Of a stretch of 56,953 nucleotides of DNA, positions 1-56,953 are shown in pieces. Origin of the DNA: Terriglobia bacterium (lineage in GTDB: Bacteria; Acidobacteriota; Terriglobia; Terriglobales; Acidobacteriaceae); assembly GCA_021324365.1 (NCBI GenBank), contig JAJPJE010000082.1:1-56953 (forward strand), in the 5' to 3' direction. The notes below the pieces were generated by a model. The model made no database searches. It was given only the letters and a program-made list of their open reading frames with translations, and was not told the origin of the DNA. Within the stretch, counting starts at the first letter, position 1. Each line of letters begins with the position of its first letter. Position numbers and translations under genes: made by a program.

Positions 1-131
1 GGCCGCACGAATTCCTGTGCGGCACGTGTCATGATTACTTGTACGCGAATATCACGGTCCTGGGCGAGGCGGACAATCTCCGCCGACTTATACGCCGCAA
101 TGCCGCCGCTGACGCCGAGTGCGATTTTCAT
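1..131 (-). CDS. coaBC: CoaBC, N-terminal fragment (runs off the window)
   Basis: The first 43 codons of a flavoprotein-type phosphopantothenoylcysteine decarboxylase / phosphopantothenate-cysteine ligase are seen; the rest lies before base 1. The protein begins MKIALGVSGGIAAYKSAEIV, the classic start of CoaBC/Dfp, where the GVSGGIAAYK segment belongs to the FMN-binding flavoprotein fold. In the family the enzyme adds cysteine to 4'-phosphopantothenate and decarboxylates the product during coenzyme A synthesis. It follows yicC-like, gmk and rpoZ on the same strand, the order found in many bacteria, which supports the call. Only the N-terminus is visible, so whether the ligase half is fused cannot be seen. 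Confidence 0.9.
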   Translation of the reverse strand, partial: MKIALGVSGGIAAYKSAEIVRLAQDRDIRVQVIMTRAAQEFVR

Positions 132-262
132 GATGGCTGCGCAGCCCCTTCCTTCCTACCTGACCCGGGGGGAGCGCTGTCATGGCAGGCAAAACCGCCC
201 CTTCCATGCATTAGACGCGAGGAGAGCCTCAACGATTCTGGGCCTCCCGCTAGTGACAGATT

Positions 263-496
263 CTAGCTGGCGGCGCCCTTTTCGAAGAACTCGGAGGCCT
301 GCTCCGCGGCGCTCTTCTCGACCGGAATGATCATCCACTTGATCTTCCCGGCGCGGATTTCTTCCTGCGCGACTTTGCAAGGCTTGCGTGTGTTCGTTTC
401 GATGACCGGACGCGCCCCTGATTGGAGTTGGCGAGCCCGGCGGGCAGCGACCAGGATGTATCGGTAGTTGCTGTCAAAACCTTCAATCAACTTCAT
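263..496 (-). CDS. rpoZ: DNA-directed RNA polymerase omega subunit
   Basis: This 77-residue protein matches the small omega subunit, which helps fold and hold the beta-prime subunit in RNA polymerase. The N-terminal stretch IEGFDSNYRYILVAARRARQ carries the conserved YxxVxxxxxRAR signature, followed by ARPVIETNTRKPCKVAQEEI. The usual family length is 70 to 90 residues, so it appears complete. It sits between gmk upstream (58 bases apart) and coaBC downstream in the same orientation, the standard context for rpoZ. It ends in a short charged tail with no further domain. Confidence 0.93.
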   Translation of the reverse strand: MKLIEGFDSNYRYILVAARRARQLQSGARPVIETNTRKPCKVAQEEIRAGKIKWMIIPVEKSAAEQASEFFEKGAAS

Positions 497-553
497 GAGC
501 CATCACCTGAGAGAAACGGAAAAAGAGGTTATCTGCGAATGCGTTGTTCGCAG

Positions 554-1252
554 CTAATTCGGCACCGCGGAAAGTCCAAACGACGCCAGTATCTGTTGAG
601 CCCGCTCCTGGACGTTTCTGCGGCGGCACTCATCTGCTTTCGCCTCAAGTACGAGATCAGCGTGGCTTGCACCGGGTTTGCGCTGATTTCGTACCGCTTG
701 AACGATTGCCTTCAGCCGGTCCACCGACTGATTGAAGTCGTCGTTTACTAGTATATAGTCATAACCGGGATAATTCTCAATCTCACGGCCGGCTTCGGCC
801 AGGCGCCGGTTGATCACCCGAGTATCTGTCATCTGTTCGGCCGAACTGCGCGCGCGCAGCCTACGCTCGAGTTCGTCACGCGACGGCGGCAGGATGAAAA
901 TGCTTACCGAGTCCGGCAGCCGCTCTTTTACCTGCTTCGCACCTTGCACGTCGATGTCGAGGACCAGGTCCTTGCCGCGGTTTTTCGCGTCCTGCAAAAA
1001 GCGGCGGGCAGTGCCGTAGTAGTTGCCGAAGACATCCGCATATTCGAGAAACTCGTCGTTCGCGATCATACGCTCGAATTCCTCGCGCGAAACAAAGGAG
1101 TACTCACGGCCATTCTGCTCGCTGCCTCGCGGCTTGCGCGTCGTGTACGACACCGAGAACTCCAAGTCGGGGACAAACTTGAGGAGTTCGTTGGTCAGCG
1201 AAGTTTTGCCGGAACCCGACGGCGCCGAAATGATGAACACGATCCCGCTCAT
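554..1252 (-). CDS. gmk: Guanylate kinase
   Basis: Guanylate kinase phosphorylates GMP (or dGMP) to GDP with ATP in the cytoplasm. The P-loop is at residues 10-18 (APSGSGKTS) directly after a first beta strand, and the GMP-binding part follows with FSVSYTTRKPRGSEQNGREY. DIDVQGAKQVKERLPDSVSI matches the conserved DIDVQGA block. At 232 residues it is somewhat longer than the usual 200-210, the extra being a C-terminal tail rich in charged residues. The start overlaps the stop of the upstream yicC-like gene by four bases, so translation is probably coupled. Confidence 0.95.
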   Translation of the reverse strand: MSGIVFIISAPSGSGKTSLTNELLKFVPDLEFSVSYTTRKPRGSEQNGREYSFVSREEFERMIANDEFLEYADVFGNYYGTARRFLQDAKNRGKDLVLDIDVQGAKQVKERLPDSVSIFILPPSRDELERRLRARSSAEQMTDTRVINRRLAEAGREIENYPGYDYILVNDDFNQSVDRLKAIVQAVRNQRKPGASHADLVLEAKADECRRRNVQERAQQILASFGLSAVPN

Positions 1253-2136
1253 TCGATGTTTTGTACCTGTTCGCGTAATTTCTCCAGCTCCGCCTTCATC
1301 GACAGGCCATGCTCGGTGATTTTCAGCGCCTCGCCGGAAACGCCGGAGGTTTTCGAAAGCAGCGTGTTGGCTTCGCGTCCCATTTCCTGCAGCAGGAAAT
1401 CCATCTTCTTCCCCGCTTCTCTGCCGCCGGCGATAAGATCGAGGAAGTGCTGAATGTGCGTGTGCATACGCACCAGTTCTTCCTGTATATCGCTGCGCTC
1501 CGCCATGACTGCGGCTTCCTGCATAATGCGCTCCGGCGCAACCTGCGAACCAAGCAGGTCTTGCAGACGGCCCTGCAGCTTTTCCATATACGCCTTCAGC
1601 ACGACAGAACGGCTCTTGTCGATTTCGGTAGTCGCCGACCTTAGTTTTTCGATGCGCTCACGAAGTTCCCGTTCGATAGCTTTGCCCTCTTCCGATCGCA
1701 TGTGCTCAAGGCGGGTAATCGCTTCCTCCAACTTCGCGAGAGCGAGACTCTCGAGTTGCTCATCGTCCAGACCGGAGCCGCCCTCGAGAGCTCCAGGCAG
1801 CTTCAGGATAGCGTTCAAGTCAGGCTCAGAGCTGACCCCGAACTCTTCCGCTGCGGCGCGAAATGCAGAGAGATAACCGCCCACCATCTGGCGATTCAGT
1901 GCGAAGCCGTCGCTCCCGCTACGCTCGAAAGAAAGTGTCAGCTCGACGTGGCCGCGAGCAATTTTCTCCTTCAGGAGCCGGCGCATCTTCATTTCGAGCG
2001 CATCGGTTTCAGACGGCATGCGCATATGGAGGTCCAAAAACCGGTGGTTCACAGACTTCAGAGAAATCGTAAACGCCAGGTGATCGTTGACCTGAGCTTT
2101 CACTTGCGCGAAACCTGTCATGGAGCGAATAGACAT
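1249..2136 (-). CDS. YicC/YloC family protein (putative endoribonuclease)
   Basis: The protein (295 residues) starts MSIRSMTGFAQVKAQ, the typical N-terminus of YicC/YloC proteins, and ends with the conserved C-terminal block KMDFLLQEMGREANTLLSK. E. coli YicC is reported to act as an endoribonuclease; the role in this organism is inferred only from family membership. The middle is a long charged alpha-helical region. It is the first gene of a minus-strand operon with gmk, rpoZ and coaBC and overlaps gmk by four bases. The start could also be the methionine five residues further in. Confidence 0.92.
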   Translation of the reverse strand: MSIRSMTGFAQVKAQVNDHLAFTISLKSVNHRFLDLHMRMPSETDALEMKMRRLLKEKIARGHVELTLSFERSGSDGFALNRQMVGGYLSAFRAAAEEFGVSSEPDLNAILKLPGALEGGSGLDDEQLESLALAKLEEAITRLEHMRSEEGKAIERELRERIEKLRSATTEIDKSRSVVLKAYMEKLQGRLQDLLGSQVAPERIMQEAAVMAERSDIQEELVRMHTHIQHFLDLIAGGREAGKKMDFLLQEMGREANTLLSKTSGVSGEALKITEHGLSMKAELEKLREQVQNIE

Positions 2137-2224
2137 GAAGTCAGTAACCAGTAGCCAGTTTAGAGCGCGTTTCTCGGTTGTGTAATCGGCGTGGGTTCAG
2201 CACGCCTTGTCGGCGCAATTCCAG

Positions 2225-4075
2225 TCAATTATCCGTTACGACAGCCGGCTTAGGCGACTCCAAGTCGGCGAACTGCAATTCATAAAGCCGACGATACGTG
2301 CCAAGCCGGTTCATTAAGTCCTCATGGGTGCCCGAATCTGCGATCTTGCCGTTTTCCAGCACGATGATGCGATCGGCGCGGCGAACTGTCGAGAGACGGT
2401 GTGCGATCACGATCACCGTACGCCCTTCCATCAGATTCTGCAGTGCGGATTGCACAAGCGCTTCGGACTCTGAATCAAGCGCCGAAGTCGCCTCATCGAG
2501 AATCAGAATCGGCGCATTCTTCAGGATCGCGCGGGCGATCGCAATGCGTTGCTTCTGGCCTCCTGAGAGGCGAATGCCCTTCTCGCCGATTACGGTGTCG
2601 TAGCCTTCGGGCAGTTCGCGGATGAAACCCTCGGCCAGAGCGGCCGCTGCCGCCTCGATTACCTTCGCTTGCGGCACATGGGGCTGGCCGTAGGCGATGT
2701 TGTTGCGAACCGTGTCGTTGAACAGGATAGTGTCCTGAGTTACGACCGCGATTTGTGTGCGCAAAGAGGCCAGTGTTACGTCCCGAACGTCATGGCCATC
2801 GATCAAAATGCTCCCACCGGTAACATCGAAGAAGCGGGGAATCAGATGCGCGAGCGTGCTCTTGCCGGCGCCGCTGGATCCAACAATGGCGAGTACTTCG
2901 CCGCGCTTCACTTCCAGTGAAATGTCGTGCAGCACCTCGCGAGCTTTCTCTTCGTCGTTGTAGCAGAAACTGACATTCTCGAATCGAATGGAGGCGTGGA
3001 AGGCAGGCAGCGGCTTCGCTTTCGGCTTTTCCTTAACGACGTCTTCTTGATCCATGAAGTTGAAGATCGATGTGGATGCGCCCAATGCCTGCTGAAAATT
3101 GTTGTTAAAGAGTGCAAATTTCCGGATCGGATCGTAGAGCTTAAAGACAGCCACCAGAAATGTGAGAAATGCTCCGACCGTGAATGTGCCCGCTTTGATG
3201 TAATCGCGGCCGAGCAGTAAGAGCATCGCGATGGCAATTGCGCCGAACGTATCCATAAGCGGCGAACTGATCGCTGCTGCACGGACAGAACGCATATTAG
3301 CCTTGAACAGACGTCTGGCCGCCCCGCGGAACCGGATTGCCTCCCACATTTCCATGCCAAAGGCCTTTACGATTCGATTGCCGGTGATGGTCTCGTGCAG
3401 GATGTTTTGGATTTCAGCGAGCTTGTCCTGTCCTTGCCGAGTCGTCGACCGTACTTGTTTTCCGATCCGGCGGGCCGAAGTCAAAATGACTGGAATAAAC
3501 AGGAGCAGAACCCAGGCTAGCTTGCCCCCTATGAAAACTACGGCGATGGCCATGAAGATCAGCGTAAAGAACTGCTGCAGGAATTCGGCCAGCACCTGAG
3601 ACATCGCGAACTGTATTTTCTCGACGTCATTGATGAGCGCGGATAAAAGGGTACCCGTGGAGTGCTTCTGAAAGAAAGCTGCGGACCTTCGCAGAATGCT
3701 GTTGTAGAGACGATCGCGAAGGTCGGTGATCATCCCGTAGCCGGCATAGTTGACCAGGTACGTTCCCGCGTAGTCGCAAAGCCCCTTCATGACAGTACTC
3801 GCCACCAGCGCAAAGGCAACAATCGCCCATGCGTTCGTGCTGACCCTGTGTGGCACCAGTTGGTGGAGATAGATGGTGTGATCCGTACCCGGTACTGTGA
3901 AAAGAACGATGTTTGTGGATTTGGTTGCGGGGGCAAGCGTCCTATCCAGCATCGGGCGGATCAACATGATCCTGAACGCTTCCAGAAGTCCAACAGCAGC
4001 CATCAGGACGACCGACACGATGACGTGCGCCCAATAGGGCGCTACGTAGCGCAGCAGTCGTGCTAATTGGCGCAT
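2225..4075 (-). CDS. MsbA-like ABC exporter (fused membrane and ATPase domains)
   Basis: This is a 616-residue half transporter with six predicted membrane segments in the first 320 residues and a nucleotide-binding domain in the last 250. The ATPase part shows a Walker A motif GSSGAGKST near residue 400, the signature LSGGQKQR, Walker B followed by ILDEATSALD, and an H-loop in VIAHRLSTV. Such half transporters dimerise in the inner membrane; the MsbA branch flips lipid A-core and related lipids, while others export drugs or peptides. The TIGR02203/MsbA-like layout suits lipid export, but the substrate cannot be settled from sequence alone. It is preceded by a 353-base gap and followed by 88 bases before the yicC-like gene. 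Confidence 0.88.
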   Translation of the reverse strand: MRQLARLLRYVAPYWAHVIVSVVLMAAVGLLEAFRIMLIRPMLDRTLAPATKSTNIVLFTVPGTDHTIYLHQLVPHRVSTNAWAIVAFALVASTVMKGLCDYAGTYLVNYAGYGMITDLRDRLYNSILRRSAAFFQKHSTGTLLSALINDVEKIQFAMSQVLAEFLQQFFTLIFMAIAVVFIGGKLAWVLLLFIPVILTSARRIGKQVRSTTRQGQDKLAEIQNILHETITGNRIVKAFGMEMWEAIRFRGAARRLFKANMRSVRAAAISSPLMDTFGAIAIAMLLLLGRDYIKAGTFTVGAFLTFLVAVFKLYDPIRKFALFNNNFQQALGASTSIFNFMDQEDVVKEKPKAKPLPAFHASIRFENVSFCYNDEEKAREVLHDISLEVKRGEVLAIVGSSGAGKSTLAHLIPRFFDVTGGSILIDGHDVRDVTLASLRTQIAVVTQDTILFNDTVRNNIAYGQPHVPQAKVIEAAAAALAEGFIRELPEGYDTVIGEKGIRLSGGQKQRIAIARAILKNAPILILDEATSALDSESEALVQSALQNLMEGRTVIVIAHRLSTVRRADRIIVLENGKIADSGTHEDLMNRLGTYRRLYELQFADLESPKPAVVTDN

Positions 4076-4428
4076 GCCAGGCAGCTCCCGAGCGGACGGG
4101 ACAAACAGAGGACGAAGTCAGGCCCGCAGCCGCGATGCAAGAAGATACCCCGAAATCGGGGTCCCCGGCGAGCCGGCTTTTGATTCACTGGGGCAGGAAT
4201 CGCGGGCAAAATGGGATGTAGAGGCAGCAACTCCTCGATTTTACAGGATTTGCCGACAGCACATGCCTGAAATCGGGTCATCGTGTAACCGGGTAATTTG
4301 GTAATCGACCAAAGTCTGAGCGCTAGCGAGGACTGTCATCCGAACGCAGTGAGGGACCCCTATCCGGGACCGTGCGTCGTTTATCTGGTTTTTCAGGTTT
4401 CCGATTCCCCGATTACCAGATTTCCCAA
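4076..4428. other. Intergenic gap with degenerate GATTACC-type repeats
   Basis: No convincing gene is seen between the ABC exporter and rapZ. The stretch at 4277-4312 and the opposite-orientation stretch at 4402-4436 are built from variants of GATTACC/AATTACC and GGTAAT, so together they form a loose inverted repeat around about 100 bases. Open frames here have no recognisable protein content. Similar short degenerate repeats occur in other gaps of the window. Confidence 0.5.
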
Positions 4429-5379
4429 TTACTTCGGGCTGTCGCGGTGGACGGTTTTCGCGGCATATCCGGCTTTACGCAGGCGTTTCGCTAATTCTTC
4501 GGTGATCATGACCGAGCGGTGCTGCCCGCCCGTGCAACCAACACCTATGGTGAGATAGCTTTTGCCCTCTTTCACATAGTGCGGCAGCAGGAACGTAAGC
4601 AGGTCGGAGATGCGGTCCAGCGACTCCTGGGTTTGCGGAAACGATCGTATGTACTTGGCGACCTTCGGATGGCGCCCGGTCAGCGGCCGAAACTCCGGAA
4701 TGAAGTGCGGATTGGGCAGAAAGCGGACGTCGAACACCAGGTCGGCATCTTCGGGAACGCCTTCGCGGAAACCAAAGCTGACGACGGAAATCAGAATGTT
4801 GTTCTTATTCGACTCCTGCCGAAAACGATCGGTGATGTACGAGCGCAATTCGTGAACGTTGAACTTCGAGGTATCGATGAGTTCGTCGGCAATGGCAGAG
4901 ATAGGCGCCAGGCGCTTGCGCTCAGCCTTGAGAGACGCGCGCACGGGTGCGTGCGAGCCCAGCGGGTGCGGACGACGAGTCTCGCTGTAGCGGCGCATCA
5001 GGACTTCGTCATTCGCTTCGAGATAGACGACCTTCGCGGGGATGACTTTCTTCACTGCCTTGAGAACCGCAGGCAATTTGTCGAGGCCCGCGCCTTCCCG
5101 GACATCGACCACCAATGCTGCACGATGCGTCTCGGGCGACTGGCTGACCAATTCGGCGAACGCGGGGATCAGGTCAACCGGCATGTTATCGACGCAGTAG
5201 TAGCCCAGGTCTTCAAAGACTTTCAGCACCGACGCCTTGCCCGAGCCGCTCATGCCGGTGATGATCACCAACTCGGTCCCAGCATGAGGCTTGCGAATGT
5301 GCAGGCCGTCGTGCGCAATCATCTTGCGAATAGACTTCTTTCCTCTTTGATGTTTCGCCGAAGATTTTGCCGAGGCCAT
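4429..5379 (-). CDS. rapZ: RapZ, RNase adapter / nucleotide-binding protein
   Basis: The 316-residue protein has the RapZ/YvcJ layout: an N-terminal P-loop domain with GMSGSGKA at residues 42-49 followed by EDLGYYCVDNMPVDLIPAF, and a C-terminal domain ending with GCTGGQHRSVMITEELAKRL. In E. coli RapZ binds glucosamine-6-phosphate through the C-terminal domain and controls glmS by guiding RNase E to the sRNA GlmZ; in many other bacteria the family role is less clear. An extra basic N-terminal stretch of about 30 residues precedes the usual start, so the true start could be the internal methionine at residue 20. It lies downstream of lptB-rpoN-hpf, as in proteobacteria. Confidence 0.93.
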   Translation of the reverse strand: MASAKSSAKHQRGKKSIRKMIAHDGLHIRKPHAGTELVIITGMSGSGKASVLKVFEDLGYYCVDNMPVDLIPAFAELVSQSPETHRAALVVDVREGAGLDKLPAVLKAVKKVIPAKVVYLEANDEVLMRRYSETRRPHPLGSHAPVRASLKAERKRLAPISAIADELIDTSKFNVHELRSYITDRFRQESNKNNILISVVSFGFREGVPEDADLVFDVRFLPNPHFIPEFRPLTGRHPKVAKYIRSFPQTQESLDRISDLLTFLLPHYVKEGKSYLTIGVGCTGGQHRSVMITEELAKRLRKAGYAAKTVHRDSPK

Positions 5380-5469
5380 CCTGCGCGCATCCTACAGCAC
5401 AGAGGCTGTGGACGGAAAGTTTTGCTTTGGCCTGTGTGGCGTCTTGCCCGTGTGGTACCTGCTTGTGTG

Positions 5470-5491
5470 GCGCGGACATTCCTGTCCGCGC
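5470..5491. repeat. Perfect 9-bp-stem palindrome (GCGCGGACA / TGTCCGCGC)
   Basis: Arms GCGCGGACA (5470-5478) and TGTCCGCGC (5483-5491) flank a TTCC loop. The element lies in the 244-base gap between the M28/VWA gene and rapZ. A relative with an insert in its loop is found at 53008-53053 and a shorter relative works as a terminator at 48552-48580. It looks like a dispersed REP-like palindrome. Confidence 0.7.
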
Positions 5492-5623
5492 ATGCTACTC
5501 AAATGGCCGGTACCCAATGCTTGCCGCTTTTCTTTTCCGGCTGCACCGAGATTCCCTCTGGAATCCACGAGCAGATTCCCTCTGGTTGCGTCGTGCAGTT
5601 CGCCGCAGGACTCGTCTTTGGCA

Positions 5624-8395
5624 CTATTTGCCCGTCGCCGGGTCGGCAATCTCCAAGGGTACATCCACCGTTCCAAGCTGTTGCGTAGCGCGATCCATGA
5701 CTCCCAGCCTCAGGTTATAAGTACCGGGCTTCAGTTCCAATTCCTGATTTGCCGGGAGCCCTTGCTTCAGTACCGCCTCATATGCCGTCGGCGGAATCAG
5801 TCCGTCCAGCGTATCCGAAGCGTGCGCGACTTCTTTGCCTTCCTTGTCGAAGGCGATCGCCATGCAGTCGACGACAACGTGCTTCTTGCGCTCGGGCTCC
5901 TCGGTGAACGTGACATTATTCGGGCTGATAATGTAGTTGATCTTAACCGTCTTCTGCTTTCTACTCGGCGGACTAACGGTCGCCATGACAAAGAGCATGG
6001 TTGCCGGAGGCATGCCCGGCTGCAAGGCCGCTTGTAGCGCTGCCGTGCCTTCGGCGGCGGTGGTCTTCTGAGGTGTGGAATAGTACCCGCGCCGGTAATT
6101 CAAGTTCACGTCCGTACGATCCAGCTTTACTTCGATTCGATGGTAAGGCTCGCCTTTCTCATTCTGTGCGGGAGGTGTGTAGGCGACGGTGTAATAGGTG
6201 GAACCGTCCTCCATCGCCCTTTTCATCGCAGCGCTGAAATCGTTCGTAAAGAAGGCGCGGCCACCGGTTTGGTAGGCAGCTTCTGTCATCGTTTCGCGTT
6301 CGTTGGAACGACTGATGGACTGATCTCTCAGCAAACCGGCAGTAGCGTCGTTTGTGGTGTTCGAGATTCCCTGCGAATTTGCCCCGGTCAGGCCTCTCCC
6401 GCCAACGAAGCCCTCGGCCGCAGCGGCAGACGAAACCGTGATGTCGATACCGCCTGTCTGCAGTCCTCTGACATCGATGGGATACACAGCCACTCTGGAT
6501 TCGGTCATCAGCGTTGTTGTTTGAATTAGTTTCTCAATATAGGTTGTGCTGTTGCGAAACGGCTCAAGCGCAGTCTGGTTGGGCTCGAGGCGAATCGGGA
6601 AACCGCCGGAGAGCCAAATAAGGTTTTTGCGCCCGGGATATCCGGACACAGCCCGTGCCATCGCTTTCATGGCATCTAGCGCAAAAAGAGTCCTCTGTTC
6701 TGCCCGCGACGCCTCCATATCCGCATACTGCTGTAACTCACGTTGCACCTTCCCAGCCTTGACTGCATGCGCTCCTGCGGCGCCAGGCGTTGCCATGGCT
6801 GCCGTATACATGATCATGCCGACATCGTTCTGCCGTTGCCCTTCTGTCGTCAGTAACGCCGAAGCATCCGGATTCAGTTTCTCCGCCGCCGCGACCAGCG
6901 TTTTCGGATCGTCGGAGAACCCCTGCAACATCTCTAGTCGCTGCGCCAGGAGGAATAACGCTACTGGCCTGCCTGGCGGAAGCGACTTCAGCAAACTGAT
7001 CAATTGGTTGCGCGCGTCTTGTTGATTCTGGGTCGGCGTGTTCAGCACGTCGTAAAGGACAATCGTCCAGCTCTGATCCGGCATTGTGCCCGGAACATTA
7101 CTGTATGTATTTGGCGGGAGCGCCTGCTTGGACTGTTCAGTCGGCTGCGCCTCGGTAAAACCAGCATGCGCCTCAAAGGCCTTAACCGGTTGCGGCTTGC
7201 CATCCTGCAAGACCGTGAAGTCTGACTGGTTCAGCCCTTTTACCGGATTGCCCGCTTTGTCGGTCACCACCACGTCCACCTGAACCAGCCGCGTGATCGA
7301 GTGAAACACCGGTGTAGACGGTTGCGTCACTTGGGCGGATGGCGATGCCAGAGGCGCAGAGACATTCGCGTCTGGCGCCGGCGCAGAAGCTACGTTTGCC
7401 CTTGTGACCGGAGCCGCAGCCGATGCGCTCGCCACGGGTGCTGCCGGAGAAGGCTTCACGTCAGAAGCCGCCGGAGTCGAAGGAGCCTTCGCCACCTTGG
7501 TCGCCGATTCGGAATTTCCTAGCGCGATCCCGCGATCCAGGTACAGCGTGTACACGCAGAGCAGGTTGTATGTCTGGTAATAGATCTTCGGATCGAGTTC
7601 GGTGCGCGCCATTGGCACCTCGGTATTTCCGGGACGCACCAGCATCGTGTACGCGGGCGAGGTGATCGTCAGCGACTGAACGCCAGCGAGCTCGAAATTC
7701 ACCGCATCCGTTCTGGTCATGAGCTCGCGGTTCAGGTGTGCAAAGTCCGACAGCTTCAGCGTGATCGCCGCCAGCGGCAGCAACTTGCTCATCGCCGTAT
7801 CGTCGTGAGTGACCTGCTTGGTCGGGCCGAGTGGCGTGAGTCCCGAAGCCGATTGCATGGTCGCGAACGCGTACGTTGCCGGAGTACGCCCAACCTGTTC
7901 CAGGTTGACCATGGCACGGATGTTTCTGCGTTCCTCATCGGAGAGAGCCTTCAGATATGTAGCCGATCCGGCAAAATCCTTGTGCCCGGTGAAGGCCACA
8001 AACACGAAGCTGTAGCGATGCGGCACCTGGTAGACCGATTCGGCCAGCAAGGGAAGCATTTCGAGCGTCGCCCAGTCCACCTTGGCTTCGTCGCCCTTCG
8101 AGTCGTAATCGGATCGTGCGCCAATCACGATTGACCCCGGTTCGGTCCCAGGCAAGGTGCAGATCAGGTTCGGCTGCTCCTGGTCCGGCACCGCCTGTTC
8201 CTTGATCTGCTCCGGCTTGCAACCGCCTTTGAGGAACTGGTTGCGCAGCATAGTCAAGCGCGCGGCCTGGTCCACCGGCTTCAGCGCAAGGCGGCTCTCG
8301 ACGATGGGCTCGTCGAGGCGGACGTAAGTTAGATTGGCGGCAAAAGAAGGGCAGACAACGGCTATGACTGCGAACAGCGAGAGAACTCTTCGCAT
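5624..8395 (-). CDS. Secreted M28-peptidase-like / VWFA-related fusion protein
   Basis: This 923-residue protein begins with a signal peptide (cleavage probably near residue 20, SFAA). Residues about 25-290 resemble the M28 aminopeptidase fold (SIVIGARSDYD, FVFVAFTGHKDFAGSATYLK), but the zinc-binding GAHxD is GARSD (Arg94) and the catalytic Glu region GEE is GHK (138-139), so catalysis looks lost. An Ala/Pro/Ser-rich linker (about 300-365) leads to a VWFA-related domain of the kind abundant in acidobacteria, starting VQVDVVVTDKAGNPVKGLNQ, with DVLNT at the place of the metal-binding DxSxS. The C-terminal 150 residues look beta-rich. It sits between hpf and rapZ. An extracytoplasmic binding or scaffold role is inferred. 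Confidence 0.8.
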   Translation of the reverse strand: MRRVLSLFAVIAVVCPSFAANLTYVRLDEPIVESRLALKPVDQAARLTMLRNQFLKGGCKPEQIKEQAVPDQEQPNLICTLPGTEPGSIVIGARSDYDSKGDEAKVDWATLEMLPLLAESVYQVPHRYSFVFVAFTGHKDFAGSATYLKALSDEERRNIRAMVNLEQVGRTPATYAFATMQSASGLTPLGPTKQVTHDDTAMSKLLPLAAITLKLSDFAHLNRELMTRTDAVNFELAGVQSLTITSPAYTMLVRPGNTEVPMARTELDPKIYYQTYNLLCVYTLYLDRGIALGNSESATKVAKAPSTPAASDVKPSPAAPVASASAAAPVTRANVASAPAPDANVSAPLASPSAQVTQPSTPVFHSITRLVQVDVVVTDKAGNPVKGLNQSDFTVLQDGKPQPVKAFEAHAGFTEAQPTEQSKQALPPNTYSNVPGTMPDQSWTIVLYDVLNTPTQNQQDARNQLISLLKSLPPGRPVALFLLAQRLEMLQGFSDDPKTLVAAAEKLNPDASALLTTEGQRQNDVGMIMYTAAMATPGAAGAHAVKAGKVQRELQQYADMEASRAEQRTLFALDAMKAMARAVSGYPGRKNLIWLSGGFPIRLEPNQTALEPFRNSTTYIEKLIQTTTLMTESRVAVYPIDVRGLQTGGIDITVSSAAAAEGFVGGRGLTGANSQGISNTTNDATAGLLRDQSISRSNERETMTEAAYQTGGRAFFTNDFSAAMKRAMEDGSTYYTVAYTPPAQNEKGEPYHRIEVKLDRTDVNLNYRRGYYSTPQKTTAAEGTAALQAALQPGMPPATMLFVMATVSPPSRKQKTVKINYIISPNNVTFTEEPERKKHVVVDCMAIAFDKEGKEVAHASDTLDGLIPPTAYEAVLKQGLPANQELELKPGTYNLRLGVMDRATQQLGTVDVPLEIADPATGK

Positions 8396-8935
8396 GGCAA
8401 GGTCCTTGGCGATCGCCGAAAAAAATCCCGCGGGGCACGCGTGGCGATTCCACTACTCTAGCGGGTTTCAACCCAGGCCCCGCGGGAAAGTTGATCTTGT
8501 TTCAGAAACCACAGGAAATGGAAGGCAGCGGCTCCCGAAACGGATTGGATCGGTGCCGTCCCTGCCGGAACTCAGTGGATTGTTTCAACCTTCACCCAGC
8601 GCTTACGCGCTGGGCTATCTTATGCCGCCGCGGCGAGGAGTGCAGCGCTTCAACTTGCGGCGATTCTATTCAAAGCTGCCCGACCCATTCTCCGTGACTC
8701 CGTGTCTCCGTGGTGAGGAGGAAACGCTTGGAAATGCAGATCCCTCGCGACCCGCGGGTCGCTCGTGACCCAGAATCTCTGTGCCTCTGTGTCTCTGTGG
8801 TGATAACACGAATGGGCACAGCCTCTGGACTCTGCCCATTTGCCTCAGGGGCTAAAGCCCCCAGAGTTACGGTCCTTTTCGCGCGGCTGAAGCCGCGCCC
8901 TACCACTTCTGACAACTAGCAACTGACAACCGCGT
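8396..8935. repeat. 540-base gap packed with REP-like palindromes and repeats
   Basis: No gene is supported here. Seen directly: a palindrome with arms CCCAGCGC/GCGCTGGG at 8595-8614, GGGGCT/AGCCCC at 8848-8861, GCGCGGCT/AGCCGCGC at 8881-8898, and two copies of a CTCTGTGTCTCTGTGGTGA-like phrase at about 8699-8719 and 8776-8805. The end (8901-8930) carries the ACTTCTGACAACTAGCAACT type of degenerate repeat. Open frames across this gap come from the repeats. Confidence 0.7.
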
Positions 8936-9526
8936 CTACGGAGCTTCAATCAGTTCCATCTTGCCGTCTTTGGTGCGGTGCAGGACTTTCACCCGCCCCT
9001 CCGCGTCGCGGAAGACGAAGACATCGCGATCGCGGAACTCCGCTTCTTTCACCGCCTCTTCCAGCGTCATCGGACGCATGGCCACGGAATCGCTCGAAGT
9101 CACCACGTGTGCTTCCGTGATGCGTGCGGCGGCTGGAAAGGTATGCACGACAACCGGAATCGCGGTAGTGGCGCTGGTGCCCACGGCTACACGCATTTCA
9201 GGCAGGGGCGCTTCCCCCACCCATTTCTTTTTCGCCTGGCGCTTGATGTTGCGCGTGCGAGCGCGGTGTTTCACGATTTGGCGTTCGATCTTGTCCAGCG
9301 CCTCGCCCACGGCAAGGTTCATCTCGGTTGACTCGGCTAGTCCGACGACCGAGTTGCGGGCACTGACGGTGATTTCCGCTTTGCAGCGGTGCTTCTCGAC
9401 AGAAAGTATTACTTTGGATTCGAAATTATCTCCAAGAATGCGGGTGAGTTTCTTTAGGCCTAATTCGACCTGTTTGCGGATGTCAGGAGTGATTTCACAT
9501 TGCCTGCCGGTGTATTCCACGTTCAT
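8936..9526 (-). CDS. hpf: Long-form ribosome hibernation promoting factor
   Basis: The 196-residue protein begins MNVEYTGRQCEITPDIRKQV, the sigma-54 modulation protein/S30EA start, and has a second conserved domain in the last 60 residues (MRPMTLEEAVKEAEFRDRDV...VLHRTKDGKMELIE). Having both marks it as the long form, which in other bacteria makes 100S ribosome dimers alone in stationary phase. The gene follows rpoN with a 194-base gap, the context that gave the family its old name. The linker between the domains (about 100-130) is basic, then Ala/Thr/Val-rich. Start and length fit the family well. Confidence 0.95.
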   Translation of the reverse strand: MNVEYTGRQCEITPDIRKQVELGLKKLTRILGDNFESKVILSVEKHRCKAEITVSARNSVVGLAESTEMNLAVGEALDKIERQIVKHRARTRNIKRQAKKKWVGEAPLPEMRVAVGTSATTAIPVVVHTFPAAARITEAHVVTSSDSVAMRPMTLEEAVKEAEFRDRDVFVFRDAEGRVKVLHRTKDGKMELIEAP

Positions 9527-9720
9527 CGAACGTCCCCCTTCAAAACGGACCCTCGAATCTGGTTTCGACCGATGGGCCCCGTGGGTTCACCACCAACCAC
9601 TCGCTGTTCCGGGTGGTACTGCCTGGTCGACCTTCGCAACCACTCGCCGGCCAGGACAAACTCAGTGCGGCGTTCTCAACACTCTCTCGTCAGGTGGGGC
9701 GGGAGCACCCCAATACGCAT

Positions 9721-11553
9721 CTACGACTTTTTCACTCGTCGCTGATGCGTGCTGGGAATCTTCATGTCCTCCCGGTACTTCGCGACCGTGCGGCGAGTGA
9801 CCTGGATACCCTGCGACTGGAGGATGCGGGTGATCTGCTCGTCCGTTAACGGCCTGGTGGGATCTTCTTCGTCGATCAACTTCTTAACACGGCGCTTCAG
9901 GATCAGCAGCGACGTATTGCCGCCCTCTGGTCCCTGCACGCTTTCACTGAAGAAATAACGCAGCTCAAAGACGCCTTGCGCAGTATGCGCATATTTGTTG
10001 GCGACGGCCCGGCTCACCGTGGAAGGATGCACTCCGATCTCTTCCGCCACTTCTTTAATCATCATCGGCTTCAACTGATCGATGCCGTGATCCAGGAAAT
10101 CTCGCTGTCTCGCCACAATCGAGTAGCAGACCTTGAGGATCGTCTGCTTGCGCTGCTCAATGTTCTTGATCAGCTGAATAGCTGATTTATACCTCTCTTT
10201 GACGTAGGAACGCACATCTTTTTCTGCCGCGTCCCTGTTCATTAAACGTTTGTAACTGGTATTTAATCTGAGCTGGGGAACATCATCATCGTTCAGCAGG
10301 ACTAGATACTCATCGCCCTGCTTGACGAAAGCGACATCAGGCTCGATCAGCCGCGGCTCTTCGATGTTGTAGCGCAGCCCGGGCTTGGGATCGAGCGTGC
10401 GCACGTAATCCATGGCCGCCTCGACTGCTTCTACCGGACGCCCGATGGCCTTGGCCACTTCCTTCATCTGCTTGTTCTGGATGAGCCGCAGATGATCGCT
10501 GACGATCGCAATCGCATCGTCCAGCGTCTGCATGAAGCCGTTGGTTTCGCCTGCTTGCTGCTTAATGCGCTTGTGATAGTTCAACTGCTCGAGCAAACAT
10601 CCGCGCAGGTCCGGGCACGCAACACCCACCGGATCCATCTGGCGGATCAGCTTCAGGGCTTCCTGCAGATCTTCACGGCTGAAAAGAGAGATTTCGGCGG
10701 AAGCAATCTCCGCCGAAGTGGTTGCTTTTGCAGCTGCGATCTGCTCCTGTACCACCGGTTGCTCTTGCAGGTGTTCAACGACGTCCGGGGGATGCTCTGC
10801 AACTGCTACGGCATGGCCTTCAAATTCACGCTCGAGTTCCGTGCTTACTGCTTCCTCTATCGGCTGAAAATCCGGAAGTCCCAGTTCGGCTCCCGCGCGT
10901 TCGGCGAGTTCGCCGTCATCGACTATCAGCGGCGCCGGTTCGGACGAGGCGTCGGGAGTCTCACCTGCATTATGTTTTGTGCTGGCCTGCGGAACCGAAA
11001 TTGGTGCGTTCGGATTCGCCTGCAGCATTAGTTCATCTTCCGTCGCGGTGAGATAGCCCTCTTCGTTCAGGTTGCCAATGACCAACTCCGCAGCCATGCG
11101 CACGCCATCGCTGACGGGACTGGCGCCCAACTGCCACATGAGGTGATCGGTCAAGGTCCCGGGCTTTGATAAGAAGTTTTCAAACGAAGGTTTTTCTACG
11201 GATTCAATCTCAGAATTCGTGCGGTACCCGGGATCGAGGTATTCCTGGAAAAATGACCCGAAATCGATTTCCTCGAAGGGATCCGACTTCTTCGTGAAAT
11301 CTGGGTTGGTTTCTTCAGCGGCGGTGGTCTGTGCCTGGCGGTCGCGCTCTTCTTCATTGCGAGCCACGTCGTCGATCAAGGGAACGGTTGGGTCCAGTTC
11401 TTCGAGAACCGGATTCTCGACCATCTCGGCGTTGATCATGTCCTTGAGCTCAAGCTTATTGAGTGCCAGAACGCTGACCATCTGCACCAGACCCGGTGTG
11501 AGGATCTGCTTCTGGCTGACTTTAAGACTGAGCTTGTGCTGAAGAAGTACCAT
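9721..11553 (-). CDS. rpoN: RNA polymerase sigma-54 factor with internal insertion
   Basis: Sigma-54 recruits RNA polymerase to -24/-12 promoters and needs AAA+ activators to open them. The N-terminal region I is clear (LSLKVSQKQILTPGLVQMVS), the core-binding and helix-turn-helix regions follow (EVAEEIGVHPSTVSRAVANK), and the RpoN box TRRTVAKYRE is at about residues 588-597. At 610 residues it is over 100 longer than E. coli RpoN; the excess is mainly an acidic, Ala/Glu/Pro-rich stretch around residues 185-290 that splits the region after the N-terminal glutamine-rich part. It is downstream of lptB (71 bases) and upstream of hpf. Confidence 0.95.
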   Translation of the reverse strand: MVLLQHKLSLKVSQKQILTPGLVQMVSVLALNKLELKDMINAEMVENPVLEELDPTVPLIDDVARNEEERDRQAQTTAAEETNPDFTKKSDPFEEIDFGSFFQEYLDPGYRTNSEIESVEKPSFENFLSKPGTLTDHLMWQLGASPVSDGVRMAAELVIGNLNEEGYLTATEDELMLQANPNAPISVPQASTKHNAGETPDASSEPAPLIVDDGELAERAGAELGLPDFQPIEEAVSTELEREFEGHAVAVAEHPPDVVEHLQEQPVVQEQIAAAKATTSAEIASAEISLFSREDLQEALKLIRQMDPVGVACPDLRGCLLEQLNYHKRIKQQAGETNGFMQTLDDAIAIVSDHLRLIQNKQMKEVAKAIGRPVEAVEAAMDYVRTLDPKPGLRYNIEEPRLIEPDVAFVKQGDEYLVLLNDDDVPQLRLNTSYKRLMNRDAAEKDVRSYVKERYKSAIQLIKNIEQRKQTILKVCYSIVARQRDFLDHGIDQLKPMMIKEVAEEIGVHPSTVSRAVANKYAHTAQGVFELRYFFSESVQGPEGGNTSLLILKRRVKKLIDEEDPTRPLTDEQITRILQSQGIQVTRRTVAKYREDMKIPSTHQRRVKKS

Positions 11554-11624
11554 CGTGACCCGTTGCCCCTAAACTTTCCTGCACGAGCAACCCGGGAATG
11601 CAGCGGCAACGCCGCAGCTAGACG

Positions 11625-12353
11625 CTAGACGAGCGAGAAGCTTTCACCCAGATAGACGCGCTTTACTTCCGGATCGTTGCCGAGTTCCTCGGGAGTCCCC
11701 GCCCGGAAGATCCGCCCTTCGTTAATGATGTACGCGCGGTTGGTAACCGAAAGCGTTTCCCGCACGTTGTGATCTGTTATCAGAACTCCAATGCCGCTGT
11801 TCTTCAGATCGAAGATTATCTTCTGCAAGTCCAGCACAGCAATCGGGTCGATGCCCGAGAACGGCTCGTCCAGCAGAATGAAAGTCGGAGATATGCACAG
11901 GGCTCGCCCGATCTCAACCCTTCGCCGCTCACCACCGGAGAGCGCATATGCGCGATTTTTCCGGATATGCGCCAACCCTAGCTGCTCAATCAGGGTTTCC
12001 ATCCGTTCCCGGCGCTCATGCCAGGAGATCCGCTGAGCTTCGAGCACCGCGAGGATGTTCTCCTCAACCGTAAGCTTCCGAAACACCGATGGCTCCTGCG
12101 GAAGGTAGCTGATCCCATGATTGCGGGCCCGCAGATACATCGGAACATCAGTGATATCGGTTTTGTCGATCAGAACACGTCCCGTATCGGGAGGCGTCAG
12201 ACCGACAATCATATAGAAGGAAGTCGTCTTACCTGCCCCGTTTGGACCGAGTAATCCGACCACCTCACCCTGATTTACATGCAGACTTACCCCGTTTACT
12301 ACCCGGCGGCCACGGTAACTCTTACCGATTTCGTCCGTTGCCAATGTCTGCAT
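11625..12353 (-). CDS. lptB: LptB, ATPase of the lipopolysaccharide exporter
   Basis: The 242-residue ATPase carries Walker [10 protein letters not shown] near residue 35, signature [15 protein letters not shown] and Walker [14 protein letters not shown], the closing sequence typical of LptB. In the family LptB dimers power LptF/G in the inner membrane to pull LPS out and pass it to LptC and LptA. Its ATG follows immediately after the TAG of the upstream LptC/A-like gene, so the two are surely cotranslated. No lptF or lptG is in the window. The next gene is rpoN, as in many proteobacteria. Confidence 0.95.
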
Positions 12354-14699
12354 CTACTTGATAACTCTCGCTTTTGTCACACTTGGGGAGGTGTTTCCCC
12401 CTTCCACGAGCACCCTATCATCGTGACTGTAGAAAGTCAACGAATCGCCGGTAACTTGACCGTGTTCGGCATCAAAAATGCTAGGCGGACCACCAGTCAA
12501 GGTAAACTTTCCCGAAGCGGCCGTGTAGACAAGCTTGTCGCCAGTGCCCCGCCGGTTCGGTTGCTGCAGCACAATATTTCCTTCGCAGACAATTCGATCA
12601 AGCTGGCTGGCTTCAGTCTGAGTGGCTGGCTGCTGCTGATCGCGGGCTCTGAGGTAAACGTCGACCGTGTTGGCGGTCATCGTGCCGTCTGAGCTGTGCA
12701 GGATCACGCCACCCTCGAAGCGCGCACGCCGTTGTGCGTCGATGTACGTCAGCCGTGAGGCGGTTACATTGACCGGAGTCTCTTTGCCATGCTGTCCCTG
12801 CTGCAGAAACACCGTGGAGACTCGCTGGCCTCCCGTGCCCTGTGCCACCACCGAGCGGTTGTTTCGGTCAAAATCGATGACCGGGGCTTCGACAATATTT
12901 GCACCCTGCCATAACCGGGCCCCACCGCTATAGTGAGCCGTGCCGCTAGCTCGTTTCGCGACCATCTGCGCGGCGGTAACGTGAATGGGATCAGCTGTCG
13001 CGAGCATAGCGCCATTCGGTTGCGCCTTGAGCTCCGAATAAGTCGTCTTTACCTCGCCATCGCCAAACGCATCGCCCGTCTTACGATTGATACGGATGCG
13101 GTCGGCAGTCGAAGTCATACCGTCATCCAGGATGTGTGGATCACCCGTGAGCATAAGCAACTCGTCCGCAGGGGTGTAGCTGGCCCTCCACGCCCATGCT
13201 TCCCGCGATCCATTTGGCTGCGGCTCGACGAAATGAAAGCTTCCTTCCTGAACGATGCTGCTCAGCCCACCCGCCGGATTCATCGTTACCGTCAGGTTGG
13301 TACTGGTTGTCGTACGCTGCGGCTGGCCCGGTGTATCCGACACCATCTTGGAATTTGACGAACCATAAAGCGTGCTTAGTTTGCCCTGCTGATCGAAGCG
13401 GGCGATGAACTTGTCTGCGGTGATGGTTGTTGTAGTGCGAGCATTCAGATCGGTGGGAGTGTCGCTTGTCTTTGCAGAGGCGAGCTCGGTGTGCGGCGGC
13501 AGATCTGCTTTCGTCCCAAGAGGGGAGCCCGCGTCAGAGGGGAGCAATCGAATTTTTCCGGCACCCAGTGTCTCGGCACGTTCGAGCCCGTGGCCGTCAG
13601 TTCGCGCGATGAAGTCAACGGCATTTGCGGTGAGTTCGGTGGTCTGGCCGCCGGATTTAGCTGGGATTTGTATCAGCCGAACGTTTTCGACTGCATGTAC
13701 TTTCGTGATCGCGCTGTTACGGCCGAAGTCCAGAATCACGCGCTCGGCATTGCCATGCAGATTCTGTGCGCCCTTCGCATCTACGTCGACGCCGCCGGTG
13801 AGAACTGCGGATTTCACCTGATTCTTGGCGTCGAGCGAAACATCAGCATGTGGCGCTTGCGCAATTGCCTGCGATTGACCAGTTGTACTGGCCACCACAT
13901 GACCGTCCGCCGTCAGCCCTTGAAGAGTATTGTCATCCCGTAGTAGTGCTGTCACAGTGTCAGCTGTCACGGAGGTATCGCCATTGCGAATGCGTGCATC
14001 CTCCAGAACCACGCGATTCGGATTCTTGGTGATTGTGCCGTGCTTCGCATCGAGGATCTGTTTTTCCGGTCCCGAGCCTTGCAGATGGATATTGGAGCCC
14101 AGGGTGAGCGTGGCAGCTTTGGAATCGTAGGTAGCACCCAGGGCCGTGCCGCTCACCTGCGGAATGCGAAATTCGATGAGCTCTTTCGTGCTTGCAATTC
14201 CGGTATTGCGGTTGAAAACCAGACCACTGGTTTTCAAGTGGATCGGATTTTTCAGCTCCGTAGGAGGTGTGAGGTCGGGACGAGTAGCTCCTTGCTCATT
14301 CGCTTCCAGATCAATGTGCACTTCGCCCGCGGCTGTAACATTTCCGGAACTCGGGTCGTACTCGAATTGCGATCCGTAAATCTGGTCAAAGCGATTGGAT
14401 TCGCGCCCGTACACGACAATGCTGACGTCATGCAGTTCGGCTCGGCCGCCGCCCTTGTACTGAACCGCCTTGGACGCCTTGATGGTAAAAAGCGTGTGCC
14501 CGCCTTCGGACTTCGAAAGCGAGAAGCCTTCCGTACTCTGTTGAATGTCGACACCGAGCTTACTCGGCAAGCCTTTTAAGACGTTGCGAACGCGATAGCG
14601 CCCGTAGACATAGAAGCCGCTCAGCACGATCAACAGTAAGACCGCTGCGGAGACAATCCACGCCCTGAGCCGGCGGATGAGGGAAGGCATTCCATTCAA
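12354..14699 (-). CDS. LptC/LptA-like LPS transport protein (large fused form)
   Basis: A single N-terminal membrane anchor (about residues 12-32, VSAAVLLLIVLSGFYVYG) is followed by an LptC-like region (FTIKASKAVQYKGGGRAELH) and then a long stretch of repeated OstA/LptA-type beta-jellyroll segments such as TVTALLRDDNTLQGLTADGH and ANTVDVYLRARDQQ. At 781 residues it is far longer than LptC (about 190) or LptA (about 180), so one protein may supply both the membrane-anchored and bridging parts of the periplasmic LPS bridge. It abuts lptB. Fused LptC/OstA proteins are known outside proteobacteria; the exact domain count here needs structural modelling. Confidence 0.82.
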   Translation of the reverse strand: MNGMPSLIRRLRAWIVSAAVLLLIVLSGFYVYGRYRVRNVLKGLPSKLGVDIQQSTEGFSLSKSEGGHTLFTIKASKAVQYKGGGRAELHDVSIVVYGRESNRFDQIYGSQFEYDPSSGNVTAAGEVHIDLEANEQGATRPDLTPPTELKNPIHLKTSGLVFNRNTGIASTKELIEFRIPQVSGTALGATYDSKAATLTLGSNIHLQGSGPEKQILDAKHGTITKNPNRVVLEDARIRNGDTSVTADTVTALLRDDNTLQGLTADGHVVASTTGQSQAIAQAPHADVSLDAKNQVKSAVLTGGVDVDAKGAQNLHGNAERVILDFGRNSAITKVHAVENVRLIQIPAKSGGQTTELTANAVDFIARTDGHGLERAETLGAGKIRLLPSDAGSPLGTKADLPPHTELASAKTSDTPTDLNARTTTTITADKFIARFDQQGKLSTLYGSSNSKMVSDTPGQPQRTTTSTNLTVTMNPAGGLSSIVQEGSFHFVEPQPNGSREAWAWRASYTPADELLMLTGDPHILDDGMTSTADRIRINRKTGDAFGDGEVKTTYSELKAQPNGAMLATADPIHVTAAQMVAKRASGTAHYSGGARLWQGANIVEAPVIDFDRNNRSVVAQGTGGQRVSTVFLQQGQHGKETPVNVTASRLTYIDAQRRARFEGGVILHSSDGTMTANTVDVYLRARDQQQPATQTEASQLDRIVCEGNIVLQQPNRRGTGDKLVYTAASGKFTLTGGPPSIFDAEHGQVTGDSLTFYSHDDRVLVEGGNTSPSVTKARVIK

Positions 14700-14715
14700 T
14701 TTTACGCGAAGAAAC

Positions 14716-15552
14716 TTACTGCGAGCTGTCGCTCATCGGTCGAGATAGCTGATGAAAGAGATTGAAATCATGCCCGCTATGCTTCGGGTTGTGGCCCCAG
14801 GTCCAATAGAGCGCAAAGTAGGTGTAGAGCTCGCCCTGACCAGCGAAACTGTGCCCGGCGGCGAACAGAAGCTGAAAGCCTTCTTTGACGGTGTAATAGC
14901 CGCCAACGTCCTGCATGACTGATGAGCGAGTACTGGTTGCCGCAGCGCCTTCGGCGCCATGGCCATATGTCTCCGTGCCTAACACAAGGTTTTTTGTGAC
15001 TTGGCGCTGCACCAGCCACCCGGCAAAAGGATAGTTGTTGAAGCCGGGTGCATTGGCGATAACCTCACCGGCGCCACCATAAGTCGTCCAGGGTCCCCAG
15101 CTTTTCTGCGCCCACAGTGGCAACCGGTACCAGGTTGCACCCACTCCCAGGCCGCGCGAGGCGTTGCCACTCGGCAACTCGACAAACGGGAAGGTTCCAA
15201 TCTCCGGGCGATGTTTTGTTTCTTTGACGAAGCGATATTTCGCCCCCACTTCAGTGTCCCCGTATCCGAAGTTAGTCGGACCGTTATTGGGTGCGAAGCT
15301 GGTAACCATGGGCAAAATAATATGGAGTTGCAGATTGGGCGCAGCACCCCAGTTCATCTCATACGCGGGAAATTCTAAGCCTGTGCCACCAGCCTTGGTG
15401 CCATCGGAGAGTTCGAACGCATAGGCTTCGAAATGTCCATAGGGAACAGGATCAGGGTCGTCGGTCTGAAATGGAGGACCGGCAAACAGCCACTGTGTGC
15501 TCGCCAGGAAAAACGTCAGGATGCACGCCAGAGAGGAGGCCCGCCTACTCAT
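14716..15552 (-). CDS. Secreted beta-barrel-type outer membrane protein
   Basis: The start chosen is MSRRASSLACILTFFLASTQ, a signal peptide, because that ATG lies inside the stop region of the upstream anti-sigma gene (ATGAGTAG, 8-base overlap); an upstream in-frame start would add 18 residues. The mature protein begins GPPFQTDDPDPVPYGHFEAY and alternates polar and hydrophobic residues in a way that suits a transmembrane beta barrel, with YGDTEVGAKYRF similar to the outer-membrane 'transporter/MetA-pathway' family. The substrate is unknown. Translational coupling with the anti-sigma factor suggests it belongs to that regulon or is its sensor or target. Confidence 0.7.
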   Translation of the reverse strand: MSRRASSLACILTFFLASTQWLFAGPPFQTDDPDPVPYGHFEAYAFELSDGTKAGGTGLEFPAYEMNWGAAPNLQLHIILPMVTSFAPNNGPTNFGYGDTEVGAKYRFVKETKHRPEIGTFPFVELPSGNASRGLGVGATWYRLPLWAQKSWGPWTTYGGAGEVIANAPGFNNYPFAGWLVQRQVTKNLVLGTETYGHGAEGAAATSTRSSVMQDVGGYYTVKEGFQLLFAAGHSFAGQGELYTYFALYWTWGHNPKHSGHDFNLFHQLSRPMSDSSQ

Positions 15553-16945
15553 TCGCTGCAGACCAGCTGTTTCCGCTATCAACAGAAGTCCAAGTTTCAC
15601 CGGCACTGGTTTTGATTACCACCATCGTTGGAGATGATAGCTGAATCGACTGGATGTTACCGCGCGGCGAGCGCCCGGATGAGTTCGGCACGACCTTCTT
15701 CCATGTCTGGCCGTAGTCAGAGGATCGCCATAGAGTGCCGTCATCTCCTCCGGCCCAGACAGCCGAACCGGCTGCGGCAACCGCTCGGAAATTTGAAATC
15801 TCTCCCAGTGACGTCCGCCAGCTTCGCCCGCTATCGAAAGACTGCTGCAATTCGCCCGCTTGGGTGACGCGCCACTTGGTGGAGAAGTTGGCGGATTTGC
15901 GAAGGGTTGAATCGACTTCGCTATTTTGATTCGGCCCCATCGTAAGCTGGCTCTGAGTTGTGCCGGCGGCGGGAAGCTGTTCGTCGTCGACTGGAGCGCG
16001 TTGCAGGATACGCTCATTGGAGGCGGCAGACTTTGCGGGCCCCTGCGCCACTTGTGCAGCAGGGGCAAGATCCGAACCTGACCGCCGGCTATAGGTCATT
16101 GCAGGTTGTGGCGCTGGAGTTGCAGCCGACGCCGCAGGCGCGACTGCCACCAGTTCAGTTGCGCTTTTCTCCGCAGGTCGCACTGGCTGGACGTTTGCTC
16201 CGTTTACGGCGACGTCCGATTGCTTCGTGGGCTCGTTAGCGGCAGCACTTTTCTTGGCAGGTCCGCTTGTTGCGACAGCCGAGAGCGGGACCACGGAGCG
16301 GCCCAATATGGGCAACTGTCGGATATCGGACGCGTCTTTCTTCTTTTCGTTGTCCGCCTTCTCGCCATTATCCGCGGCAGCCGAATCCAAGTTTGCTTGC
16401 GGTGAAATCTTGCTGGGAGCATCCCCGGTGTCCTGACGGGCAACATCGCGCGTGGATTTCAGAGCGTTCTCAGTAGCAACGCTTGGCGCCGCAACGACCC
16501 TGTCGGAGCGCGGTGTCGAACTGGCGGCCCCAGCTTTCGACTCATCCTGCTGCTGTACGATCTGCGGTAGCGTCTCCGAACCGGCAGCGAGCTGTTGCTT
16601 TTCAACTTCCCGGCGATCCAGCCATACGGCGCTGAGCACTACCGCAGCCGTTGCTGCAACCGCGGTCCAGCGCAGTGGTCCCCAGGACCAGAACGATTTC
16701 TTGGCGACTGCAGCAGGCCTTGTAGTCAAGGGGGCTTCCGGCGCCGCGACCCCGGCCAGCGCTGCCGCTTCGCGACAGTCCGCGCACCGCGACAGATGAG
16801 CGAGGACTTGTTCCCGCTCTCGCGGTGTGACCGCCTGTTCGAGGAACGCGTTCAGAAGGTCAGCGTCCGGATGCGATTCAACTCCTGCGCGCTGCTCTGT
16901 TTGCAACTTCAGCCGTGCGAGTTTGGGTATCTCTGCCAACTTCAA
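15545..16945 (-). CDS. Anti-sigma factor with Ycf48/BNR-like C-terminal domain
   Basis: Residues 25-60 form a zinc-type anti-sigma domain with His50, Cys54 and Cys57 (HLSRCADC). One membrane segment lies at about 92-109 (WTAVAATAAVVLSAVWL). A long low-complexity Ala/Pro/Ser-rich stretch (115-350) follows, and the last 110 residues show beta-propeller type repeats (GGDDGTLWRSSDYGQTWKKV, ETWTSVDSGNSWS) like the Ycf48/BNR family. The predicted layout is a cytoplasmic sigma-binding end, a membrane anchor and a periplasmic sensor of unknown ligand. The sigma factor gene is 61 bases upstream and the outer membrane protein gene overlaps downstream. Confidence 0.82.
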   Translation of the reverse strand: MKLAEIPKLARLKLQTEQRAGVESHPDADLLNAFLEQAVTPREREQVLAHLSRCADCREAAALAGVAAPEAPLTTRPAAVAKKSFWSWGPLRWTAVAATAAVVLSAVWLDRREVEKQQLAAGSETLPQIVQQQDESKAGAASSTPRSDRVVAAPSVATENALKSTRDVARQDTGDAPSKISPQANLDSAAADNGEKADNEKKKDASDIRQLPILGRSVVPLSAVATSGPAKKSAAANEPTKQSDVAVNGANVQPVRPAEKSATELVAVAPAASAATPAPQPAMTYSRRSGSDLAPAAQVAQGPAKSAASNERILQRAPVDDEQLPAAGTTQSQLTMGPNQNSEVDSTLRKSANFSTKWRVTQAGELQQSFDSGRSWRTSLGEISNFRAVAAAGSAVWAGGDDGTLWRSSDYGQTWKKVVPNSSGRSPRGNIQSIQLSSPTMVVIKTSAGETWTSVDSGNSWSAANE

Positions 16946-17006
16946 TGTCCCTGCCCAGTTCTGATCTGGCTGGCTGCCCTGTGCTCCAGCCGAGTGCTGT
17001 TTTCGC

Positions 17007-17951
17007 CTAACCTGAAGTCCTCTGTTTCTGGAACGTCGAGCCCGGCGTTTCTTGCGTCAGCCTGCTCCGGACATTTACCTGCAGATCCCGAACATCGGTT
17101 TCCAAGGCCTCGGCCGCCTGCCGCTTGCTCATCCCGCGGTTAACCAGGCCGTCTAAAAGGGTTTGGCGGAGACGCTTGGTGATCCGTTCCAGCTTTCGGC
17201 TCGCAGTCGCCTCGTGGAACCCCAGCATGCGCCCAATTTCCGCCAGCCTTCGTCCGTCCAGATAATAGGCTGCAAGAATAGTGCGTTCTTCTTCCGGCAT
17301 TTCTCGAAAAGCTTCATCCAAGGCCTCGTTTAGGCGCACATCCACTGGAAGCTGCGGCTCGGGACTCGGAGCTTCAAAGCTGGTCCCCTCCTCTTCCTTT
17401 TCTTCCAGGCTCACCAGCCGTTTCTGTGAACGGTAGCGGTTGATGTACTCCTGCGCGAGCACGGTTCGCAGCCAGCCGTCCAGCGATCCGCGCCCCCCGT
17501 AAGACGCCAGCTTGGATGCACGTGCGCCGTCGCGCTCATTGAGTCCATAGAGCTCGGCGTAAAGAGAATCGGCCAGTTCGCGGCCGCGAGAATCATCGCC
17601 AGCGATCGAGCGTCCAGCGTCGTAGAGCTTTTCGCGAAAACGACTGAGGAATACTTCCCAGGCTTTTTCCTGTCCAGCAGCGCATGCCCGCGCTAACGCC
17701 AGATCTGCAATACGGAGATTCCGGTACAACTCGCTGGCCTGCTCAACCCCGGCATCAGCGGGCAGATACTTCTCCCCAATCTGCAACAGGACGGCACGGA
17801 AAGCCTCTCGCCCCAGGCCCAGCACTTCCGCCCCACTGGCGCGGTATAGAGCGTCAAACTGACTTTCCAGCGCGGATATCCACTGCCGCCGAGGCACGAC
17901 TTGGGTACTACCGCTCATCCGATTGGCAGGATCGTACATCTTCTGGTGCAA
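17007..17951 (-). CDS. Sigma-70 family (ECF-like) RNA polymerase sigma factor
   Basis: The 314-residue protein carries a sigma region 2 (ACAAGQEKAWEVFLSRFREK ... GWLRTVLAQEYINRYRSQK) and a region 4 helix-turn-helix (MPEEERTILAAYYLDGRRLA, IGRMLGFHEATASRKLERIT). An N-terminal extension of about 80 residues and a C-terminal tail of about 50 make it longer than ordinary ECF factors (about 190). The paired anti-sigma factor gene is next. The start is uncertain: the reported start is a TTG, and in-frame ATGs at 17939 and 17915 are equally possible. A secreted ARPP-1-like gene is divergent, so the 106-base gap may hold promoters for both. Confidence 0.83.
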   Translation of the reverse strand: MHQKMYDPANRMSGSTQVVPRRQWISALESQFDALYRASGAEVLGLGREAFRAVLLQIGEKYLPADAGVEQASELYRNLRIADLALARACAAGQEKAWEVFLSRFREKLYDAGRSIAGDDSRGRELADSLYAELYGLNERDGARASKLASYGGRGSLDGWLRTVLAQEYINRYRSQKRLVSLEEKEEEGTSFEAPSPEPQLPVDVRLNEALDEAFREMPEEERTILAAYYLDGRRLAEIGRMLGFHEATASRKLERITKRLRQTLLDGLVNRGMSKRQAAEALETDVRDLQVNVRSRLTQETPGSTFQKQRTSG

Positions 17952-18057
17952 GAAGGGCAGTACCTGCCGTTCTCCTTTCGCAAGCAGAGTTCTCCCGCCT
18001 GATCAAGGTCTTTGGAGGGTGCCTTCACCAGGTGCAGAGCCACCCGGAGGAACAAAC

Positions 18058-19170
18058 ATGAAAAGCAAGTCGATGTTGTGCCTCGCAGGTCTATTGTTCT
18101 TTGCATCCGCACTCCCCGCCGGACAGATCGAACGGCGCTACAAGGTACTTTCCCCTATTTCGCACGGCAATCTGACCATCTTTCCCGTCGTTGCCGCTGC
18201 TATCCACGATACCAGCGAATTTCTTACTTTGGATGAAGGCATTCGCTCCGGAGAGGTTGTCGTAACCGAATCGGGCAATGTCTCGCCGCTGATTCGGCGT
18301 CGCGGTACCTCTACGGCTTCGCCGCGAACAGGTCCGCAAGTCAATCAGTTGGTACTGATCAACAACTCGAAGCGCCCGCTGTTTTTGCTCGCAGGAGAAA
18401 TCGTAACGGGCGGCAAGCAGGATCGGATCATCGGAAAGGATCGCATCGTGCCCGCAGAGAGCGATCCCGTTGCCCTCGGCGTGTTCTGCGTGGAACCTGG
18501 ACGCTGGGTCGCACACAGCGACAAATTCGGAACCATCCCCGCTCTTGCGCAACCGAGTTTGCGCTCGAAAGCCATGGCCGATAAGAATCAACAGAAGGTC
18601 TGGGACCTGGTGGCGCAATCGCGAGCCACGATGATCGCAGCGGGTCCGCCGCCATCTCCAGGGGGCGCACCGAGCTCCCTCCGCTCCACGACCTCGTATG
18701 CGCAGGCCGTCGAGAGCCCTGAAGTAAGAAAGCAGCTGGACGATGTCGTTGTGCCCGTACAGCAGAGCTATACACAGCTGATGCATCAACTGCATGATCG
18801 AAACGCGGTCGGCGTCGTAGTCGCAGTCAATGGCGAAATCATCTGGGCGGACATCTTTGCCAGCCCCTCTCTGCTGGAGAAGTATTGGCCCAAACTGGTG
18901 CGATCGTATGCCGCCGAAGCTATGGTCGAAAGCGCTAACAATAAGCACGTAACGGAAAGTGCTGCCGAAACGTTTCTGGCGAATTTGCAGGGGAATCATG
19001 AGGTAGTAGACACCGAAGCAGGCGTCTTTCGGCAGGCGGAGATCAGTGGCGGAGGCTACAAGGTCTTTCAGTTAACCTCACTACTACCGAACACAGGCTT
19101 CGATGTTCACCTGGCGAAGATGACGATTGCCGACACCCCATCTATGATCGGAGGCGCCCGGCCGCAGTAA
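18058..19170 (+). CDS. Secreted ARPP-1-like (DUF6569-type) protein
   Basis: The ATG at 18058 follows a strong GGAGG with good spacing and opens a signal peptide (MKSKSMLCLAGLLFFASALP, cut near residue 21); an in-frame upstream extension is not supported. The mature part matches my memory of the ARPP-1 family, with LLAGEIVTGGKQDRIIGKDR and ALGVFCVEPGRW at the places of the family GAKQNR and CVEQGRW blocks. The family function is unknown; its members are usually cytoplasmic, so a signal peptide is unusual. Length is 370 residues. The gene is divergent from the sigma factor operon and may be part of its regulon. The family name is a recollection and should be checked by profile search. Confidence 0.68.
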   Translation: MKSKSMLCLAGLLFFASALPAGQIERRYKVLSPISHGNLTIFPVVAAAIHDTSEFLTLDEGIRSGEVVVTESGNVSPLIRRRGTSTASPRTGPQVNQLVLINNSKRPLFLLAGEIVTGGKQDRIIGKDRIVPAESDPVALGVFCVEPGRWVAHSDKFGTIPALAQPSLRSKAMADKNQQKVWDLVAQSRATMIAAGPPPSPGGAPSSLRSTTSYAQAVESPEVRKQLDDVVVPVQQSYTQLMHQLHDRNAVGVVVAVNGEIIWADIFASPSLLEKYWPKLVRSYAAEAMVESANNKHVTESAAETFLANLQGNHEVVDTEAGVFRQAEISGGGYKVFQLTSLLPNTGFDVHLAKMTIADTPSMIGGARPQ

Positions 19171-19242
19171 GGAGAGAAAGCTGGCTTTGGTTATGCGAGG
19201 GGCGCTGCTGCACAGATGCGCGGCCAATTTGCAGCGCTCCAC

Positions 19243-19989
19243 TCATCTAGGCAACAGCACCTTTCGCTGCCTCACGTCTTCGTTTGCACGCTGAATCTGC
19301 TCGGGCCGGCCGAGGTCTCGCCAGTAATACCGATCAGCCCGGAATGCGGAGATCCGCTCCCCCTGCATGGCCGCAACAAGATAGGAGTTGACGATCGAAA
19401 ACACGCCGTCTCCCTGCATCATGGTCAAGAAGCGCGGTGAGATCACGTGAACGCCGCAGAAGGCCAGAGCCTGCATCTCCGGAACCGTCCGGACCACTTC
19501 GTCCGGCTTGTTACTCATACTCCGGCCGCACAGGTATTCGTTTTCGTCGAAAAGCAGATGCCTGGAACTTTTTCGATCCTGCACGGCGAGCGTGGCCAGC
19601 GCCTCGCTTCCTTTATGTGCTTCGATCATGGCTGCAAGATCGATGTTGCTGAGAATGTCCACATTGTGGAGCAGAAAAGGTTCGCCAGATTTGCCCTCAC
19701 GAAAAAACCAGGCCGCCTTTTTCAGCCCCCCTCCGGTATCCAGCAGTATGTCTTCATGCGATACAGCAACTTTCATGCCGAAGTTGCGATTTACCTTCAG
19801 GTACTCCAGCATTAGATCCTCAAAATGATGCACATTGACGATGACGTCTCGTATTCCGAATGAGCGCAAGCGGGCGAGGGTGATGTCGAGCAACGTGCGT
19901 CCGGCGACTTCCACCAGGGCTTTGGGGCGGCGCTCGGTGAGCGGTCGCAGTCGCGTGCCAAGCCCCGCGGCCAGCACCATAGCTCTCAT
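19243..19989 (-). CDS. MurU-like sugar-1-phosphate nucleotidyltransferase
   Basis: The 248-residue enzyme begins MRAMVLAAGLGTRLRPLTER, the nucleotide-binding signature of the nucleotidyltransferase fold, with KALVEVAGRTLLD next and the metal-binding HNVDILSNIDL further on. Starting at 19989 makes the ATG overlap the stop of the upstream kinase gene by four bases; a longer frame would add 39 residues and break that coupling. MurU makes UDP-MurNAc from MurNAc-1-phosphate in cell-wall recycling, but mannose-1-phosphate or glucose-1-phosphate nucleotidyltransferases look similar. The neighbouring AmgK-like kinase favours the recycling assignment. Confidence 0.82.
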   Translation of the reverse strand: MRAMVLAAGLGTRLRPLTERRPKALVEVAGRTLLDITLARLRSFGIRDVIVNVHHFEDLMLEYLKVNRNFGMKVAVSHEDILLDTGGGLKKAAWFFREGKSGEPFLLHNVDILSNIDLAAMIEAHKGSEALATLAVQDRKSSRHLLFDENEYLCGRSMSNKPDEVVRTVPEMQALAFCGVHVISPRFLTMMQGDGVFSIVNSYLVAAMQGERISAFRADRYYWRDLGRPEQIQRANEDVRQRKVLLPR

Positions 19990-21413
19990 AGTCCCATGCG
20001 CTCCAGTTCGCGGTGCGTAACAACCACATCTACGCCATTCTTCGCGCGCAGATGTTTCGCGAGCTGTTCTGCCAGATAAACAGATCGATGCTGCCCACCG
20101 GTGCATCCGAACGCGACGCTGAGATTTTTGAAATTGCGCGATTGGTAATTGCTGATGCTGGCGTCAACCAATGAGATCACGTTTGCGAAGTACTGATGCA
20201 CGCTCGCCTGATGATCAAGATACTCGGCTACGGGAGAATCTCTTCCTGTCAGCGCTTTGAAGCGCTCTTCGCGCCCGGGATTCGGCAGGCTGCGCGCATC
20301 GAATATGTATCCGCCACCATGGCCGCTTTCGTCCTTCGGCAATCCACGATGAAATGAAAAACTGGTGACGCGGACCACGAGTTTGTCCGGTTCCGCAGCA
20401 ATGCTTTGCAACTTCTCCGAGCCCACCATGCTGCGGAATGCGTCCATCAAAGTTGGCAACGCAATCGGCAACTCAGCATTGTGCAGCAGCCAATGTAGGT
20501 TCTTAAGCGCGTAAGGGACGCTCTGCAGGAAGTGCTCTTTGCGTTCATAGAATCCGCGGAAACCATACGCACCGAGAGCCTGCATGATTCTTATATAAAC
20601 GAAGGCGTAATAGTGATGCAGGAACGCTTCGCGCGGAACGTCGGCGTATTGGCTCAGCGCTTCAAGATAATGATCGAGCAGTTGCCGGCGAAGATCGGGT
20701 GGCAGATCGGCCTTCGCGTCATAAAGAAGCGAGGCAACGTCGTATTGGAGCGCTCCCTTGCGGCCTCCCTGGTAATCCACAAACCATGGTTCGCTGTCGA
20801 TCAGCATGATGTTGCGGGACTGAAAATCGCGATAGAGAAAATAGTCGCGCGGAGCAGTTAGAAGAAACTTCGTCAGGCGGCTGAAATCGTCTTCGAGGGC
20901 CTGCTCGTTGAACGGCACCCCGGCAAGCCGCAGAAAATAGTATTTGAAGTAGTTCAGGTCCCAGGAGATGGATTGCCGATCGAAGCTGGCTCGCGGATAC
21001 GCAACCTTGTAATTCAAGTCACGCCCGGCTTCTACCTGGAAGCGAGGCAGGATGGCGATCGCTTTCCGATAAGCCTCAACGACTTCGGTGGAAATATCTT
21101 CGCCATCGCGGTTTTTTGAAAGGAAGTCAAACAGCGTCACATCGCCGAGATCCTGCTCGAGATAGGCACCATGCTCGAGATCTTCGGCATAAATTTCGGG
21201 TACCGGCAGCTTATGACGGCGGAAGTGCCGAGAGAATTCCAGAAAGGCGACATTCTCTTCGCGCACGTTGTAAAGAATGCCGACTGCGCTGGCCTTGTCC
21301 CGGCTGAGGCGAATGATGTTGCGGCCCGATCCGCTCAGTTGCCCCTGCAAAGGTTGCACGCGCGCAGGCGGCGCGTGGAAATGCTGCTCGAATAGTTGTT
21401 TCAGGACATCCAT
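19986..21413 (-). CDS. AmgK-like sugar kinase fused to a RapZ C-terminal domain
   Basis: Residues 1-330 form an aminoglycoside-phosphotransferase-type kinase like AmgK, with a catalytic loop at 194-201 (YRDFQSRN in place of the usual HxD....N) and the metal-binding DYQ at 213-215. Residues about 344-470 match the RapZ C-terminal domain: SFSFHRGLPKDE, FDARSLPNPG and GCTGGQHRSVYLAEQLAKHL. The RapZ P-loop domain is absent. AmgK phosphorylates MurNAc or GlcNAc at the anomeric position; the RapZ C-terminal domain binds glucosamine-6-phosphate in E. coli. A sensing or gating role for the added domain is inferred. The MurU-like gene overlaps by four bases. Confidence 0.85.
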   Translation of the reverse strand: MDVLKQLFEQHFHAPPARVQPLQGQLSGSGRNIIRLSRDKASAVGILYNVREENVAFLEFSRHFRRHKLPVPEIYAEDLEHGAYLEQDLGDVTLFDFLSKNRDGEDISTEVVEAYRKAIAILPRFQVEAGRDLNYKVAYPRASFDRQSISWDLNYFKYYFLRLAGVPFNEQALEDDFSRLTKFLLTAPRDYFLYRDFQSRNIMLIDSEPWFVDYQGGRKGALQYDVASLLYDAKADLPPDLRRQLLDHYLEALSQYADVPREAFLHHYYAFVYIRIMQALGAYGFRGFYERKEHFLQSVPYALKNLHWLLHNAELPIALPTLMDAFRSMVGSEKLQSIAAEPDKLVVRVTSFSFHRGLPKDESGHGGGYIFDARSLPNPGREERFKALTGRDSPVAEYLDHQASVHQYFANVISLVDASISNYQSRNFKNLSVAFGCTGGQHRSVYLAEQLAKHLRAKNGVDVVVTHRELERMGL

Positions 21414-21576
21414 GAGTCAGGGTAAGGACAAAGATATCAGCCATTGAGAAGTTCGTGAGGAGGTAATTTGTCGATTTGGACATTGGGCCATTCAGCTATT
21501 GTGCCATTGCGTCATTGACGACGAGCGTTCATACAAATGGCTCAAATGGCTAAATGACTCAATCATCAAATTGCGA

Positions 21577-21606
21577 CAAAAAAATCTCCCTCGACTCAGG
21601 GAGATC
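21577..21606 (-). terminator. Rho-independent terminator for the HU gene
   Basis: Reading on the minus strand, arms ATCTCCCT and AGGGAGAT form an 8-bp stem around a six-base loop (21584-21605), followed by seven T residues (plus-strand A run at 21578-21584). It lies 28 bases after the HU stop codon. Confidence 0.82.
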
Positions 21607-21633
21607 TAGTCACGAGCGAAAGGTCTTGTGGGT

Positions 21634-21912
21634 TTACTTCTTATTGACTGCTTTTTTGAGATCCACTCCAGCAGTAAACTTCGCAACCCTGCGGGAATTG
21701 ATTTTAATGACAGTGCCAGTTTGCGGATTGCGTCCGTTCCGAGCCTTGCGTTGATAGGTGGAGAAGGTGCCGAAGCCGGAGAGAGTAACGCGGTCTCCCT
21801 TCTTCAGTGCGGAACTAATCCCTTCGATGACCGATTCGATGGTATGCGCGGCTTGCGCCTTGCTGATTCCCGTATCGGCGGCGATTTTCTCGATTAGATG
21901 ACCTTTATTCAC
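21634..21912 (-). CDS. HU family DNA-binding protein
   Basis: This 92-residue basic protein has the HU/IHF layout: two helices (NKGHLIEKIAADTGISKAQA), GDRVTLSGFGTFST and the DNA-binding arm KARNGRNPQTGTVIKI. HU dimers bend and coat DNA. A GTG start is used. A clear terminator follows. Several HU copies per genome are common, so no paralogue name is given. Confidence 0.95.
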   Translation of the reverse strand: MNKGHLIEKIAADTGISKAQAAHTIESVIEGISSALKKGDRVTLSGFGTFSTYQRKARNGRNPQTGTVIKINSRRVAKFTAGVDLKKAVNKK

Positions 21913-22002
21913 GTGCTTGCCTCGCTTTCAGGAAGACACCTTGTCGCCTGTTTAGACTGCTGGCCGGGCGAAGTCAAGCGTAGAGAAACGATACCGCCAT
22001 CC

Positions 22003-22026
22003 CACGATTCCCTTTCGGGAATCGTG
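22003..22026. repeat. Perfect 10-bp hairpin between DUF3536 and HU genes
   Basis: Arms CACGATTCCC (22003-22012) and GGGAATCGTG (22017-22026) flank a TTTC loop. It is placed 33 bases after the DUF3536 stop but lacks a T run, so it is either a weak transcription end or an RNA-stabilising hairpin. Confidence 0.6.
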
Positions 22027-22058
22027 AGCGGGTCAATTGTGGCTTTGGTAGCGTCTTT

Positions 22059-24509
22059 TTAGGCGGCAACCGGTTCGCCAGGGGGAGCAGCGGGTGATGG
22101 GATAGTAATCGCTATACGGAGCTTTTCGCCCAACTGGCGGAAGATCTCAGCCCATCGCCGTGCCTCGTCATCATCGAGATCAACCTGGCGGGGATAAAAC
22201 GTGTTGAGCAATCCGTAGTAGATATTCTGCGCTTCCCAGAGATTGACCTCGAAGGGCAGCATGCGAATCAAGGTCATGACATCGTCCATTTCGGAGAGGA
22301 GTTTCGAATCCCCCGGATTCTGCGCAACCGCTTGACTCGCTGCTGTGAGGCGCTTCTGCAGGTCAAACGCAAGATGTGCCTGATCGAGCATGAGGTCATC
22401 CCGATGGGCCTCTTCCAGAAGAGCACCGAAGCGCGCGAGGTCGAGAGGGCCTTCTGCAATTGCGCGGCGGAGTGCCTCATTGACCACGAACTGTGCAGTT
22501 ACCAGCATCACCTTTGGCATCGGCATGCGGATTTCGTGCAGAAAGCGCATCAGCGACGCATGGTTGTCGTAAATCAGGCGATAACTCGCGTTAGCTTCGT
22601 CAACCACATGTTGCAGAATGCGATCGACAACCCTCCGTTGCTCATCACGGAACAGCGATTTGATCGAGTACGACGTGCCTTCGAAGTTTCGATCCAGCAC
22701 TCGAATCGATTCCGGGACGTCAGAGTGATTGAAGGCATCCGCTGCTTCCCCGATCGTCTGCTCGTACGCTTCGTCGCCCTGAAAACGGCGCACTCCCGCG
22801 AGCAGATTGCTGTCCCCCAGATTCAGCACGGCGAAGGTCAGATCGGCAGAGTTGCGGGTGATTCGGGAACGAATCAACGCACGTCCCAAGGCTAGCTGCG
22901 TGCGTCCAGCTTGCAGAACGCGGCTGTCCTTCAATTCGGATTCGTAGCAGTAGATTTCCGTTCGATCGGTAAACCCGAAGTACAGCGAGCTGATCGCGTA
23001 GTGCGCGCCCACCCCGAGCAGGTTGACGGTGGCCGGCTTTACGTAGCGCTCATAGATTTCGGCGCCGTTCTTGAATTCCGGCAAATTAGAACGAGCTTGT
23101 GCCAGGTGCTCCATCAGATGCTGCTCGCGATGGTCGCCAAACAGATCCTGCGCCAACTGAACCGCTCGCGCGGCATACTGCATCACCTGAACCGTCTCAA
23201 TACCGGAGATCTCATCGAAGAACCAGCCGCAACTGGTGTACATCAGCATTTCGTGGCGCTGCATTTCCAGCAATTTGAGCAACAGCACCTCATCCTGCGC
23301 GCTCAACTCGCGGGCGCGATGGTGCGCCACGAACTCGTCGATGTTAGACGGCGTTCGATCGAGAACAACATCGATGTAATCATTGCGCGCCGCCCAGGGG
23401 TCCTTTACGAAATCGCGAGCTTTCTCTTCGAACGGCTGAACCAGATCTTCGCGCAGCCAGTCCAGTGAATCCCGCAACGGCTTGCGCCATTGCTGGTTCC
23501 ACCCCGGCCGCCCGGAATTGCAACCGCAGTCGCTTCGCCACCGTTCAATCCCGTGGGCGCACGACCACGACGTGTTCTCGACAATCTCGACCTCGTGGTT
23601 GGGCGGATGTTTTTCCAGGTACTCGCCGTAGTTCGTAATGGTTGCCAGCTTGTTGTTTTCGATGTATTCCAGGGCATATGCCAGTGCCATGTCACCGTGT
23701 GGGTGGTGATGCCCGTAGGTTTCGCCGTCCGTGGCAATATGCATGATCTGGGGATAATCACGATTGCTGAATCCGCCGAGCAGGCGATCGGCGAAAGTCT
23801 CACCGGAACTGAGCAGCTTCTCGAAGGCGACGGCTCGCGAAATCGGTCCGTCGTAGAAATACAGGCAGATGCGTTTTCCCGAAGGCAGCTTACACATATA
23901 CGGCATTTTTGGGTCAATTTTGCCGCCTTCGACGTTTTTCCAAGAACGGCCGGAACGCTTGGTTTGCCGTGCCTGGTGCGGAGCCAGAATGGTGAACTTG
24001 ATGCCTTGCTCGGCGAGAACTTCCAGGGTTTCGATGTCGACCGCTGTCTCTGCCAGCCACATGCCTTCGGGGAAGCGTCCGAAGCGCGATTCGAAATCGC
24101 GAATGCCCCACCTGACCTGAGTTTCCTTATCGCGCCGATTTGCGAGCGGCATAATGACGTGGTTATAGACCTGTGCGATGGCGTTGCCGTGGCCTGAGAA
24201 TCGCTCTCGCGAAATGCGGTCGGCCTCAAGGATCGACTGGTATACCAGCGGACTGCTCACTTCCATCCAGGAGAGCAGAGTCGGGCCAAAGTTGAAGCTG
24301 ATGCGGCTATAGTTATTCACCAGCTTTGTGATCCGGCCTTCACCGTCAAGAATGCGGGAGGCTGAGTTTGCGGCGTAGCACTCGGCCGTGATTCGCTCGT
24401 TCCAGTCATGATAGGGAAATGCAGAATCCTGCTGCTCGATTGCCTCAAGCCATGGGTTTTCCCGTGGCGGCTGGTAGAAGTGGGCGTGAATGCAAACATA
24501 ACGTTCCAT
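22059..24509 (-). CDS. GH57-type glycoside hydrolase with DUF3536
   Basis: The 816-residue protein begins MERYVCIHAHFYQPPRENPW, a start shared by GH57-type proteins carrying DUF3536, and continues with FPEGMWLAETAVDIETLEVL and HIATDGETYGHHHPHGDMAL, both typical GH57 segments with candidate catalytic acid residues. Alpha-amylase or glucan-branching activity is common in GH57, but members with DUF3536 are poorly studied, so the substrate stays open. No signal peptide is seen, so a cytoplasmic enzyme is expected. It is divergent from the DnaC-like gene with 200 bases between. Confidence 0.83.
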   Translation of the reverse strand: MERYVCIHAHFYQPPRENPWLEAIEQQDSAFPYHDWNERITAECYAANSASRILDGEGRITKLVNNYSRISFNFGPTLLSWMEVSSPLVYQSILEADRISRERFSGHGNAIAQVYNHVIMPLANRRDKETQVRWGIRDFESRFGRFPEGMWLAETAVDIETLEVLAEQGIKFTILAPHQARQTKRSGRSWKNVEGGKIDPKMPYMCKLPSGKRICLYFYDGPISRAVAFEKLLSSGETFADRLLGGFSNRDYPQIMHIATDGETYGHHHPHGDMALAYALEYIENNKLATITNYGEYLEKHPPNHEVEIVENTSWSCAHGIERWRSDCGCNSGRPGWNQQWRKPLRDSLDWLREDLVQPFEEKARDFVKDPWAARNDYIDVVLDRTPSNIDEFVAHHRARELSAQDEVLLLKLLEMQRHEMLMYTSCGWFFDEISGIETVQVMQYAARAVQLAQDLFGDHREQHLMEHLAQARSNLPEFKNGAEIYERYVKPATVNLLGVGAHYAISSLYFGFTDRTEIYCYESELKDSRVLQAGRTQLALGRALIRSRITRNSADLTFAVLNLGDSNLLAGVRRFQGDEAYEQTIGEAADAFNHSDVPESIRVLDRNFEGTSYSIKSLFRDEQRRVVDRILQHVVDEANASYRLIYDNHASLMRFLHEIRMPMPKVMLVTAQFVVNEALRRAIAEGPLDLARFGALLEEAHRDDLMLDQAHLAFDLQKRLTAASQAVAQNPGDSKLLSEMDDVMTLIRMLPFEVNLWEAQNIYYGLLNTFYPRQVDLDDDEARRWAEIFRQLGEKLRIAITIPSPAAPPGEPVAA

Positions 24510-24709
24510 ACAGTTCCGCTACTTAGATGCATAAATGTGACGGGATGCCGGAACGCTGCCGTGTTTTCCAGTGGCAGCCCTCAAGATCGACGGGAATGGA
24601 TTTCCAACACGGTCCACAGACTGTGCGCGTTCTTGCACAGGAGTTGGGTGCGTTTCGCCGCTGCTCCACTTGCGCCCCGCCCGCTGCCGTGACACCTTGG
24701 TAAGTATCG

Positions 24710-25510
24710 ATGAGAACCGAAAGCAAAGCTGCGGTTTGCTCCGTTTGCGACGATACTGGCTGGAAGCCGGTGGGGCAGGGCGCGAACCGCCGCATGACCC
24801 GTTGCGAGTGCCGCCTGCGCAGGCGGGGTGAGTCGCTGCTCGAAGCTGCCCGCATTCCCAAGCGCTACGAACAATGCGACTTTGACAACTTTCAAACCGA
24901 GTTCCCCGACCTCAGCCCCTCGGACCAAGAATATAAGTCTCTCCATTCGGCGCGTTTTTTGGCCGGCCGATTTGTAGACGAGCATCTCCCAGGGCAAGGG
25001 TTGCTATTCATCGGCAGCACCGGCACCGGCAAAACTCACCTGGCTGTGGCGGTGATTCGCAAGCTGATCATGGAAAGGCAGATTGCCTGTCTGTTCTGCG
25101 ACTTCCGCGAACTGATGCGGCAAATTCGCCAGTCCTACGATCCCGCGGTTCAGATGACAGAACTGGATGTGATGAACCCGGTATTTGATACTCCAGTTCT
25201 ACTGCTCGATGACCTGGGGTCGGCTGCAATGACCGAATGGCAGCGCGATACCATTGGCTATATCCTCAATAAACGGTATTCGGACGGCCAAACCACGATC
25301 GTGACTACCTGCCTCGCGGACAAGCCGAGTCCGATCGCTGAACCCTCCGAAGCCGGCATCGGACGGTCGCGTACGCTGGAGGAAGCTCGCTCGGCGATGC
25401 GCGAACGGACGTTGGGGGAACGCATTGGCGATCAGATGCGCATGCGCCTGAAAGACATGACCAGGACGATCGAAATCCAGGCGAGAGACTTCCGGTCGCG
25501 CAAAAACTGA
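24710..25510 (+). CDS. DnaC/IstB-like ATP-binding protein with zinc knuckle
   Basis: Cys10, Cys13, Cys32 and Cys34 (CSVC ... CEC) form a probable small zinc site at the N-terminus. An AAA+ domain follows with Walker A GSTGTGKT at 102-109 and Walker B VLLLDDLGS near 163-171. Proteins of this layout load replicative helicase (DnaC) or resemble IstB transposition helpers; no transposase is nearby, so a helicase-loader or replication-restart role is favoured. The 266-residue length is normal. A charged segment of about 50 residues closes the protein. It is transcribed towards the aminotransferase, but the 111-base gap leaves cotranscription open. Confidence 0.82.
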   Translation: MRTESKAAVCSVCDDTGWKPVGQGANRRMTRCECRLRRRGESLLEAARIPKRYEQCDFDNFQTEFPDLSPSDQEYKSLHSARFLAGRFVDEHLPGQGLLFIGSTGTGKTHLAVAVIRKLIMERQIACLFCDFRELMRQIRQSYDPAVQMTELDVMNPVFDTPVLLLDDLGSAAMTEWQRDTIGYILNKRYSDGQTTIVTTCLADKPSPIAEPSEAGIGRSRTLEEARSAMRERTLGERIGDQMRMRLKDMTRTIEIQARDFRSRKN

Positions 25511-25621
25511 TTCACCTTTTCGATTACCCGATCACCATTTACCCAATTGCACAAACCTGCCCCTTAGCCGATCCTAACCCTCTTCCCGTGGTGAAAACGG
25601 ACCTTATGCTAGGCTGCTGAG

Positions 25622-26818
25622 ATGCACCGCGCAGCCAAGACTCACCAGCAGATCAGCGAAAAAGCCGGGCGTTTCAGCGAGTCCGTAATCCGCGAGATGA
25701 CGCGTCAAGCCCTGATTTACGGCGCCGTAAACCTCGCGCAAGGCTTCCCAGACTTCCCCGCTCCCGAAGCCATCAAGCGCGCTGCACAAGACGCGATTGC
25801 CGCCGATCTGAATCAGTACGCAATCACCTGGGGAGCGAAAAAGCTACGCGAGGGGATCGGACGTCACCTGCAGAGTACGCAAGGCATGGACGTGAATCCC
25901 GAGACCGACATCACCGTCACCTGCGGATCGACCGAGGCAATGATCGCGTCGCTGCTCGCAATTACCGATCCGGGCGATGAGGTCGTGATCTTCGAGCCGT
26001 TTTACGAGAATTACGGTCCAGACACGATTCTTTCCGGCGCGCAGCCTCGCTTTGTGAAACTGCGTCCGCCCAGCACTCCACAAGGCGAGTGGAGTTTCGA
26101 TGAGAAGGAACTTCGTGGGGCGATCAATTCACACACGCGCGCGATCATCGTCAATACACCGAACAATCCTACCGGCAAGGTTTTTACTCGCGCCGAACTT
26201 GAACTGATTCGGGATCTTTGTGTCGAGTACGACGTTCTCGCAATCACCGACGAAATCTATCAGCACATCATTTACGACGACGCCAAGCACATTTCGCTGG
26301 CAGCACTCGATGGGATGCAGGAGCGCACTGTCACTATTAACGGTATGTCGAAGACATACAGCGTGACCGGCTGGCGTGTGGGATGGGCCGTCGCGCCTCC
26401 AGTGCTCACCTCGGCTATCCGGAAGGTGCATGATTTCCTGACCGTCGGAGCTGCCGCACCGCTGCAGGATGCGGGCGCCGCGGCTCTGATGATGCCGGAG
26501 AGTTACTATGCCGCCCTTGCCGAAGGGTATCGGAAGCGCCGCGACAAGCTGGTTCCCGTGCTTCAGACAGCCGGTTTTCAGACCTTTGTTCCACGCGGCG
26601 CCTACTACGTTATGACCGACATCAACGCGTTCGGCTTCGATGATGACGTGAGCTTCTGCAAGTATCTCGTAAGCGATATCGGCGTCGCGGCCGTGCCCGG
26701 CTCGAGCTTCTATAAGAACCCGAAAGATGGTGCGCAACAGGTGCGGTTCGCGTTCTGCAAGAAAGAGGAGACGCTGGAAGAGGCGGCAGAACGGTTGTTG
26801 AAGCTGGCAAGATCATAG
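25622..26818 (+). CDS. PLP-dependent class I/II aminotransferase
   Basis: The 398-residue enzyme shows the fold type I aminotransferase motifs: LAQGFPDFPAP near 38-48, NTPNNPTGKV near 178-187, ITDEIYQHI with Asp210, and the PLP-binding lysine at about 244 in NGMSKTYSVTGWRVGW. The GFPDF block is typical of methionine/kynurenine aminotransferases (YbdL/KAT-like), though aspartate aminotransferase-like enzymes are close. The likely reaction is transfer of an amino group between an aromatic or sulphur amino acid and a 2-oxo acid. No neighbouring biosynthetic gene helps to narrow the substrate. Confidence 0.9.
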   Translation: MHRAAKTHQQISEKAGRFSESVIREMTRQALIYGAVNLAQGFPDFPAPEAIKRAAQDAIAADLNQYAITWGAKKLREGIGRHLQSTQGMDVNPETDITVTCGSTEAMIASLLAITDPGDEVVIFEPFYENYGPDTILSGAQPRFVKLRPPSTPQGEWSFDEKELRGAINSHTRAIIVNTPNNPTGKVFTRAELELIRDLCVEYDVLAITDEIYQHIIYDDAKHISLAALDGMQERTVTINGMSKTYSVTGWRVGWAVAPPVLTSAIRKVHDFLTVGAAAPLQDAGAAALMMPESYYAALAEGYRKRRDKLVPVLQTAGFQTFVPRGAYYVMTDINAFGFDDDVSFCKYLVSDIGVAAVPGSSFYKNPKDGAQQVRFAFCKKEETLEEAAERLLKLARS

Positions 26819-26962
26819 AGCTGTCGAGCAGTCTAGCGATCATTCCCTCTCCCAACCCCAATAGCCGGAGTCACGAACAATGGAGGCTCTGCTTACTTCT
26901 TCTCACTGACTGATCGATTTGTCGACTGAGCGAGTGACAGATCAATCGACTAGAATCACCTC

Positions 26963-28150
26963 GTGTTGCGTTTTCGGACAGAGTTCGCCCCCGAGCACGA
27001 TGCAGAGTTCTTCGCCGCCATCCCTGCGAAAGCCGCCGTGTTCCTGCTGCGCGGACAGGCGGGGACCGAACCCTACGTCAGCAAAACGGCAAATCTGCGC
27101 AGGCGCCTCATCCGATTGCTTGGAGCGGAAGGTGAATCAACCCGCCGGCTGCACCTGCGCGATCGCGTTCGTACTCTTGAGTATTCCCCAACCGGCTCCG
27201 ACTTCGAATCGCAACTCGGGCTTTACAAGGTTTTGCGTGAGGCTTTTCCCAAAAACTATGTCGACCGCATGCGCCTGCGTTTCGCCCCGCTAGTTCATTT
27301 GCATCTTGAGAATCGTTACCCGCGCGCGTCCGTTACCGTGAAACTGGGCAGGAATCTTGCCGAGTATTACGGCCCCTTCCCATCGCGAGTGGCGGCAGAA
27401 AAGTTTGCCAATGATGCCCTCGACTTCTTCAAAATGCGGCGATGCATCGATGAGCTGAATCCAGACCCCAAATTTCCGGGCTGCGTCTATTCGGAAATGA
27501 AGATGTGCCTGGCGCCCTGCTTTCAGGGCTGCACCGATCACGAGTACGCCGCCGAGGTCATGCGCGTCCAGGAATTCTTTGATACCGCCGGGCAATCCTT
27601 GCGTCGCGAGTTGGAGCACGCCCGCGAAAAAGCATCGGAAGATCTGGACTTTGAAACGGCTGCCGCGCTGCATGCCAGAATCGAGAAGTTGAAACCGGTG
27701 CTGGCGCAACTGCCCGAGATTGCGACGCGATTAGATCGCATGAAAGGGCTGATGATCCAGCCGTCGTCAGACGTGGACTCCGTAATGCTCTTCTTGATTG
27801 AAGCGGGGAGGATTTCCGAGCCGATTCCGTTCCTCGTCAATCAGCCAGCGGATGCAGGCAAGATGCACTCAATGGAAGCTCGCTTGCAGGAAGCGCTCGC
27901 GGTTCCAACCTTCGGAAAATCGACCGTCCTCGAAACCATGGAACAACTCGCGATCCTGAAGCGCTGGTTCTATCGAACCAGCAAAACGGGCGAGGTGTTT
28001 TTTGCCGATCAGAATGGTGATCTGCCCTGGCGCAGAATCGTGCGCGGGCTCTCGCGAGTGTTTCGCGGCGAGAAGGCCGCGCCCGACCTGAGCGAGTCAG
28101 CCAAGGACTACTGGATCTTCCGGCACAAGGAAGCAGGACTCGAGAATTGA
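26963..28150 (+). CDS. Short UvrC-like protein with divergent GIY-YIG domain
   Basis: A GTG start opens a 395-residue protein resembling the N-terminal half of UvrC. The GIY-YIG region is divergent: VFLLRG and YVSKTANLRRRL stand where GIY and YIGKA-LR-R are expected, keeping the arginine but not the first tyrosine. The Cys-rich PGCVYSEMKMCLAPC segment resembles the cluster-binding site of UvrC, and a UVR motif (KASEDLDFETAAALHARIEK) follows. The C-terminal RNase H-like and helix-hairpin-helix parts are missing, as in the Cho family. A 3'-incision or repair-accessory role is inferred; loss of the tyrosine makes activity uncertain. Confidence 0.8.
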   Translation: MLRFRTEFAPEHDAEFFAAIPAKAAVFLLRGQAGTEPYVSKTANLRRRLIRLLGAEGESTRRLHLRDRVRTLEYSPTGSDFESQLGLYKVLREAFPKNYVDRMRLRFAPLVHLHLENRYPRASVTVKLGRNLAEYYGPFPSRVAAEKFANDALDFFKMRRCIDELNPDPKFPGCVYSEMKMCLAPCFQGCTDHEYAAEVMRVQEFFDTAGQSLRRELEHAREKASEDLDFETAAALHARIEKLKPVLAQLPEIATRLDRMKGLMIQPSSDVDSVMLFLIEAGRISEPIPFLVNQPADAGKMHSMEARLQEALAVPTFGKSTVLETMEQLAILKRWFYRTSKTGEVFFADQNGDLPWRRIVRGLSRVFRGEKAAPDLSESAKDYWIFRHKEAGLEN

Positions 28151-28205
28151 CTGATTGAGTGATTTGGTAATTGAGTAATTTTGCAATTTTGGAATTGGGA
28201 CTGAC

Positions 28206-29741
28206 TCACTGACTCAACGGCAAAATGGCTCTTTTGCGAAACACCACCTTCAATCCCCCGCGCCAGTGCTCATCCAACGCAATCAAGTTCCAGTCCACTT
28301 CCGGGCTGAAGTAGCGCAGCAACGTGTCAGTGGCGGGATGGATGTGCAGCGCCGGCGCGACCAGCAGCAGCAGCGGCGATTGCCCGCAAAGCGCCACGCC
28401 CGGAAAATATCCGAAGTCCTGAAATTCGCCGCGAGCATGATGCCAGCGCACGCGCGCCCAGTAATCAAGCCCCTGCAGCGGCAGATGGATGTCTTCGTCC
28501 GCCTTCAATTCCAGCACGGCGAGTCGCCCGTCTCTCGTGCAACTCAGCACATCGATCATGGCGCGATCGGCAGCGGAGAATGCGGGCACCTGTGAGTACA
28601 CGAACCGCGGATACAGTCGGTGATCCAGTGCGTGCACATCTTTTATGACCAGCGATTCGAGCCATCGCTCTGGAACCATGCGCCAAAGCGGGTCGGAACC
28701 ACTTGCGCGATCGACACGCCGGGACTGCGACAATCGGGCGCAGAGTTCTCGAAAGAACGATTCCGACTCTTGATTAAGAACCGCTTCATTCGCGCCCACG
28801 CCAAAAACAATTTCTTCTCTGGCGTGAAACGAGCCAGTAGCGAAGGCCACACGCGCGCGCGCAAATTCAAGTCCGCACACACGGAACGAAATTTCTACCG
28901 GCGTGAGGATGTGAACTTCTGCGCCTTGGACGAACTCCCCTATGCGGGCGATGGATGCAGCAAAGCGTTGGCGAGCGGCGGCGTTATCGGGGCAATGAAC
29001 CAGGCGTGTGCTGATATTGCCGACGTCGTCGGTGTCAATGCGATCCACCGTCGCTGTTTTCGCATCCACCTCGTACAGTTCCCAACTGGCTGCATGGCGA
29101 TGCAGGTGCGCCATGCGCTCCCGCACCATGGCGCTATGCCCGGCGGGGACGAAAAGCTTCAGTCCGCGAACGTGCCGGCGCTCCGATTCCCGCTGGCGCA
29201 GGTAATCGAGCCAGAGGATGCCGATGGTCAGCGACGAATCAATCGACGCCTGTGTTTCATTCTCGTTTACCCCGATCACGGCCCATGCGGATGTGCCTTG
29301 GTAGAGTGCACCGCGCGCGTAAATCGGGCCAAACGATCTCTCCAGGTCGATCGTCGAAGTGAGAGGCGCGATCTTCGCGCCTGGATATTCGCGCCGCAAA
29401 ACACGTTCGAGCAGCTTGTGATAACCGGCGCGTTGCGATTTCTTTGCCGACGCCGTGCGATGATCGCGACCACGGCAGATCTCCAGTTTGTTGGGACGAG
29501 GCTGCCCCAGCCGTTGCACCGTAAGCTTAAGCACTTCGTTCTTCTGCTCGGCATCCAGCACACGCCTGACGCAATTTCGTTCTTCCGACCACATGTGCAA
29601 CACGCATTTGCCGCGATCCGTCGATAGGGAATAGCGCGCCGTCTGCAAGTCAAAAAGCGTGGCGCCATCTTCGACAATAATCGCGCCACGAGATTCCGAG
29701 AGGAACTCGTGCACGGTGCGGGCTAGGGCAGTGAGATCCAT
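28206..29741 (-). CDS. Uncharacterised protein with PD-(D/E)XK-like C-terminus
   Basis: I do not recognise this 511-residue protein as a named family. Near the C-terminus the pattern Asp397 (MIDVLSC), Glu411-x-Lys413 (LAVLELKADED), Gln423 and Tyr427 (LQGLDYW) has the spacing of a PD-(D/E)XK nuclease core, with a possible first-helix Glu362. The N-terminal 350 residues look mixed alpha/beta with no known motif. There is no signal peptide or membrane segment. It converges with the UvrC-like gene, 55 bases apart. A DNA-cleaving or repair role is suggested by the motif alone. Confidence 0.72.
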   Translation of the reverse strand: MDLTALARTVHEFLSESRGAIIVEDGATLFDLQTARYSLSTDRGKCVLHMWSEERNCVRRVLDAEQKNEVLKLTVQRLGQPRPNKLEICRGRDHRTASAKKSQRAGYHKLLERVLRREYPGAKIAPLTSTIDLERSFGPIYARGALYQGTSAWAVIGVNENETQASIDSSLTIGILWLDYLRQRESERRHVRGLKLFVPAGHSAMVRERMAHLHRHAASWELYEVDAKTATVDRIDTDDVGNISTRLVHCPDNAAARQRFAASIARIGEFVQGAEVHILTPVEISFRVCGLEFARARVAFATGSFHAREEIVFGVGANEAVLNQESESFFRELCARLSQSRRVDRASGSDPLWRMVPERWLESLVIKDVHALDHRLYPRFVYSQVPAFSAADRAMIDVLSCTRDGRLAVLELKADEDIHLPLQGLDYWARVRWHHARGEFQDFGYFPGVALCGQSPLLLLVAPALHIHPATDTLLRYFSPEVDWNLIALDEHWRGGLKVVFRKRAILPLSQ

Positions 29742-29938
29742 GAAAGGCTGACGATGGACCTCACGGATAACACGGATTGGGACTGGTTTTCGGTGAAGTG
29801 GATCACAACGGACCGGAAGCGAGATCCCAGGTTAACGTCCAACACACGGACGCGAACCTGGGGCACCGCGCGGGAACCTTGGTCGCGGGCGAGGGCGTCC
29901 GCGCCACACAGAAAACACTTTAAGTACCACTTCTTAGA

Positions 29939-31996
29939 TCACCATACGTGACACGCGTTCTCTCTCACCATCGGCTGACCGGCTTTGCAGCCGAACGCCT
30001 TCTGGAACTCCGCCGAGTTCGAGACTACGCCGTTCACGCGATACTTTCCCGGTGAGTGTGGGTCGGTGAACGCTCGCAAGCGCGAATTTTCCGGCGTGAC
30101 GTTCTGACACCAGATCTGGCCGTAAGACAAGAAGAAGCGCTGCTCTGGCTTGAAACCATCTATCTCGGCCGGCTTACCGCCCTTCTGTGTCATGGCATCC
30201 TGCAATGCGAGATAAGAAATGCGCACGCCACCGTTATCAGCCGTGTTCTCGCCCAAGGTCAGCTTGCCGTTGAGATGGACATCATCGACTGCGACGTAGC
30301 TCGCGTACTGATCGGCGAGGCATTGCGTACGCTTATCGAACTCGGCCCGATCGGCAGGAGTCCACCAGGAATGGAAGTTGCCGAGAGCGTCGTATTGACT
30401 GCCCTGGTCGTCGAATCCATGAGTGAGTTCGTGACCGATTACCGCACCGATGCCGCCGTAGTTCACGGCATCGTCGATGTTGTTGTCATAAAAAGGCGGC
30501 TGCAGAATGCCGGCAGGGAAGTTGATGTCATTCATCGGAGGGCGATAGTAGGCGTTCACCGTCGGCGGCGACATCGACCATTCCGAACGATCCACCGGCT
30601 TGCCAATCTTGTTCAGTTGGCGATTTTCCTCGAAAGTATTGGCGCGCAGATAGTTCCTGAGCGCATCGTCGCGTTTAATGGTGAGTTTGCTGTAGTCGCG
30701 CCACTTGTCGGGATAGCCGATGTGATTGTTGACAGCACGTAGTTTGACGTCAGCCTGCTTCTTGGTTTCGTCCGTCATCCATGCCAGGTCCTGGATATCC
30801 TCGCCCATGGCCTTCTCGATGGCATTCACCATCTTCAAAGTGCGCTGTTTGCCTTCGACGCCAAATGTCTCGTCTACATAGGGCTGCCCGAGCGCTTCGC
30901 CGAGTTGATGATCAGTACGGATGACGCAGCGCTTCCAGCGTGCCTGGATTTCCTTCTGGCCGTTCATGTATTTGCGCTCGAATGCGAAATCTTCCTCGAT
31001 AAAGGGCTCCGAGAGTGCGGGTGCCGTGGTTCGCACCAGATGCCATCGCAGATAGGTTTTCCAGTCGGCGATCGGGACGGAATCAAGCGTCCCATTCACC
31101 TGCTTAAAAAACTCGGGATTCAGGACATTCAACTTGTCAAACTTGGGAGCATTCGCATCGGCAAAATACCGAGTGAACTCGAAATTAGGAGCGAGAGTAT
31201 TGAGCTCCGCCACACTCATCAGGTGATCGCGCTTTGCAGGATTGCGGCGCTCGGCGCGATCCATGGAGGCCTTCGCCAGATCGGTCTCGATCTGCAGCAC
31301 CGTTTTCGCTTCAGCCTCTGCGCTGTCCGGCTTGTCGCCAAGAAGTTCAAACATCTTCTCGACGTGCGCAACGTAACGCTCGCGCGTTTCCACCGACTTG
31401 GGATCCGCCTTCAGATAATAGTCGCGATCCGGCAAACCCAGTCCGCCCTGATCGACGTTGGCAATCATTTGGCTGGCATCGTGCATGTTGGGACCGGGGC
31501 CGAAGCCAAACAGGCTGTTCACGCCGATTGAATGCAGGTAAGCTACCGTCTTGATCACGTCCTGTCGGCTTTTGATGGCTTCGATTCGCTGTAGTTCCGT
31601 CTGGATCGGCTTTGCGCCCAGCGCGTTCACTCGAGTTTCGTCCATACATGCGGCATAGTTGTCGCCAATCTTCTGCATCACGGCGTCACGCTTCGGATTC
31701 GGAATAGCGGCCTTTTCCAGAATGCCGTGCAGGATGTCGTAGTTGCGTTCCTGCAGTTCATCGAATCGTCCCCAGCGGGACTGATCGCCAGGTATCGGAT
31801 TCTTCGCCATCCATCCGCCGCACGCATATTGGTAGAAGTTCACGCACGGATCGGCAGAGGGATCCATCGCGGTCTTATCAAAGCTTGGAATGCGCGGCGG
31901 CACTGGAGAAGCCGGGGCCTTATTCGGAGATGGCGCACTCTGAGAAAACGCCAGAGAGAACGAACAAAAAAGGAGAAAAAAAATCGTTGAGCGCAT
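29939..31996 (-). CDS. Secreted M13 family metallopeptidase (neprilysin-like)
   Basis: Starting at 31996 gives a clean signal peptide (MRSTIFFLLFCSFSLAFSQS); the longer frame upstream overlaps the antiporter gene and has no protein character. The 685-residue protein shows the M13 zinc site IGHELTHGFDD, the third ligand region GENTADNGGV, an NAYYRP block and the closing CHVW. M13 enzymes are single-chain zinc endopeptidases that cut short peptides outside the cytoplasm. An N-terminal region, GKNPIPGDQSRWGRFDEL-like, is also typical. The family is frequent in acidobacteria. It is 157 bases downstream of the antiporter gene. Confidence 0.94.
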   Translation of the reverse strand: MRSTIFFLLFCSFSLAFSQSAPSPNKAPASPVPPRIPSFDKTAMDPSADPCVNFYQYACGGWMAKNPIPGDQSRWGRFDELQERNYDILHGILEKAAIPNPKRDAVMQKIGDNYAACMDETRVNALGAKPIQTELQRIEAIKSRQDVIKTVAYLHSIGVNSLFGFGPGPNMHDASQMIANVDQGGLGLPDRDYYLKADPKSVETRERYVAHVEKMFELLGDKPDSAEAEAKTVLQIETDLAKASMDRAERRNPAKRDHLMSVAELNTLAPNFEFTRYFADANAPKFDKLNVLNPEFFKQVNGTLDSVPIADWKTYLRWHLVRTTAPALSEPFIEEDFAFERKYMNGQKEIQARWKRCVIRTDHQLGEALGQPYVDETFGVEGKQRTLKMVNAIEKAMGEDIQDLAWMTDETKKQADVKLRAVNNHIGYPDKWRDYSKLTIKRDDALRNYLRANTFEENRQLNKIGKPVDRSEWSMSPPTVNAYYRPPMNDINFPAGILQPPFYDNNIDDAVNYGGIGAVIGHELTHGFDDQGSQYDALGNFHSWWTPADRAEFDKRTQCLADQYASYVAVDDVHLNGKLTLGENTADNGGVRISYLALQDAMTQKGGKPAEIDGFKPEQRFFLSYGQIWCQNVTPENSRLRAFTDPHSPGKYRVNGVVSNSAEFQKAFGCKAGQPMVRENACHVW

Positions 31997-32153
31997 GGCA
32001 CTCCCGGACACAAGAAATGAGAAACGGGTGAGTTTACCGCAGCTTTCGATCTGGCTCCAGCCGGAATCGGCCATGGCTGCAGATTGTTTGGTTTCAATCC
32101 GGAGCCGGTGGCCCGCGGGCGAGGGCGCGCCATTACTGACCACTACCTTCCAG

Positions 32154-33368
32154 CTACCCCAGCGAACTCCGCTGAACCTCCTCGGTGTCGACGGGAGATG
32201 GTGGAGCGTCATGCGGCTCGTCGCGAAACAGGTATCGCAACGCGAGTGGCGAGATCAATGTAGTCACTGCCGTCATGATGATTACAACTGCATATGCCTG
32301 CTGTGAGATGACGTTCATCTGCAACCCGATCAGAGCCACGATGAGTGCAACCTCACCGCGCGGCGTCATCCCTACACCGACGCGCAATGCGCTCTTCGGA
32401 CCTTCATTCAGCACGGGTAGCGCGCATGCAACAACTTTGGAGATGATTGCCAGCCCCGAAATCACGGCTGCATCTATCAGCACGGAACGGCTGAACATGG
32501 CGAGATCGAGACGCGACCCCATGATGAAGAAGAAGAAAGGCGCCAGAAATTCATTGATGGCGTGAGCCCGCGGCGCGAGTCCCCACTCGGGAGCGTAGTC
32601 CGCGAATACCAGTCCTGCGAAAAAAGCACCGATGATGGCTGCCATCCCAATCTTGGTTGCCGCCACCGAGAGGCCGAGGCAGATGGCAAGCGCGAGAATC
32701 AGCGGCGCATCGTGCGTGGACATGCGTTCGACTCCCGGCCGCATGCCGCGGACAATTCGTGGGCCGATGAAGATCATGAAGAAAGCAAAGCTAAGCGCCT
32801 CGGCAATGAGAACGCCGATGTGAAGCCAATGCACTTTGCCGCCGGTGGCAACTCCGGTAACGACGGTGAGTACCACCATACCCAGGATGTCGTCGAACAC
32901 GGCTGCGCCAAGAATGATCTTGGCGGCACGGGTGTTGAGTGCGTCCAGATCGCTGAGCACGCGTGCCGTGATGCCAACGCTCGTCGCAATCATGGCTGCG
33001 GCCACGAAAATCGATTCGTGACTCGGTTCGCCGCGCAACGTAAGGTATCCGAAGCCAAGCACAAAGGGCGCGACGACTCCAGCGACGGCAACGCGTAAGG
33101 ATGTGCGTCCGACCCGAATGAGTTCCATCGGCCGGGTCTCCAGACCGACGGTGAATAGTAAGAAGATGGCGCCGATTTCAGCCAGGGAGCCGACTGATTC
33201 ACTCGGCACCACCAATCGCGTGGCATGCGGGCCCAGGAAGACGCCGGCAAGGATTTCCCCCAACACCCCCGGCAACGATAGTTGCTCGAACACCTCTCCA
33301 AAGACTTTTGCCCAGACAAAAATCGCGAACAGTTCGAGGAGGAATGTATCGGCGCTAGCGTGCGGCAT
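32154..33368 (-). CDS. CPA2-type cation/proton antiporter
   Basis: The 404-residue membrane protein has about 12 predicted membrane segments, with the motifs PGVLGEILAGVFLGP and AIFLLFTVGLET found in KefB/NapA-like CPA2 antiporters, and a membrane Asp pair in VFDDILGMVVL that fits proton/cation exchange. No TrkA-N or TrkA-C regulatory domain is attached, so it is the short form. Ions may be Na+ or K+; this cannot be told from sequence. The N-terminal methionine is followed by helix 1 with no signal peptide. The next gene on the strand is the M13 peptidase. Confidence 0.87.
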   Translation of the reverse strand: MPHASADTFLLELFAIFVWAKVFGEVFEQLSLPGVLGEILAGVFLGPHATRLVVPSESVGSLAEIGAIFLLFTVGLETRPMELIRVGRTSLRVAVAGVVAPFVLGFGYLTLRGEPSHESIFVAAAMIATSVGITARVLSDLDALNTRAAKIILGAAVFDDILGMVVLTVVTGVATGGKVHWLHIGVLIAEALSFAFFMIFIGPRIVRGMRPGVERMSTHDAPLILALAICLGLSVAATKIGMAAIIGAFFAGLVFADYAPEWGLAPRAHAINEFLAPFFFFIMGSRLDLAMFSRSVLIDAAVISGLAIISKVVACALPVLNEGPKSALRVGVGMTPRGEVALIVALIGLQMNVISQQAYAVVIIMTAVTTLISPLALRYLFRDEPHDAPPSPVDTEEVQRSSLG

Positions 33369-33564
33369 GAGCTTTCTTAGCCGTTAATCCTGAAGCACTT
33401 CTGCTAAATCGGCCAGTTCATTCTATTTATCGCAGTACAGCGTTGTGCGTTATAGAAATCCAGAGCTGCTGAGTGCTGAGTTCTGTCTTACGCCCCCGTT
33501 AGAGACCACGTCGTAAACTGCCGTTTCTGCCAGGACGGAAAGCCCGAATGTTGGTGGTACGTTG

Positions 33565-34923
33565 CTACTCCGTCACTCGTGCTTTCACGACTCCGTGTGC
33601 GAGCCGGGCCGAGATGGCGTCGCCTGGATTCACCTGGTCCGCGTTCTTGACCAGATTTCCTGCCGAGTCGAATACCAGGGCGTATCCGCGTTCCAGGATA
33701 TCAGTGGGGGAGAGAGCGTTCAGTTCTGCGGTAAGCTGTTCGAGTCGTGCGCGGTTCTTCTGCAGTTGGACGCGACCTGCTGCTGCGAGTGCGCCCGTAC
33801 GCGCGTCCAATTGGCTGCGAATAAATCCCAGCCGGGTACGCAGATCGTGGTGGCGAACGCGCGCAGCAGCCACGTCCAGTCGCCGGTGGCGCGCCCGGAA
33901 TTGCGCGTTCAGAGCTTCGCGAAGCCTGTACATCAACTCGTCGAGCCGCTGCTGCCGGCGCGAGATTGCGTCACGCATACGGGCGAAGGCTCCATGTTGC
34001 GAGAACTCGGTCAGCAACTGCTTCGCATGCAGCAGCTGATACCGGGTAGCGCGCGCGAGTCGCCGCCGAAGGTTTTCTACTTGCTCTTCGATCTCCTGGC
34101 GCGAACGGATCACCAACTCCGCTGCCGCCGAGGGCGTGGGTGCGCGTAGGTCCGCGACGAAGTCGATGATCGTGAAGTCGGTTTCGTGGCCGACGGCAGA
34201 AATCACTGGGATGCGCGAACCTGCCACGGTTCGCGCCAAGCCTTCGTCGTTGAATGCCGCCAGATCTTCGAGCGAGCCGCCGCCGCGCGCCACGAGGATT
34301 ACGTCAACATTATTCGCCCGATTGAAGAAACGCACTCCGGCGCTGACTTCGCTTGGAGCGGCATCACCCTGCACCTGCGCAGGAAAAATCAGCACGTTCA
34401 CCGAGTGATGCCGCCGCCTCAGGATGTTCAGGATGTCCTGCACCGCCGCTCCCCGCGGCGAAGTCACAATTCCAATGCGACGCGGCAACCCCGGGATTGG
34501 CTTCTTTCGCGCCTGATCGAACAAGCCTTCCGCAGCCAGTTTGGCTTTCAGTTGCTCGAAGGCAATCTGCAGCGCTCCCGCACCTTTGGGTTCCAGATAC
34601 TCGGCTGAAAGCTGCATCTCTCCCCGTGGCTCATAAATCGTGACGCGACCGCGTGCAATGATTTGCAGGCCATTTTCAGGTTTAAAACGAAGCAGCCGCG
34701 CCTGTGAGCGGAACATCACCACGCGAATCTGCGCGCCATCATCCTTGAGCGTGAAATACAGGTGCCCGGATTCTGCCGGGCGAAAATTGGAGATCTCTCC
34801 CTCGACCCACACGTCCGTGTATTCGCGTTCCACCCGGGTGCGCAGGTCGGACATGAGGTCGCGCACGCTCCAGATCCGGCGTGTCGGCTGGAAGGTGAAG
34901 CCCAGTTGTTCGCTGAGAGACAT
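33565..34923 (-). CDS. xseA: Exodeoxyribonuclease VII large subunit
   Basis: XseA with the small subunit XseB degrades single-stranded DNA in both directions. The 452-residue protein has an OB-fold N-terminus (VWVEGEISNFRPAESGHLYF), the catalytic-domain stretch GIVTSPRGAAVQDILNILRR, and DVILVARGGGSLEDLAAFND, followed by AVGHETDFTIIDFVADLRAP. The C-terminal coiled coil for XseB binding is present. No xseB is seen next to it. A 46-base gap separates it from the TPR gene on the same strand. Confidence 0.95.
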   Translation of the reverse strand: MSLSEQLGFTFQPTRRIWSVRDLMSDLRTRVEREYTDVWVEGEISNFRPAESGHLYFTLKDDGAQIRVVMFRSQARLLRFKPENGLQIIARGRVTIYEPRGEMQLSAEYLEPKGAGALQIAFEQLKAKLAAEGLFDQARKKPIPGLPRRIGIVTSPRGAAVQDILNILRRRHHSVNVLIFPAQVQGDAAPSEVSAGVRFFNRANNVDVILVARGGGSLEDLAAFNDEGLARTVAGSRIPVISAVGHETDFTIIDFVADLRAPTPSAAAELVIRSRQEIEEQVENLRRRLARATRYQLLHAKQLLTEFSQHGAFARMRDAISRRQQRLDELMYRLREALNAQFRARHRRLDVAAARVRHHDLRTRLGFIRSQLDARTGALAAAGRVQLQKNRARLEQLTAELNALSPTDILERGYALVFDSAGNLVKNADQVNPGDAISARLAHGVVKARVTE

Positions 34924-34969
34924 GAAACTTCAGTTTAAACACGATGTGAGCGAGACGGAAGAAGATGAA

Positions 34970-35704
34970 TCATTTGGCGATTTGGCGGCTCAGCCCTGCG
35001 GCTTTTCGGAACCACAGACGCTCGCGCCGCTTCTGGAAAGACGGCATCGTGCGTTTCTTTGCCTGAATTCGCTGCAACCACTCGCGACCCTCGGCGTCGC
35101 GTTTTTGCGAGGCCAAAAACGCGGCGTAGTAATACTGGATTTCCGTTGAAGTCGAGACCGCTGTTACGCGCGCAAACGCCGCCTGAGCTTTTTCGTTTTG
35201 CCCGGTCTGAGCGTACGCGTGTGCAAGTAGTCCGAGTGCACGATAGAAATCGTATTTAGGGTCGGCCTGAACCACTCGTTCGAGATCCGCAATCGCGGCT
35301 GTCCACTCTTTCAGTTCGATTTCCGCCAGAGCGCGCCGATAAAACGTGTCAGTCGAATCGGATCGCGACGCAATGGCGCGATCGAAGCATTCTTTTGCCC
35401 GGCTATAGCTGCCATCGTCCAGGTAAAGCGCGCCTAGTTCTTCCAGATTTCCGGCGGAAGGGTTGTCGAAAACCACAGCTTCCAACTCATGAATGCGTCT
35501 CCGGCGCGGAAACACTTTGAAGCTGCTGCGCAGCAGAGTCGCATCGGGAATCACTTCTACGGCAATGTAGATGAGCGCGCCCAGTGGGCCAAAGAAGATG
35601 ATGACAAACAGCCAATACCAATCTGGTCGCCGCCAAATGAAATGGACGATGGCGATTGCCTGCAGTATCAGACCATACGGCAAGATGTAGCCCAGAAATC
35701 CCAT
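34970..35704 (-). CDS. Membrane-anchored TPR protein
   Basis: The start MGFLGYILPYGLILQAIAIV at 35704 is preferred over an upstream frame start because it opens the hydrophobic segment directly. Two membrane segments at about 3-22 and 30-52 resemble the PLDc_N type; tetratricopeptide-like repeats follow (LGALYLDDGSYSRAKECFDR, RRALAEIELKEWTAAIADLE, LGLLAHAYAQTGQNEKAQAA). TPRs mediate protein contacts, so an inner-membrane assembly or adaptor role is likely. The 244-residue protein ends with a basic tail (KKRTMPSFQKRRERLWFRKA). The specific partner is unknown. Confidence 0.8.
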   Translation of the reverse strand: MGFLGYILPYGLILQAIAIVHFIWRRPDWYWLFVIIFFGPLGALIYIAVEVIPDATLLRSSFKVFPRRRRIHELEAVVFDNPSAGNLEELGALYLDDGSYSRAKECFDRAIASRSDSTDTFYRRALAEIELKEWTAAIADLERVVQADPKYDFYRALGLLAHAYAQTGQNEKAQAAFARVTAVSTSTEIQYYYAAFLASQKRDAEGREWLQRIQAKKRTMPSFQKRRERLWFRKAAGLSRQIAK

Positions 35705-35784
35705 TGTTGATCGACATTGTAATCGGAGATTACGGACCGAAGCCGTGACCACACTGCCTGGTTGCAATTACGAACGTCAGGGAA

Positions 35785-36006
35785 CTAGCGGAAACGGCTG
35801 ATCAGATAAAGCAGTAGCGAAAAAAGAATGCTCAGCAGAATCGATGTGGCGAGCGGAAAATAAAACGTAGTGTTCTTGCCCCGATAAACGATGTCCCCGG
35901 GCAGTTTTCCAATGGGCAGGTGGAGCCTTCCTGCCACGAGAACCACCAATCCAAGCAGCACGAGGACTCCGCCGCAGACCAGCAGCAGCTTGCCTATGTT
36001 GATCAC
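35785..36006 (-). CDS. DUF2905 family small membrane protein
   Basis: The 73-residue protein (GTG start) has two membrane segments and the DUF2905 hallmark GRLHLPIGKLPGDIVYRGKN between them. The family function is unknown. It is 80 bases upstream of the TPR gene on the same strand. Confidence 0.87.
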   Translation of the reverse strand: MINIGKLLLVCGGVLVLLGLVVLVAGRLHLPIGKLPGDIVYRGKNTTFYFPLATSILLSILFSLLLYLISRFR

Positions 36007-36176
36007 TACCCAATTCTAGTGCGAGACCTGTCAACATGCTGCTTGCCCAGCGGATCAGTACCCAGGAAACCTCGTCACTTTTAGTGTCTGGCCAGGTCAA
36101 GCTGCATTGATGGTGCAACCTGCGCGTTAAGCAAACCTCTCTAACTCGGGAGCTTGCCGAATAAGGAGATGAACCC

Positions 36177-36335
36177 GTGAGTATTTGGAGCATTCTATTT
36201 ATTTTGTTTATTTTGGCGTGGATTCTGGGGTGGGGCGTGTTCCACGTCACCGTTGCTGCCATTCACATCCTGCTTGGGTTGGCGGTGCTGGCGCTGATTC
36301 TGCACTTTGTGCGAAGAAGCTCTGCGCGGGCGTGA
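36177..36335 (+). CDS. lmo0937-family small membrane protein
   Basis: A 52-codon frame starting GTG at 36177, eight bases after a GGAG ribosome site, gives MSIWSILFILFILAWILGWG followed by a second hydrophobic helix with HILLGLAVLALILHF and a basic end. This is the layout of the lmo0937 family: two membrane segments separated by a short HV-containing turn. The function is unknown. It is divergent from the DUF2905 gene and convergent with the HD-GYP-like gene. Confidence 0.75.
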   Translation: MSIWSILFILFILAWILGWGVFHVTVAAIHILLGLAVLALILHFVRRSSARA

Positions 36336-36341
36336 GCAGCG

Positions 36342-37367
36342 TCAGGCCAATGTCAGTGTGCGGCGAATGCTGCTCTCCTCTTTGGCGCCCGGCTTGCCGA
36401 ACTTCTGCTCGTAGCGTTCGTAAGCGGCATCGTTCTGCTGCGGCAGATCCTTGCCGGTCCAGTCCAGGGAGCCCGTATTGAACGCCGCCACGAATGCGTT
36501 CACCACGTCGAAACTGTAGCGCGTACCAGCGGCACGTAAAATGATGCTGCGGGCTATGTGCGGTGATAAGGCGCTGCGATTGTCGGCATCGCTGGTCAGG
36601 TTGTTGTATTCATTCGCGATGGCAACCACGCGAGATTCCAGCGATGCCTCTGATTTCGTGGCGGCGTAGTAGTCGGTTTCATTGTTCGCTCCCAGCAGGA
36701 TTGGAATCACCCGTTCCAGCGAGTGCCTGCCGTCTCGTTGCGCGCGTGCAGTCTTGCTGGATGCATCCGGAAGTGCGTCAGTTTCTGTGCGAGTCAACCG
36801 GGCAGCTTTGGCTAACACCTCGCGGCTGATCTCCATGGTGCCGATTTCCTGCAGCAGGGCTGCCGATTGAATGTCGACAATGCGCTCCATCGAGAGTCCG
36901 GCTTCTCGCCCGATGGCGCTTGCCAGCCAGGCCAGACGACGGGCACGCCGCTGCGTTTCGGTGTCGCGAGAAACCAAATGGCCAAGGATGAGGAGCATTC
37001 CTTCGTACATCTCGCGCAGTTCACGAAACAGCGTGCCCATCGAGTAGGCCAGGGCTACCAACACTGTTCCCCAGACGATCAGGTCATACCAGTTGTGCGC
37101 CAGTAATTCGGTGGTATTACCGTGAAAGAGAAGGGACTTCAGCGTCCATCCGAGAACAACGAGAAAAATGCTTGCGAATGCCGTGTGCATCGCATGTCGC
37201 CGGCCAAAAAAGTAGGCCGAAAACATGGTAGGCAAAACGTACAGGCAGAGCATCACCTGGTTACGCGTTGCGACTGAATCGAGCACCGCCGCAATGACGA
37301 ACAGGGAGAGTACGAGCCACCACTCTTTGTTCACCTCAGCGAAGCGCCGAATGCCTGTGCGTTTCAT
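36342..37367 (-). CDS. Membrane protein with degenerate HD-GYP-like domain
   Basis: Starting at MKRTGIRRFAEVNKEWWLVL gives a 341-residue protein with four or five membrane segments in the first 130 residues (a MASE-like sensor). The C-terminal half follows the HD-GYP layout: LASAIGREAGLSMERIVDIQ, SAALLQEIGTMEISREVLAK, VVAIANEYNNLTSD. The catalytic HD of the usual HDIGK is QE (LLQEIGT) and the HHxxxDGxGYP stretch is not found, so cyclic-di-GMP breakdown is unlikely; binding or regulation is possible. It is divergent from the 37558 membrane protein, with a strong palindrome between. Confidence 0.75.
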   Translation of the reverse strand: MKRTGIRRFAEVNKEWWLVLSLFVIAAVLDSVATRNQVMLCLYVLPTMFSAYFFGRRHAMHTAFASIFLVVLGWTLKSLLFHGNTTELLAHNWYDLIVWGTVLVALAYSMGTLFRELREMYEGMLLILGHLVSRDTETQRRARRLAWLASAIGREAGLSMERIVDIQSAALLQEIGTMEISREVLAKAARLTRTETDALPDASSKTARAQRDGRHSLERVIPILLGANNETDYYAATKSEASLESRVVAIANEYNNLTSDADNRSALSPHIARSIILRAAGTRYSFDVVNAFVAAFNTGSLDWTGKDLPQQNDAAYERYEQKFGKPGAKEESSIRRTLTLA

Positions 37368-37510
37368 GTTGCCCCCAAATCCGGCATCAATGCTCAAATG
37401 CCAGACTCCTCCTGCCTGTCCTGCAGACACTCTAGGTCGGCCATGTCCTTACGGGCAATGTACGAAGGTAATGTGGGCACACGGGAGTAATCCGCGCCTT
37501 TTGCTTTACA

Positions 37511-37528
37511 CAGTAAAGTACTTGACTG
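37511..37528. promoter_or_regulatory. Palindromic operator candidate before membrane/wHTH pair
   Basis: CAGTAAAGTACTTGACTG is an 18-base palindrome with one mismatched pair, overlapping a second smaller one (CTTTAC-ACA-GTAAAG at 37504-37518). It lies 30 bases before the start of the membrane protein gene whose partner is a winged-helix regulator, so autoregulation is a natural guess. Confidence 0.55.
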
Positions 37529-37557
37529 TCAGAATGCCGGAAAGGTAGTGTTACCGC

Positions 37558-38175
37558 ATGCAAACGTCTCGTCGCTGCCGGGTTCGTCGGATGCCGGTCA
37601 TCGTTGAGCCCCCCTCCAGCATGATCGAGGACCTGCAGTACATCCGCCGCACTATGGAGAACTCGAGTTCCTTCACGGCTGTGCCGGGATGGGGAACCGT
37701 GGCGATGGGGGTAACGGCGCTGATCGCCAGTGCAGTGGCTTTCCTGCAGCCGACCTTCGGACGCTGGATGACGGTGTGGCTGATCGATGCTGTCCTGGCG
37801 TTTTGCGTCGCCATGTGGACCATGCGCCGCAAGGCGCGCCGTGCCGGACTGGTGGTCTTCTCTGGGCCGGGGCGCAAATTTGCGCTCAGCTTCTTTCCGC
37901 CCATGCTGGTTGCGGCAATTCTGACGGCGGTTCTTTACCGCGCAGGCGCGGTAAACGCGATCCCTGGTATGTGGCTGCTTCTCTACGGAACATCGGTCGT
38001 CAGCGGCGGATCGTTTTCGGTCCGAATCGTTCCAGCCATGGGAAGCTGCTTCATCGTGCTGGGCACGGCCGCTCTCGTCACCCCGGCCGCCTGGGCGCTC
38101 TGGTGGATGTTATTAGGCTTCGGCGTTCTGCATGTTGTGTTTGGGATGATGATCGCAAGGAGGCACGGTGGGTAG
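37558..38175 (+). CDS. Five- or six-helix membrane protein paired with a winged-helix regulator
   Basis: The 205-residue protein has about five hydrophobic segments (GTVAMGVTALIASAVAFL, VWLIDAVLAFCVAMWTM, FPPMLVAAILTAVLYRAGAV, and others) after a short cytoplasmic lead that includes YIRRTMENSSSFTAVPGWG. I recognise that phrase from acidobacterial membrane proteins but no function is known. The end overlaps the start of the winged-helix gene by eight bases, so the pair is a unit: the membrane protein may sense or hold the regulator. The start could be one of two later methionines, at 37591 or 37621. Confidence 0.72.
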   Translation: MQTSRRCRVRRMPVIVEPPSSMIEDLQYIRRTMENSSSFTAVPGWGTVAMGVTALIASAVAFLQPTFGRWMTVWLIDAVLAFCVAMWTMRRKARRAGLVVFSGPGRKFALSFFPPMLVAAILTAVLYRAGAVNAIPGMWLLLYGTSVVSGGSFSVRIVPAMGSCFIVLGTAALVTPAAWALWWMLLGFGVLHVVFGMMIARRHGG

Positions 38176-38560
38176 GCAAGAAGCAGCAACGCGAGCCAAG
38201 GCGCAACGCCCGGTTGAGCCTGGACTTGATTCGCATGTCAGGGGGGAACAACAGGCTGAACATGGGCAGTGGCCGGATTTCGATTCCCTGATTCACGAGC
38301 GCATACGGCTGGGCATCGTCAGTGCTCTCGCCGTGAACGATACGCTGACGTTCAACGAGTTGAAGAAGGTTCTGCATACGAGCGACGGCAATCTCAGCGT
38401 GCATGCGCGCAAGCTGGAAGAAGCAGGCTACATCCGTTGCGAAAAGTATTTCGAGGGCCGCATGCCGAAGACCGAATACCGGCTGACCGCCGTCGGCCGG
38501 CGCGCGCTCGAGCAGTACCTGGATCGCATGGAAGAGCTGATCCGAAAGACGCGGCGGTAA
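38168..38560 (+). CDS. Winged-helix transcriptional regulator (MarR/ArsR-like, HTH_27 type)
   Basis: The GTG-initiated 130-residue protein has a winged-helix core at about 40-120: HERIRLGIVSALAVNDTLTF, ELKKVLHTSDGNLSVHARKL (recognition helix), EEAGYIRCEKYFEGRMPKTE and YRLTAVGRRALEQYLDRM. This matches the winged-helix DNA-binding domain often paired with a small membrane protein. The N-terminal 38 residues are low complexity. It overlaps the upstream membrane protein gene. Its targets are not known; nearby palindromes at 37511 and 38578 are candidates. Confidence 0.87.
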   Translation: MGRQEAATRAKAQRPVEPGLDSHVRGEQQAEHGQWPDFDSLIHERIRLGIVSALAVNDTLTFNELKKVLHTSDGNLSVHARKLEEAGYIRCEKYFEGRMPKTEYRLTAVGRRALEQYLDRMEELIRKTRR

Positions 38561-38577
38561 AAAAATTTCATTTCATG

Positions 38578-38592
38578 CTTTGCAAGGCAAAG
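38578..38592. promoter_or_regulatory. Palindrome CTTTGC-AAG-GCAAAG before uppS
   Basis: Six-base arms around a three-base centre, 30 bases before the uppS start and 18 after the winged-helix stop. It shares an AAG/CTT-rich style with the palindrome at 37511, so it may be a second regulator site; no T run follows, so it is not a normal terminator. Confidence 0.45.
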
Positions 38593-38622
38593 TTCACTGC
38601 AGAAATAGAGGCAAATACCTAG

Positions 38623-39423
38623 ATGCTTTCCCAATCCGAGGAACTGGACTCAAACAGCAATTCAACCGTATCGAGCAAGGGCCTGCACGTAGCCATCATC
38701 ATGGACGGCAATGGACGCTGGGCCAAAAAACGTGGACTGCCGCGCATTGCCGGGCATCGTGCCGGCGCGCACGCGGTTCGCCGCGTCACCGATGCCGCGC
38801 GGGAGTTGGGGGTTGCGACACTCACCGTGTATGCGTTTTCCTCGGATAACTGGCAACGTCCACCGGCTGAGGTGTCAGCGCTGATGCGGCTGTTTCACCG
38901 CTACCTGCGGTGGGAGATGGGCCGCTGCCTGAAAGACGGCGTGCGCCTGAGCGTCATCGGACGCCGCGATCGCCTTCCCAAGTGGCTGGTCAAGGAAATC
39001 GAGCACGCAGAAGACGTAACGCGTCACGAAAAACGGTTATTACTGCGTGTTGCCCTCGACTATTCATCGCGCGACAGCATTGTCGCCGCGGCGCGCCAGG
39101 CGCGAATGTTGGAGGAACTTGATCGCGAGCAATTCCAATCGCTTCTGAGCGCGCAGAACCGTGATCAAGTGAAAGATGTTGATCTGCTCATCCGCACCAG
39201 CGGGGAACTGCGCCTCAGCGATTTCATGCTCTGGGAGTGCGCGTACGCGGAACTCTACTTCACTCCAGTGTTCTGGCCCGACTTTAAGAAGGAACACCTC
39301 GCGGAAGCGCTCAATGAGTATTACCGTCGCGATCGGCGATACGGAGGGGTGAAAGAAGAGATCGTGCCAGCGCTAATGTCGGAAGCGACTGCGAACGCAG
39401 CTACTCTCGTTATCGGAGACTGA
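38623..39423 (+). CDS. uppS: Undecaprenyl diphosphate synthase (isoprenyl transferase)
   Basis: UppS builds the C55 lipid carrier for peptidoglycan and LPS from farnesyl diphosphate and isopentenyl diphosphate. The conserved start [20 protein letters not shown] and the end [20 protein letters not shown] are both clear, as are [19 protein letters not shown] and YAFSSDNW. The 266 residues include an N-terminal acidic/serine-rich extension of about 20 residues; the next methionine is inside the substrate-binding block, so the reported start is the only sensible one. It converges with a GT39-type gene. Confidence 0.95.
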
Positions 39424-39519
39424 AGTAGCAAGTGGCGCGGGCCATCGCCGCTGTGCGTGAGAGAATAAAACGGACATGTCTTAGGGCTTTCAGACCTTAC
39501 TTCTGACTTCTTACTACTG

Positions 39520-41460
39520 TTACTTCTGGCTTTTCTTTTTCGCCTGCTCCTGGAACCGAGCTGCCATTTCCTGCACGACATTGTCAATGGAAGCGGGGTC
39601 CTCGACCAGCTTCTGGAACATGATGCGTGGCTCGAAGGTAAACCCAAACATGATTCGCGTGTCGGCCGGCAGCGGAGGGCCGCCCGGAGTTCCCGCGACT
39701 GGAAGCGGCTTTGGCAGTTGCACAGCATACATACTGCCTTCGGCAATCGCCTGGTGCGGATAGCGCAGGAGCCATGCACAGTTATGCATATCCACTAAGA
39801 CATTGGCCGAGACGACGACCCACTGGCCTGCATCTTCGTCGGCAGGTTGTTGACAGTCCCATAACTCGGAGTTCGGCACTACCGCCGAAGTGAACGTCCA
39901 CCCATATTCGTCGATCTTGAGCTTATTGATTGCATGTTGCTCGGCGAAGCGGCGCACTTCAGGCAGCGACTGGTTCCAGTCAACATTGGAGTCGCTCATC
40001 AGCGTGTAGGCTGGCCGCCCGAACGCAAAGGCGCTAACAAAAGGAAAGTAATTCGGATATTGCCGAACGGCGTCAGGGATGCAGTTCAGCAGGAAAATAA
40101 CGGTGAGGGCGGCGGCCGCAGCCGCAAGTTTAGGGCTGTTCCCGCGAAAACGCTGCAGCAGCGCCGGCAAGGGCGCAATCATCAACATCAGTAGTACCAG
40201 CGGAACGCTGAAATGCCGGAAGCTGACATTGAGATGACTCAGAATGCAAATTCCACTAAAAACGAGTAATGAAACCCACAGCACGCGCCAGTGAATCTGC
40301 GATTCGGCTGGAATCACGGGCGCAGCATTCTGGCCGAAGGTTTTCCATCGCCAGGCGGCGAGGGCGGTCAGCACCGGCAATCCAAGGAATCCCAGCGGCG
40401 ACTTCAGCAAAAGCAGGACCGGGAAGTAGTACCACACGCCATGAGGATGAGTGTGGCCCAGCAGAAATGCAGGCCGGTTACCAGTCATCGCAACCAAGGC
40501 CATACCTCGTAAATACAACCACGGAGGCATAAACAATCGGCGCAGAACTAGAGACACGTGTCCATTGCCCAGGAAAGAAAGCGAATCGGAAGGCTGATGC
40601 CACGAGAAGACAAAGTAGACGGCGTACACGAGCATCATTGCCCATAACGTCGCTTTCAGTGTGGCACGCCAGCGTGTTCTTCGCCAGGCGCGTGTCGCGG
40701 CTTTATCGGTCGGCTGGCCGGGAATTGATCGCCACCGGGTACTCACTGCCACCGCGACAAACGCAAAGAACACAAGTACGGCAGAGAACTTCGACAACAG
40801 TGCTCCTGTCAGGCTTATCGCCAGCAGGGCGGTGTTCCTGCGCGTAGGTTCACGCCATACGCTCGCAAAGCTCCATAGCGATAGCAGTGAGAATAATGTG
40901 ATCGCAATGTCCGTATGAACGAGCGGGGCTATGCTCAGAAAAACAGGTGCACTTGCGTAGCAGGCGAGCGCCAGCAAGCCTCCCCATCCGCCCCCAATGC
41001 GTGCCCCGCAAACGTAAATGCACCATCCGAGTGCAAGCGCCAGCAGCAGCATGGGTGCACGCGACCAGGCTAGCACTTGGACCGGGTTGTTCCAGCGGTT
41101 CAACACGTATTCGCCGAAGACCCACTGGCCCATATAAGCGTCGAAGAACCCCGTGCTTTCGGTCCATGCTGGACTGGAATAGTCGGTGCGTGTGCCGCGC
41201 AGGACCAGCGGCAGCGATGCTAGCAACTTCGCGAGTGGCGGATGTTCCTCGTTGAATCTCAGGTCGAATTTTTGCCAATAGCTAAGTCCTGCTCCGATGT
41301 GCGCCATTTCATCGAACGTGAGGGACTCCGTCAACGCCGCCCCACCCGCAAGAACACCCATAAATGCCAGCAGAACAATCGCAACGAAATCGTGCGCGCG
41401 CGAACGGACCACCCACGCCGGCCTGTTTGTCGGCATTGCCGCCGGCTCCGCACCTGTCAT
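39520..41460 (-). CDS. GT39-type phospholipid-carrier-dependent glycosyltransferase
   Basis: A 646-residue integral membrane protein with about 12 membrane segments. Early loop residues FDEMAHIGAGLSYWQ and FNEEHPPLAKLLASLP match the catalytic-loop pattern (DE, then EEHPP) of the ArnT/PMT class, which uses a polyprenyl-phosphate-sugar as donor. The large C-terminal soluble part contains SDSNVDWNQSLPEVRRFAEQ, found in related dolichyl-phosphate-mannose-type enzymes. The acceptor (lipid A, protein or polysaccharide) cannot be seen. It ends with a lysine-rich tail. Confidence 0.82.
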   Translation of the reverse strand: MTGAEPAAMPTNRPAWVVRSRAHDFVAIVLLAFMGVLAGGAALTESLTFDEMAHIGAGLSYWQKFDLRFNEEHPPLAKLLASLPLVLRGTRTDYSSPAWTESTGFFDAYMGQWVFGEYVLNRWNNPVQVLAWSRAPMLLLALALGWCIYVCGARIGGGWGGLLALACYASAPVFLSIAPLVHTDIAITLFSLLSLWSFASVWREPTRRNTALLAISLTGALLSKFSAVLVFFAFVAVAVSTRWRSIPGQPTDKAATRAWRRTRWRATLKATLWAMMLVYAVYFVFSWHQPSDSLSFLGNGHVSLVLRRLFMPPWLYLRGMALVAMTGNRPAFLLGHTHPHGVWYYFPVLLLLKSPLGFLGLPVLTALAAWRWKTFGQNAAPVIPAESQIHWRVLWVSLLVFSGICILSHLNVSFRHFSVPLVLLMLMIAPLPALLQRFRGNSPKLAAAAAALTVIFLLNCIPDAVRQYPNYFPFVSAFAFGRPAYTLMSDSNVDWNQSLPEVRRFAEQHAINKLKIDEYGWTFTSAVVPNSELWDCQQPADEDAGQWVVVSANVLVDMHNCAWLLRYPHQAIAEGSMYAVQLPKPLPVAGTPGGPPLPADTRIMFGFTFEPRIMFQKLVEDPASIDNVVQEMAARFQEQAKKKSQK

Positions 41461-41572
41461 TTATCTATCCTCGTGAGGGGAGTAAGAGGTTTACTTGCTC
41501 AAGACCAGAAAATTATCAGCAGGCGAGACTTTTAGGAAGCCCCGGATTGCGATCAGGGGACCAAAACTTGCT

Positions 41573-41944
41573 CTAGTGACCAGACTTCTCTACGCCGTCG
41601 AGAAAGCGCGAAAGCTCTTCGCGTCCTGCGTCGCTCAGAGAAACGAATTCAATACCATTCCCAAGATTTGTATGCGAGGTTCGCACCACTGCTTCGCTTT
41701 CCAACACCACATCACCCAGCGATAAGCGAACCACCAGTCCAGTTTCAACCGGAAACGGTTGCATCGTGTCGAAATAGAAGCCGGACAGGCTGAGGTCGGT
41801 GATTTCTCCCTTGATACCATGCTTCTGATGTGTGAGGCGCAACTCTACTGGGCACCAGGCGCGCGAACGCGGGTGGCGCCGCTTATCCTTCTCTTCCGCG
41901 ACCGAGCCGGATCTTCCCCCGCCGTATTGTTCGGAATAACTCAA
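41573..41944 (-). CDS. PilZ domain protein (second of a pair)
   Basis: The 123-residue protein has the PilZ features: KDKRRHPRSRAWCPVEL (R-rich start for c-di-GMP binding) and ITDLSLSGFYFD (DxSxxG). It would bind cyclic-di-GMP in the cytoplasm. A TTG start is used, inside the last four bases of the upstream PilZ gene (TTGA overlap), which implies coupled translation. Confidence 0.85.
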   Translation of the reverse strand: MSYSEQYGGGRSGSVAEEKDKRRHPRSRAWCPVELRLTHQKHGIKGEITDLSLSGFYFDTMQPFPVETGLVVRLSLGDVVLESEAVVRTSHTNLGNGIEFVSLSDAGREELSRFLDGVEKSGH

Positions 41945-42315
41945 CTCTTCTCCTGATCCGAGCCGCTACAGAGCTTTTGAAGTGCTTCCGCAATCGACGC
42001 ATACTGCCCTTCGCTGCAGCCGTCACCGCTTACGGTGTAGTCGCTCAACCGGATGCCGATCACCACCGCACCTCCGGCTCCTGTCGAATCGGACCGGACT
42101 ACCTTGCCTGTACATGTTACCGTCGCGCTCGTTCGTGGCACGCGAATCGTGAGTTCGAGCACACACCCGGTTTTCGGAACAAAATCCGAAAAGACCCCTA
42201 GCCCTTCGGCGCTCACATCGCGCACGAGCCCAACATGGCGTTCCCCATCCGCTTTGATGACGACCGGCGCAGTCCACAGCAGGTGCGGGGAACGGCGCGG
42301 CACTCCGTACCTCAC
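41941..42315 (-). CDS. PilZ domain protein (first of a pair)
   Basis: The 124-residue protein (GTG start) contains VRDVSAEGLGVFSD (DxSxxG) and a conserved beta-barrel pattern, with a weaker arginine motif PRRSPHLLW, so c-di-GMP binding is possible but less sure than in its neighbour. It overlaps the second PilZ gene by four bases. Tandem single-domain PilZ genes may respond to different signal levels. Confidence 0.82.
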   Translation of the reverse strand: MRYGVPRRSPHLLWTAPVVIKADGERHVGLVRDVSAEGLGVFSDFVPKTGCVLELTIRVPRTSATVTCTGKVVRSDSTGAGGAVVIGIRLSDYTVSGDGCSEGQYASIAEALQKLCSGSDQEKS

Positions 42316-42510
42316 AGAGCCTCCGATTGATGCTCAGACTGCAGGCCTCGTCGGGCTCTGCCTGCTGCAAAAAGATATCTATGTTACCGAGAACCACACC
42401 AGTGATTTTGCTCGTAACGCGATTACTTCAGTACTTTGCGGCAACCTTTTTAAATCATTGGCAATGGCAGGAGATCACAAAAACAGGAGAATTGTGCTTG
42501 GAGGACCGAT

Positions 42511-42538
42511 AAAAAAAGCCGCAGTACTGTCTGCGGCT
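42511..42538 (-). terminator. Rho-independent terminator for the secreted protein gene
   Basis: On the minus strand, arms AGCCGCAG and CTGCGGCT around a six-base loop (42517-42538) are followed by seven T residues (plus-strand A run at 42511-42517). It begins 23 bases after the stop at 42561. Confidence 0.85.
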
Positions 42539-42560
42539 CTGACGAACGAGAGTCGCAAGT

Positions 42561-42929
42561 TTACTTGTGCTTATCCTTGTAGATGCTCCGGCTGATATGG
42601 TTCTCGCGGGCATTCAACCGGTTCTGCTCGACCTTGGTCAGATGACCGTTATGCCTCGCCATATCGCGCGATTCCTGACGCTGAACGCTGGCCTCACGCC
42701 GTTCGAGATTGGCAGTCTGGTGCGCATTCAGGGTGCCGTGGTTGATGCCGTTCGCAATCCGCTTCTGCTGATTCGCTTCCCGGCGGTTTACCTGGTTCAC
42801 CCGTGGATGTCCCGGATCGACAACTCCGGCGCCCGCGCCAGAGGTTGACGTTTGAGCAGTCGCGAATCCTGTGACCATCAATCCGCTTACTGCAAGGAGT
42901 AAGAGCGATTTGGTGAATTTGTTTGTCAT
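42561..42929 (-). CDS. Small secreted protein, Asn/Gln/Arg-rich, two similar halves
   Basis: Starting at MTNKFTKSLLLLAVSGLMVT (the later ATG) gives a signal peptide cut near residue 25 (FATAQ). The mature part is hydrophilic and repeats a pattern: NGINHGTLNAHQTANLERRE and RHNGHLTKVEQNRLNAREN share xxNGxLxxxExxxL. This layout occurs in small periplasmic proteins of many bacteria with no known function. A strong terminator follows. The longer upstream frame is not preferred because the signal peptide begins at 42929. Confidence 0.75.
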   Translation of the reverse strand: MTNKFTKSLLLLAVSGLMVTGFATAQTSTSGAGAGVVDPGHPRVNQVNRREANQQKRIANGINHGTLNAHQTANLERREASVQRQESRDMARHNGHLTKVEQNRLNARENHISRSIYKDKHK

Positions 42930-43074
42930 GCCTGACGAAACCCCCAGCGGGACAGAGTAGTTTCGATCGATTCTGAACCTGGAATTACGAAGGTACCTCA
43001 TCCTCTGGTCGTGTATCTCACGATGCAACTGCAGCGCGTTACTTGAGTAACTTAGGAAACTTCGCTTCCAGCCT

Positions 43075-43329
43075 TCACAATTCCTTCAATCGTAGGTGGG
43101 GGAGAAGTCTTGCTGGAAGCGCTGCGAGGAGCACTGTCCGCTTTCGAACAACACGCGGCTCCGCGATTTCAACCATATTGATCGCAATCGCACCCGTCGC
43201 GTCCAGGTAGGGCTGCAGATTGAAAATCACTGGTGGATTGGACTGGCTGTCGTCAACTCCAATACTACCGTTGCCAGCAGAGACTTGCGCCAGGGCGACG
43301 CTAGACGACACGCATGTTACGAGCAACAT
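43075..43329 (-). CDS. Possible short secreted protein or remnant
   Basis: The 84-residue frame begins with a plausible signal peptide (MLLVTCVSSSVALAQVSAGN) followed by GVDDSQSNPPVIFNLQPYLD, but its last 25 residues look non-coding and the length is short. It may be a degraded gene. Nothing similar is recognised. Confidence 0.3.
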   Translation of the reverse strand: MLLVTCVSSSVALAQVSAGNGSIGVDDSQSNPPVIFNLQPYLDATGAIAINMVEIAEPRVVRKRTVLLAALPARLLPHLRLKEL

Positions 43330-43643
43330 GCCTTATCCTGAGTGACATAAAGCTCCGTCTCCATATAACACTAAGTGTGATTTATTGGTCGAAAGCGTTA
43401 CAGGTTCGACCCCCTTTTCTTTCTTGCGATTGATTGAAGGACCCCGGAGAGTTGAAGTACTGGCAGCAGGTTTATGACCAACATCAGTTAACAAAACACG
43501 GTTTTTCTGCAGATTTCACGAGCGCCAATGGCAAATTTTTGCAACAGGCGCGCACTGAAAAACACCCGCAAGGTGCTTTTTCGAAGCGCAAAATGCTCGA
43601 ACGGCTGAAATACTACCCGGATAATACTCGCATCCTATCTTGC
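43330..43643. other. Gap before the receiver-like gene
   Basis: No gene is supported with confidence. An upstream in-frame TTG at 43434 would extend the next gene, but the stretch lacks familiar domain content. ACACT-A-AGTGT at 43368-43378 and GTTACT-TG-AGTAAC at 43038-43051 (upstream, inside the neighbouring gap) are short perfect palindromes that could be operators. Confidence 0.35.
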
Positions 43644-44021
43644 ATGCCCAGACCGACGCTTCTTGTGGCTGAACGCGAACCGCTGCAAGCGCTGTCCACG
43701 CGCAAACTCGTGCTGGAGACGGCAAAGTTCAACGTCTTGACTGCACACAGCACCGCCGAAGCTCTCGACCTGTTTCGCGCGTTCCCAAACATTTCGATGG
43801 CGGTCCTTGCTATCCACGAGCCCATTGACTGTGCGCGTATCGCACATACGATCAGGGAGAGCAGGTCGAATGTGCCCATTGTCGTCCTGACCAATCGCGA
43901 GGTCGATACCTGCGACTTCGCCGACCACAGGGTGTCTGCCTACGATCCGGAGGGCTTGGTGCAGTTGGTTCGTTCAATTCTCGGAGATCCCCGACGCCTG
44001 GAGCGCCCATCGCCACAATGA
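43644..44021 (+). CDS. Degenerate response-regulator receiver-like protein
   Basis: From MPRPTLLVAEREPLQALSTR the 125 residues follow the receiver fold: LLVAEREP for the first acidic site, AVLAIHEP where the phosphate-accepting Asp of DLVLLDIRMP should be, and VPIVVLTNRE for the Thr and Lys end. The acceptor Asp is replaced (Ile or Ala), so phosphorylation is unlikely. The reported frame begins 70 residues earlier at a TTG, without support. It has no output domain and converges with the AbiEii-type toxin gene. Confidence 0.62.
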   Translation: MPRPTLLVAEREPLQALSTRKLVLETAKFNVLTAHSTAEALDLFRAFPNISMAVLAIHEPIDCARIAHTIRESRSNVPIVVLTNREVDTCDFADHRVSAYDPEGLVQLVRSILGDPRRLERPSPQ

Positions 44022-44112
44022 GCAGCGGCGGAAGAGCAGCGCTCCTAGAACAAACATCAGAGCAGTAGTTTCAGAAGCCTGAGCGTAATCCCGATGGAGT
44101 TAGGGATGTTCT

Positions 44113-44976
44113 TTATCGGCCGAAGAACCCCTCAGTGAATCGGTCCAGCAGCGTGGTGCCGCCAAAATATTCCTCGCTGAGACCTAAGGCTTGGATCATC
44201 TGCCGTAAGAGTGCTTCCTTCGTTTTCTCGGTCGTAAGAAGATCTTGAACTTGCTGCTTCGTTTCATCGGTAGCGATGAGAGCGGCATCCCTGCCGAGTA
44301 GTGTTGCACCGGCTGCTACTGTGTCGTACCTCAACACTTCCAATAACTCAGGTTCTTTTTCGAACAACCGGTCTTCATTGCCGGCATCCGCATAGTCGCG
44401 CACGATTTTCAAGAAGTCGGCTGCGTCTCTGTTGTCGGAGCCATGCCTGTCCTTCCAGGCGAGCAACTTCAGTAGTGCGAGTCCAGGGAGCGATGCTACC
44501 AGCAGAATGCAGCTGTCGTTGATTCTCACCGGGATAGCCGAGGCAAGGGCTTCTTCAAACCCAGCAACGTTCATGATGGTGTCTTGGTTCGGAGGCCATG
44601 CAATCTGATTCTGTTCGGCTATCCTGCCAAAAGGAATTAGGTCCACGATAAATTCAACACCCTCGGCACAATGAAAGAACAGCCGGTGTACTTTGTTCGC
44701 GCAAGAGGAGAACGAGCCTGTCGCCAGCAGACCGCTTTTTAACTGCTCGTATTGCTCCCAACTTCCGACCGCGAATGCGAAGTCCAAGTCATTTGTTTTA
44801 CGTCCCGGGGAACGTCCGAAGATGTTTGCCAGCACGAGGTCCCGTGCTACGGCGCCTGCGAGGAAGAATCTGATGTTGAGCTTTTCGCAGACACTTGCGA
44901 TCGTCCGGATAATCTCCACGACAATCTGATCCAGCTTTTCCTTCAGTTCAAAGGGTGGGCGCGATGTATCGGTCAT
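44113..44976 (-). CDS. AbiEii-like nucleotidyltransferase toxin
   Basis: The 287-residue protein has a nucleotidyltransferase core: FFLAGAVARDLVLANIFGRS followed by the acidic pair in KTNDLDFAFAV, as in AbiEii/AbiGii toxins of type IV toxin-antitoxin systems. In that family the toxin modifies tRNA or other targets with nucleotides and stops growth, aborting phage infection. It starts inside the upstream antitoxin gene (29-base overlap), the expected tight coupling. The C-terminal 100 residues are helical. The nucleotide used is not predictable. Confidence 0.82.
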   Translation of the reverse strand: MTDTSRPPFELKEKLDQIVVEIIRTIASVCEKLNIRFFLAGAVARDLVLANIFGRSPGRKTNDLDFAFAVGSWEQYEQLKSGLLATGSFSSCANKVHRLFFHCAEGVEFIVDLIPFGRIAEQNQIAWPPNQDTIMNVAGFEEALASAIPVRINDSCILLVASLPGLALLKLLAWKDRHGSDNRDAADFLKIVRDYADAGNEDRLFEKEPELLEVLRYDTVAAGATLLGRDAALIATDETKQQVQDLLTTEKTKEALLRQMIQALGLSEEYFGGTTLLDRFTEGFFGR

Positions 44977-46015
44977 AGAGTAACTTTGCCGTCTCCAAGT
45001 TCCTGCCCGCGGTGGTCGTCATCAGATCTGCATAAGCCAGGAGAGGAGGGACTACATCGCGTTGCCCATTCTTTGCGTCCAACTCCGGGTCCCAAAAGGC
45101 GTTTAGGATTTCAACATTGCCGTTTACATCCGCTCTTAGGCGTTGTTCGGTAATAAGTTTTGTTGGGGTTTGTCGGGTGTAGATCGTCAGTGTTTCCGCT
45201 GTCAAATAGCCGGTGAGTTTCTGAGCCGCCATTTCGCCCCCCCAATAGGCGCCGAATCTCGTTAGGTCGATTTGCTTTGCCCAGCCGATTTCAGTTGCTC
45301 GGAACCTTTGCGGGTTCTGCTTAGGGCGGAGATTGGCAGGGTAGAACGCAACCCAATTCTGAATGAGACGTGCCCGATCAATGAACTTTCTTCTCGGCAG
45401 AGTAGCGCCGAACGTTGTTACTAGGCGCTTTGCTTCTAATTCTTTAACCACCTGTCCCACAGTACCGAGCGCCACCTTTCCTATATGTGCAGCGTCACGA
45501 TATGTTTTGTTCAGGAGTTCGGGCTTGCAGAGGAATGCGAACATTAGCTTCAGGCCGGCAGCATTGTTCAATCGGGTTCCTGCGGTTCTTCGCAGCTCTA
45601 CGGGCTTCCTCTTTCCTATCACGTAAAGGTATAGTCCACCTTCCTTTAAATACATGTTTCCCGCAGTGTCTAGGAAGAACAGTCCGAGTTGCTTACATTG
45701 CTCCGCGAGGAAGGTTGTCATGTAGGGGGTCACAAGGACAAGAGGGGGTCTTCGTTCTTGAGGCCAGAATACCCGTAATTGATTGATGGCCTCGAGACGG
45801 TCTGCTCCTGTTTTCTTTATCTCGACCGCCAAGTTGTGTCTGTTTCCTGCTTCTTCGATCTGAATTAAAGCGTCTGGTTGGCCTGGATCAGGTTCACGGC
45901 GGTCTGCTATTTGTGGCTGTAGTTGTTGGATGTGGGCGTGCAGACCTGTCTCGTGCCGGAAGGCATCAAGAGCTTGCTCCAGCAGTATCCGCTCGTTTTC
46001 TATTGTTTCGCCCAT
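44948..46015 (-). CDS. AbiEi-like antitoxin / transcriptional repressor
   Basis: The 355-residue protein combines an N-terminal restriction-fold-like part (Asp48, Glu65-x-Lys67 in LAVEIKKTG, Gln79) with a helix-turn-helix around 175-215 (LLNKTYRDAAHIGKVALGTV, GQVVKELEAKRLVTTF) and a C-terminal AbiEi-like region. Antitoxins of this type neutralise AbiEii indirectly and repress their own promoter by binding inverted repeats. Two matching inverted repeats (46049 and 46169) sit upstream, the first overlapping the predicted -10. The region is AT-rich against its neighbours, which hints at horizontal gain. Confidence 0.82.
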   Translation of the reverse strand: MGETIENERILLEQALDAFRHETGLHAHIQQLQPQIADRREPDPGQPDALIQIEEAGNRHNLAVEIKKTGADRLEAINQLRVFWPQERRPPLVLVTPYMTTFLAEQCKQLGLFFLDTAGNMYLKEGGLYLYVIGKRKPVELRRTAGTRLNNAAGLKLMFAFLCKPELLNKTYRDAAHIGKVALGTVGQVVKELEAKRLVTTFGATLPRRKFIDRARLIQNWVAFYPANLRPKQNPQRFRATEIGWAKQIDLTRFGAYWGGEMAAQKLTGYLTAETLTIYTRQTPTKLITEQRLRADVNGNVEILNAFWDPELDAKNGQRDVVPPLLAYADLMTTTAGRNLETAKLLYDRYIAPTL

Positions 46016-46048
46016 GTTTGTATTAGCCGTTGTTCAGTTTGTTTAAAC

Positions 46049-46065
46049 GTTCACGATACGTGAAC
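46049..46065. promoter_or_regulatory. AbiEi operator 1, inverted repeat
   Basis: GTTCACG-ATA-CGTGAAC, a perfect 7-bp inverted repeat with a three-base centre, 34 bases upstream of the antitoxin start and overlapping the predicted -10 box. A near-identical copy lies 120 bases away. Confidence 0.82.
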
Positions 46066-46093
46066 AATACAATATAATGAACGGAATCGTCAA
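46064..46093 (-). promoter_or_regulatory. Predicted promoter of the AbiE operon
   Basis: On the minus strand TTGACG (46088-46093) and TATTGT (46064-46069) are separated by 18 bases, a good sigma-70 layout. The operator at 46049 begins in the -10 box, as expected for repression by the antitoxin. Confidence 0.6.
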
Positions 46094-46168
46094 CTTATTG
46101 TCTGATCACGTACTGCAAATTAATGACTTAAACTCAGTTGTTCAATATTAGTGTCATCAAATAGAAAT

Positions 46169-46185
46169 GTTCACGATCCGTGAAC
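46169..46185. promoter_or_regulatory. AbiEi operator 2, inverted repeat
   Basis: GTTCACG-ATC-CGTGAAC, the same palindrome as operator 1 with one base changed in the centre, exactly 120 bases upstream of it in the direction away from the AbiE genes. It may support looping or cooperative binding, or control the rightward small frames at 46211 onwards. Confidence 0.78.
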
Positions 46186-46210
46186 ACGTCTAGCTTTATG
46201 AACACTGGAG

Positions 46211-46408
46211 ATGTCGAAGGATCTACGCCGCGTTGGACTCGAACTTGAGGCGCTCACGCGGCGTTTGAGTCGCGTGCCGAAATCCCGAGCATCGATCCGT
46301 ACACACGCCGATGAATGGGGTGAACTCTACGACACTCGAAATGAAGTGTGGGGCCTCTATCAGGAGGATCAAAGATGCTCAGCTCAGCAACGAACCCGCG
46401 GCGCGTAA
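46211..46408 (+). CDS. Possible small arginine-rich protein
   Basis: A 65-residue frame starting MSKDLRRVGLELEALTRRLS, 25 bases after operator 2. No family is recognised and the ribosome site (GGAG three bases before ATG) is too close to be good. It overlaps the next gene by 34 bases. It could be noise. Confidence 0.28.
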   Translation: MSKDLRRVGLELEALTRRLSRVPKSRASIRTHADEWGELYDTRNEVWGLYQEDQRCSAQQRTRGA

Positions 46409-46860
46409 GCACGATGCTTTCCTGCTTGATCTCGGTGACTCTTTTTAGTGCGTTAGCTTCCGCACAACAGTTCGCGCCAGCCACGGCAGCGAATGCGAAG
46501 CAGTTTGTTGGGATCTGGAAAGCCAATTTCCAGGGCAATCCATTCTTCACAGTGACACTTGCTATCGAAGGAAATAAGCTCGTCGGTAACGTCAGCCCTT
46601 TCAACATCGAAGTGAACAAAGCTGGCGAACTGACGAAAGCTGAAGCAAGCGACGATCAAGATCCAGACCCCATCACAGACGCTCGCGTGAACGGCGACAT
46701 TCTTCGTTTAACCATTAAGAGCGCGGATGGGTCAGGAGATACGTTGCAGTCGGAACTTAGACTCGTCGCGAGTAATGAAGCAAACTACCGCATGGTTGTC
46801 CCACCAGATGTACCCGCTCCTAAGCCGTGGCGATTGCAGCGAGTTGCTGCAAAGCCGTAA
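46375..46860 (+). CDS. Small secreted protein of unknown function
   Basis: The ATG at 46375 follows an AGGAGG ribosome site at good distance and starts a signal peptide (MLSSATNPRRVSTMLSCLIS, cut near the ASAQQ at about residue 30). The mature 130 residues (FVGIWKANFQGNPFFTVTLA) look like a small beta-sheet domain of the kind annotated as hypothetical proteins in acidobacteria, with GNVSPFNIEVNKAGEL. No function is known. An upstream in-frame start would lengthen it by nine residues. Confidence 0.72.
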   Translation: MLSSATNPRRVSTMLSCLISVTLFSALASAQQFAPATAANAKQFVGIWKANFQGNPFFTVTLAIEGNKLVGNVSPFNIEVNKAGELTKAEASDDQDPDPITDARVNGDILRLTIKSADGSGDTLQSELRLVASNEANYRMVVPPDVPAPKPWRLQRVAAKP

Positions 46861-46913
46861 AGTGTCTGCCCTGAAAAAGGCTAGTTCGCCAAGACGGATT
46901 TTTGACTTCAAAC

Positions 46914-46990
46914 TGGTGGCGGCGGTTGGACTCGAACCAACGACCTAGGGATTATGAGACCCTCGCTCTAGCCACCTGAGCTACACCGCC
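46914..46990 (-). tRNA. tRNA-Met (anticodon CAT)
   Basis: The minus strand folds into a standard cloverleaf: acceptor GGCGGTG/CGCCGCC (one G-T pair), D arm GCTC..GAGC, anticodon loop CTCATAA with CAT, T arm GTTGG/CCAAC with loop TTCGAGT, and encoded CCA (77 nt including it). The G1-C72 acceptor and A37-A38 favour elongator methionine over initiator. The anticodon stem shows a T-T mismatch at its last pair. tRNA-Ile2 with modified CAT is less likely. Confidence 0.85.
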
Positions 46991-47310
46991 ATTTTCGTGG
47001 AGAAAACCAGACCAGAAATTCGACTGGAAGTGGCTGATTATGCAGAACCTTGCCGAAACGTTTCCGCTTCTCGATTCTACGGACGCTGCCTGCGAGTGTC
47101 AAACCGGGTTCTCCGGTCCAAATAACATTACGAAACCTTTTATTTCCAACTACGTCCATATAAACGAGCGTCAACAAAGCGCCCGGTCGCGGCATCCAAC
47201 TAGGTCTATAATGGAGTCCAGCTTTGCCTGCCTCCGGGTGGCCCAATTCAAGCCATCCTTTGGCTTGAGTGGGTGAGCAACGGGGGTATCGGTTCTTCCG
47301 AGTCGTTTTC
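46991..47310. other. Leader region of the S41-like gene
   Basis: The 320 bases between tRNA-Met and the S41-like start hold no clear gene. A good -10 (TATAAT) is at 47207-47212 with only a weak -35. The start codon chosen for the next gene leaves about 100 bases of leader. Confidence 0.4.
47207..47212 (+). promoter_or_regulatory. Candidate -10 box for the S41-like gene
   Basis: A perfect TATAAT 99 bases before the chosen start; the -35 region is not obvious, so the promoter may be weak or need an activator. Confidence 0.4.
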
Positions 47311-48528
47311 ATGTCCAAACAAGTTAAGATTTTTGTCCTTACCCTTTCTGTAGCCATCGTCCTCTTCACAATTGTTGGTGGATTGCGGGTGAAAGCCGCA
47401 TCCGACGACGGCGCCTATCGCCAGCTTGGCGTGTTCAGCGAAGTGCTTTCCCGTATCCGCACCGAGTACGTCGAAGAACCCAATATTCCGGAGGTGACCG
47501 ACGGCGCGCTGCACGGCCTTCTCGAATCGCTCGACGCGAACTCCAGTTATCTCTCGCCCACCGAATACAAGGAATACAAGGCGCACAAGGCTGACGGGAA
47601 GGGCACGATCGGAGCCAGCGTCTCCAAGCGCTTCGGCTACGCCGCGGTGATTTCCACCATCCCCGGTGGACCTGCTGACAAAGCCGGTATCGAGTCGGGC
47701 GATATCTTTGAAGCTGTCGAAAGCAAGAGCACGCGTGAGATGTCGCTGGCGGAAATTGACGGCGCGCTCGACGGCCAGGTCGGATCCAATGTGACGGTGT
47801 CGGTCGTACGTGCGCGCCGAGTCGAGCCGCTCAAGGTCACCATCACCCGCGATCAAGTGAAGATGCCGCCCGTCACCGACAAGATGATGGACAACGGCAT
47901 CGCCTATATAAAGGTGGAAACCTTCACCAAGGGCAAGGCGCAGGAACTCGCGAATAAAGTGAAGGCCGAGCAGAACGCGGGCGCAAAGAAGCTCATCATT
48001 GATCTGCGCGACAACTCTGAGGGAGAAGAGGCGGAAGGAATCGCTGCCGCCAATCTCTTCCTGGACCACGGCACCATTACGTATTTGCAGGGCCAGAAGT
48101 ATCCTCGCGAGAACTTTACCGCCGATCCGCAGAAGAAGATCACAGATCTTCCCATGGTCGTGCTTGTGAATAAAGGCACCGCGGGCCCGGCTGAAATTCT
48201 TGCCGGTGCGCTGCTCGAAAATAACCGCGCTGACATCGTCGGTGACAAGACATTCGGCGTCGGATCGATCCAGAAGGTGATCGACGTTCCCGACGGCTCG
48301 GCGCTGATCCTTTCCGTTGCGAAGTATTACACGCCCAACGGCAAAGCGATCCAGGATACGGCGATCACCCCGAACATTATCGTTGCCGACAACAGCAACG
48401 ACTTCTTGCTCCCCGACGAGGACGAGAACAATCCTGCCGAACCGGAAAAGAAACAGCGTACGCCGCAGAACGACGATCAACTGCAGCGCGCCATTCAGGT
48501 TCTGCAAGCCGGAAGCAAGAAGGCGTAG
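47311..48528 (+). CDS. S41 (CtpA/Prc)-like protein without catalytic Ser/Lys
   Basis: The start at 47311 (MSKQVKIFVLTLSVAIVLFT) gives a signal or anchor helix and 405 residues. A PDZ domain (GASVSKRFGYAAVISTIPGG, DKAGIESGDIFEAVESKSTR) precedes the S41 peptidase fold. The usual catalytic Ser of the GTASASE block is Gly in VNKGTAGPAEILAG (Gly292) and the catalytic Lys of TFGKGS is Val in KTFGVGSIQ (Val317), while the following Gln is kept. The protein therefore should bind but not cut peptides, possibly acting as a periplasmic adaptor. A terminator follows. Confidence 0.87.
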   Translation: MSKQVKIFVLTLSVAIVLFTIVGGLRVKAASDDGAYRQLGVFSEVLSRIRTEYVEEPNIPEVTDGALHGLLESLDANSSYLSPTEYKEYKAHKADGKGTIGASVSKRFGYAAVISTIPGGPADKAGIESGDIFEAVESKSTREMSLAEIDGALDGQVGSNVTVSVVRARRVEPLKVTITRDQVKMPPVTDKMMDNGIAYIKVETFTKGKAQELANKVKAEQNAGAKKLIIDLRDNSEGEEAEGIAAANLFLDHGTITYLQGQKYPRENFTADPQKKITDLPMVVLVNKGTAGPAEILAGALLENNRADIVGDKTFGVGSIQKVIDVPDGSALILSVAKYYTPNGKAIQDTAITPNIIVADNSNDFLLPDEDENNPAEPEKKQRTPQNDDQLQRAIQVLQAGSKKA

Positions 48529-48551
48529 TCAGCCGTACAGCTCATCGTGTC

Positions 48552-48580
48552 AGGCGGACGTCCTGTCCGCCTTTTCTTTT
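48552..48580 (+). terminator. Rho-independent terminator after the S41-like gene
   Basis: Arms AGGCGGAC (48552-48559) and GTCCGCCT (48565-48572) are followed by TTTCTTTT. It resembles the palindromes at 5470 and 53008, so a repeat family may supply terminators. Confidence 0.82.
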
Positions 48581-48673
48581 GCCCAGGCACTTCGGGAAAC
48601 CCCACTCTCCTCTGTGTTACCTTTGCAAGCTGCCCTAATCGCTTACATCTTTATAAAACAGGAGAGATCGTCC

Positions 48674-49681
48674 ATGCCGGCGCGTCTTCAGACGTGTACT
48701 GTCTTTGTTGCTTTCATCGTTTGCTCCGCGGTTTGCTTCGCCCAGAACACCACCACAACTGTTCCCCCGGTCATCGATGTTCACGTTCACGCGATGGAAG
48801 ATTCCTTCCCCGGCATCGGGCCCATGTGCCCTAACACCTCCAAGTTCACTGCATCCGATCCAAAGGCAAAAGAAGCTCCCTTCGGCTGGGTTCAGGAGGA
48901 GTGCACGCCGAAGCTCTATCCCTCCGCCAAAGGCGAATACGTGAAGGATGTAATCGCCGAGATGAAGCGGCTGAACGTGACTGCCGTCGTCTTCGGAGAC
49001 CCTAAAACCGTAAAGATTTGGAAGGATGCTGCCCCCGACCGCGTGATTCCGGGCACCAGCTTCACCACAGGCATGCAGCCTGGCGGCCGCGTGCCCATCG
49101 AAGAATTGCGCAAAGACTTCACGCAGGACGGTTTCAAGGTCATGGGTGAAATCGGACTGCAATATGAAGGCCTGTCGCCAAGCGATCCATCTGTGGACAA
49201 GTACTTCGCGCTCGCAGAAGAACTCGACATCCCAGTCGCCATCCACATGGGTACCGGCGGCTCCGGCCGCGCCAATATTACGAGTCCGAAATTCCGCGGT
49301 TCCATGGGCGATCCGCTGCTGCTCGAAGATTTACTGGCGCGTCACCCGAAGCTCCGCGTCCAGGTGATGCATGCCGGCTACCCGATGATTGACAATATGC
49401 TCACGCTGCTGCAGGCCAACTCGCACGTTTACGTCGACGTCGCCGGCCTCATCTGGAGCTATCCCCTGAAAGAGGTGAACCGCTACATCCAACGCCTCGT
49501 CGACGCCGGTTTCGAAGACCGTGTCATGTTCGGCACCGACCAGCTAATCTGGCCGAACCTGATGTCATACTCCATCAGCATCATCCAGAATGCCGACTAC
49601 CTCACGCCCGAGCAGAAACGCGACATCCTGTATAACAATGCCGCCCGCTTCCTGCGGCTCGATAAAACGCCGGCGAAATAG
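48674..49681 (+). CDS. Secreted amidohydrolase-2 family hydrolase
   Basis: The start at 48674 (MPARLQTCTVFVAFIVCSAV) gives a signal peptide and follows an AGGAGAG site; the longer frame from 48317 lies over the S41-like gene. The 335-residue protein shows IDVHVHAMED (metal-binding HxH), IHMGTGGSGR, VQVMHAGYPMIDN and MFGTDQLIWPN, the amidohydrolase-2 pattern with a final Asp. The substrate is unknown; being exported is unusual for this family but common in acidobacteria. It is flanked by the S41-like gene and PBP1A. Confidence 0.85.
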   Translation: MPARLQTCTVFVAFIVCSAVCFAQNTTTTVPPVIDVHVHAMEDSFPGIGPMCPNTSKFTASDPKAKEAPFGWVQEECTPKLYPSAKGEYVKDVIAEMKRLNVTAVVFGDPKTVKIWKDAAPDRVIPGTSFTTGMQPGGRVPIEELRKDFTQDGFKVMGEIGLQYEGLSPSDPSVDKYFALAEELDIPVAIHMGTGGSGRANITSPKFRGSMGDPLLLEDLLARHPKLRVQVMHAGYPMIDNMLTLLQANSHVYVDVAGLIWSYPLKEVNRYIQRLVDAGFEDRVMFGTDQLIWPNLMSYSISIIQNADYLTPEQKRDILYNNAARFLRLDKTPAK

Positions 49682-49897
49682 CTTCTGATTTTGAATGGGT
49701 GCCGAGTCCTTTCCTTCTCTTGGAAGGCCGGAATCTTGCCCGCTGATACCCGAACCGTCGGGTGCCCACTCGTGCGGAGCAACGCGCCACCAACTCCCCC
49801 GACGTTCCCCCCGCCCCTTGGCCCATGCCCTCCTGGTCACCGCCTGAGTGTGCTTACCGTGCTATGCTGAATCAAGTTTCCCCCGCGGATCTGCGTA

Positions 49898-52111
49898 ATG
49901 ACGCGTCTTGTTGAAGATCTTCCTCCCATGCATGTCGGAGGAAAGCGCCTGGTAGGTTGGGTTGTCTTCGGACTCCTCGTCCTCGGTGCTGCTGCCGTGG
50001 GAGCTTTCGCCGGACTTCTTGTCGTCTACACCACCGATCTGCCGGAAATCACGCAACTGGAACAGTACCGGCCCAGTTCCACGACGGAAATCTACGACGA
50101 TCGCGGCAAAATCATCGGTTCGTTCGCGATGCAGCACCGCGTGATTGTCGGCTACGACGATTTTCCCAAAGTCCTTCGCGACGCCATCATCTCCACCGAA
50201 GACAAGGATTTTGAGAAGCACTGGGGCATTAACTTCTGGCGTGCGGCCGGCGCCGCTTATCGCGACTTCGATTCCGGTCGCCGCGCGCAAGGCGCATCAA
50301 CTCTCACCATGCAACTGGCGCGCAACCTCTTTCTATCGCCCGAGCGCACGTTTCATCGCAAGATTCAGGAGATCCTGCTCTCCATCCAAATTGAGCGCCG
50401 TTTTACCAAGCCGCAGATCTTCACTCTCTACGCCAATCAAATTTTCCTCGGCCACGGAGTTTACGGATTTGAAGCCGGTGCTGAATACTACTTCAGCAAG
50501 AAGGCCAGGGACCTGACGCTCGAAGAAGCGGCTCTGCTTGCGGGACTTCCGAAATCGCCCAGCGGCTATTCTCCCATCAACTACCCGGAAAAAGCTCTCC
50601 GGCGGCGCAATCTCGTAATCAACAACATGCTAGAGGATGGAAAGATCACGGCTGCCCAAGCCATGCGCGCCAAGAATGCTCCGCTGCAGTTGCGCATCCA
50701 GACGGATCCAAATTCCCTCGCGCCCTACTTCATTGAGGAAGTTCGGCGATATCTGGAGAAGAAGTACGGCACCGAGGAAGTTCATCAAGGGGGCCTGCGC
50801 GTTTACACCTCGCTCAATTCCGAGTTGCAACTAACCGCCAATGAGGCGGTACTCAACGGACTTGCTGCTTATGAGCGTCGTCATGGATGGAGAGCGTCCC
50901 TGCCCAATGCCGCCGCCGAGGACGTCGATATATCGAAGTACGATCATCCTGACTGGGACGAGCCCATCCACGAAGGCAGCTACGTTCATGCGCTGGTCAC
51001 CACGGCCTATCAGACCCATGCCGATGTGAAGTTCGGACGCTACTGGGCCACGCTGCAACCCGCGGATTGTGCCTGGACCGGGCACAAGTCCTGCGGTGAA
51101 ATCCTCGCTCGTGGCGATATCGTCTATGTCAAGGTGCTGTCGCTATCGCCTGATGGTACCGCGCACGTTTCCTTGGAACAGGACTCCGGCGCGCAAGGCG
51201 CTCTGCTGGCGATTGATAATGCCACCGGCGACGTGAAGGCCATGGTCGGCGGGCGCGACTTCGATATCTCAAAATTCAACCGTGCTACCCAGGCGCAGCG
51301 CCAGGTCGGATCTTCTTTCAAGCCCTACGTCTATACCGCCGCAATCGACCAGGAAAAAATATCCCCTGACGATATGATTCTCGATGCGCCGGTCAGTTTT
51401 CCAACCGCCTCTGGTCCCTATACGCCGCACAATTACGACGGAAGGTTCCAGGGCAATATCACCATCCGCCACGCGCTCGCGGATTCGCGCAACATCCCTG
51501 CTCTCAAAATCGCGGACGAAGTCGGAATAAAAACCGTCATCGACTACGCGCGCAAATTCGGCATCACCTCGCCCCTGCCGCAATACCTGCCGGTTGCGCT
51601 CGGCGCCGCCGATCTCACCTTGATGGAGCAGACTAGCGCCTTTACTACCTTTCCTAATGATGGCGTTCGCGCCGAGCCACGCATGATCCGGCGAGTTGAA
51701 GACGCAACCGGGCGCGTGCTCGAAGACAACTACCCGCAGTTCGAGGACGTAATCAGCTCGCGCACTGCCCGAGTAATGACTTCGTTGCTGCAGGGCGTTA
51801 TCCAGCACGGTACCGGCATTGCAGCTATGAAGCTGAAACACCCGCTTGCTGGCAAGACCGGCACCACGAATGACTTCACCGACGCCTGGTTCGTAGGCTT
51901 CTCTCCTTCGATCACCTGCGGAGTCTGGGTCGGGTACGACGAGAAAAAGACCCTCGGTCCCAAGGAGACCGGAGCGCAAGCTGCCCTCCCGATCTGGATG
52001 GACCTGATGAAAGTAGCCATCAAGGGCCGCGATTCCGAAAACTTTAACCCACCACCGACGCTGGTACGCACAGTGGCTCAAAAGGTGCCAGTCAGGAACA
52101 GTAGTCAGTAG
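49898..52111 (+). CDS. Class A penicillin-binding protein 1A
   Basis: PBP1A polymerises lipid II and cross-links the stem peptides in the periplasm. The 737-residue protein has a short cytoplasmic start, a membrane helix (GWVVFGLLVLGAAAVGAFAG), a GT51 domain (STEDKDFEKHWGINFWRAAG with the catalytic Glu, QGASTLTMQLARNLF, RKIQEILLSIQIERRF) and a transpeptidase domain with SSFK (catalytic Ser), SRN (SxN) and KTGTTNDFTDAWFVG (KTG). An inserted beta-rich domain joins the two. No gene in the same operon is evident. Confidence 0.95.
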   Translation: MTRLVEDLPPMHVGGKRLVGWVVFGLLVLGAAAVGAFAGLLVVYTTDLPEITQLEQYRPSSTTEIYDDRGKIIGSFAMQHRVIVGYDDFPKVLRDAIISTEDKDFEKHWGINFWRAAGAAYRDFDSGRRAQGASTLTMQLARNLFLSPERTFHRKIQEILLSIQIERRFTKPQIFTLYANQIFLGHGVYGFEAGAEYYFSKKARDLTLEEAALLAGLPKSPSGYSPINYPEKALRRRNLVINNMLEDGKITAAQAMRAKNAPLQLRIQTDPNSLAPYFIEEVRRYLEKKYGTEEVHQGGLRVYTSLNSELQLTANEAVLNGLAAYERRHGWRASLPNAAAEDVDISKYDHPDWDEPIHEGSYVHALVTTAYQTHADVKFGRYWATLQPADCAWTGHKSCGEILARGDIVYVKVLSLSPDGTAHVSLEQDSGAQGALLAIDNATGDVKAMVGGRDFDISKFNRATQAQRQVGSSFKPYVYTAAIDQEKISPDDMILDAPVSFPTASGPYTPHNYDGRFQGNITIRHALADSRNIPALKIADEVGIKTVIDYARKFGITSPLPQYLPVALGAADLTLMEQTSAFTTFPNDGVRAEPRMIRRVEDATGRVLEDNYPQFEDVISSRTARVMTSLLQGVIQHGTGIAAMKLKHPLAGKTGTTNDFTDAWFVGFSPSITCGVWVGYDEKKTLGPKETGAQAALPIWMDLMKVAIKGRDSENFNPPPTLVRTVAQKVPVRNSSQ

Positions 52112-52199
52112 CAAGTAGCCAGAAGTGAAGCGCGACCAGCCCCGGAGCCAGAACTACTGACTTCTTACTTCTCACTTCTGACTTCTCACTTCTGACTTG
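52098..52199. repeat. Degenerate CTTCTnACTTCTCAC tandem repeat
   Basis: After the PBP1A stop the sequence first runs as AGTAGTCAGTAGCAAGTAGC and later as ACTTCTCACTTCTGACTTCT, opposite-strand versions of one 7-10-base unit. Such stretches also flank other genes here (8901, 39487, 2138). Confidence 0.6.
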
Positions 52200-52256
52200 T
52201 TCCCTACAAATCCTGCTCCTCCGCCTGCATCCAATAACAGTCAAGACGGAGGAATT

Positions 52257-52991
52257 ATGAAACGCCTGGTGCTAACAGCTGGACTGGTTCTCGGCTTGGC
52301 GCCGTTCATTGTTGCTCAGGACAATGCGAGCAACGGCCAGTCCAGTACTCAGACGACTACCGCCAACACTCAGACCACCACAACCGACAACTCCGGACAG
52401 GAGAACACAACGCACGCCCATGCGGCGCCCAGCTCGACCCCTAAAGGCACACGCGTCGTCGGACATCATGAAGATACGATCGTCCAGCCCGAGGAGGCTC
52501 ACGTAAAAGTTAACAAGAAGACCGTAGAAGCCGCGCAGAAGGCGCTAACGGACCGCGGCTACAACCCTGGAACCGCCGACGGCATTGATGGTCCGCAAAC
52601 CCGCGCGGCCACTTCGAAATTCCAGGCCGATCAGGGGCTTACCCAAACCGGACGACTCGATGCCGATACCCTCGAGAAGCTGAACGTCGGTGGACCGCAA
52701 ACGCTCGGCGCTGCCGGTCACGACTTCGGTCGCGGTGGCAAGGCCTTTGGTCATGACGTGAAAGAAGGTCATCCGGTCGAAGCCGGAAAAGCTCTCGGCG
52801 AAGGTACTGTAAACGGCGCAAAGAAAGTTGGTAAGGGATCGGAGTCTCTGGCGAAGGAAGGAGCCCAGAAAGTTGGAAGCGGCCTTTCCACGATCGGCAA
52901 CAAGATCGACAACAAAGCCAAGGGCGACACCAACAATCCCCACGACCAGAACAAGAACGACCAAAACAACGGCAACCAGAATCCGCAATAG
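52257..52991 (+). CDS. Secreted peptidoglycan-binding-domain protein
   Basis: The ATG at 52257 follows GGAGG and opens a signal peptide (MKRLVLTAGLVLGLAPFIVA). A Ser/Thr/Asn/Gln-rich linker follows, then a peptidoglycan-binding type 1 domain around residues 88-145 (VEAAQKALTDRGYNPGTADG, QTRAATSKFQADQGLTQTGR) and a Gly/Lys-rich tail (KEGHPVEAGKALGEGTV). Such domains anchor proteins or enzymes to the cell wall; no enzymatic domain is attached. It lies just after PBP1A, so a wall-associated function fits. Confidence 0.85.
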   Translation: MKRLVLTAGLVLGLAPFIVAQDNASNGQSSTQTTTANTQTTTTDNSGQENTTHAHAAPSSTPKGTRVVGHHEDTIVQPEEAHVKVNKKTVEAAQKALTDRGYNPGTADGIDGPQTRAATSKFQADQGLTQTGRLDADTLEKLNVGGPQTLGAAGHDFGRGGKAFGHDVKEGHPVEAGKALGEGTVNGAKKVGKGSESLAKEGAQKVGSGLSTIGNKIDNKAKGDTNNPHDQNKNDQNNGNQNPQ

Positions 52992-53301
52992 CTCTTAGTT
53001 TGTGTGGCGCAGACATTCCCTTCGGCTTCGCTCAGGGCAGGCCTGTCCGCGCGCTTTGGAGACTAACTTTGGTGCCCCAGGTTCGCGTCCCGCTTTTGGA
53101 CGCTAACCTGGGAACTAGAGCTCCAAACGACGCTCAGTAGTAGACATATTCCAAACCGGCATGCTTCGTGAGATTGTCATGGAAAATCTCATAGCCACAA
53201 CGCTTGTATCGAGCAATCGAGAAGATCGGCTACCCACCCTAGCGAAGGAAGGTAGGATGGAGCACCCACGCTCCCGCTATCCTAACTGATCACTATCTGC
53301 C
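52992..53301. repeat. Intergenic gap with nested palindromes
   Basis: No gene is supported here. At 53008-53053 the palindrome seen at 5470 reappears (GCGCAGACATTCC ... CCTGTCCGCGC) with a second hairpin phrase (CCCTTCGGCTTCGCTCAGGG) sitting in its loop, as if one repeat was inserted into another. A further palindrome with 15-base arms, CCCAGGTTcGCGTCC / GGACGCtAACCTGGG, spans 53076-53112. Confidence 0.65.
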
Positions 53302-55467
53302 TCACCCCACCTCCACCAGCCCGTACCGTCTTTGCCAATTCGTTCGCAGATGCACCAGCGCCCTGCTGACCTCATTTGCCGAAACTTCTTTCGAGCCGCT
53401 CAGTGTCCACTGCGCTTCTTTCTTGGCGGCTTCCAGAATCTCGCGATCACGCAGCAGATTTGCCACCCGGAAACTCGGCATGCCCGCCTGCTTCGTCCCA
53501 AAGAACTCGCCGGGCCCGCGTAGTTGCAGATCCATTTCGGCGATCTCAAATCCATCCTGCGTGCGGACCATCGTCTCCAGCCGCTGATTCCCCACCTCCG
53601 ACACCTCGCCAGTCGTCATCAGAATGCAATAGGACTTCGCCGCCCCGCGCCCAATTCGCCCGCGTAGCTGATGCAGCTGTGACAGCCCGAAGCGCTCAGC
53701 GTGCTCGATCACCATTACCGTGGCGTTCGGTACATCCACTCCGACTTCAATCACGGTTGTCGACACCAGCACATCGATCTCGCCGCGCTTGAATCTCTGC
53801 ATCACCGCTTCTTTGTCGTCGGCAGCCATGCGCCCATGCAGCAGGCCAATGCGCAGGTCCGGGAGAATGCGTTTGCGCAGCTCGTCCCACATCTTCACCG
53901 CCGGCTTCAGCGACATCTCCTCGCTTTCCTCGATCACCGGATATACCACGTACGCCTGATGTCCCGCCTTTACCTGCTTGCGAACGAAGTCGAACACTTC
54001 GCCCGCACGCTCGTCTGACACGCGCCTGGTCACAATCGGCGATCTGCCCGGCGGCAACTCGTCGATCACGCTCACGTCCAATTCGCCGTAGAGCGTCAGC
54101 GCGAGCGTTCGTGGAATCGGCGTCGCCGTCATCACCAGCACATCCGGCTCGCCGAGATCTGAATCCTTCTTCTTCATCAGCTTCAGCCGCTGCATCACCC
54201 CAAACCGATGTTGCTCATCTACGATTACCAGCCCAAGCTTGTCGAACTCCACTGTCTCCTGGATCAGCGCATGCGTCCCGATAACGAGTTGCGCATCGCC
54301 GCGAGCGATATGCCTCCGCACCGCGCGCTTGCGATCCTGCTCCAGCGATCCGGTCAACAGTACGATCCGGTATCCCGCCTTCTCCAGCACCTGCCGCGCA
54401 TTTAAATAATGTTGGGAAGCGAGGATCTCCGTCGGGGCCATCAGCGCCACCTGGTATCCATTCTCGATCGCAATGATTGCCGCCTGGAATGCGACGATCG
54501 TCTTGCCCGATCCCACATCGCCCTGCAGCAGTCGTCGCATCGGCAGCGGCCCACCCATGTCCTGCGCGATCTCTCGCAACACATGTTTCTGCGCCGATGT
54601 CGGATGGAATGGCAGAATGCGCTTGATGGCTTCACGAACCTTGTCGTCCAGCTTGAACTCGATGCCCTTCTGCGCGCGCATGCTGCGGCGTTTCAATTCC
54701 AGCCCGAGTTGCAGGAAGTAGAGCTCCTCGAAAATCAGCCGAATATGAGCTGAACTGCGCCATGCCTGTAGTTTGCCCATAGGCTCATCCGGATCGGGCC
54801 AGTGCACTTTCCAGAAAGCTTCTTTGCGGCCGATCAGAAAATTGCGATCCCGCACCGCTGTGGGAATTACCTCCGAAACCTCTGGATTCAGCACCTCCAG
54901 TCCGGTGCGCACGGCCCGCCGGAACCAGCGCGAGGTCATCTTTCCGATCGCCTCGTAAATGGGCACAATTTTTCCCGTCTCCAGCGACTCCTTCGGATCG
55001 TTATTCTCTTCGCCCGCTTCCTGCAGTACCTCGATCTGCGGTTGCATGATCTGCAACCCGTGCCCGCGCTTGGCCTCTTCGACTTTACCGTACAGTGCCA
55101 GCACGTCTCCGGGATGAAATCGATCCTTTAGATATGTCGCATTGAACCACAGGCACTTGATGCTGGCGCGCGGCTTACCAAAAGCCGGTGGGGTTTTGTC
55201 GCCCACCTCTCCAACAGTCATTTCGAAAATCGGCATCTTCCGCGTACGCAAGAGAATTGATGTCCGCACTTCCGCAATCAGAGTCGCCATTTCACCGGGA
55301 CGCAGATCCGCAATCCGCCGTGGATTCGATCGGTCTTCATACCGAAAAGGCAGGTAGTACAACAAGTCTTCCAGGGTGGCAATACCTTTCCCGGCGAGTG
55401 CTTCAGCCCGTGCAGGGCCAATCCCCTTCACGTACTGCACCTGACTGTCCAGTTCCAGCATTGCCAT
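53302..55467 (-). CDS. recG: ATP-dependent DNA helicase RecG
   Basis: RecG unwinds branched DNA and rescues stalled forks. The 721-residue protein has a wedge/OB domain (VQYVKGIGPARAEALAGKGI, LLYYLPFRYEDRSNPRRIAD), Walker A GDVGSGKT, the DEQH box in VIVDEQHRFGVMQRL, TATPIPRT and the C-terminal helicase lobe with STTVIEVGVDVPNATVMVIE and QLRGRIGRG. The order and length fit the family. A small unnamed gene and a GAF gene follow in the other direction. Confidence 0.96.
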   Translation of the reverse strand: MAMLELDSQVQYVKGIGPARAEALAGKGIATLEDLLYYLPFRYEDRSNPRRIADLRPGEMATLIAEVRTSILLRTRKMPIFEMTVGEVGDKTPPAFGKPRASIKCLWFNATYLKDRFHPGDVLALYGKVEEAKRGHGLQIMQPQIEVLQEAGEENNDPKESLETGKIVPIYEAIGKMTSRWFRRAVRTGLEVLNPEVSEVIPTAVRDRNFLIGRKEAFWKVHWPDPDEPMGKLQAWRSSAHIRLIFEELYFLQLGLELKRRSMRAQKGIEFKLDDKVREAIKRILPFHPTSAQKHVLREIAQDMGGPLPMRRLLQGDVGSGKTIVAFQAAIIAIENGYQVALMAPTEILASQHYLNARQVLEKAGYRIVLLTGSLEQDRKRAVRRHIARGDAQLVIGTHALIQETVEFDKLGLVIVDEQHRFGVMQRLKLMKKKDSDLGEPDVLVMTATPIPRTLALTLYGELDVSVIDELPPGRSPIVTRRVSDERAGEVFDFVRKQVKAGHQAYVVYPVIEESEEMSLKPAVKMWDELRKRILPDLRIGLLHGRMAADDKEAVMQRFKRGEIDVLVSTTVIEVGVDVPNATVMVIEHAERFGLSQLHQLRGRIGRGAAKSYCILMTTGEVSEVGNQRLETMVRTQDGFEIAEMDLQLRGPGEFFGTKQAGMPSFRVANLLRDREILEAAKKEAQWTLSGSKEVSANEVSRALVHLRTNWQRRYGLVEVG

Positions 55468-55686
55468 GGGAAACTAGCAGCTTAACACTTCGAATCAGGA
55501 GACTTCAGGGTGGCTACCCGTCCGGCTCTTTGGCGAACAGTGAAGAAATGAATCAAGAGGACTTCGTACTCTCTGGATTTGGTACGTGGCTGCAACAAAG
55601 GCAGCCTGCCATTTCAGGTAGCGGCTGAATAGCAATAAAATTTCAGACAGCCAACCTCGCCGAAATGGTGTCCAAAGTAACTAGGG

Positions 55687-55899
55687 ATGCTATCCAAGAA
55701 CTTCTACAAGTCGCTGGCGGCCGTGCTGATTGGGAATGCCATCTATTTCCTGTTACTCATGCCGATTTTGCCGCCGGTCGCCCGGCATGGCATTGACAAA
55801 ATCGATTTAGGGCTCGTAATCGACTTCTGGGTCTGTGTTGTCATGTATGGCCTGATCGAACTGCTCTGGCGAAAGCGGCGTACGCGACGCACCCAATGA
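55687..55899 (+). CDS. Small two-helix membrane protein
   Basis: The 70-residue protein has two hydrophobic segments (SLAAVLIGNAIYFLLLMPIL, LVIDFWVCVVMYGLIELL) separated by a conserved-looking HGIDKIDLG loop and a basic end (RKRRTRRTQ). No family is recognised. It lies between recG and the GAF gene, in the orientation of the latter. Confidence 0.62.
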   Translation: MLSKNFYKSLAAVLIGNAIYFLLLMPILPPVARHGIDKIDLGLVIDFWVCVVMYGLIELLWRKRRTRRTQ

Positions 55900-56029
55900 T
55901 AGTTACCGTGGGTCCTTGAGGCTCCTCCGGAGACTTGTTACACTCATTCTCCCCAGGAAAAGCACGGAAATTCTCGGGGCTCTCCCCAGGTCGTAACCGC
56001 CCAGTACCGGCGGATGTCGTCGCAATCAC

Positions 56030-56953
56030 ATGCAGAAAATAGCCATCCTTTATGACGCCAGTCAGGCGGTAATTTCTACCTTTGATCTGGACGAAGTGCT
56101 GAACCGCATCGTCCAGATCGTGCAGGACTATTTCCACCTGCATCGCGTAGCGATATTCCTTGCCGATCACGACTCTGGGGCACTTAACTTGCGAACGCAC
56201 GCCGGGTGGGGACGAAGTGACCTTCCCATGACCATCGAGCTCGGCACCGGCCTCATCGGCAACTCCGCCCAGGTGAAGCGCCCCATTTATGCGCCCGATG
56301 TTTCTAAGGATCCGCGATATCTCAATGCTATCCCCAGCACTCGTTCTGAACTTGCGATTCCGCTCATCGTGCGCGACGAAGTGGTCGGCGTTCTCGACTG
56401 CCAGAGCGATCAACTCGATTTCTTCGACGCCGAGGCTTCTGATCTGCTGATCCTCTTTTCCACGCAGGCGTCCATCGCACTGCAGAATGCGCGACTTTAT
56501 TCCCTGGAGCAGCGTAAGGCGCAGCAACTCGAAGCCATCAACTACATTGCCAAGCAGGCGACAGCATCCCTGGACCTCGACGAGTTGCTCAACAAAGTCT
56601 GTACGCTTCTGATGCAATCATTTTCCGTCGATCACGTTTCCGTTTTGCTGTCGGAAGAGAACACCCTCGTCGTAAAGGCGCACCACGGCCACCTGACACC
56701 CACGATTCAGGCCGGCGGCGCAATTCCTCGCAACGAGGGTCTCGCTGCCCGCGCGATGGAATGGCGCAGCACCATCGTCGAGAACGACGTTTCCAGTTGC
56801 AAAGACTACATTCCCGGCTTTCAGGAGACCCGAGCGGAAATCTGTATTCCGCTGGTTTCATTCGGCGAGATGCTCGGCGTTCTGGCGCTCGAAAGTTCGC
56901 GTAAAGGTGCCTTCGAGGATTCCGATATTGCCCCGCTTGAATCCGTCGCTGAC
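56030..56953 (+). CDS. GAF-domain sensor protein, N-terminal part (runs off the window)
   Basis: From the ATG at 56030 an open frame of 308 codons runs to the window end with no stop. Two GAF domains are visible: SQAVISTFDLDEVLNRIVQI ... AIPLIVRDEVVGVLDCQSDQ, and ASLDLDELLNKVCTLLMQSF ... ICIPLVSFGEMLGVLALESS. GAF domains bind small ligands and usually regulate an output such as a kinase, cyclase or SpoIIE phosphatase, which would be outside the window. A leader of about 130 bases precedes it. Confidence 0.9.
   Translation, partial: MQKIAILYDASQAVISTFDLDEVLNRIVQIVQDYFHLHRVAIFLADHDSGALNLRTHAGWGRSDLPMTIELGTGLIGNSAQVKRPIYAPDVSKDPRYLNAIPSTRSELAIPLIVRDEVVGVLDCQSDQLDFFDAEASDLLILFSTQASIALQNARLYSLEQRKAQQLEAINYIAKQATASLDLDELLNKVCTLLMQSFSVDHVSVLLSEENTLVVKAHHGHLTPTIQAGGAIPRNEGLAARAMEWRSTIVENDVSSCKDYIPGFQETRAEICIPLVSFGEMLGVLALESSRKGAFEDSDIAPLESVAD

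Follow-up and report, generated by a model that had tools for sequence, protein, structure and literature searches.

The fused gene and its neighbour

The window, i.e. the whole stretch of 56,953 nucleotides that was analysed (contig JAJPJE010000082.1 of a Terriglobia bacterium), encodes on its reverse strand a single protein of 475 residues that combines an AmgK-like kinase with a C-terminal domain (CTD) of the RapZ type (Table 1). The preliminary description of this DNA had recognised the fusion, and the open reading frame and Pfam confirm it: profile searches of both halves match APH at residues 53-256 (E 1.1e-10) and the RapZ C-terminal domain at residues 346-471 (E 1.5e-36), the motifs Y194-R195-D196, D213-Y214-Q215 and GCTGGQHRSV (residues 436-445) lie where they had been placed, and the P-loop domain of RapZ is indeed absent, as the RapZ N-terminal domain of Pfam gives no match. 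With only the CTD matching in Pfam and an NCBIfam RapZ score of 118 bits, below the cut-off of 244, the protein falls short of RapZ membership. The two-domain AlphaFold2 model of the fusion is confident (pLDDT 91.6, pTM 0.70, 57 natural sequences); the alignments for structure prediction comprised 57 (A1) and 56 (A2) sequences drawn from part of the loci.

Table 1. Features of the kinase-CTD locus and of the RapZ paralogue in the window
Feature	Position	Strand	Evidence
AmgK-like kinase + RapZ-type C-terminal domain, one chain, 475 aa	19986..21413 (stop included)	-	ORF, Pfam, NCBIfam, model
Kinase part, residues 1-338 (Pfam APH 53-256)	20400..21413	-	Pfam; 3csv structural match
D196, YRD motif, predicted catalytic Asp	20826..20828	-	>=90% conserved, 57 fusions
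D213, DYQ motif, predicted metal ligand	20775..20777	-	>=90% conserved, 57 fusions
RapZ-type C-terminal domain (CTD), residues 346-471	20001..20378	-	Pfam, model, structural match
DESGHGGG, residues 361-368, contains five-residue insert absent from RapZ	20310..20333	-	Alignment
NPGR, residues 378-381; Gly380 in place of RapZ pocket His190	20271..20282	-	Alignment
CTGGQHRS, residues 437-444, C-x2-G-x2-R-S anion-binding loop	20082..20105	-	C, H, R, S conservation
ATGA overlap of kinase-CTD stop (TGA) and MurU-like start (ATG), four bases	19986..19989	-	
MurU-like nucleotidyltransferase, 248 aa	19243..19989	-	Homology start; Pfam, NCBIfam; best solved relative 4y7t
Full-length RapZ, paralogue of the CTD, outside the unit	4429..5379	-	Pfam (both RapZ domains), NCBIfam, tree

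The kinase part has an APH fold with a catalytic Asp, an Asn and a metal Asp (D196, N201 and D213), each at least 90% conserved among 57 fusions; the predicted roles, catalytic for D196 and metal-binding for D213, are those of the APH family. The best structural match is 3csv (Z 29.0, rmsd 2.7, 306 aligned residues, 22% identity), followed by the corramycin kinase (Z 27.1), and an N-acetylhexosamine 1-kinase stands lower among many matches (Z 20.2). The AmgK-like identity proposed before is upheld by NCBIfam, as two AmgK models are the sole kinase models that match the window protein; they match 57/57 and 56/57 of the fusions, and the other specific kinase families found there, Bud32 and TIGR02172, match two each. 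The window protein misses the AmgK equivalog cut-offs (53.0 and 51.5 bits vs 500 for NF045698 and 550 for NF045759), and the cut-off is strict, a Legionella AmgK homologue also being below it with 263 bits.

The MurU-like gene follows directly, its start having been placed at 19989 by homology in a mechanical reading frame that extends to 20106. The NCBIfam MurU model is the first of 41 families on this protein, with 121.8 bits missing the equivalog cut-off of 250; MurU models also give the top match for the partner protein of the window and for those of the four relatives scanned, and the closest solved structure is 4y7t (E 1.4e-19, first of 33), which we take to be the MurU of P. putida. The specificity of kinase and transferase rests on family resemblance, at scores below the curated cut-offs. 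The coupling of the two genes by a four-base overlap of stop and start is as described earlier, and the pairing recurs more often than chance would allow: the gene immediately downstream, in the same orientation, is MurU-like at 75 of the 84 fusion loci over which partners were counted by tblastn (L065 and L076 failed the coverage rule), with a gap of 50 bases or less in 66/84, 325 bases at the farthest, and the four-base overlap in 44/84. Nine loci have no adjacent MurU-like gene; at one of these the contig ends, and the other eight have room for it. These eight are all from Bacteroidota, and in five of six such genomes searched a MurU-like gene (38-46% identity) was found elsewhere. No further group of neighbours recurs, the largest having 9 loci and consisting seemingly of antisense ORFs, in a grouping whose ORF caller misses genes (57 loci in its MurU group vs 75 by tblastn).

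The complete RapZ reported for the window is genuine as well, with both RapZ domains of Pfam and an NCBIfam RapZ score of 352 bits (cut-off 244). Its gene lies on one strand with genes of the LptC/LptD_N type and genes for an ABC ATPase, sigma-54 and a ribosome-hibernation factor.

Fused, split and unlinked forms

Relatives of the fusion are conserved at 80 loci at least (50-78% identity) in a species-genome collection, nearly all of them MAGs, and this recurrence rules out an assembly artefact as the source of the fusion. The fusion does recur in acidobacteria, where a survey had been suggested, but "acidobacterial" is too narrow a term, as fusion-carrying records bear the names of at least seven phyla (Acidobacteria, Calditrichaeota, KSB1, Elusimicrobia, Neomarinimicrobiota, Bacteroidetes, Ignavibacteriales, Opitutia/Verrucomicrobia, Deferribacteres). 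In Bacteroides finegoldii and Parabacteroides distasonis the fusion, followed by a nucleotidyltransferase, is recorded as "RNase adapter RapZ", which is a wrong name. Within the window's family the fusion is present in 4 of 15 genomes sampled, including that of the window, and the remaining 11 match the CTD alone, like RapZ does; in the sample of the phylum Acidobacteriota it is present in 4/149 genomes. A Bacteroidota sample of 148 genomes has the kinase-CTD unit in 20 (17 fused and three split: G226, G290, G207), a solo kinase of about 29% identity in 29, and a kinase of the fusion lineage without CTD in one (G204). From the loci, 51 genomes were selected (that of the window, three relatives and 47 from the at least 80 loci, chosen for spread), and in 23 of these, many being MAGs, no other RapZ-CTD protein was seen.

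That the CTD is separable from the kinase became evident with the CTD profile (PF22740) in 395 genomes of Bacteroidota, the phylum to which the collection assigns the Gaoshiqia genome (one Ignavibacteriales included). The domain was found in 49 of them, in frames of 476-524 aa in 37 and of only 134-169 aa in 12, and none of the 49 matches was in a frame of RapZ length. Eight of the twelve stand-alone CTDs (L183, L188-L194) are encoded between kinase and MurU, with their own ATG 3-133 bases past the kinase stop, one (L187) adjoins MurU alone, and three (L184, L185, L186) have neither kinase nor MurU within about 3 kb each way. In the latter four genomes (L184-L187) a fusion-lineage kinase (32-43% identity) is encoded at another site, and a MurU-like gene was not seen in the 1.5-kb flanks of these unlinked kinases; in G500, G465 and G375 there is none beside CTD or kinase, those surroundings alone having been covered. 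In G204 the kinase of the fusion lineage is followed by MurU, and neither a CTD nor AnmK was found. The stand-alone CTDs are not frameshifts in the seven-genome clade L188-L194, where their own ATG lies 29-133 bases past the kinase stop, and the split in L183, with a single in-frame stop and an ATG three bases on, may be a sequence error.

As a control, 35 loci of solo kinases were inspected: a MurU-like match is present at 27 of them, and a CTD was found in the searched flanks of none. In a tree built from 127 kinase rows, one side of a branch (SH-aLRT 97) holds the fused (77), split (8) and unlinked (4) kinases together with the one that lacks a CTD, and the split forms are nested among fused ones in a way that forces at least two origins; the tree was made with a quick method and has several long branches, and Acidobacteria were thinned and L023 and several partial loci left out. 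In Verrucomicrobiota the domain is present in 6/288 genomes, once in a frame of fusion length, once as a fragment where the contig ends, and in the other four genomes as five stand-alone copies, with neither kinase nor MurU seen in the stretches examined. A CTD that exists as a separate gene, unlinked in four genomes, means that a gate within one chain is not the whole story.

The CTD as a subfamily distinct from RapZ

That the RapZ-type CTD is genuine is clear from a model of the domain alone (pLDDT 92.3, pTM 0.86), the closest fold to which is the E. coli RapZ CTD (5o5s, Z 20.7, rmsd 1.4, 123 aligned residues). The next match is weak (phosphofructokinase, Z 6.8). A tyrosine phosphatase is absent among the listed Foldseek and structure matches of the CTD, an absence that rules nothing out. 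In a tree of CTD sequences, 72 CTDs (60 fused, 12 stand-alone) are separated from 29 RapZ sequences (28 loci and E. coli), which form one group with a support of 100/99, and by this comparison of sequences the CTD is shown to be a subfamily distinct from RapZ. Common to both is the loop, the C, H, R and S of which are identical in 72/72 fused or stand-alone CTDs and in 29/29 RapZ, and in the model a strand ends with the loop Cys and the following helix begins with the Arg. Identical in all 72 CTDs are C437, T438, G440, H442, R443, S444, D361, D372, D392, R374, N378 and H467.

The pocket of E. coli RapZ consists of H190, T248, G249, H252 and R253, according to the available text of PMC5737377 and PMC9841335. 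The pocket residues that might have been lacking in the CTD are there in part: T248, H252 and R253 are retained in 81/81 fusions and G249 in 80/81, but H190 is Gly in 81/81 (these being the 84 loci minus L032, L064 and L069, left out by length). Among the RapZ rows, 20 of 29 have His at this position. N-terminal of the H190 site the 81 fusions carry the five-residue insert, beside a GGG stretch, and this Gly-rich insert together with the exchange of H190 suggests that the ligand is probably not that of RapZ. As to the RNA contacts of E. coli RapZ, all 81 fusions have Phe for R238 and Arg at R184, 80/81 have His, Lys or Arg at K170, and 61/81 have Lys or Arg at R196. The closest known proteins for the CTD are RapZ of E. 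coli and YvcJ of B. subtilis: it has the fold of E. coli RapZ and the C-T-G-G-x-H-R-S loop, and it differs in its separate clade, its insert, the exchanges of H190 and R238, and in having no P-loop N-terminal domain.

A candidate enzyme for muramic-acid salvage

Judged by homology and gene order, the kinase, the RapZ-like CTD and the MurU-type nucleotidyltransferase are shown to travel together, mostly fused or adjacent, and it is very likely that they form a unit of muramic-acid salvage with the CTD as a separable component. The AmgK-MurU recycling branch of Pseudomonas, Caulobacter, Legionella and Tannerella has the same two families, often adjacent, and the pair of Legionella adelaidensis has a four-base overlap like that in the window. 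Different is the RapZ-type CTD fused to or beside the kinase; in Pseudomonas the HAD phosphatase MupP acts just ahead of AmgK, and Caulobacter has a homologue of it for the same step (available text of PMC5371407 and PMC13046382). The TsaE-AmgK fusion of alphaproteobacteria (Sinorhizobium) likewise has AmgK with an extra domain and then MurU, but there the added domain is TsaE and is N-terminal, unlike the CTD here.

The gene order kinase-CTD-MurU and the maintenance of split forms suggest that the CTD contributes to the route as an enzyme, most likely by freeing MurNAc from MurNAc-6-P. The CTD would bind a 6-phosphorylated amino sugar, most likely the MurNAc-6-P that comes from AnmK, in its C-x5-R-S loop and would strip off the phosphate; the kinase would then phosphorylate MurNAc to MurNAc-1-P and MurU would convert this to UDP-MurNAc, as expected from their families. 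The fused protein as a whole would lead from MurNAc-6-P via MurNAc to MurNAc-1-P, in a role like that of MupP in Pseudomonas. A salvage unit in which the CTD dephosphorylates MurNAc-6-P for the kinase and then MurU is the preferred explanation of the whole, at slightly less than even odds; the phosphatase step by the CTD alone is put forward somewhat more tentatively, and that the RapZ C-terminal fold in general is a C-x5-R-S sugar-6-phosphate phosphatase, here a MurNAc-6-P phosphatase fused to a 1-kinase, is more speculative still.

Tyrosine phosphatases have a loop of the spacing C-x2-G-x2-R-[ST], and the loop C437-T-G-G-Q-H-R443-S444 has this spacing, at a turn from strand to helix in sequence and model. 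It is this predicted loop that resembles the C-x5-R phosphatases, whereas their fold is not among the matches listed for the CTD, and the activity is a predicted one. In E. coli RapZ, as far as the available text goes, malonate or a modelled sulphate sits in the same loop (PMC5737377), and both C247A and C247S abolish function. The authors suggest a catalytic -SH; the density in a crystal of the CTD with GlcN6P is described as "likely a chemically transformed product" (PMC9841335). That paper nowhere uses the word phosphatase, and the C247 mutants also lose RNA binding (PMC9841335), so the Cys could be structural, which speaks against a phosphatase. It likewise speaks against one that a role as regulatory subunit would suit a stand-alone CTD just as well.

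AnmK produces MurNAc-6-P and MurQ consumes it. Of the 51 selected fusion genomes, 47 have AnmK above the cut-off; MurQ exceeds its cut-off in 34 and gives a strong match (E < 1e-60) in 41, the window's own genome having both, so MurNAc-6-P is made in these genomes and the CTD is not its sole outlet. A missing MurQ as proof that a phosphatase is needed therefore failed as an argument. In Acidobacteriota AnmK is present in 58/149 genomes, in 4/4 with the fusion vs 6/56 listed with a solo AmgK-like kinase (p 4e-4, kinship ignored, the listed solo genomes being an undercount). In the Bacteroidota sample it is present in 103/148 genomes, in 14/20 with the unit vs 0/29 with a solo kinase (p 6e-8, kinship ignored), leaving six genomes with the unit but without AnmK. 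Over the Bacteroidota background, AnmK is not enriched with the unit, as 89/98 genomes with neither kinase have it (p 0.02, in the wrong direction, kinship ignored). This lack of enrichment and the frequent strong MurQ speak against the phosphatase step. Genome lists for these comparisons were matched by eye.

The main rival, rather unlikely in our view, is that the CTD is a sensor for GlcN6P or another amino-sugar 6-phosphate and so turns kinase activity on or off, whether fused to the kinase or present as a separate subunit. The CTD of E. coli RapZ alone binds GlcN6P with a KD of 10 nM (PMC7073468, available text), the four retained pocket residues fit such a role, a sensor makes sense where strong MurQ places MurNAc-6-P at a branch point, and a separable sensor subunit accounts for most of the facts behind the phosphatase. 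Against it are the uniform loss of H190, the exchange of which to Ala costs RapZ its function (available text of PMC9841335), though no more than 20 of 29 RapZ rows have His there, the insert with its hint at a different ligand, the four genomes with unlinked CTD, and the retention of the loop and of the conserved Asp and His after fission. In the form first proposed, a GlcN6P sensor domain that gates the fused kinase, the idea is unsupported, given the Gly at position 190, the insert and the separable CTD; wall recycling may still be tied to amino-sugar phosphates.

It is improbable that kinase and transferase merely resemble AmgK and MurU and make another nucleotide sugar of the GlcNAc, heptose or mannose type. 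Both proteins are far under the equivalog cut-offs, and the nearest solved kinases are 3csv, which is named by family alone, and the corramycin kinase; AmgK, however, is the only specific kinase family throughout the fusions, MurU models are on top for the partner, and an AmgK is described for T. forsythia (PMC13041923, available text), which may or may not be the fusion, with Parabacteroides distasonis of the same family having the fusion. Very improbable is a RapZ remnant for dimerisation or RNA binding without metabolic role, for although RapZ CTDs dimerise and bind RNA (available text of PMC5737377 and PMC9841335) and some contact positions are still basic (R184, K170, R196), R238 is Phe throughout, the loop is invariant at C, H, R and S, and the kinase is still present in 12/12 genomes with stand-alone CTD, the pair thus being retained after the split, with the qualification of the one CTD-less kinase in G204.

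The kinase-CTD fusion was not found described in the open-licence literature searched, and while its parts are known, what appears to be new is how they are combined, the CTD subfamily with its separability, and the phosphatase hypothesis. If the salvage unit with a CTD phosphatase is real, the AmgK-MurU route would gain a named third component in several phyla, the database name of fusions recorded as RNase adapter RapZ would be corrected, and there would be a chemical hypothesis for the RapZ domain, the essential Cys of which is left open in the available text of PMC9841335. It predicts that a stand-alone protein of about 135 residues frees phosphate from MurNAc-6-P. Should the RapZ fold be that of a phosphatase, canonical RapZ, in which C247 is essential, would descend from such an enzyme or still be one.

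Genes around the unit and naming of the fusion

The ARPP-1 domain protein encoded convergently with the MurU-like gene (PF20208, E 6.3e-64) is absent from the recurring neighbours of the fusion loci. The fusion of the AmgK-like kinase with a RapZ-type C-terminal domain (CTD) is named 'RNase adapter RapZ' in the records of Bacteroides finegoldii (L112:7986-9416) and Parabacteroides distasonis (L204:5986-7416). A different fusion, TsaE-AmgK, is encoded on pSymB of Sinorhizobium meliloti (L181:2362-4614) and is followed by a MurU-like gene.

Genes flanking the unit in the window and stand-alone RapZ-type CTDs of Verrucomicrobiota (L coordinates local to each stretch)
Feature	Position	Relation to the unit
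ARPP-1 domain protein	window 18058-19170	convergent with MurU-like gene
HU-like gene	window 21634-21912	upstream of fusion, same strand
GH57/DUF3536 protein	window 22059-24509	upstream of fusion, same strand
CTD	L205:3982-4413	
CTD	L206:4130-4636	
CTD	L207:3876-4337	
CTD	L208:4298-4825	
CTD	L209:4427-4870	

Stand-alone domains

The gene surroundings of the five Verrucomicrobiota CTDs differ, and that of L207 is flanked by genes that by eye resemble rmlD and rmlB. At the position of the E. coli RapZ pocket residue H190, four of the five carry Phe, Tyr or His instead of Gly, and in two the interior of the conserved loop varies while C-x2-G-x2-R-S is retained. In two genomes of the Bacteroidota sample, a transporter of largely similar kind lies downstream of the stand-alone CTD (L184:2127-3407, MFS according to Pfam; L186:2273-3550).

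Solo kinases and AnmK

The solo AmgK-like kinases (L006-L031 and L171-L179) show about 25-34% identity. As the genomes that encode them mostly lack AnmK, the source of MurNAc-6-P (AnmK is present in 6 of the 56 Acidobacteriota genomes listed and in 0 of the 29 of the Bacteroidota sample), these kinases may depend on a different MurNAc source or have a different substrate.
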